A program made the position numbers and the translations under genes. DNA of 32,255 bases from Flavobacteriaceae bacterium (GTDB taxonomy: Bacteria > Bacteroidota > Bacteroidia > Flavobacteriales > Flavobacteriaceae): assembly GCA_013001365.1 (NCBI GenBank), contig JABDMQ010000371.1, positions 1 to 32,255 of the forward strand, in the 5' to 3' direction. Position 1 is the stretch's first letter. Each line of letters begins with the position of its first letter. Positions 1-32,255 of the stretch are shown here, piece by piece. The notes below the pieces were generated by a model that saw only the letters and a list, made by a program, of their open reading frames with translations, had not been told where the DNA came from and made no database searches.

Positions 1-2033
1 ACGGTTTCTTCAATATCGTCAAACGAATTAATCTGAAGGACCTTGTTAAAATAAAAATCCAGTGGGTTTCTAATGTAGCTTGTCAATGCCGATGGTGAAA
101 AACCTTTTTTTGCCAAGTCTTTTAAATGATCAATAATATCATCGGTCTTGTTTATTGATTTAAGTCTATTATCGATGTGCCTAACTTGAGGCGTAATAAT
201 AACATCTTCTATTTCATGTATTTTTTCAGCCTCCAGTTGAGCTATGAAACGACTTTTCTCTCCGCCATTCATGGCATCTACTTCTGTATTGTAAAGTATA
301 TAAATGTTTTTTGCTCGTTGCAGAAGATGATAAAAGTGATACGTATAGACAGCATCTTTTTCTTTATAGGTTGGCAGTCCATATTCCATTTTAACATCAT
401 ATGGGATAAAAGAATTATGGCTTTTGCCTGAGGGCAGAATACCTTCATTTACTGACGTAATGATAACAGTTTCAAAATCAATAACCCTAGATTCCAACAC
501 GCCTAAAATTTGAAGGCCTTTTAGAGGTTCTCCTTGAAAATCCAAATTTTCACTCGCCAATAGTTCCTTGTATAATGAATAGAGTGATTTTACATCCTTA
601 ACATGTTCATATTCGGAGATCACCACTTCAACCTGATTGAATACTTGCATGAATCTATAAAGATGCTCAAGGGCCAACTGATTTTCTTCTCTTTTATCAC
701 TAAGGCAATTCTTGATGTGCCTGATTATCTCTTTACAGTTTTTTATAGCGAATAACGAGTCTCCATTCCAAGAACTAAAAAGCAGATCAATCAACTCTGT
801 ATTGCTTGGGAAATTAGATTTCAGTTGGTCTAGACCAATATAGGTAATATTGTTTTTTGAAATTATCTGATGGACTTCCGCAATATTTTCGGTTTCATTT
901 ATATTAAGTATTTGACTTATAAAAGGATTGGATGTTAACGAAAGAACATGCTTATAATACAAGTTAGCTTGATCAGGGACTTTATGAATGCGAAAAAGTA
1001 ATTCAAAAAGAGAGGCTAATGGTATGTCTTTCAAAGATAGTCCCATAGTTACATTTACAGGTCCAATCTCTTCTGGAATTGAATTTAATAAAGGGGTCAA
1101 GAGAGTTTCATCTCCTAAAACAACTGCAGTATTCAATAGATTCTTATGGGAACTATTTAATTGTGACAATAATTCGCCTACATATTTAGCTTGACTTACC
1201 TTCTTGGGGACGCCAATGGTTTTTATATTTTTCTTTGATCTATATGAATCACATTCCCATTTGAATTCGTTTTTCTGGAAATAAGGCCAGTGCTTGTAAC
1301 GACGTGCAAACAAACCCGCATCATGGAATGATGAATCAACAAAATAATTGTCTATGTCCCAATAAATTTTAGCAACATCTTGATGCAGTAATTCCTGGAT
1401 GATTTTTTGCTCAGCAGTGTTAAGTGCATTAAAGCCCAAGAAGACGAATCGCTCTTTTGAATGGAGCTGCAAATAAAGCTCCAATTTGTTAACTGCCTCT
1501 CGATACATAAGCCCTTGATAAGCTGTCCCTTTATCAATAAGCCGTTTGGTCAATTCAGTGTAATACAATGGCAGTTTTTTCCAGAAAGAGAGATAATTGG
1601 ATATTAATTCTGTTTTTTCGGCGGAAACAGACCAGTGATCAACTTCTTTAATTGCACTTAAGTAATTGAAGATCTTGTCAGGAGGAACAAGGTAGCGATC
1701 CACCTCATTAAAATCCTGGACCATGACTTGAGCCCATTTGCAGTAACTATCGAAATCATGTAGTTGGTCTTTCGGAGTGTTTTCTTTATAAACTTGATAG
1801 AATTCAAAAAGCAACTCAGTATTTGAAATAGTCTTTAGGAGTGATACATTTTCAATGTATTGCTCTATACTAAGTATTTCTGGCGAGAAAATTGTTTTTT
1901 CGGTAAGTTGGGAAAGTGAGTGCTTTAAAAATGCTCCAGCTCTTTTGCTAGGGAGGATAAATACTTGTTGAGAAATGTCTAAATCCTTAGAAAGGATGTC
2001 TTTTAATACTTCATCAACAAAAGATTCTACCAT
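1..2033 (-). CDS. PD-(D/E)XK nuclease family protein, AddB-like (3' end truncated by the window edge)
   Basis: Open reading frame from ATG at 2033 (minus) to the window edge, absent from the ORF track because it has no stop. Translation begins MVESFVDEVLKDILSKDLDISQQVFILPSKRAGAFLKHSLSQL. The visible end reads KDLAKKGFSPSALTSYIRNPLDFYFNKVLQINSFDDIEET, resembling the start of a RecB/AddB C-terminal nuclease domain. Confidence 0.8.
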   Translation of the reverse strand, partial: MVESFVDEVLKDILSKDLDISQQVFILPSKRAGAFLKHSLSQLTEKTIFSPEILSIEQYIENVSLLKTISNTELLFEFYQVYKENTPKDQLHDFDSYCKWAQVMVQDFNEVDRYLVPPDKIFNYLSAIKEVDHWSVSAEKTELISNYLSFWKKLPLYYTELTKRLIDKGTAYQGLMYREAVNKLELYLQLHSKERFVFLGFNALNTAEQKIIQELLHQDVAKIYWDIDNYFVDSSFHDAGLFARRYKHWPYFQKNEFKWECDSYRSKKNIKTIGVPKKVSQAKYVGELLSQLNSSHKNLLNTAVVLGDETLLTPLLNSIPEEIGPVNVTMGLSLKDIPLASLFELLFRIHKVPDQANLYYKHVLSLTSNPFISQILNINETENIAEVHQIISKNNITYIGLDQLKSNFPSNTELIDLLFSSWNGDSLFAIKNCKEIIRHIKNCLSDKREENQLALEHLYRFMQVFNQVEVVISEYEHVKDVKSLYSLYKELLASENLDFQGEPLKGLQILGVLESRVIDFETVIITSVNEGILPSGKSHNSFIPYDVKMEYGLPTYKEKDAVYTYHFYHLLQRAKNIYILYNTEVDAMNGGEKSRFIAQLEAEKIHEIEDVIITPQVRHIDNRLKSINKTDDIIDHLKDLAKKGFSPSALTSYIRNPLDFYFNKVLQINSFDDIEET

Positions 2034-2040
2034 AGGTATA

Positions 2041-2075
2041 AAAATAAAAAACGCTCCGATTATCGGAGCGTTTTC
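2041..2075 (-). terminator. Intrinsic terminator downstream of the OmpA-family gene
   Basis: AACGCTCCGA (2050-2059) pairs with TCGGAGCGTT (2063-2072) around a 3-nt loop. On the minus strand it is followed by a T-rich tract. Confidence 0.85.
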
Positions 2076-2102
2076 TAAATTATTTATTTAAAGAGTTTAA
2101 CC

Positions 2103-3560
2103 TTAGTTCTTAAGTTTAACTTCTACACGTCTGTTCTCAGCTCTACCAGCTCTTGTAGCATTGCTAGAGATTGGGTAGTCTTCACCAAAACCGTATGCTG
2201 TCAACCTCTGACCAGCGATTCCGTTTTCTACCAAATATGCCATTACAGCGTTAGCTCTAGAATCAGATAATCTTTGGTTAAGAGCTTTGCTTCCTACGCT
2301 ATCAGTATGACCTTCGATAGTGAAGTTCGCCTTAGGATACTCTTTTAAAATAGCTGTAATAGCTTGAAGGACTGGGTATGTTTCTTGCTTGAAGCTAGAC
2401 TTTCCAGTGTCGAACAAGATTGTCTTAGCATAGCTATTCAATTGGTTGATGACCTCTTGAGTTGGAACAACAACTTCTGGGCAACCATTGTTAGCTACTG
2501 TACCAGCTTCGTCTGGACATTGATCGTCTTTATCAAGAACACCATCTTTATCTTTGTCAGACCATGGGCAACCATTGTTGGCCACAGGACCTGCTTCGTC
2601 AGGACAGTTGTCTTTTCCATCAGCAACACCGTCGCCATCTTTATCTGGGCAACCGTTCAATGCTTTAAGACCAGCAACTGTTGGGCAATCATCATCTTTA
2701 TCAGCAACACCGTCACCATCTGTATCTGGACATCCGTTGAATTCTGCTAAACCAGCTTCGTTAGGACAATCGTCTTTACTGTCTTCAATGCCATCGCCAT
2801 CTGTATCAGGGCATCCATTGAATGCTTCTAGACCAGCAACTTCTGGACATGCATCGTCCTTGTCGTAGATTCCATCACCATCAGTGTCTTTTCCACCAAA
2901 CTTAACAGCTATACCCGCGCTGTGCTGAAAATGCGTAACGCCACCTTCAGATAACTCTGTGAAGGAATGCTTGTATTTAGATTGAAGGTTTAGGGCAATA
3001 TTATCGGTGAACCAATAGTTAAATCCTAATGAACCATTCAATGTTCCGAAACCTAACTTAGCTTGTTTCCCAGCTGCGTTGTTATTTCCAAATTGAGCAT
3101 TTTCCTCAACCCAAGAATAACCACCACCAACTCCTAGGTATGGTTCGAATTTTGTCGTATTGAATAAATTAGCAAGACTGTAAGTAACATCTCCATCAAC
3201 TGAATAATAAGAAGCTTCGTCACTTAGTGTAACGCTAGGGTTACCAGGGTTGCCACTTGTCTCACCTATTTTCTCGATTCTATTCAATGAGCCTGTCGCA
3301 CTAAAGGAGAAATTATCACCTAAATATTTACCTACTCTAAGAGTCGATAAAGAAGGTAAAATGTTCCAGTGGTCGTTCACATTAAAGAACTCATCAAAAT
3401 AATCACCTTGCGGTGAATTTCCACCAACAGGATATACATCAACTGCGTTGACTCCAAAAGTGATAGCCCAAGGATTATTTTGGTCTTGCGCGTTAGCGTT
3501 GCTAAAACCAATTAAAAGCAACATAGCGAACATTAATCTGCTAAGATTTTTCATATTCAA
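2103..3560 (-). CDS. OmpA family outer membrane protein with thrombospondin type-3 repeats
   Basis: 485 aa with signal peptide and beta-barrel N-terminus. Five DxDxDGxxDxxDxCP...NGCP repeats, then a C-terminal OmpA peptidoglycan-binding domain ([26 protein letters not shown]). Confidence 0.95.
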
Positions 3561-3623
3561 ATAATTTAATTTTTAAGTGTTAATTATGAGCAAAAGTAAG
3601 TTGTTAAAATTTATTAACAAAGA

Positions 3624-3631
3624 CAAATATA
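3624..3631 (-). promoter_or_regulatory. Candidate Bacteroidota -7 box (TATATTTG) for the OmpA-family gene
   Basis: Minus-strand TATATTTG matches TAnnTTTG about 65 nt upstream of the start codon. No TTG was seen at the expected -33 distance. Confidence 0.45.
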
Positions 3632-3678
3632 TAAAAATATTGAAAATTTGCTTTAAAAATGCGGAGTTTGGAACTATT

Positions 3679-4872
3679 TTAAATAACATTTAGTTCTTTG
3701 CCAACTCTAGTAAAAGCATCTATGGCTTTGTCTAAGTGAGATTGCTCGTGAGCAGCCGATAGCTGTATCCTTATCCTAGCCTTGCCTTTAGGAACTACTG
3801 GGAAGAAAAAGCCAACTACGTAAATACCTTCTTCGAGCATCATATTTGCCATTTCCTGTGATAATTTATCGTCATATAACATTACTGGAACAATGGCACT
3901 TTGGCCTTCAACAATATCAAATCCAGCCTTGATCATTCCTTCCTTGAAATACTTGGTATTCCTTTCTAGTTTATCCCTTAATCCTGTGTCGTTGGAAATC
4001 ATATCGAAAACCTTTATGCTTGCCCCTACAATTGCAGGTGCCAAAGAGTTGGAGAACAAATAAGGACGAGAGCGTTGACGAAGCATATCGATGATCTCTT
4101 TTTTACCTGTAGTATATCCTCCCATAGCTCCACCTAGGGCCTTTCCCAGAGTGCCAGTGATAATGTCAATTCTTCCCATGACATTTTTCTCTTCTAAGGT
4201 GCCTCTTCCGGTTTCCCCTATAAAACCAGTTGCATGACATTCATCAATCATTACCAAAGCATCATATTTCTCTGCCAAGTCACAGATACGATCCAGTTCT
4301 GCAACAATACCATCCATTGAGAAAACGCCATCAGTAACGATAATCTTGAACCGTGCATTTTTTGCATTCGCTTCAATTAATTGCTTCTCTAGATCTTGCA
4401 TGTCGTTATTAGCATATCTATATCGTGCTGCTTTGCACAGCCTTACACCATCTATTATTGAGGCATGATTAAGCGAGTCTGAAATTATTGCATCCTCTTT
4501 TCCGAACAAAGGCTCAAACACACCACCATTAGCATCGAAAGCAGCAGCATATAATATGGTGTCTTCTGTTTCATAGAAATCAGCTATCTTTTTCTCTAAT
4601 TCTTTATGGATGTCTTGTGTTCCGCATATGAATCTAACGGATGACATTCCAAAACCATGGGAATCCAAGGTGTCTTTAGCAGCTTGTATTACCTCTGGAT
4701 GTGAAGACAATCCCAAGTAATTGTTCGCACAGAAATTAATGACTTCATTGCCTTCGGTTGTTTTAATGATGGCATCTTGGGGAGTTGTTATAATTCGCTC
4801 TGTTTTATAGAGACCTTCATTTCTTATGGATTGCAATTCTTCAAGAAGGTGCTCTCTGATCTTTCCGTACAT
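3679..4872 (-). CDS. kbl: Glycine C-acetyltransferase (2-amino-3-ketobutyrate CoA ligase)
   Basis: 397 aa alpha-oxoamine synthase type PLP enzyme: [50 protein letters not shown]. Confidence 0.92.
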
Positions 4873-4890
4873 AAGGAGTTTTTTACAAAG

Positions 4891-7800
4891 TTAAAGTTCT
4901 TTTATTTCAATATCTTGATCAATGTAGATCAAGATACGTTTCTTCACTTCAATTCCCATCGATTCGATGATATCTGAATACGTTATCAATTGTTGTTCAT
5001 GTTTTTTATCAAATGCCCCTGTCTTATAATCTATCAAAATGGCATTCTTGTTCTTGTCGAGAACTAATCTATCCGGTCTTACGATCATGCCATTAGCAGA
5101 TATTATATCTCGCTCATTGAATATATCTACCCCATCCGAATAAAATTGACTCAATTCTGGATGGTTTATAATAGAAAGCATAAGTGGTTTCAAGGCTTTT
5201 GCCTGATCAATGTCAATAGTGCCTTCGCCTAGCGCATCATTAATAACAAAATCAATATCGGTTACACCCATGACTCTAGCCATAAGGTCATGTACGAGAT
5301 TTCCTTTTTCGATGGCTGCTCCTTGCGACGTATCCCATAAATAGCCCGATTTTGTGTTTATGTTTACTTTATTTTTATATGAAATGAATTTCTTTGATTG
5401 CAAGCTGCTTTTAACAGGTTTAGAAGGTCTGTTTTGTCTCAAAGGGTTTCCGAAAGAGTAAGAGTACTTTGCATCAGACCATTTTCCAATTGATTGCAAA
5501 TAGCTTTTGAAAAATCCTGAATAATCCTTAGGAGATTCATTTGTTGTTATTTCCTTGCCTTTGCTTGATAGGATATGCAATTGTTCAATGGCCCGCGTCA
5601 ATGTCACATATAATAAATTTATATTATCCAGTTCCAACTCCGCTTGTCGACGCTCATATATTGCCCTGCCTTCATCCCCAAATTCAGCAAGGTTGCTATT
5701 ATAATTGAGAAGAGTGTTTGAGAATCCGTTGTATTGATCCTTGTCAATCGGAAACCACACCCTAGGCTCTCTTTCCTTGTATATGTTTAGGTCAGCATAA
5801 GGAAAAATCACCAAAGGAAATTCCAATCCTTTAGATTTATGAATGGTCATGACCTGTACTGCATTCCTTCCTTCGGGTACAGTAATACTCAAATCGTCCT
5901 TCTTCTTCTCCCAATATTCCAGAAAACCCATAATGCTGGAAGATTTCTTCTGAGAATAATCCATAACAGCATCCAAATAAAACTGGACATAAGCATCGGA
6001 TTCGGATACAAGCTTGAACTTCCTGACAATGCTCTCCACCGCATCATAAAGCGATAATTGCAAAATGTCATTGAAGTCAAAACTGATTTCGTAAGATTCC
6101 AGCATTTTAGAGAATTCCCTGAATGTGAGTGGCAATCCATTTATCATGAAAGCATGCTTATCATCTACATGCAGATGATCGGAAATAAAATAAAGGATGT
6201 TAGCCTTTAGCTCATCATTCGTTGGCTGTAATGAGAACTTAAGGACGTTTGTCAAGAACTGGATTTCGGGAGAATTATTTATAAGCAAGGTCTCAGAGGA
6301 TATGATATCGATTCCTATTTCAGTTAAATGAGATGATATTGCTAAGCCTTCTTTTTTCTTTCGGACCAATACACAAATTTCATTTAGTTCAAATCCATTG
6401 TCAAGGGCATCCTTTATAGTCTGACCTACAGCTTTGGAGTATAGCTCGTCCCTCGATTCTTCCTCTTCTAGATCCAGGAAATCGACCTTAACAAATCCTT
6501 CTTCTGGAAAATGCTTGTTTTGTGCAGCATTATAGTAGAGCTCTTTATGTGCATCATCTGCAAAAGCGAAAGAGGACAAATGAGCAAAAAATGAATTATT
6601 GAAATCTACGATGTTCCTATAACTACGATAATTGGTTGGTAGAGCATAAATTTTCTTTTCAACTTGAAATGGATTGACATCGTTGATAAGTTCCATAAAA
6701 AGCTCTGGTTTGCCACCTCTCCATCTATATATGGCTTGCTTGGCATCGCCTACTATCATGGCACTACCATTTTCACTTGATAGGCGATTGTCAATTAATG
6801 GAATTAAGTTTTCCCATTGCATGATAGATGTGTCCTGAAACTCATCTATGAAATAATGCCTGAATTTTTCGCCCAATCTCTCATAGATGAAAGGTGTAGG
6901 TTGGTTCTTGATTTCTTCATGGATGATCTTGTTGAATTCTGAAATCAATAATAAATTCTTTTCTTCTTTGATTGCCTCTAATTCTGAATTTATTGCGTTA
7001 ATAACCGATAATGGTGTTAGGTTTCTGTAGAAATTATTATAGAAACGAAGCAAATACAAAAGTTCTCTTGTCCTTTGAAATGCCGTATTTATACGTGGTT
7101 GAATTTCTTCAATAGTTGATGCGATATCTCCTGAAACTCTTTTTGGGTACAATGTTTTAGACCCAAGGTCTTCTTGCCATTTAGCCTCAAGGTTAACATC
7201 GAATTTCTTGGCAGTGAGATTACTGAAATATTTTGGCAAATAACCTCCAGAAAAATCACTTGCCTCCAATCCGTTTGCTTCAATAAGTGCGAGAACCTCT
7301 TTGGCCATTTCGACAAGAAAGGCCTCTGAATCTACTTTTCTTGATCTAATGGTCTGTTTTAGTATATCAAAATCCCCAAGATTTTTCTCCTTTAATTTAA
7401 GAAGGAATGGTAAGTCATTCTCATTTACCAATAGCTTTGCTATTTTATTGAAATCGAAAGCTATGTCCCAACTTTTTTCATCATCTGCTTTTTCCAAAGC
7501 AAAGTCGACAAGTACCTGTGTAAGCTTCTTGTCACTACCTGCCTTGGATATCAAGTTGTCGACAGCTTCAGAAAGCAGATTTTCTGTATCCAATTCTACT
7601 TCGAAATTCAGGGGGATTTTTAAATCGAAAGCAAAGGTCCTTATGACTTTGTGTGTAAACTTATCTATAGTTGATATATCAAAAGCTGAATAGTTATGTA
7701 ATATGGCGTTCAATGTCCGCTTTGATCTTTCATGAAGGTCCCTAGCGTCCATATTCAATTCCTCACAAATTACCTTGAACGTGCTATCTGACATTTCTAA

Positions 7801-8013
7801 AATGGTCTCCTGCGAAAAAAGCAGCAATTTCTCGATTATTCGATTTTTCATTTCAGCAACAGCCTTATTCGTAAAGGTCAGGGAAAGAATATTCTTGAAA
7901 ATATCAGACTTACTTGTGCTTAAGAGTAATTTGAGATATTCCTTGACAAGGGTAAAGGTTTTGCCACTTCCCGCTGAGGCATTATATACATTGAAGAAAG
8001 AGGTTTTTTGCAC
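4891..8013 (-). CDS. UvrD-family helicase with C-terminal PD-(D/E)XK nuclease, AddA/RecB-like
   Basis: 1040 aa. Walker A NASAGSGKTFTLVKEYL, DEFQDTS, GDAKQAIYRWRGG, MTIHKSKGLEFPLVI, LLYVTLTRA. C-terminal RPDRLVLDKNKNAILIDYKTG is a RecB-type nuclease motif. Confidence 0.93.
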   Translation of the reverse strand: MQKTSFFNVYNASAGSGKTFTLVKEYLKLLLSTSKSDIFKNILSLTFTNKAVAEMKNRIIEKLLLFSQETILEMSDSTFKVICEELNMDARDLHERSKRTLNAILHNYSAFDISTIDKFTHKVIRTFAFDLKIPLNFEVELDTENLLSEAVDNLISKAGSDKKLTQVLVDFALEKADDEKSWDIAFDFNKIAKLLVNENDLPFLLKLKEKNLGDFDILKQTIRSRKVDSEAFLVEMAKEVLALIEANGLEASDFSGGYLPKYFSNLTAKKFDVNLEAKWQEDLGSKTLYPKRVSGDIASTIEEIQPRINTAFQRTRELLYLLRFYNNFYRNLTPLSVINAINSELEAIKEEKNLLLISEFNKIIHEEIKNQPTPFIYERLGEKFRHYFIDEFQDTSIMQWENLIPLIDNRLSSENGSAMIVGDAKQAIYRWRGGKPELFMELINDVNPFQVEKKIYALPTNYRSYRNIVDFNNSFFAHLSSFAFADDAHKELYYNAAQNKHFPEEGFVKVDFLDLEEEESRDELYSKAVGQTIKDALDNGFELNEICVLVRKKKEGLAISSHLTEIGIDIISSETLLINNSPEIQFLTNVLKFSLQPTNDELKANILYFISDHLHVDDKHAFMINGLPLTFREFSKMLESYEISFDFNDILQLSLYDAVESIVRKFKLVSESDAYVQFYLDAVMDYSQKKSSSIMGFLEYWEKKKDDLSITVPEGRNAVQVMTIHKSKGLEFPLVIFPYADLNIYKEREPRVWFPIDKDQYNGFSNTLLNYNSNLAEFGDEGRAIYERRQAELELDNINLLYVTLTRAIEQLHILSSKGKEITTNESPKDYSGFFKSYLQSIGKWSDAKYSYSFGNPLRQNRPSKPVKSSLQSKKFISYKNKVNINTKSGYLWDTSQGAAIEKGNLVHDLMARVMGVTDIDFVINDALGEGTIDIDQAKALKPLMLSIINHPELSQFYSDGVDIFNERDIISANGMIVRPDRLVLDKNKNAILIDYKTGAFDKKHEQQLITYSDIIESMGIEVKKRILIYIDQDIEIKEL

Positions 8014-8074
8014 TTAGGAATTTTTAAACAAGATAAAAACTATCAATGATCTTATAGCTATTTATTATTTTTAA

Positions 8075-8099
8075 TTGGCCTGTTTAATCAGTAAATTTG
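8075..8099 (+). promoter_or_regulatory. Candidate promoter for sod
   Basis: TAAATTTG at 8092-8099 matches TAnnTTTG. A TTG lies at 8075-8077, but the 14-nt spacing is shorter than the usual ~19. Confidence 0.4.
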
Positions 8100-8132
8100 A
8101 TGTAAATAATATTAATCTATAAATCAAGAACT

Positions 8133-8741
8133 ATGGCTTTCGAATTACCGAAATTGAAATACGCTTACGACGCACTCGAACCACATATAGATGCCAGAAC
8201 CATGGAAATACACCACTCTAAGCATCATAATGGATATACTACTAAACTTAACGCAGCGATAGAGGGAACTGGACTAGAAGGAAAGTCAATTGAATCGATT
8301 CTTGAAGATCTTGACATGAACAATAAAGCGGTTAGGAATAATGGCGGTGGTTATTATAATCATTCTCTTTTTTGGGAGGTCATGAACCCGGAAGGTAAAG
8401 GAAGGTTGTCTGGTGAATTGAAAGATGCAATCGAGGGAGCCTTTGGTTCTTTTGATAATTTCAAGGAGGCTTTCAGTAAAGCGGCAGCTACACAATTCGG
8501 ATCAGGTTGGGCATGGCTTTGCGCCCACAGAGGTGGCAAGGTTGAGATTTGTTCGACACCGAACCAAGACAATCCTTTAATGCCAAAGGTAGGTTGCGGC
8601 GGAACACCGATATTAGGATTGGATGTTTGGGAACATGCATATTACTTGAACTATCAAAACAGGAGGCCAGATTATATTGAAGCCTTCTTTAGTGTCATTA
8701 ATTGGAATGAAGTTGAAAGGCGATACGCAGAAGTTAAATAA
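8133..8741 (+). CDS. sod: Superoxide dismutase (Fe/Mn family)
   Basis: 202 aa. [40 protein letters not shown] and [22 protein letters not shown] motifs. Confidence 0.96.
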
Positions 8742-8757
8742 TTCTTCAGGTCCATAA

Positions 8758-8800
8758 ACAACAAAAGGCCAGCTAGACAGCTGGCCTTTTGTTGTTTTAT
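8758..8800 (+). terminator. Intrinsic terminator of sod
   Basis: ACAAAAGGCCAGCT (8761-8774) pairs perfectly with AGCTGGCCTTTTGT (8779-8792) around an AGAC loop, followed by a T-rich tract. Confidence 0.92.
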
Positions 8801-8820
8801 ATATCAGTGTAAAGGTTCTT

Positions 8821-8899
8821 AAAATGAAAAAAGGTGAACGAGAGTTCACCTTTTTTGCCCCAAATCTACCATGAACTTAACCTACTTATGTTATGGTGA
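8821..8899. repeat. Copy 1 of a ~79-nt intergenic two-hairpin repeat
   Basis: aaaatgAAAAAAGGTGAACgagaGTTCACCTTTTTT followed by GCCCCAAATCTACCATGAACTTAACCTACTTATGTTATGGTGA. Near-identical to 9092-9171, while flanking sequence diverges. Confidence 0.95.
8827..8856. terminator. Terminator-like hairpin within repeat copy 1
   Basis: 13-bp perfect stem AAAAAAGGTGAAC/GTTCACCTTTTTT with GAGA loop (8840-8843). A and T tracts flank the GC core, so it could act on either strand. Confidence 0.7.
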
Positions 8900-9091
8900 T
8901 GCTAATATAACGGAGCTTTTTCCAAATTATTGAATTTATTAGATAAAATACTTATAAATCAGGTTTAGCGGACTTTTAAAATTTAATTGAACATCCTTTA
9001 ATTCAAGGGAAATTTTATCAAACAAAAACTAAAGGACTAGTTGTCAGAAAGTTAAATTTAAAAAGAGATTTTTTTTGAATTTTAGGGATCG

Positions 9092-9171
9092 AAAATAAAA
9101 AAAGGTGAACGAGAGTTCACCTTTTTTTGCCCCAAATCTACCATGAACTTAACCTACTTATGTTATGGTGA
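9092..9171. repeat. Copy 2 of the ~79-nt intergenic two-hairpin repeat
   Basis: Same orientation as copy 1. The 43 nt after the hairpin (9129-9171) are identical to 8857-8899. The differences are one G-to-A substitution and one extra T. Confidence 0.95.
9097..9128. terminator. Terminator-like hairpin within repeat copy 2; possible terminator of the PurF-like gene on the minus strand
   Basis: 14-bp perfect stem AAAAAAAGGTGAAC/GTTCACCTTTTTTT with GAGA loop. On the minus strand it ends in TTTTTTTATTTT. Confidence 0.75.
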
Positions 9172-9282
9172 GACCAAATTATACCTTTCTTAGGTAGCAG
9201 AATAAAATAATAGATAAACGGCATTTTTTTTAGGTAAAATGCCAATATTTTAGATAAAATACGGTTTTACCATAATTTGGGA

Positions 9283-11181
9283 TTAATAGGCTCTGTCTCT
9301 ATTTCCTTCAAAAAAATTGATAAATGCCTTGTTAACCACACGGTTACCACCTGCGGTCGGGTAATTACCAGTGAAATACCAATCTCCAAGATTCTTAGGG
9401 CAGGCTTTATTAAGATTATCCACTGTTTGAAAAATTATTTTAATATCGGCATTGACATCTTCATCACTCAATAACTCAGATATCTTTTGGGATATTTCTT
9501 CATCAGTAAAGGGTTCATAGATTTCCTTTACATAATTATATACCTCTGTATCTTTTAAATGAACTTGGTCCTTACATTTTTTATAAACCTCCTCAACGAT
9601 ATCGTATTTCCCATTTTCCCTAAGAAGAGAAAGGGAGGCTCTAAAGGCAACAAGATCTTCAAGTCGGGCCATATCAATTCCGTAACAATCTGGATAACGT
9701 ATTTGAGGCGCTGAAGAAACCACAACAATTTTCTTTGCTTTAAGTCTATCCAACATCTTGATAATGCTTTTTTTCAACGTTGTTCCACGTACTATGCTAT
9801 CATCAATAATTACAAGATTGTCTGTAGGCCTGATCACTCCATATGTTACATCGTAAACATGAGCTACCAAGTCATCGCGACTGCTATCCTCTGTTATGAA
9901 GGTCCTGAGCTTAACATCCTTTATAGCGATTTTCTCGATTCTAGGTCGCTCGGATAAAATCTCTGTGACCTTTTGCGCGGAGATATTTCTCTGACCAGAT
10001 AAAATGGCATGGGTTTTTTGTTCGTTTAGATGGTCTTCAACAGATTCGATCATTCCATAGAAGGAGGTTTCTGCAGTATTCGGGATATATGAGAAAACAG
10101 TATTTTTCGTGTCGCCTTCAATTGCCTCCAAAACTTTTGGCATTAACAGTTTGCCTAATTGTTTTCTTTCTTGATAAATTTCTGCGTCACTGCCTCTAGA
10201 AAAGTATATACGTTCGAAAGAACACGCTTTTCTCTCCAGAGGCTCAATTATTTTCTTGATGTTCGTCTCACCAGATTTTTTTATGATAATCGCATTTCCT
10301 GGAGGCAACTCTAGAACCTCATCGTAATTTACATTAAAGACAGTTTGTATTACTGGACGCTCGGACGCTACCACTACAACCTCATCGTCCTTATAATAAT
10401 ATGCAGGCCTTATACCAGCAGGATCCCTGAGAACGAATGAATCCCCATGACCTAACATGCCAGCCATAGCGTAACCACCATCCCAGTTTTTAGATGACCT
10501 GCGTAATATCTTGGATACCTTAAGTCTTTCTGCGATCAAGGCAGAGCATTCTATTTTACTAAAGCCTTCCTTTTTTAGGTCCTTATATATTTTATCAACA
10601 GCATCATCGAGAAAATGTCCTATTTTCTCCATGATGGTAATAGTGTCTGTATACTCTTTAGGATGCTGGCCAAGTTCTACTAAATTGTTAAAGAGCTCCT
10701 TTACATTTGTCATATTGAAATTACCTGCAAGAATCAGGTTACGATGAGTCCAGTTATTCTGTCTTAAGAAAGGATGAACGCTTTCCACACTGTTTTTCCC
10801 GAAGGTTCCATAACGCACATGTCCAAGCAGGACTTCTCCTATATAAGGAATGTTCTTCTTTTGAAGCTCTACATTATTGCTGTACTCTGGATTCTCAGAA
10901 AGAACTTGATTTATTCTTTCATTAATTTGGTCAAATATGTCTTGAATAGGTTGTTGGGCAACCGATCTTATTCGACTTATATAACGTTCTCCCGGGTTGG
11001 TATTGAGTTTAATGCTTGCAAATCCTGCACCATCTTGTCCACGATTATGCTGCTTTTCCATCATGAGGTACATTTTATTCACACCATAAAAAGCACTTCC
11101 GTATTTTTCCTTGTAGTACTCTAATGGTTTTAAAAGCCTGATGAGCGCAATACCGCACTCATGTTTTATAGCATCACTCAT
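9283..11181 (-). CDS. Amidophosphoribosyltransferase-like protein (PurF family, long form)
   Basis: 632 aa. N-terminal glutamine amidotransferase features KHECGIALI and HNRGQDGAGFASI. C-terminal PRTase motif VIIDDSIVRGTTLKKSI. Confidence 0.88.
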   Translation of the reverse strand: MSDAIKHECGIALIRLLKPLEYYKEKYGSAFYGVNKMYLMMEKQHNRGQDGAGFASIKLNTNPGERYISRIRSVAQQPIQDIFDQINERINQVLSENPEYSNNVELQKKNIPYIGEVLLGHVRYGTFGKNSVESVHPFLRQNNWTHRNLILAGNFNMTNVKELFNNLVELGQHPKEYTDTITIMEKIGHFLDDAVDKIYKDLKKEGFSKIECSALIAERLKVSKILRRSSKNWDGGYAMAGMLGHGDSFVLRDPAGIRPAYYYKDDEVVVVASERPVIQTVFNVNYDEVLELPPGNAIIIKKSGETNIKKIIEPLERKACSFERIYFSRGSDAEIYQERKQLGKLLMPKVLEAIEGDTKNTVFSYIPNTAETSFYGMIESVEDHLNEQKTHAILSGQRNISAQKVTEILSERPRIEKIAIKDVKLRTFITEDSSRDDLVAHVYDVTYGVIRPTDNLVIIDDSIVRGTTLKKSIIKMLDRLKAKKIVVVSSAPQIRYPDCYGIDMARLEDLVAFRASLSLLRENGKYDIVEEVYKKCKDQVHLKDTEVYNYVKEIYEPFTDEEISQKISELLSDEDVNADIKIIFQTVDNLNKACPKNLGDWYFTGNYPTAGGNRVVNKAFINFFEGNRDRAY

Positions 11182-11210
11182 CGTGTTATTTGATTATTAA
11201 TCATAACTAA

Positions 11211-11234
11211 AAAACGCGCTAAATTTAGCGCGCT
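11211..11234 (-). terminator. Intrinsic terminator or attenuator between the PfkB kinase and the PurF-like gene
   Basis: Perfect 18-nt palindrome CGCGCTAAATTTAGCGCG (11215-11232). On the minus strand it is followed by TTTTTTAG. Confidence 0.75.
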
Positions 11235-11241
11235 TCTTTTA

Positions 11242-12168
11242 TTAAGTCAGTTCTATTTCAAATTGTGTTAGGTCTTTGAACTGCTGTAAGCGTCGATGCA
11301 CTTCTCCATGTTCTAAGTTGATCATTCTTTCCGCTCCAAATTTTTCTACACAGAACGAGGCTAGGGTTGAACCATATATCACTGCATTCTTCATGTTCTC
11401 GAAAGAAACGTCGTTGGTCTTGGCCAAATAGCCGGCGAATCCACCTGCAAAGGTATCGCCTGCACCAGTTGGGTCAAAGACTTCTTCCAAAGGTAAAGCT
11501 GGAGCAAAGAAAACATTATCATCATGAAATAACAAAGCGCCATGTTCTCCTTTCTTTATTACGACATATTTTGGCCCCATTTCATTAATCTTCCTGGCAG
11601 CCACCAACAATGAATATTCTCCAGTAAGCTGCCTAGCCTCTTCATCATTTATTGTGATGACATCCACTTTAGAAATTACTTCCTTTAGGTCAGAAAGGGC
11701 ATTGTCCATCCAAAAATTCATGGTGTCCAATATAACTAGTTTAGGTCTTTGATTCATTTGCTCAAGAACACTTATTTGAGTAAGTGGGTGCAAGTTGCCA
11801 AGCATAACGATATTAGCATCTTTATAGTTCTCTGGCACTTTTGGTTTAAAATCTGCCAAGACATTTAACTCTGTACTCAAAGTATCTCGTGAGTTCATAT
11901 CATTATGATATTTACCACTCCAGAAAAAGGTCTTTCCTTCCTTAACGATTTCAATACCTGAAATATCAATATGATTTTCTTTCAATAAGCTCAGGTATGA
12001 ATCTGGAAAATCCCCGCCGACTATCGATACAATAGCAGAATCTACATGAAACTGCGAGGCAGCAAGTCCTATAAAGGTAGCAGCACCTCCGAGGATTTTA
12101 TCTGTCTTTCCAAAAGGGGTTTCAATAGCGTCAAAAGCTACGGTACCAACTATAACTAATTTACTCAT
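11242..12168 (-). CDS. PfkB family carbohydrate/nucleoside kinase
   Basis: 308 aa. GGAATFIGLAASQF N-terminal ribokinase motif and DPTGAGDTFAGGFAGYLA C-terminal signature. Confidence 0.9.
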   Translation of the reverse strand: MSKLVIVGTVAFDAIETPFGKTDKILGGAATFIGLAASQFHVDSAIVSIVGGDFPDSYLSLLKENHIDISGIEIVKEGKTFFWSGKYHNDMNSRDTLSTELNVLADFKPKVPENYKDANIVMLGNLHPLTQISVLEQMNQRPKLVILDTMNFWMDNALSDLKEVISKVDVITINDEEARQLTGEYSLLVAARKINEMGPKYVVIKKGEHGALLFHDDNVFFAPALPLEEVFDPTGAGDTFAGGFAGYLAKTNDVSFENMKNAVIYGSTLASFCVEKFGAERMINLEHGEVHRRLQQFKDLTQFEIELT

Positions 12169-12191
12169 TAAAATCGTTCAAGGATTCGGTG

Positions 12192-12199
12192 CAAATATA
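12192..12199 (-). promoter_or_regulatory. Candidate -7 box (TATATTTG) for the PfkB kinase gene
   Basis: Minus-strand TATATTTG about 24 nt upstream of the start codon. No -33 TTG at a typical distance. Confidence 0.45.
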
Positions 12200-12225
12200 A
12201 TGCTCTTTTAATAATAATAAGTGGA

Positions 12226-12852
12226 TTAATTGTCCTTGTTTTCCAATAGGTCTTTTAAGTTATTGAACGAAGTATATGGAGATTTGACAAGTTGAGAATT
12301 AACTAACCATGCTGGCACGCCACCTTCTGGATCACCAAATAATTGATGGGTAATTGAAATCCCTTTGCTTGTTTCCTCTAAGAGCCAAAACCCCTTGAAA
12401 TTCGTAATTCTTACAGTTCCCTTATTTTCTGGTAATATGTCATTATTTGGGCTAATGTTTATACGAATGCTTTTGTCATTTGGATAAGTTACTGCCACAT
12501 CTGAAACATGATCTCGATTCAAGACTGGCCAGGGCATATCATTAAATAGATAGAAAATGAATTTATTTTCGTCAATTTTCTTGACCAACTTGCTTTTGGA
12601 GGTCTTATAGTTCCAATTTTTAAGATTGTCAGCGTCGAGGACAATGGCTTTTACTTCTTGCAATGAAGTTTTAACGACCATGATGGCTTTGTATTCCTTG
12701 AATTTGGAATTAGGATAATCCCTTGAATAAATCTTCACACCATTTCGGTCTTTTTTCAAGCGCCAATTCTCTTGAGCATGACCATTAAATGAGAAGAGCA
12801 TAGCAAGTATTAGGATGCTTGTCTTTCTAATATGAAAAAAGGGTACTTGCAT
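12226..12852 (-). CDS. START-like domain protein with signal peptide
   Basis: 208 aa. Hydrophobic N-terminus, then ENWRLKKDRNGVKIYSRDYPNSKFKEYKAIMVVKTSLQEVKAIVLDADNLKNWNYKT and NDMPWPVLNRDHV, typical of START lipid-binding proteins. Confidence 0.78.
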   Translation of the reverse strand: MQVPFFHIRKTSILILAMLFSFNGHAQENWRLKKDRNGVKIYSRDYPNSKFKEYKAIMVVKTSLQEVKAIVLDADNLKNWNYKTSKSKLVKKIDENKFIFYLFNDMPWPVLNRDHVSDVAVTYPNDKSIRINISPNNDILPENKGTVRITNFKGFWLLEETSKGISITHQLFGDPEGGVPAWLVNSQLVKSPYTSFNNLKDLLENKDN

Positions 12853-12861
12853 CTTTGAAAT

Positions 12862-13503
12862 CTATTTTCTGCCAAAGTCCGCTGGTATCTCTCCCCAAGC
12901 CTTGGTTTCCCATTTTACAATAGTCGTGTCAAAGGGATTTTTCTTAAGCCAGTCCTCAGCTCGTTCAACAAGCTCGAAAAGCTCTTTGTTCTTTTTTGAA
13001 CGCTTCAATTTACTGTTACAGGCCTTTTTCCTTACCCAACTCATGGCTGTTCGGGAGTCTGTGTAAATGATCTTTTCACTGTTTTTTTTCTTGAGATATG
13101 CCAAGCCATGAACCAAGGCCAAGAATTCACCGATGTTATTCGTTCCTTCCTCAAAAGGACCTTGTCTGAACAACACCTTTTTCGATTTAGTATCAACACC
13201 TCTATATTCCAATTTTCCAGGGTTACCGCTTGAAGCTGCATCGACACTGATCGAGTTGAAATTTGGGCGCCCTATTTTTTTTAACTGTTCTTCAGTCAAT
13301 TGGCTTTTCGAGACCTTGTTTTTGCCAATGTAGTCCTTATAATTCCCCTTCAAGGCTTGTTTGGCTTCATCAAAGGTGCTGAATGATTTGTATTGCGCAC
13401 CTTTAAAATCGGTAATCTGTGCTTTACAATCATCCCATGATTCAAAGACACCTGTATGATGGCCTTTCCAAACAGTATAGTATTTCTTCTTCTTTTTTGC
13501 CAT
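12862..13503 (-). CDS. Ribonuclease H family protein with N-terminal viroplasmin-like (hybrid-binding) domain
   Basis: 213 aa. KKKKYYTVWKGHHTGVFESWDDCKAQITDFKGAQYKSFSTFDEAKQAL plus an RNase H domain (SVDAASSGNPGKLEYRGVD, NNIGEFLALVHGLAYL, YTDSRTAMSWV). Confidence 0.9.
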   Translation of the reverse strand: MAKKKKKYYTVWKGHHTGVFESWDDCKAQITDFKGAQYKSFSTFDEAKQALKGNYKDYIGKNKVSKSQLTEEQLKKIGRPNFNSISVDAASSGNPGKLEYRGVDTKSKKVLFRQGPFEEGTNNIGEFLALVHGLAYLKKKNSEKIIYTDSRTAMSWVRKKACNSKLKRSKKNKELFELVERAEDWLKKNPFDTTIVKWETKAWGEIPADFGRK

Positions 13504-13511
13504 CTAAATTG

Positions 13512-14072
13512 TTAAAGCAAGGACTCTATGATTCTTGGGAAATGCTCCATTTCCAGTTCATGCACTTTAGCAGCTATATCTTTAGCAGAATCTTCTGTAG
13601 AAATATCACATTTAGCCTGAAAAATGATGGCTCCTTGATCATAATGCTCATTAACAAAATGGATTGTTATACCAGATTCTTCTTCCTTATTTTCCTTGAC
13701 AGCTTTGTGAACATTCATTCCGTACATTCCTTTACCTCCATATTTAGGCAGTAGAGCGGGATGAATATTAATAATGCGATTTGAGAAGTCCTTCAATAGG
13801 TGTTCAGGAATCTTCCAAAGGAATCCAGCCAGGACGATTAGATCTGGATTTTCATCTTTTAGAATTGAATGAATGATAGCGCCTTTTTGAAAGGCAGCCC
13901 GATTGAAAGATAAAGCGCTAATATTCAGACTTTTACATTTTTCTAAAACTTTGGCATGAGGATTGTTAGACAAGACTTGAACAACAGAGGCACCTCCTCG
14001 TTGTTGAAAGTAAGTAATAATGTTTTCTGCATTAGTTCCGGAACCGGAAGCAAAAATTACAATACGTTTCAT
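13512..14072 (-). CDS. purN: Phosphoribosylglycinamide formyltransferase
   Basis: 186 aa. FASGSGTNAENI, LVLAGFLWKIP, IINIHPALLPKYGGKGMYG, ESGITIHFVNEHYDQGAIIFQ. Confidence 0.95.
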   Translation of the reverse strand: MKRIVIFASGSGTNAENIITYFQQRGGASVVQVLSNNPHAKVLEKCKSLNISALSFNRAAFQKGAIIHSILKDENPDLIVLAGFLWKIPEHLLKDFSNRIINIHPALLPKYGGKGMYGMNVHKAVKENKEEESGITIHFVNEHYDQGAIIFQAKCDISTEDSAKDIAAKVHELEMEHFPRIIESLL

Positions 14073-14218
14073 TTCACGAGTTCATGTGTTTTTTGTTCAA
14101 AACAAAAAAAAGAATTATTAATGACAATTAAGGAGCAAAACAGATTTTCTTCCATTTTATTTCGCTAAATTACAAACACTATTTATCGGGTATGAGTGCG
14201 TTTTAAAATAAAGTTTTT

Positions 14219-14226
14219 TATTTTTG
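14219..14226 (+). promoter_or_regulatory. Candidate -7 box (TATTTTTG) for acpP
   Basis: Matches TAnnTTTG about 30 nt upstream of the acpP start. No -33 TTG was identified. Confidence 0.4.
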
Positions 14227-14256
14227 CCACCTAATTAAAACTTAAATTAAAAGATT

Positions 14257-14490
14257 ATGTCAGACATTGCATCAAGAGTTAAAGCGATTATCGTAGATAA
14301 GCTAGGCGTTGACGAAAATGAAGTGGTAACCGAAGCGAGCTTCACGAATGATTTGGGAGCAGATTCTTTGGATACTGTGGAATTGATCATGGAATTCGAG
14401 AAAGAATTCGATATCCAGATTCCAGACGACCAAGCAGAGAATATCGCTACCGTTGGTCAAGCAATCTCATATATTGAAGACGCTAAATAA
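14257..14490 (+). CDS. acpP: Acyl carrier protein
   Basis: 77 aa with phosphopantetheine site [31 protein letters not shown]. Confidence 0.97.
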
Positions 14491-14503
14491 GTAATAATTA
14501 CTT

Positions 14504-15754
14504 ATGGAATTAAAGCGAGTTGTTGTAACAGGTCTAGGCGCACTTACTCCTATAGGCAATACCAAGGATCAATATTGGGATGCATTAGTTAAGGGTAAAA
14601 GCGGGGCTGCTCCAATTACTTACTTTGATACCGAAAAGTTCAAGACAAAATTCGCTTGCGAAGTCAAGAATTTTAATGCCACAGACTTCCTGGATAGAAA
14701 GGAAGCTCGTAAGATGGACAGATTTACCCAGTACGCTATGGTGGCTTCTGATGAAGCCATCAGCGACTCTGGGATAGACCTTGAAAAAGTCGATAAATTA
14801 AGAGTAGGTGTTATATGGGGCGCAGGAATTGGCGGCCTAGAAACATTTCAAGATGAAGTACTAAACTTCGCAAAAGGGGACGGAACCCCAAGATTCAATC
14901 CTTTTTTCATTCCAAAAATGATAGCTGATATAGCTCCGGGAAACATTTCCATAAAGCATGGTTTCATGGGCCCGAACTATACCACAGTATCTGCGTGCGC
15001 ATCGTCAGCCAATGCGATGATCGATGCATTGAACACCATAAGATTAGGACATTGTGATGTCGTAGTTACCGGCGGGAGTGAAGCTGCCGTTACTATAGCA
15101 GGAATGGGAGGTTTCAATGCAATGCATGCTTTATCAACAAGAAACGAAAGTCCTGAAACAGCTTCAAGACCCTTTGATGCCACAAGAGATGGATTTGTTT
15201 TAGGAGAAGGTGCAGGAGCGATTATCTTGGAGAGCTATGAACATGCCATAAATAGAGGTGCTAAGATCTATGCCGAGGTAATTGGCGGCGGTCTTTCTTC
15301 CGACGCACATCATATGACTGCTCCACATCCTGAAGGAATAGGAGTAATTGCGGTCATGAAAAATTGTTTGGACAATGCCGGAATTCAACCTGAAGAAGTT
15401 GACCATATTAATACGCATGGCACATCGACTCCTTTGGGAGATGTTGCCGAATTAAAAGCTATATCTGAAGTGTTTGGAGCTCATGCGAAGAATATCAGTA
15501 TCAATTCTACAAAATCTATGACAGGGCATTTACTTGGTGCTGCCGGTGCTATTGAGTCTATTGCTTCTATTCTAGCAATTGAGCATGGAATTGTTCCTCC
15601 TACTATCAATCATACTACAGTTGATGAAAACATAGACCCAGAATTGAACTTAACCCTGAACCAGGCACAAAAAAGAAGCGTCAAGGTCGCAATGAGCAAT
15701 ACTTTTGGTTTCGGTGGTCATAATGCCTGTGTGTTGTTCAAAAAATTAGACTAA
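14504..15754 (+). CDS. fabF: Beta-ketoacyl-ACP synthase II
   Basis: 416 aa. VVVTGLGALTPIGNTKDQYW, TVSACASSANA active-site region, NTHGTSTPLGD, KSMTGHLLGAAGA. Confidence 0.97.
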   Translation: MELKRVVVTGLGALTPIGNTKDQYWDALVKGKSGAAPITYFDTEKFKTKFACEVKNFNATDFLDRKEARKMDRFTQYAMVASDEAISDSGIDLEKVDKLRVGVIWGAGIGGLETFQDEVLNFAKGDGTPRFNPFFIPKMIADIAPGNISIKHGFMGPNYTTVSACASSANAMIDALNTIRLGHCDVVVTGGSEAAVTIAGMGGFNAMHALSTRNESPETASRPFDATRDGFVLGEGAGAIILESYEHAINRGAKIYAEVIGGGLSSDAHHMTAPHPEGIGVIAVMKNCLDNAGIQPEEVDHINTHGTSTPLGDVAELKAISEVFGAHAKNISINSTKSMTGHLLGAAGAIESIASILAIEHGIVPPTINHTTVDENIDPELNLTLNQAQKRSVKVAMSNTFGFGGHNACVLFKKLD

Positions 15755-15761
15755 AAATCGA

Positions 15762-16502
15762 ATGAAATCCATTCGTAACATACTTAATTCTCGTTCCAAA
15801 GGAAACGGGAATTTTTTTATTGGTCTCAAAAAAATCTTGGGTTTTTCACCAAAACACCTCAAGTATTACGAAAAGGCTTTTACGCATCGTTCGATGAACA
15901 TTCGAGATAATGAAGGTAATGCTGTTAATTATGAACGCTTGGAGTTTCTTGGCGATGCCATGTTAGGAGCGGTTATTGCATCTCATTTATTCCAAGAAGT
16001 CCCGGAAGGAGACGAGGGTTACCTAACTAAAATGCGATCAAAGATCGTAAGCAGGGAACACTTGAATGAATTAGGAAGAGACCTGGACCTCATAAACTTC
16101 ATCGAAAGTAAGATATCAAAAGAGAATTTTGGTGATAACATCCATGGCAATTTATTTGAGTCGCTAGTTGGTGCCATCTTCCTTGATAGAGGGTATAAGC
16201 ACTGTGAGGATTTCATATATAAACGTGTCATAATACCATATGTTGACATAGTCAAACTTGAAGGTAAGGTCATTAGTTACAAGAGTCTATTGATCGAATG
16301 GTGTCAGAAAGAGAAAAAAACCTTTGATTATAATGTTTATGAAGATACCGGTAATGATAACCTAAGGCATTTCTCTGTCAAGTTATCAATAAATGACAAG
16401 GTGATAGCTAAGGCAAGGGCAACTTCAAAAAAGAAGGCTGAGGAAAAAGCTTCAAAACGTGCATTCTTCGCATACCAGAATAGGATTTCAAGATTGATCT
16501 AA
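15762..16502 (+). CDS. rnc: Ribonuclease III
   Basis: 246 aa. NYERLEFLGDAMLGAVIA, NLFESLVGAIFLDRGY and a C-terminal dsRNA-binding domain (KKKAEEKASKRAF). Confidence 0.96.
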   Translation: MKSIRNILNSRSKGNGNFFIGLKKILGFSPKHLKYYEKAFTHRSMNIRDNEGNAVNYERLEFLGDAMLGAVIASHLFQEVPEGDEGYLTKMRSKIVSREHLNELGRDLDLINFIESKISKENFGDNIHGNLFESLVGAIFLDRGYKHCEDFIYKRVIIPYVDIVKLEGKVISYKSLLIEWCQKEKKTFDYNVYEDTGNDNLRHFSVKLSINDKVIAKARATSKKKAEEKASKRAFFAYQNRISRLI

Positions 16503-16618
16503 TAAGCTATCCTTGATTTTCCTCTCAAACGTTTTCGTTATTATTAATGCTCGATTAATTAATAGACATCGAATATTTTGGCTTTTAACACTATATTTAC
16601 CTTGGAATTCCTGTATTT

Positions 16619-17104
16619 ATGGCAAAGCATAAATTGATCTTAGACGATGTTTTTGAAGAGAGTTATTTTACATTGATAGCAATTCATTGTTCATTGGAAG
16701 ATTATAGGCTAGCTTATTTACTCAACAAGAATTTGTCGCTAAATTTGAAAAGAAAAGAAGAGGACTTGGATTATGATTACGTATCTGCATTCTACCCGAT
16801 TTTCGAATGGGAGGACTTGAGTCATCAGATCACGTTTAATCTTGTTGGCAACATATGCCGGAAAGAATCGAATGCATTAACGAGTTCGGGTTTGCTTTTT
16901 GGAGACGATGAAAAATCAATGAGAACCCTTAATTTAATTCCAGAACATAAAAATGTTGACTATCTTCTTAAAATAAGTGCACAGGAAGAATTCAGTGAAG
17001 AAAAATCAATTCTCAATAAAATTCTTGAAATCCCCAATATTGTTACCGCTTATAGTATTGATGCATTTAAGCTCAAGTCAAGAAATAATTTAATTTTCAA
17101 TTAA
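16619..17104 (+). CDS. IPExxxVDY family protein (function unknown)
   Basis: 161 aa containing the family motif as IPEHKNVDY, located between rnc and pyk. Confidence 0.88.
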   Translation: MAKHKLILDDVFEESYFTLIAIHCSLEDYRLAYLLNKNLSLNLKRKEEDLDYDYVSAFYPIFEWEDLSHQITFNLVGNICRKESNALTSSGLLFGDDEKSMRTLNLIPEHKNVDYLLKISAQEEFSEEKSILNKILEIPNIVTAYSIDAFKLKSRNNLIFN

Positions 17105-18546
17105 TGCCACATCAGAAAAAGACAAAAATAGTTGCCACTTTAGGTCCTGCATCAAGTAATCGCGAAACACTTAAGGCCATGGTGGATGAAGGTGTTAATG
17201 TTTTTCGAATCAATTTCTCCCACGCTGATTATAAGGATGTCGAAGAACGGATCAAAATGATTCGTGGCCTTAATGAAGAATTCGAGACCAATGTTGCAAT
17301 ACTAGCTGACCTTCAAGGACCGAAACTGCGTTTAGGGGTAATGAAGGAAGAGGTAGTCGTAAAAGAGGGTGATGAAATCATATTCGCAACAGGAGAGAAA
17401 TTTGAAGGCACGAAAGAGAGGGTCTTCATGACTTACGAAAGGTTTCCACTTGATGCAAAACCTGGTGAGAAAATTTTATTGGATGATGGTAAGCTGATTT
17501 TTGAGGTTATAAGTACGGACCATAAAAAAGAAGTAAAGGCTAGAGTGTTACAAGGAGGCCCACTGAGGTCAAAGAAAGGAGTTAATCTGCCAAATACTAA
17601 CATCTCGTTACCAGCGCTTACCGAAAAGGATGTCGAAGATGCTATTTTCGCAATTAAGCAAAAAGTAGATTGGATAGCACTGTCGTTTGTGCGTCACGCA
17701 GAAGACCTAATGCAGCTCGAAGATCTTGTTCAAGAACATAGCGACCATAAAATCCCAATTATTGCAAAAATTGAAAAGCCCGAAGCTGTAGAGAATATCG
17801 ATAAAATAGTTGCCTATTGCGACGGACTAATGGTTGCTCGGGGAGATCTTGGTGTAGAAATTCCTGCACAGGAGGTGCCACTTATTCAAAAACAGCTTGT
17901 TCTAAGAGCCAAACAAGCTCGTATACCTGTTATAATTGCCACCCAAATGATGGAAACCATGATTTCCAGCTTAACACCTACTAGGGCAGAAGTTAACGAT
18001 GTTGCAAATTCAGTTATGGATGGTGCAGATGCAGTAATGCTTTCTGGAGAAACGTCAGTTGGTAGTTATCCGGTTGAAGTCATTCAAAAAATGACCAGTA
18101 TTCTCCAAAGTGTAGAAAACTCATCACTTATAACCGTACCACAATCACCTCCTCATATTCGCACCAAACGATTTATCACCAAATCTATTTGCTATCATGC
18201 CGCTAATGTAGCTAATGAGATAAATGCTCAGGCAATATCTACATTGACCAATAGTGGATATACGGCATTCCAGATATCTGCTTGGAGACCTGATTGTCAC
18301 ATTTTAGTATTTACATCCAACAAGAGGATCTTGACCCAACTTAGTTTACTTTGGGGAGTAAAGGTTTTTTATTATGACAAGTTCGTAAGTACAGACGAGA
18401 CAATTGAGGATGTGAATCGCATAGCCTGTAAAAAAGGGTTTTTGGACGTTGGGGACATGTTGGTAAGCCTTGCTGCTATGCCAATTCAAGACAAAGGGAT
18501 GGTGAACACACTTAGAATTACAGAGATAACAAGTTGTAGTATTTAG
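17104..18546 (+). CDS. pyk: Pyruvate kinase
   Basis: 480 aa. KIVATLGPASSN, NFSHADYKDVEERI, IAKIEKPEAVENID, DGLMVARGDLGVEIP, MDGADAVMLSGETSVGSYPVEV. Start overlaps the preceding stop by 1 nt (TAATG). Confidence 0.97.
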   Translation: MPHQKKTKIVATLGPASSNRETLKAMVDEGVNVFRINFSHADYKDVEERIKMIRGLNEEFETNVAILADLQGPKLRLGVMKEEVVVKEGDEIIFATGEKFEGTKERVFMTYERFPLDAKPGEKILLDDGKLIFEVISTDHKKEVKARVLQGGPLRSKKGVNLPNTNISLPALTEKDVEDAIFAIKQKVDWIALSFVRHAEDLMQLEDLVQEHSDHKIPIIAKIEKPEAVENIDKIVAYCDGLMVARGDLGVEIPAQEVPLIQKQLVLRAKQARIPVIIATQMMETMISSLTPTRAEVNDVANSVMDGADAVMLSGETSVGSYPVEVIQKMTSILQSVENSSLITVPQSPPHIRTKRFITKSICYHAANVANEINAQAISTLTNSGYTAFQISAWRPDCHILVFTSNKRILTQLSLLWGVKVFYYDKFVSTDETIEDVNRIACKKGFLDVGDMLVSLAAMPIQDKGMVNTLRITEITSCSI

Positions 18547-19652
18547 AAATCAAATTTCAATTGTACACTTACAGTATTGGATTCAATAGTTGATTTCTTA
18601 GCATCTTGGCTGTTCGTATTAAGATTGGATAACGAAATCCCTAAAAGACGTACAGATTCTTTCATTTTTTCCTGGTATAATAGAGATTTAGCTATTTCTA
18701 GTATCACAGATCTATCTGATACATAATACGGCAGGGTCTTACTTCGAGTTTGAAGTGTAAAGTCACTATACTTAATTTTCAATGTGATCGTCTTACCAGA
18801 CACCTTGCTTTTTTTCAATCTCCGCTCCACTTCAGATGCTATATTATCAAGTTTCTCTAGCATGAATATTTCAGAAGAAAGGTTCTCATTGAACGTTCTT
18901 TCTGCTGCCAAAGATTTTCGAGTTCTATCAGGTTTTACTTCACTCTCGTGTAAACCGCGCACCGCATTAAAGAAATACTTTCCTGAGTTTCCAAAATTGG
19001 TTTCTAGGAAGTTGAGGTCTTTTTCTTTGAGGTCTTTACCGGTGAATATTCCTAATTGATACATTTTTTTTGAGGTAACCTTACCGATACCGTAAAATTT
19101 CCTAACATCCAATTTTTCCAGGAAGTCGAGTATTTCTTCAGGAGGTACTGTTTTCTGCCCATTTGGCTTGTTGTAATCGCTAGCGATCTTTGCAACGAAT
19201 TTATTAATGCTTATACCAGCAGAAGCTGTAAGGCCAACTTCATTCATGATGCGTTGTCTGATCTCTTGAGCGATCATGGTCGCACTGGGATTGCCTTTTT
19301 TGTTTTCAGTGACATCTAGATAGGCCTCGTCCATGGAAAGGGGTTCAACGAGATCGGTATATTCAAAGAATATTTTCCTTATAACCTTTGAGATTTCAGC
19401 ATATCTTTCGAATCTTGGCTTAACAAAGATCAATTGCGGGCAATTCTTTTTAGCGATCATACTACTCATAGCACTTCGTACTCCGAATTTACGAGCTTCA
19501 TAACTCGCAGCACTTACCACGCCACGTTTTTCACTGCCTCCTACAGCTAATGGTTTTCCTTTTAATTCAGGGTTGTCCATTTGTTCGATGGAAGCATAGA
19601 AAGCATCCATATCGACATGTATTATCTTTCGCTCTGGTAAGTTTCCTGGCAT
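18543..19652 (-). CDS. dinB: DNA polymerase IV (Y-family)
   Basis: 369 aa. HVDMDAFYASIEQ, EPLSMDEAYLDVTENK, ASAGISINKFVAKIASDYNKPNG. Confidence 0.95.
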   Translation of the reverse strand: MPGNLPERKIIHVDMDAFYASIEQMDNPELKGKPLAVGGSEKRGVVSAASYEARKFGVRSAMSSMIAKKNCPQLIFVKPRFERYAEISKVIRKIFFEYTDLVEPLSMDEAYLDVTENKKGNPSATMIAQEIRQRIMNEVGLTASAGISINKFVAKIASDYNKPNGQKTVPPEEILDFLEKLDVRKFYGIGKVTSKKMYQLGIFTGKDLKEKDLNFLETNFGNSGKYFFNAVRGLHESEVKPDRTRKSLAAERTFNENLSSEIFMLEKLDNIASEVERRLKKSKVSGKTITLKIKYSDFTLQTRSKTLPYYVSDRSVILEIAKSLLYQEKMKESVRLLGISLSNLNTNSQDAKKSTIESNTVSVQLKFDF

Positions 19653-19691
19653 CCTATAAATTTATGATATCTTTATCAAAACTAGAGGTAC

Positions 19692-20075
19692 ATGAATTTA
19701 AATCAGGTAACTGTTCCTTCAATAAATGTTGCAGATTCAATTACATTCTATCAGAAATTAGGTCTTAGTTTAATTGTTAAGGCATTGCCTCATTATGCAA
19801 GATTTGAAGCAAGAGAGGGAAACTCTACATTATCAATTCACGAGGTCGATGAAATCGATAATGGAGAAGGGATTATCCTGTATTTTGAAAGAGAGGACCT
19901 CGACAATTATGTTGAGAAATTAATAAACAAGGGAATTGAATTTGATGAGTTGCCAGAGGATAAAGCATGGCTTTGGCGTGAGGCAAAATTGAAAGATCCC
20001 GATGGGAACAGATTAATTATATACTTCGCAGGAGATAATCGTAAAAACCCGCCTTGGAGAATTAAGGAAGCATGA
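19692..20075 (+). CDS. VOC (glyoxalase/bleomycin resistance) family protein
   Basis: 127 aa. INVADSITFYQKLGLSLIVKALPHYARFE and LWREAKLKDPDGNRLIIY. Confidence 0.88.
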   Translation: MNLNQVTVPSINVADSITFYQKLGLSLIVKALPHYARFEAREGNSTLSIHEVDEIDNGEGIILYFEREDLDNYVEKLINKGIEFDELPEDKAWLWREAKLKDPDGNRLIIYFAGDNRKNPPWRIKEA

Positions 20076-20548
20076 TAGAAATAGAGCGTAAATTCTTGGT
20101 CAATTCTGATAATTATAAAAAAGACGCAACACGAATCACTGAAATCACCCAAGGATTCTTGAACAGCGACAAAGAACGCACTGTAAGGGTTAGACTTAGG
20201 GGAAATAAAGGAATGCTAACAGTAAAAGGCATTTCTTCGCAAGACGGTACAACGCGTTTTGAGTGGGAGACAGAACTTAATGAAGATGAGGCAAAAGCCC
20301 TTTTGAAGCTATGCGAAAATACTATCATTAAAAAGAGTCGATACGAAATAATAATTGGAAATCATCTGTTTGAAGTCGATGAATTTCATGACGAAAACAA
20401 AGGCCTGGTGATAGCTGAAATCGAATTGAGAAAAAAGGATGAAAAATTCGACAAGCCAAGTTGGTTAGGCAAAGAAGTAACTGGTGATATCAAATACTAC
20501 AATTCTATGTTAAGCAGGAATCCATTCCAGAGCTGGGATAAGAATTGA
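20072..20548 (+). CDS. CYTH domain protein (putative triphosphatase)
   Basis: 158 aa beginning MIEIERKFLV with TVRVRLRGNKGMLTVKG. Overlaps the upstream VOC gene by 4 nt (ATGA). Confidence 0.9.
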   Translation: MIEIERKFLVNSDNYKKDATRITEITQGFLNSDKERTVRVRLRGNKGMLTVKGISSQDGTTRFEWETELNEDEAKALLKLCENTIIKKSRYEIIIGNHLFEVDEFHDENKGLVIAEIELRKKDEKFDKPSWLGKEVTGDIKYYNSMLSRNPFQSWDKN

Positions 20549-20582
20549 TGACCCTTATCCGAGGACCTATCTTATGGAATCA

Positions 20583-23000
20583 TTACAGATTGTAACGCGC
20601 AGACAATATCAGGTTTCTTCCTGGAGCTGCAATACCAGAAGAATAATTTCGATAGCGCTGGTTGGTAATGTTCTCCAATGAAGCTGTCAATGAAAAATTA
20701 CTGGAAAATGAATACTGACTCCTTAAATTAATCGTATACCATGAAGGCGCATAAGGATTACCGTCAGAGTCTAATGCATATAGATAGGGCTTGTCCCTTT
20801 CTGAAAGTGATAATTCGTTAAAAGATAATTTACCACTATACATCGTAAAAAAGTCTAATTTAAGATTTGGCCTTTGCCAGATCAAATGAGTATTGCCAAA
20901 ATCAGGAACAACGTGTCTAACAGGAAAGGTAGCCCCTCCTACTTCTTGTTCGGTTCCGCTAATGATGTTGTATTGCGATGACAGTTCTAGGTCATCGGTA
21001 ATTCTAATATTTAGCCCAGCTTCAAATCCATGAATTTTTGCTTCAGAAGCATTTTGAATTGCTTGAACCGTACTAAGTTCGCCATTGTACTCAATCTCTA
21101 TTTGTCCGTTCAAGGTATAATCCCTTCTAACCAAGGCATTGTCGAGATACGTATAGTACGTTGATAAATCCAGTTTAAGAACATCATCAATGTCTATTAA
21201 AAGTCCTAGTTCGCCACCAAAAGACCTTTCGGATTTCAGGTCTGGATTAGGAACGACCACAGAACCAGGTTCAGAATCGAAAACCTTTCCAATATCGTCT
21301 ATGTTGGGCGCCCTGAATGCGGTTGAGAAATTTAATTTCCAAGCTAAGGTCTTGTTAGGATTCCAATTTATTCCGGCAGTTCCTGTTAGCGCTCCAGTTT
21401 TCAAGCTAGCGTCATTAAAAGGAAGGTCAAGGAATATATTGTTCTCAGTAAAATCTGCTTCAATAAAAATTTGATTGTATCTAATACCAGTCTGAAAGGT
21501 AAAAGACTCGTTCGGATTGTATTTATAACTCAAATAGGCAGCTAGGGACTCCCAGGAAGACCCATCAGGATATCTTGATATCGTATTTGTACTTGATCCA
21601 TTATTAATATTCTCTTCGAAACCTTCAGACCCAATAGTATTATAAATATACTCTGCACCATAGAAAAGCTCGTTGATACTGCTTATGCGTTTTTCGAAGT
21701 CCAAGTTCAAGGAGAACGCATCAACATTCTCTTCAGTTATGTTTCTTAATTCCGACTGAAAACTCCTGTTTATCCGGCTTTCCTGGAAATTTTGATAGGC
21801 CAATGTAAATTGGGCATTGTCATAAATTCCCTTAGTAGCTTTTTGATTTACTTGCAGATTTCCCAAGAACCACTTTTGGGGACCATAATTCCATTCCGAG
21901 GAGTTTAAAACACCTTCATCATTATAAAGTATGAGCCTGTCATATCTAGGATATTCAGATGTTTCTGAAAAGTGCAACCCAAGATTGAAGTTCAATTTTT
22001 CATTGGGCTCATACCTTATCTTCTCCATAAAATTGATTTGACCGTAACCTGTGAATCTTTGGGTCAATGGGTCGTCATTTCCAACAATGATATCCTCGCC
22101 ATTTATTCTTTCTACATATTCTGTTCTTAAATAATCAGTTGGGCCATTTTTACCCATTTTAAGGTCATCAAAATCGGTATAACTAATATTAGTCCGAAAA
22201 CCCCATTTCTCGAAACCAACGCTTAGATCTACATTTCCGGTTTTCTCTGCACTTGCAGAAGCATATCTAAAAGAGGCATTTCCTCTTACATCAACACTGT
22301 CTTTATAGGACAGAACAGGCTTTTTTGAATAAAAATTCATGACGCCACCAATGGCATCACTTCCGTAAATTACGGATCCAGCTCCAAGTATAATTTCTGT
22401 ATCTTGAATTGAGAAAGGGTCGATTGAAATGACATTTTGAAGATTACCTCCTCTAAAGATAGCATTGTTCATCCTTACACCATCTATTGACAATAATAAT
22501 CGATTAGTCGAAAACCCCCTAATGATTGGGCTTCCTCCACCCAATTGACTTTTTTGGATAAATACTTGACCACTATTTTGAAGTAAGTCTGCACTGGTTT
22601 GAGGGTTTGCAAATTCAATGTCTGATGCTCGAAGACTTAGTATTTTTTGAGGGACATCTTTTTGTTTCTGCTCGAATTTAGAAGCTGAAATGACAACCTG
22701 TTCTAGATATTGTGAATCGCCAGACAAAAAAACAATATTCCCGTTCTTGAGAATTCTTGATTTGACCAAGAGCGCTGTGCGATGAGAAAGATGTTGGAAA
22801 ATTATTGTTTCATTCTCTTCAAAATCAGAGATATCTGCTTTACCATCTAGATCAGAAATGACACTTTTTGTCTTGTCAACATTATAAATGGCTACGCCGC
22901 CAATGGACTCTTTGGAAGTCTTATTGTAGATACTAATTTCCTGAGCACAAAGCACTAAGGAGAATAACCCAAAAAAGCAATGAATGATATAGCTTTTCAT
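20583..23000 (-). CDS. TonB-dependent outer membrane receptor
   Basis: 805 aa. Signal peptide, carboxypeptidase-regulatory-like N-terminal domain, plug (GGGSPIIRGFSTNRLLLSIDGVRMNNAIFRGGNLQN) and C-terminal barrel. Confidence 0.93.
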   Translation of the reverse strand: MKSYIIHCFFGLFSLVLCAQEISIYNKTSKESIGGVAIYNVDKTKSVISDLDGKADISDFEENETIIFQHLSHRTALLVKSRILKNGNIVFLSGDSQYLEQVVISASKFEQKQKDVPQKILSLRASDIEFANPQTSADLLQNSGQVFIQKSQLGGGSPIIRGFSTNRLLLSIDGVRMNNAIFRGGNLQNVISIDPFSIQDTEIILGAGSVIYGSDAIGGVMNFYSKKPVLSYKDSVDVRGNASFRYASASAEKTGNVDLSVGFEKWGFRTNISYTDFDDLKMGKNGPTDYLRTEYVERINGEDIIVGNDDPLTQRFTGYGQINFMEKIRYEPNEKLNFNLGLHFSETSEYPRYDRLILYNDEGVLNSSEWNYGPQKWFLGNLQVNQKATKGIYDNAQFTLAYQNFQESRINRSFQSELRNITEENVDAFSLNLDFEKRISSINELFYGAEYIYNTIGSEGFEENINNGSSTNTISRYPDGSSWESLAAYLSYKYNPNESFTFQTGIRYNQIFIEADFTENNIFLDLPFNDASLKTGALTGTAGINWNPNKTLAWKLNFSTAFRAPNIDDIGKVFDSEPGSVVVPNPDLKSERSFGGELGLLIDIDDVLKLDLSTYYTYLDNALVRRDYTLNGQIEIEYNGELSTVQAIQNASEAKIHGFEAGLNIRITDDLELSSQYNIISGTEQEVGGATFPVRHVVPDFGNTHLIWQRPNLKLDFFTMYSGKLSFNELSLSERDKPYLYALDSDGNPYAPSWYTINLRSQYSFSSNFSLTASLENITNQRYRNYSSGIAAPGRNLILSARYNL

Positions 23001-23009
23001 TAGTATTGG

Positions 23010-23729
23010 TTAGCTAAAAATTTGATTCAAGATTTGCAGTGACCTAGGCTTTTTAAAGCCGCCCAAATGTAATTCAAAATATAGTAAAATCATATTCAAG
23101 AAGTCTTGACGTTGTCTTGAATTGACTTTAATTTCATTTAGAGCATCAAATTTTATGCCTATTAGCTGTTTAAGGAGTGTTAAATTATTATCTGAAATGC
23201 TATAAAGATCATGTTTTGACGACTCGAACTTGCCTGATTCAAGATTGAAGAATTCACCTGATAAATTGGTAACATCGGGATAGAATCCTAGATATTTTGT
23301 TAATCTGAGTAAAAAGAGAAGATGAAAATTTGGCGATATTTCTTGCTGATCCAACCATTGAAGAGAAGTTGACAAGAACATATATAGTGATTCATTTCTC
23401 TCTTCTTCCTTAAGTAGTTGCTGAAGGATTTCACTTAGGAACATGACCACTGTACTTTTGCTTATATCGGTATGAAGTGATACATAATGTACAATAGGTT
23501 TTAATTCCTGAAGTTTTTGCAAAGATCGATTTTCCTTATGCACAGCATTCAGGTGCACCAGACTTAAAGGTTGTAGATATGCTGGCTTGAATTTTCCCTT
23601 CCGTTGTTTTAGTACACCTTTTAGTAAATAGCTTTTAATGCCACTGTTTTCAGTATAGCAGGATAAAATCACATCACTGTCACCATATTTTAGCTTGGAT
23701 ATGATTATAGCGTCCGTTGATACTAACAT
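23010..23729 (-). CDS. recO: DNA repair protein RecO
   Basis: 239 aa. TDAIIISKLKYGDSDVILSCYTENSGIKSYLLKGVLKQRKGKFKPAYLQPLSLV. Confidence 0.9.
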   Translation of the reverse strand: MLVSTDAIIISKLKYGDSDVILSCYTENSGIKSYLLKGVLKQRKGKFKPAYLQPLSLVHLNAVHKENRSLQKLQELKPIVHYVSLHTDISKSTVVMFLSEILQQLLKEEERNESLYMFLSTSLQWLDQQEISPNFHLLFLLRLTKYLGFYPDVTNLSGEFFNLESGKFESSKHDLYSISDNNLTLLKQLIGIKFDALNEIKVNSRQRQDFLNMILLYFELHLGGFKKPRSLQILNQIFS

Positions 23730-26068
23730 TATCTTATGATCATTAGCTTCAAAACTTTGTTCTCGAAAGTTTCAAGGTCTGAAAGCATGACGAGATAAAC
23801 TCCAGAGGCAACAACATTGTTTGCAAGGTTTTTACCATTCCAATACGCAGTTCCGCCATCGATCTCAAGATTGAATCCTTTGTATCTAGAATTTGTTCTT
23901 GACTGGGCTTCTGCAACCAAATTGCCTTCGATATCAGTAATCTTGATATTAACATTTTCACTAACATCTTTTATCTTGACTTTTTCATCTACTATATTGA
24001 AGTTCGGCCTTACTGGATTTGGATATGCAAAGGCCTCCGAAAGGCCTTCTTTGGGTGTTGAGCCACCAGATTTAAATGAAACCAAACCTTGGTCTGTTGC
24101 GATATAAACTATACCATTGTCCTCGTCGAGACTTATATCATTGATGCTGTTTGATGGTAATGGTGAATTGTCTTTTGTAAAATGAAAGATAGTTTCTTGG
24201 CCATCTTGTGAAAAATAGAATATGCCTGAGGTGAGAGTACCTATCCATTTATTATTGGAGCCATCTACCTCAATTTCTGTTATGAACTGTTGAAATAAAA
24301 GCTCTTTGGGCACACCATCCTCCAATATTATGATAGATTGGGTTTCAACATTTTCATCATTAAAAAAATTAGAGGTATTAAACAAGACCCTTAGTCCTTT
24401 TTCTGTTCCTATCCAGAGATTGTTCCTATTGTCCACGGCCAATGAGCGTACGTTATTAATAGGTAGTGACCCTTCATCTTCGGTAATGTTCTTGATCAAA
24501 TTTCCATTTTCATTATATCCAATTACTCCGAAACTAAAGCTGCCTACCCATTTATTTCCAAAATTATCGATAACCAATGGCCCGAATCCAAGAGTATCGA
24601 AAGGATCGGGCAATAAATCGCTAAAACTATAGCCTTGCCAGGCACCTGAAGATGGGTTATAGGATTTTAGTGCTCTGTCCACTAATGAAGTTATGCTCCA
24701 TAAAACACCATTTTCGTCAAACTCAGACCCGCTAACACGAACCTGCATGAATCCCGGATTATTGGGCAGAATCAATGACTCAAGACCACTATTGGTCTGG
24801 TCGAATAAAACAGTTGCGGTGTCATTATTTACTTCCAAAATGCCATCAATGAAAGAGCTTATGAACAATTGATCTTGATTATTCGGATTGATCGCTATGC
24901 TATTAAGATTCCTCGCCCCTAATAAACTATCGAATGGTTTATTGATCCATTCCGCATTAACCAAATGGCTTATTCCTCGTCTTCGTACTGGTCCAGGGTT
25001 ATAGGTAAATGTATAATCACCAAAAGTAACCCATAGATTGTCAGGGTAAGCCTCGACTGAAAACGCATTATTCAAGAGTGGTCCATCAGGGTGAATTTCG
25101 TCAAACCCTAATTCATTTTCCAAAGAGGGGCTCAATACTCCAAAATTTTTGGTTCCAATGTAGAAGTTGAGTTCATCATCAACGATTCCTGAAGTGAATT
25201 CTGTATTAAAGTTAGCATTGATTGTTGCTGTACCCAAAACGCTCGCACCACTGTCATACACATTGATTTCGTTGGAGGTTGTCACAATTAGATAATTCCC
25301 AACGGACTTCAGGTCGATAGGAAGGTTTGTGTAAGTGAACAAGCTTGTGAAACTGTCGTTGACTATTTCGTAGAGCATTCTTGTAGACCGGGTGGCAAAT
25401 AGCTTACCATCAACGGCCTCAACACCCAACCAGTAGGAACCATTAATTGTTAGCCATTCGGAGTAATCAATGATATTTGGATTATTAAGCTCAGCCTTCT
25501 GTATTCCTGTAAATGATGAAGAATAAAGAAAATCATTAAAGACAGCCGTTTGCGTAATCACTTTCTGGCCTCCATCAGTACCTATAAAATAAGTGTCACC
25601 AAACTCAAGGCGGGACAAGTCATAGACCGAAATACCAAAATCTGTTGATATATAAACGTACCCCTCGTGCTCATTGAAGTGGTTGATCCTCTTGTTATCT
25701 GGTGGGATGGTTTCTTTTTCTAGAATATCAACGACAGTCAAGACATCCAGGTCCGTATCGAAAACGATCTCAACAAGTCCGTTTTCATAGCCAATGATGA
25801 GCAATCCAAATTCTGAACTGTAATGAATCGTAGATATAATTTCTCCAGAAAGCCCATTAATAGTTGAAATGGTCTCAATTTCTTGTGTAGTCAGGTCATA
25901 GGTGAAAATTGCATTTTCTGCAGCGGCATATATTCTATCATTGCCTTGTGCAATGTCCTTTATATTCAAGTATGAAAAATGCCCTTCCCATAATGCTGAA
26001 AAATCCTGTGCATAATTAACAGCTGTGAATAGTGATAGTAATAAGAATAATAAAGCTTTTTTCAACAT
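23729..26068 (-). CDS. porZ: PorZ-like beta-propeller protein with T9SS-type C-terminal domain
   Basis: 779 aa. Signal peptide, repeated propeller motifs (NNLWIGTEKGLRVLF, NNKWIGTLTSGIFYF), C-terminal AYPNPVRPNF...GVYLVMLSDLETFENKVLKLMIIR. Sits immediately upstream of recO. Confidence 0.82.
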   Translation of the reverse strand: MLKKALLFLLLSLFTAVNYAQDFSALWEGHFSYLNIKDIAQGNDRIYAAAENAIFTYDLTTQEIETISTINGLSGEIISTIHYSSEFGLLIIGYENGLVEIVFDTDLDVLTVVDILEKETIPPDNKRINHFNEHEGYVYISTDFGISVYDLSRLEFGDTYFIGTDGGQKVITQTAVFNDFLYSSSFTGIQKAELNNPNIIDYSEWLTINGSYWLGVEAVDGKLFATRSTRMLYEIVNDSFTSLFTYTNLPIDLKSVGNYLIVTTSNEINVYDSGASVLGTATINANFNTEFTSGIVDDELNFYIGTKNFGVLSPSLENELGFDEIHPDGPLLNNAFSVEAYPDNLWVTFGDYTFTYNPGPVRRRGISHLVNAEWINKPFDSLLGARNLNSIAINPNNQDQLFISSFIDGILEVNNDTATVLFDQTNSGLESLILPNNPGFMQVRVSGSEFDENGVLWSITSLVDRALKSYNPSSGAWQGYSFSDLLPDPFDTLGFGPLVIDNFGNKWVGSFSFGVIGYNENGNLIKNITEDEGSLPINNVRSLAVDNRNNLWIGTEKGLRVLFNTSNFFNDENVETQSIIILEDGVPKELLFQQFITEIEVDGSNNKWIGTLTSGIFYFSQDGQETIFHFTKDNSPLPSNSINDISLDEDNGIVYIATDQGLVSFKSGGSTPKEGLSEAFAYPNPVRPNFNIVDEKVKIKDVSENVNIKITDIEGNLVAEAQSRTNSRYKGFNLEIDGGTAYWNGKNLANNVVASGVYLVMLSDLETFENKVLKLMIIR

Positions 26069-26124
26069 AAATTCATGAAATGGGTAATCTATATAACGAA
26101 ACTAAGTGAATTATAATATATAAT

Positions 26125-26165
26125 GAAAAAAAGCCCTTGTATTTATTAAAAATACAAGGACCCCT
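26125..26165 (-). terminator. Intrinsic terminator downstream of gdhA
   Basis: CCTTGTATTT (26135-26144) pairs with AAATACAAGG (26150-26159). On the minus strand it is followed by GCTTTTTTTC. Confidence 0.85.
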
Positions 26166-26184
26166 ATGTAATTTGTTTATAAGC

Positions 26185-27528
26185 TTAAACCACTCCTTGA
26201 GCAAGCATTGCATCAGCGACCTTAACGAAACCTGCAATATTGGCACCCTTCACGTAATCTACAAAGCCGTCTTCTTGTTTGCCGTACTCTATACATGACT
26301 GATGAATGTCTTCCATAATATCCTTTAAGCGTTCATCTACTTCTTTTCTTGTCCAGCTGATCCTCAATGAATTCTGTGACATTTCCAAGCCAGAAGTAGC
26401 AACACCACCAGCATTAGAAGCCTTGCCTGGGGCAAATAATATCTTCGCTTTGATAAACTCATGAACAGCTTCTGTTGTAGAAGGCATATTGGCACCTTCG
26501 GCAACACACATGCAACCATTTGCTAGCAATTTCTTGGCATCTTCTTCCTTAAGTTCATTTTGTGTAGCACAAGGCAACGCCACGTCACAAGAAACTCCCC
26601 AAGGTGTTCTTCCTGCGTGGAATTCTGCAGATTCATATTTGTCTGCATATTCTGATATACGACCTCTTTTATTGTTCTTCAGATCCATGACAAACTTCAA
26701 CTTATCAGCATCAATCCCATCTTTATCATATATATATCCACCTGAATCTGATAGTGTCAAGATTTTTGCTCCTAATGCTATTGCTTTTTCAGCAGCATAT
26801 TGAGCTACATTGCCCGAACCGGAAATCACCACTGATTTACCATCAAAGCTCTCGCCCTTTGTCTTAAGCATGCTTTGTGCAAAATAAACCGTGCCATACC
26901 CAGTAGCCTCAGGCCTGATCTTAGAACCTCCCCATGAGAGACCTTTTCCAGTAAGGACTCCCGTAAACTCGTTACGAATCTTCTTGTACATGCCAAATAG
27001 AAAGCCAATTTCACGTGCTCCAACACCAATATCTCCAGCAGGTACATCGGTGTTTGGACCAACATGTCGGTTCAATTCGAGCATAAATGCATGACAGAAG
27101 CGCATTACTTCGTCATCGGATTTACCCTTTGGGTCAAAATCCGACCCGCCTTTTCCTCCGCCCATCGGCAGTGTAGTCAATGAGTTCTTGAAAACTTGTT
27201 CAAATGCCAAGAATTTAAGGATACTTGCATTTACCGTCGGATGGAATCTTAACCCACCTTTGTAGGGTCCAATAGCAGAGTTCATTTGAATACGGTACCC
27301 TCGATTTACATGTATTTCTCCTGTATCATCTACCCATGCCACTCGAAAAGAAATAAGTCGCTCTGGTTCAACCATTCGCAGAAGAATGTTCTTGCCACTA
27401 TAAATCTCTTGCTCCGCGATATAAGGAATCACTGTTTCGGCAACTTCTTGCACTGCTTGTATGAATTCTGGCTCATGCCCATTCCGGGTCTTTACCTCTT
27501 CCATGAACGCGTCGATTTTTGCTTTCAT
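26185..27528 (-). CDS. gdhA: NADP-specific glutamate dehydrogenase
   Basis: 447 aa. PYKGGLRFHPTVNASILKFLAFEQVFKNSLTTLPMGGGKGGSDFDPKGKSD and NTDVPAGDIGVGAREIGFLFG. Confidence 0.97.
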   Translation of the reverse strand: MKAKIDAFMEEVKTRNGHEPEFIQAVQEVAETVIPYIAEQEIYSGKNILLRMVEPERLISFRVAWVDDTGEIHVNRGYRIQMNSAIGPYKGGLRFHPTVNASILKFLAFEQVFKNSLTTLPMGGGKGGSDFDPKGKSDDEVMRFCHAFMLELNRHVGPNTDVPAGDIGVGAREIGFLFGMYKKIRNEFTGVLTGKGLSWGGSKIRPEATGYGTVYFAQSMLKTKGESFDGKSVVISGSGNVAQYAAEKAIALGAKILTLSDSGGYIYDKDGIDADKLKFVMDLKNNKRGRISEYADKYESAEFHAGRTPWGVSCDVALPCATQNELKEEDAKKLLANGCMCVAEGANMPSTTEAVHEFIKAKILFAPGKASNAGGVATSGLEMSQNSLRISWTRKEVDERLKDIMEDIHQSCIEYGKQEDGFVDYVKGANIAGFVKVADAMLAQGVV

Positions 27529-27574
27529 TCAATAAGTTTTAAGGATTTAATAATTTGATAGCTAATTAATAGGG

Positions 27575-27582
27575 CAAATATA
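27575..27582 (-). promoter_or_regulatory. Candidate -7 box (TATATTTG) for gdhA
   Basis: Minus-strand TATATTTG about 47 nt upstream of the start codon. No -33 TTG at the typical distance. Confidence 0.45.
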
Positions 27583-27694
27583 AACTATCCTAAAAAATTC
27601 TAGATTATTTTTTTCAATTTCATGATCCAGATTGAGCAGGACGATTTTCAGGAAATTGTCTAAAAAATTATTTATGTGCATTTTATCGTAATTA

Positions 27695-27725
27695 TTTGTT
27701 AGTTCATCGAGTTTTTTTATATTTG
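27695..27725 (+). promoter_or_regulatory. Bacteroidota-type promoter for the 27761..28546 outer-membrane protein
   Basis: TTTG (27695-27698), 19-nt spacer, TATATTTG (27718-27725). Full -33/-7 match 35 nt upstream of the start codon. Confidence 0.65.
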
Positions 27726-27760
27726 TTCTCGTTAAACCCTCAATATTATTGTAACCTACT

Positions 27761-28546
27761 ATGTTCAAGCTAAAACAGTTACTTGTTTTATTCTGCTTTT
27801 TTTACAGCATAAATAGTATATACTCTCAATTCGGATTTTCTCACGAAGTTGGTGTCATTACTGGTCCTGTTGCTTTTCAATCTGATTTCGGTGAACGAAA
27901 GAATTGGGATACCAATAAAGGAAATACTGGTATTGGCGTTGGAATTATACATTATTTAAATTTCTCCTATCGTGCAGATTGTAACTGTTATACAACAGAT
28001 ACTTACTTCAACGATCATTTCAAGTTAAGGAATGAAGTCTCTTGGAATATGACCAAATTAAATCACTTTGGGCCCGAGGCTGAGAAGGCTTCTGAAAATT
28101 CGGCACGTTTGAGAGCACATTCAGGGGAAACCAATAATCTGAATATAGGAACTCAATTAGAGTGGTTTCCAATGAGTATTCGTGACTTCGCTGCAGGCGC
28201 CTATAAAATCGCCCCATATGGAAGCATTGGAGGGCAATTTACTTATTATAGTCCTAAAGCCATGACAACATATGGTGATGGGGACATATTGAATGAAGAT
28301 AATATATTCTACGAATTCCATGATGGAGCCATAAATACAGAGTCAGGAACCACTTGGTCTGTTGTAGCAAGTGTCGGTGCTAGATATAAGCTAACAATTC
28401 TTTCAGATCTATTAGTAGACCTTAGATGGCAATATTACTTCACGAATTGGACAGATGGCTTGAATCATCAAGAAACAAACATACAAGATAAAGCTAACGA
28501 TTGGCTAGTATGGCTTAACGTTGGATATGTGTATTATCTTGATTAG
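27761..28546 (+). CDS. Probable outer membrane beta-barrel protein, THC0290_0291-like family
   Basis: 261 aa. Signal peptide, FGFSHEVGVITGPVAFQSDFGERKNWDTNKGNTGIGVGI, alternating aromatic strands, C-terminal WLNVGYVYYLD. Family name recalled from the N-terminal pattern, not searched. Confidence 0.7.
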   Translation: MFKLKQLLVLFCFFYSINSIYSQFGFSHEVGVITGPVAFQSDFGERKNWDTNKGNTGIGVGIIHYLNFSYRADCNCYTTDTYFNDHFKLRNEVSWNMTKLNHFGPEAEKASENSARLRAHSGETNNLNIGTQLEWFPMSIRDFAAGAYKIAPYGSIGGQFTYYSPKAMTTYGDGDILNEDNIFYEFHDGAINTESGTTWSVVASVGARYKLTILSDLLVDLRWQYYFTNWTDGLNHQETNIQDKANDWLVWLNVGYVYYLD

Positions 28547-28611
28547 TATTTGCCTCACACATTCGATTATTTGAATTAGCCCATTTACAAATATAGATTC
28601 TGCTGAAGCAT

Positions 28612-28646
28612 TTAAAAAGGAGTTACGATAGTAACTCCTTTTACAT
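28612..28646. terminator. Bidirectional intrinsic terminator between convergent genes
   Basis: AAAAGGAGTTAC (28615-28626) and GTAACTCCTTTT (28631-28642) form a perfect 12-bp stem with GATA loop. Confidence 0.88.
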
Positions 28647-28647
28647 T

Positions 28648-29787
28648 TTAACCGATGGCCTGTTTTAGGTCTGCAATTAGATCGTCTTTGTCTTCAATGC
28701 CTACGCTTAGCCTTATTAAAGAGTCTACAACACCCGATTTTTCGCGTTCTTCTTTAGGTATGCTTGCATGGGTCATGCTCGCGGGATGACCAGAAAGTGA
28801 TTCTACGCCACCTAAAGATTCTGCCAATGTGAATACCTTCATCTTTTCGACGATTTTAATTGCTTTTTCATAATCACCTCCTGATGGTATAAATGATATC
28901 ATGCCACCAAAATCCGTCATTTGCTCTTTTGCTATGTCGTGATTAGGATGGTCCTCAAAACCAGGCCAGTATACTTTTTCAATATTTGGATGCGAAACAA
29001 GGAATTCCGCAACGGCACGACCATTTTCACAATGGCGTTGCATGCGCACATGAAGTGTCTTGATTCCTCTTAGAACAAGAAAACTGTCCTGAGGTCCACA
29101 AACTGCACCACTGGCATTTTGGATAAAATACAATCGGTCTGCTAAATCCTTGTCCTTTACAATTAAAGCACCCATGACCACATCGCTATGCCCACCCAGA
29201 TATTTGGTTGCAGAGTGCATTACGATATCTGCTCCAAGATCAAGAGGAACTTGTAAATAAGGAGTGGCAAAGGTGTTGTCAACTGCAAGTAGGACATCAT
29301 GTTTCTTGGCTATATTACTTACTGCTTTAATATCTATGATGTTCATCATGGGATTGGTTGGTGTTTCAACCCAGATGAGTTTTGTATTGTCGTTTATATA
29401 AGACTCAATATTACTGGCATTCTGCATTCCAATGAAATGAAACTTAAGTCCAAATCCTTCAAAGATCTTTGTAAAAAGACGATAAGATCCTCCATAAAGA
29501 TCATTGGTGGAAATTACCTCATCCCCAGGCTTAAGTAATTTAATTACCGCGTCAATGGCAGCCAGACCAGAACCAAAGGCTAATCCATAGTTGCCGTTTT
29601 CTATACTCGCAAAAGCATTTTCTAGAGCGTTTCGAGTTGGGTTATGAGTTCTTGAATATTCATACCCCTTATGACCACCTGGAGTACTCTGAGCATAGGT
29701 TGATGTTTGATAGATCGGTGGCATGACAGCGCCATAGGCAGGGTCATGTTCCTGTCCTCCGTGAATGGTTTTTGTATTGAATTTCAT
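28648..29787 (-). CDS. Cystathionine gamma-synthase / gamma-lyase family PLP enzyme
   Basis: 379 aa Cys/Met metabolism PLP enzyme: TKTIHGGQEHDPAYGAVMPPIYQTSTY, VMHSATKYLGGHSDVVMG, LAESLGGVESLSGHPASMTHASIP. Confidence 0.93.
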   Translation of the reverse strand: MKFNTKTIHGGQEHDPAYGAVMPPIYQTSTYAQSTPGGHKGYEYSRTHNPTRNALENAFASIENGNYGLAFGSGLAAIDAVIKLLKPGDEVISTNDLYGGSYRLFTKIFEGFGLKFHFIGMQNASNIESYINDNTKLIWVETPTNPMMNIIDIKAVSNIAKKHDVLLAVDNTFATPYLQVPLDLGADIVMHSATKYLGGHSDVVMGALIVKDKDLADRLYFIQNASGAVCGPQDSFLVLRGIKTLHVRMQRHCENGRAVAEFLVSHPNIEKVYWPGFEDHPNHDIAKEQMTDFGGMISFIPSGGDYEKAIKIVEKMKVFTLAESLGGVESLSGHPASMTHASIPKEEREKSGVVDSLIRLSVGIEDKDDLIADLKQAIG

Positions 29788-29806
29788 TTAGTGAAGTTAT
29801 TTACAA

Positions 29807-29836
29807 CAAAAGTAATTTTTAATTCGTTGTATTCAA
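29807..29836 (-). promoter_or_regulatory. Bacteroidota-type promoter for the Cys/Met PLP enzyme gene
   Basis: Minus strand: TTG (29836-29834), 19-nt spacer, TACTTTTG (29814-29807). Full -33/-7 match. Confidence 0.6.
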
Positions 29837-29881
29837 ATCAATGAGATATCTTTAGTATATGTTTAATCTTGATCATTCGTT

Positions 29882-30595
29882 ATGAGAATAAGGCTTTTTA
29901 CAATTCTTGTGTTGATTTTAGTAGTGGCTTGCGAAGAAGAGACATACTTGACTTTCTCCGAATCAAACTTCACTTCTGAAGAACACGCTATTGTAGAAGT
30001 GAATATGCCGCTATGCGATGGTAATTCTGAAGTGGCCAGTAAAATTAACGCTTCCATAAATTCTCATGTGGCTAATAGCCTTAATCCATTGGAAAAAGAT
30101 CCTGGGTCTAATTCCATTGAAGAAATGACCAAGCTTTTTGATAAAGAATTCATTGCTTTTTCTAATGATGTATCGGATGTGTCCCAGCCTTGGGAAGCTT
30201 TCGTTGATGGTGAATTGATATATCAGTCACCTGAAGTAATAAGCATTGCATTCAATGCCTATAAAAATACGGGAGGTGCACATGGAAATAGTGTAATCTC
30301 GTTCTTGAATTTCAATCCCAATGATGGTGAGGTATATAATTTAGAAGATGTTGTGAACGATCTCAAAGGTTTTACGGATCTTGCTAGGACGTATTTTCTT
30401 GAGGAGATAAAATCAACTACTGAATCAAGTGAAATAACGATTTCATCAGTTATCTCTTTACCAGAGGCCATAGGTGTGAGTGACGATGGTGTCATTTTGG
30501 TTTATAACTCATTCGAATTGACTGATTATTCTATCCCCTTACTTGAATTCACCATTCCTTTTGAAGAAGCCAGCAAATTCCTTAAGGTAGATTAA
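29882..30595 (+). CDS. Putative lipoprotein with DUF4163/DUF3298 (RsiV-like) architecture
   Basis: 237 aa. Lipobox-like LVVACEEE, then [26 protein letters not shown] and [37 protein letters not shown]. Confidence 0.8.
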
Positions 30596-31854
30596 TCTTC
30601 GTTCTCAGCCAAGCGCTTGATCAATGGCCCAACCGTTAGCCCTTGGCCAATAATGGAGAATGCCACAATAACATAGGTGATCACCAGAAATAATTCTTTA
30701 TGCATTTCGGAGGTAAGACTTAACGCCAAAGCAATTGAGATGCCACCACGAAGACCTCCCCAAGTCATGATCAGATTTGTATTTGGCACAAATTCCAATC
30801 TCTCCTGGAAGAACTTGATAGGCAACCATAAAGATATGTATCGGCACAAAAGGACAATTGGGATGGCAATAATTCCTGCTAGGATGTATTGTCCATCAAA
30901 GGTCAATATCAGGATTTCCATTCCAATCAAAACGAAAAGAAGTGTATTTAAAAGAACATCCACTAATTCCCAGAACTTATCGACATAGGTTTCGGTTATT
31001 TCACTCATTGCAGTATTCCTAATGGTATCGTTACCGACCATCAAACCACAGGCTACCATGGCAAGTGGCGCCGATAGATGTAATTGTTGTGCCAGTAAGG
31101 TGCCGCCCATAACTGCTGCAATAGTGATAATGACCTCAACATCATAATCGTCTATTGACTTCATCATCCTATAAGTAATCCATCCCAACAATAATCCGAG
31201 AGCGATTCCGCCGATGACTTCCTGTCCAAAGAGCCTTAAGACATCTAAAGGTTCGGGACTAACTCCTCGCGCATTTGCTATAGAGAAAATGGTCAAGAAT
31301 ATCACGACACCTACACCATCATTGAACAAGGACTCACCTACGATCTTTGTTTCCAGTTTTTTTGGAGCTCCTGCCTGTTTCAATATGCCTAATACTGCAA
31401 TGGGATCGGTTGGCGAGATCAATGCTCCAAATAACAAGCAATAAATGAAATCGACATTCAATCCTACTAATTGAATGACATAATACATAATGATCCCCAC
31501 TAAGAAAGTAGATACCAGGACTCCTAATGTTGCAAAGACCAAAACGGGACCTCTTTGGATCTTGAGTTGCTCGAAATTTGTATGGAGAGCACCTGCAAAA
31601 AGGAGGAAGGATAACATGATATCTAACAAGACTGTCCTGAAATCAATTTGCGAAATGAGTTCTCTTTCACGTAAAAGTAGCGTGTCGTCAAAATAGCTCA
31701 AGGCAAGGATGACCAAGGTAAACAGGATGGTAATGACCATCAATCCTATAGTGATCGGCAGTTTCAGGAAGCGCACATTTATGTATCCGAATACTGCTGA
31801 AAGTACTATTAAGATAGTAGCGATAGAATAGTAATCCATATTGAAGAATTTCAA
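30592..31854 (-). CDS. Cation:proton antiporter (CPA1/NhaP-like)
   Basis: 420 aa, many TM segments. [50 protein letters not shown]. Confidence 0.93.
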
Positions 31855-31899
31855 GGTAAATGTAATTATTTTTAATATGAAATAACCTTACTTTGCGAC

Positions 31900-32253
31900 A
31901 TGAAGAAGATATATTACCTAAAGACCTGCAATACATGCCTTCGTATTTTAAAAGAACTTCAAGTTGGGGATGAGTTCGAACTTCAAGACATCAAGACACA
32001 GCCAATGACTGTCAAACAAGTTGAGGAAATGAAAGATTTGGCAGGAAGCTATGAAGCTCTTTTTAGCAGAAGAGCGAAGCTATATAAGGAAAGGGACCTG
32101 AAGAACGAGAATCTTACTGAAGCGGATTATAAAAGCTTCATCTTGGAACACTATACATTTTTAAGTCGACCTGTCATTCTTGTAAATAATGCGATTTTCA
32201 TTGGCAATAGCAAGAAAACTATTGAAGCAGCAAAAAAGGCCCTGAATGAATAG
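31900..32253 (+). CDS. ArsC/Spx-like thioredoxin-fold reductase family protein
   Basis: 117 aa. N-terminal YYLKTCNTCLRILKEL, SRRAKLYKE and FLSRPVILVNNAIFIGNSK. Confidence 0.87.
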   Translation: MKKIYYLKTCNTCLRILKELQVGDEFELQDIKTQPMTVKQVEEMKDLAGSYEALFSRRAKLYKERDLKNENLTEADYKSFILEHYTFLSRPVILVNNAIFIGNSKKTIEAAKKALNE

Positions 32254-32255
32254 TA

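Follow-up and report, generated by a model that had tools for sequence, protein, structure and literature searches.

The streptococcal csRNAs and the Vibrio Qrr RNAs are multicopy small RNAs (sRNAs) under one response regulator, and IstR-1 and OrzO are trans-encoded type I antitoxins. In Bacteroides, the genes of the FopS/GibS sRNAs (RF04319) are reported to lie at multiple loci (PMC11697453). In Flavobacterium psychrophilum, the third stem-loop of Rfp18 is described as pairing with metalloprotease mRNAs (PMC9723704). Here we analyze a repeat in a 32,255-nt stretch of Flavobacteriaceae DNA (the window). We consider it probable that each copy of the repeat is transcribed independently into a trans-acting base-pairing sRNA, and that these sRNAs repress the mRNA of a small protein under LytTR co-control.

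The two copies lie in direct orientation at 8821-8899 and 9092-9171, as the first-pass annotation had described. They are flanked by sod, the convergent neighbor (8133-8741, plus strand), and by an amidophosphoribosyltransferase-like gene, purF (9283-11181, minus strand), which is upstream on the sRNA strand; both are ORFs with synteny in relatives. The spacing of about 271 bp was accurate, since the identical blocks start 272 nt apart, and the identity itself held, over a block of 49 nt (8851-8899 = 9123-9171). The terminator-like hairpins are, as proposed, perfect inverted repeats, of 13 bp in copy 1 and 14 bp in copy 2. Likewise, sod has a separate terminator, distinct from the sRNA units and supported by folding, which consists of a 19-bp perfect inverted repeat at 8756-8797. 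The DNA between the copies had been called unduplicated; this is almost so, but 8933-8951 and 9244-9262 have in common a 19-nt repeat, which proves to be a half-site of the promoter (see below). The fold of each copy scored z -5.8 against dinucleotide shuffles, with 0/200 shuffles as good; the minus-strand folds of the two copies gave z -5.1 and -4.0. A search of the whole window confirmed that it holds no third copy, and none was found in the remaining host assembly (≈ 2.8 Mb, 89.5% complete).

The first-pass annotation had read the element as a hairpin followed by a block. We rejected this plus-strand order on the position of the promoter and the asymmetry of wobble pairs. Read on the minus strand, the element begins with the 43-nt block and closes with the hairpin and its T-run as a 3' terminator. 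In 230 of the 237 unique copies from relatives (shuffled mean, 32), the minus strand has a TAnnTTNG box ahead of the core, at -13 to -6. In F. psychrophilum the sigma-A box is reported as TAnnTTTG at -12 to -5 (PMC9723704), and because the spacing matches, we place the start of the sRNA at the purine before CCAUARC (8897 and 9169). The corresponding -7 boxes, both on the minus strand and conserved in position in relatives, are TATATTAG (8902-8909; TAnnTTNG) and TAATTTGG (9174-9181). The predicted minus-strand transcripts, 8827-8897 for copy 1 (start inferred from the position of the -7 box) and 9098-9169 for copy 2, match positions 1-71/71 of covariance model R1 with 93 and 89.8 bits, respectively. 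Each would begin with the same pairing region, ACCAUAACAUAAGUAGGUUAAGUUCAUGGUAGAUUUGGGGC, at 8857-8897 and 9129-9169, which folds into a weak 5' hairpin and is near-invariant in the alignment of 237 copies, and would end in an intrinsic terminator (8827-8856 and 9097-9128).

The terminator stem has changed on both sides at 13/13 pairs in relatives, and 99.2% of 302 double-changed cells remained paired in a structure-aware alignment, counts that are biased in the model's favor by the fitting of this alignment to the model. Read on the minus strand, the stem wobbles were 96 G-U versus 5 C-A. The 5' hairpin (ACCAUARC...GUUYAUGGU) is less certain, because its changes in relatives, though compatible, are one-sided only. 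Core positions 8 to 23 (16 positions) were invariant in 237/237 copies; in the copies of genus g56, which lie outside this set, the 5' arm varies. The layout is thus a sigma-A -7 box, a start purine before CCAUARC, a 41-nt near-invariant region and an intrinsic terminator. The predicted RNA of ~71 nt is mostly pairing region and terminator, with its own promoter and no conserved ORF, as expected of a base-pairing sRNA. Comparison with relatives shows that each copy has, on the minus strand, everything that makes up a ~71-nt sRNA gene, including a predicted promoter and terminator of its own, and from this we infer that the copies are transcribed. The earlier suggestion of a tandem small RNA gains support, on the strand opposite to that described. 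Of the suggestion of a terminator-coupled regulatory RNA, one point alone is right: the hairpin serves as terminator, namely that of the sRNA itself.

Further copies were found in relatives. The element was present in 30 of 60 relatives' genomes, almost all from the host's family, as tandem arrays, and a scan of the collection with a 22-nt piece of the core matched at least 120 stretches. Among the 80 loci listed, the titles name Maribacter, Zobellia, Winogradskyella, Aquimarina, Flagellimonas, Formosa, other Flavobacteriaceae genera, or broader taxa. The arrays contain 1-6 copies (1-5 per locus in named genomes, some of these arrays being cut off at the edge of the locus) at a median spacing of 211 nt, and homologues of sod and/or purF adjoin them at 98 of the 102 relatives' loci bearing copies. 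With the covariance model, the sRNA was detected in 41 of the 51 same-family genomes listed, including 24 of 26 genomes of the large genus g56, which is probably Flavobacterium; outside the host family only weak, terminator-type scores were seen. Single extra copies away from sod and purF, with differing upstream sequence and variant terminators, occur at three loci (L347, L348 and L055).

A tandem repeat containing a hairpin might be a REP/MITE-like mobile repeat, as the first-pass annotation suggested, or a bare terminator repeat. Both versions are highly improbable. The host genome holds two copies only and shows no dispersal, the sod/purF site is fixed and syntenic across the family, and a search for plasmid matches to the element yielded none; moreover, each unit has its own predicted promoter and a near-invariant single-stranded core. 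Given this distribution and the sod/purF synteny, the array is best regarded as a vertically inherited locus with local duplication.

An already described Rfam RNA, which the first-pass annotation had allowed for, was not found: the window gave 0 matches at the gathering threshold. Sub-threshold matches to BTnc231, STnc50 and FopS were mostly to the terminator and alike on both strands, and we rejected a known Rfam RNA. FopS and GibS are multicopy sRNAs of ~70 nt that block start regions, with a seed near the 5' end and an intrinsic terminator. The flavobacterial RNA is likewise multicopy, of similar length and predicted to end in a terminator; it may have a comparable 5' seed and would also block a start region. 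A 14-nt motif (UUCAUGGU/AGAUUU) can be aligned with the FopS consensus with a 3-nt gap, the order of the flanking motifs being different. On the other hand, the sRNA scores 21.8 bits against the FopS gathering threshold of 56, mostly from the terminator, and the other strand scores 13-21 bits; FopS genes are reported at several loci whereas the flavobacterial genes form a tandem array; the RRM family of RbpB, the protein associated with FopS, is missing from two array-bearing genomes, G000 and G036; and the target found here is a small-protein mRNA, not susC. In its proposed mode of action the sRNA resembles FopS and other multicopy base-pairing sRNAs, but by score it does not belong to FopS. 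The Rfp sRNAs are also flavobacterial; Rfp18 is described as acting through a third stem-loop whereas the ~71-nt RNA has two, and the latter could be one of the 85 other Rfp RNAs (PMC9723704). Our literature search found no paper describing the ~71-nt sRNA; the F. psychrophilum transcript table lay outside the comparison.

Weak matches of the element in relatives were located mostly downstream of scoB. This region contains a gene that has a -7 box of its own and comprises an ORF of 33-43 aa ending in (L)TKKxFML. It is unlinked to the sRNA array and, in the host genome, lies on contig C230 of G000 (L058/L189); the scoB-downstream loci of relatives are L190-L203 and L388-L396. Searches of Pfam and NCBIfam gave no family for the protein. 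The ORF is under purifying selection: most of the pairs that could be compared had a pS about 2-8 times as high as pN, with the signal in the C-terminal codons.

Predicted pairing between the sRNA and the start region of the small-protein mRNA ranged from -25 to -49 kcal/mol, and in 16/16 distinct genomes 0/100 shuffles were as good (z -4.1 to -11.6). It involves three blocks, CCAUA/UAUGG, GUAGGUU/AACCUAC and GAUUUGGGG/CCCAAAUC. In the host genome the sRNA pairs over codons 3-12 (-34.1 kcal/mol). In genome G036 the small-protein mRNA reached -48.7, compared with a best value of -29.2 among 996 ordinary start regions (1.2 Mb sampled). Comparison across genomes thus shows conserved and nearly perfect complementarity, as predicted from sequence, to the start region of one unlinked mRNA, and this mRNA is likely to be the main target of the sRNA. 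When duplex energies of the 996 start regions in 1.2 Mb of G036 were compared with those for 60 shuffled sRNAs, strong pairing showed no clear general excess at strong cut-offs, and k-mers were not enriched either; we rejected a broad start-region regulon on the basis of this sample. The sRNA and the small-protein gene occur together in most non-g56 genomes of the family that were tested; g56 and other families do not have the gene at scoB. Since a search of seven g56 genomes, allowing up to 3 mismatches, also revealed no further long site complementary to the sRNA, g56 must have another target or role for it.

That g56 lacks the small-protein target and yet constrains the sRNA, together with the 16 positions invariant in every one of the 237 copies, could mean that the RNA acts chiefly by binding a protein and not by pairing with mRNA. 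This we regard as unlikely, because the sRNA matches a single conserved mRNA in antisense, specifically and over a long stretch. In addition, PF00076, the RRM family to which RbpB belongs, is absent from the host genome (G000, 89.5% complete) and from G036; it is present in G163.

The same antisense match, extending over the translation start of a small peptide with a conserved LTKKxFML end, recalls IstR-1 and OrzO, and there are extra sRNA copies. The ~40-aa cationic peptide would then be the toxin of a type I-like toxin-antitoxin system, and the array its unlinked RNA antitoxin. Several features make such a system improbable. The two loci are unlinked and apparently co-regulated, sharing an activator-type site that a constitutive antitoxin would not be expected to have; inspection of the peptide by eye reveals no obvious transmembrane helix, and Pfam and NCBIfam have no family for it; and g56 retains the sRNA without having the peptide gene at scoB.

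The small-protein gene and most sRNA copies are preceded by a ~20-bp direct repeat, GYATTTCATCGAT...GNNNTTNANC, centered near -60. We searched for it with a position weight matrix (PWM) built from other promoters only, with the sRNA promoters excluded and the cut-off set at the 95% shuffle threshold. Leaving aside the GGGAYG class, 155 of 199 copies had the repeat upstream (5% expected), in most cases at -74 to -76. The 37 copies of the GGGAYG variant class lack the direct repeat and were near background (6/37 positive). In 12 genomes the repeat pattern was strongly over-represented: it occurred at 118 sites, and the reversed control at 9. Copy 2 in the window has an activator-type site of three in-register half-sites ~20 bp apart (9213-9262, minus strand; 0 and 1 mismatch; PWM 18.4), of which the pair at 9213-9242 occupies the canonical -74 position; 0/100 shuffles gave three matches. 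Copy 1 has a single recognizable half-site, GTATTTTATC (8942-8951, minus strand), with a degenerate partner, and its match is weak (93.6th percentile of shuffles). The comparison shows that the predicted promoter repeats are common to the sRNA and its likely target.

Direct repeats with a ~20-bp period at -74 to -45 have the geometry of LytTR-type promoters: LytTR sites have spacers of 11-13 bp (PMC6193735), and the AgrA site is centered near -60 (PMC4227749). A gene for a 231-aa LytTR response regulator in the priA-rpsF interval has the direct repeat upstream in four genomes, which makes its product the leading candidate regulator. The LytTR gene of the host genome has no upstream repeat at ≤ 3 mismatches. 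The LytTR response regulator with the repeat at L373, L374, L376 and L377 looks like an orphan. On this basis, LytTR control of both the sRNA array and the small-protein gene can be inferred. A set of short, almost identical sRNAs in which every member has a promoter and an activator-type site to itself is reminiscent of the csRNAs and Qrr RNAs; the phylum and the sequences are different, the putative regulator is of the LytTR type, the array is contiguous and tandem, and the target has the same promoter repeat.

The same direct-repeat promoter is also found directly before a second conserved, terminator-ended RNA of ~150 nt, RNA2, with the core TTTTTAGTTCAATGGATTAATTAATTAATATTTGCAT. RNA2 occurs at L219, L220, L222, L223, L228-L230 and L245, and in the host genome on the minus strand of contig C199 (L009/L381); four loci scanned against Rfam gave no match. 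Further repeat-bearing genes (L226, L246, L247, L248 and L221) have CCCAAATC-like leaders near the start codon; several apparently encode secreted proteins, and one a PAS-domain protein. At L378 and L380, in the host genus, a possible further RNA (TATATTTGTCNGCCTAACAACACGG...TTAACTAAATCTA) follows the repeat. RNA2 contains ACCCTAAATCTA, and the small-protein leaders hold 1-3 partial sites, as would be seen if the complementary leader were a sponge titrating the sRNAs, with the peptide secondary and RNA2 perhaps another sponge. We judge this rather unlikely. The predicted pairing of RNA2 with the sRNA is weak (z -0.6 to -4.0), and we rejected RNA2 as a pairing partner. The pairing on the small-protein mRNA is centered on the start codon or the first codons, and the purifying selection on the ORF led us to drop a pure sponge at the scoB locus.

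Translational repression by the sRNA, the reading that we favor, would operate as follows. A LytTR-family response regulator would turn on the sRNA array and its target mRNA together. The sRNA would pair through the three blocks across the start codon of the small-protein mRNA, or across its first codons in the host genome, and thereby block translation of the 33-43-aa protein. That pairing represses translation, as opposed to activating it, is assumed here. The circuit would then form an incoherent feed-forward loop, and the dosage of the repressor would be set by the array copy number. More tentatively, and at somewhat less than even confidence, these elements may form a new LytTR-controlled circuit, widely conserved in the Flavobacteriaceae, in which one response regulator co-induces the tandem sRNA array of variable copy number, RNA2 and the ~40-aa protein, and in which production of the protein is gated by the balance between sRNA and mRNA. 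Its logic would be comparable to that of Qrr and Agr, while its parts would be new.

The ~71-nt sRNA gene was previously uncatalogued and has no Rfam family at threshold. For marine and freshwater Flavobacteriia, regulation at the post-transcriptional level is still almost unexplored. A family-wide sRNA for which an unlinked target can be named, a pairing site predicted and a transcription factor proposed makes the whole circuit directly testable. It also offers a handle on the function of a conserved small protein that is unlisted in the family databases searched (Pfam and NCBIfam), and prompts the question of whether a start-codon seed of the FopS type predates Bacteroides.
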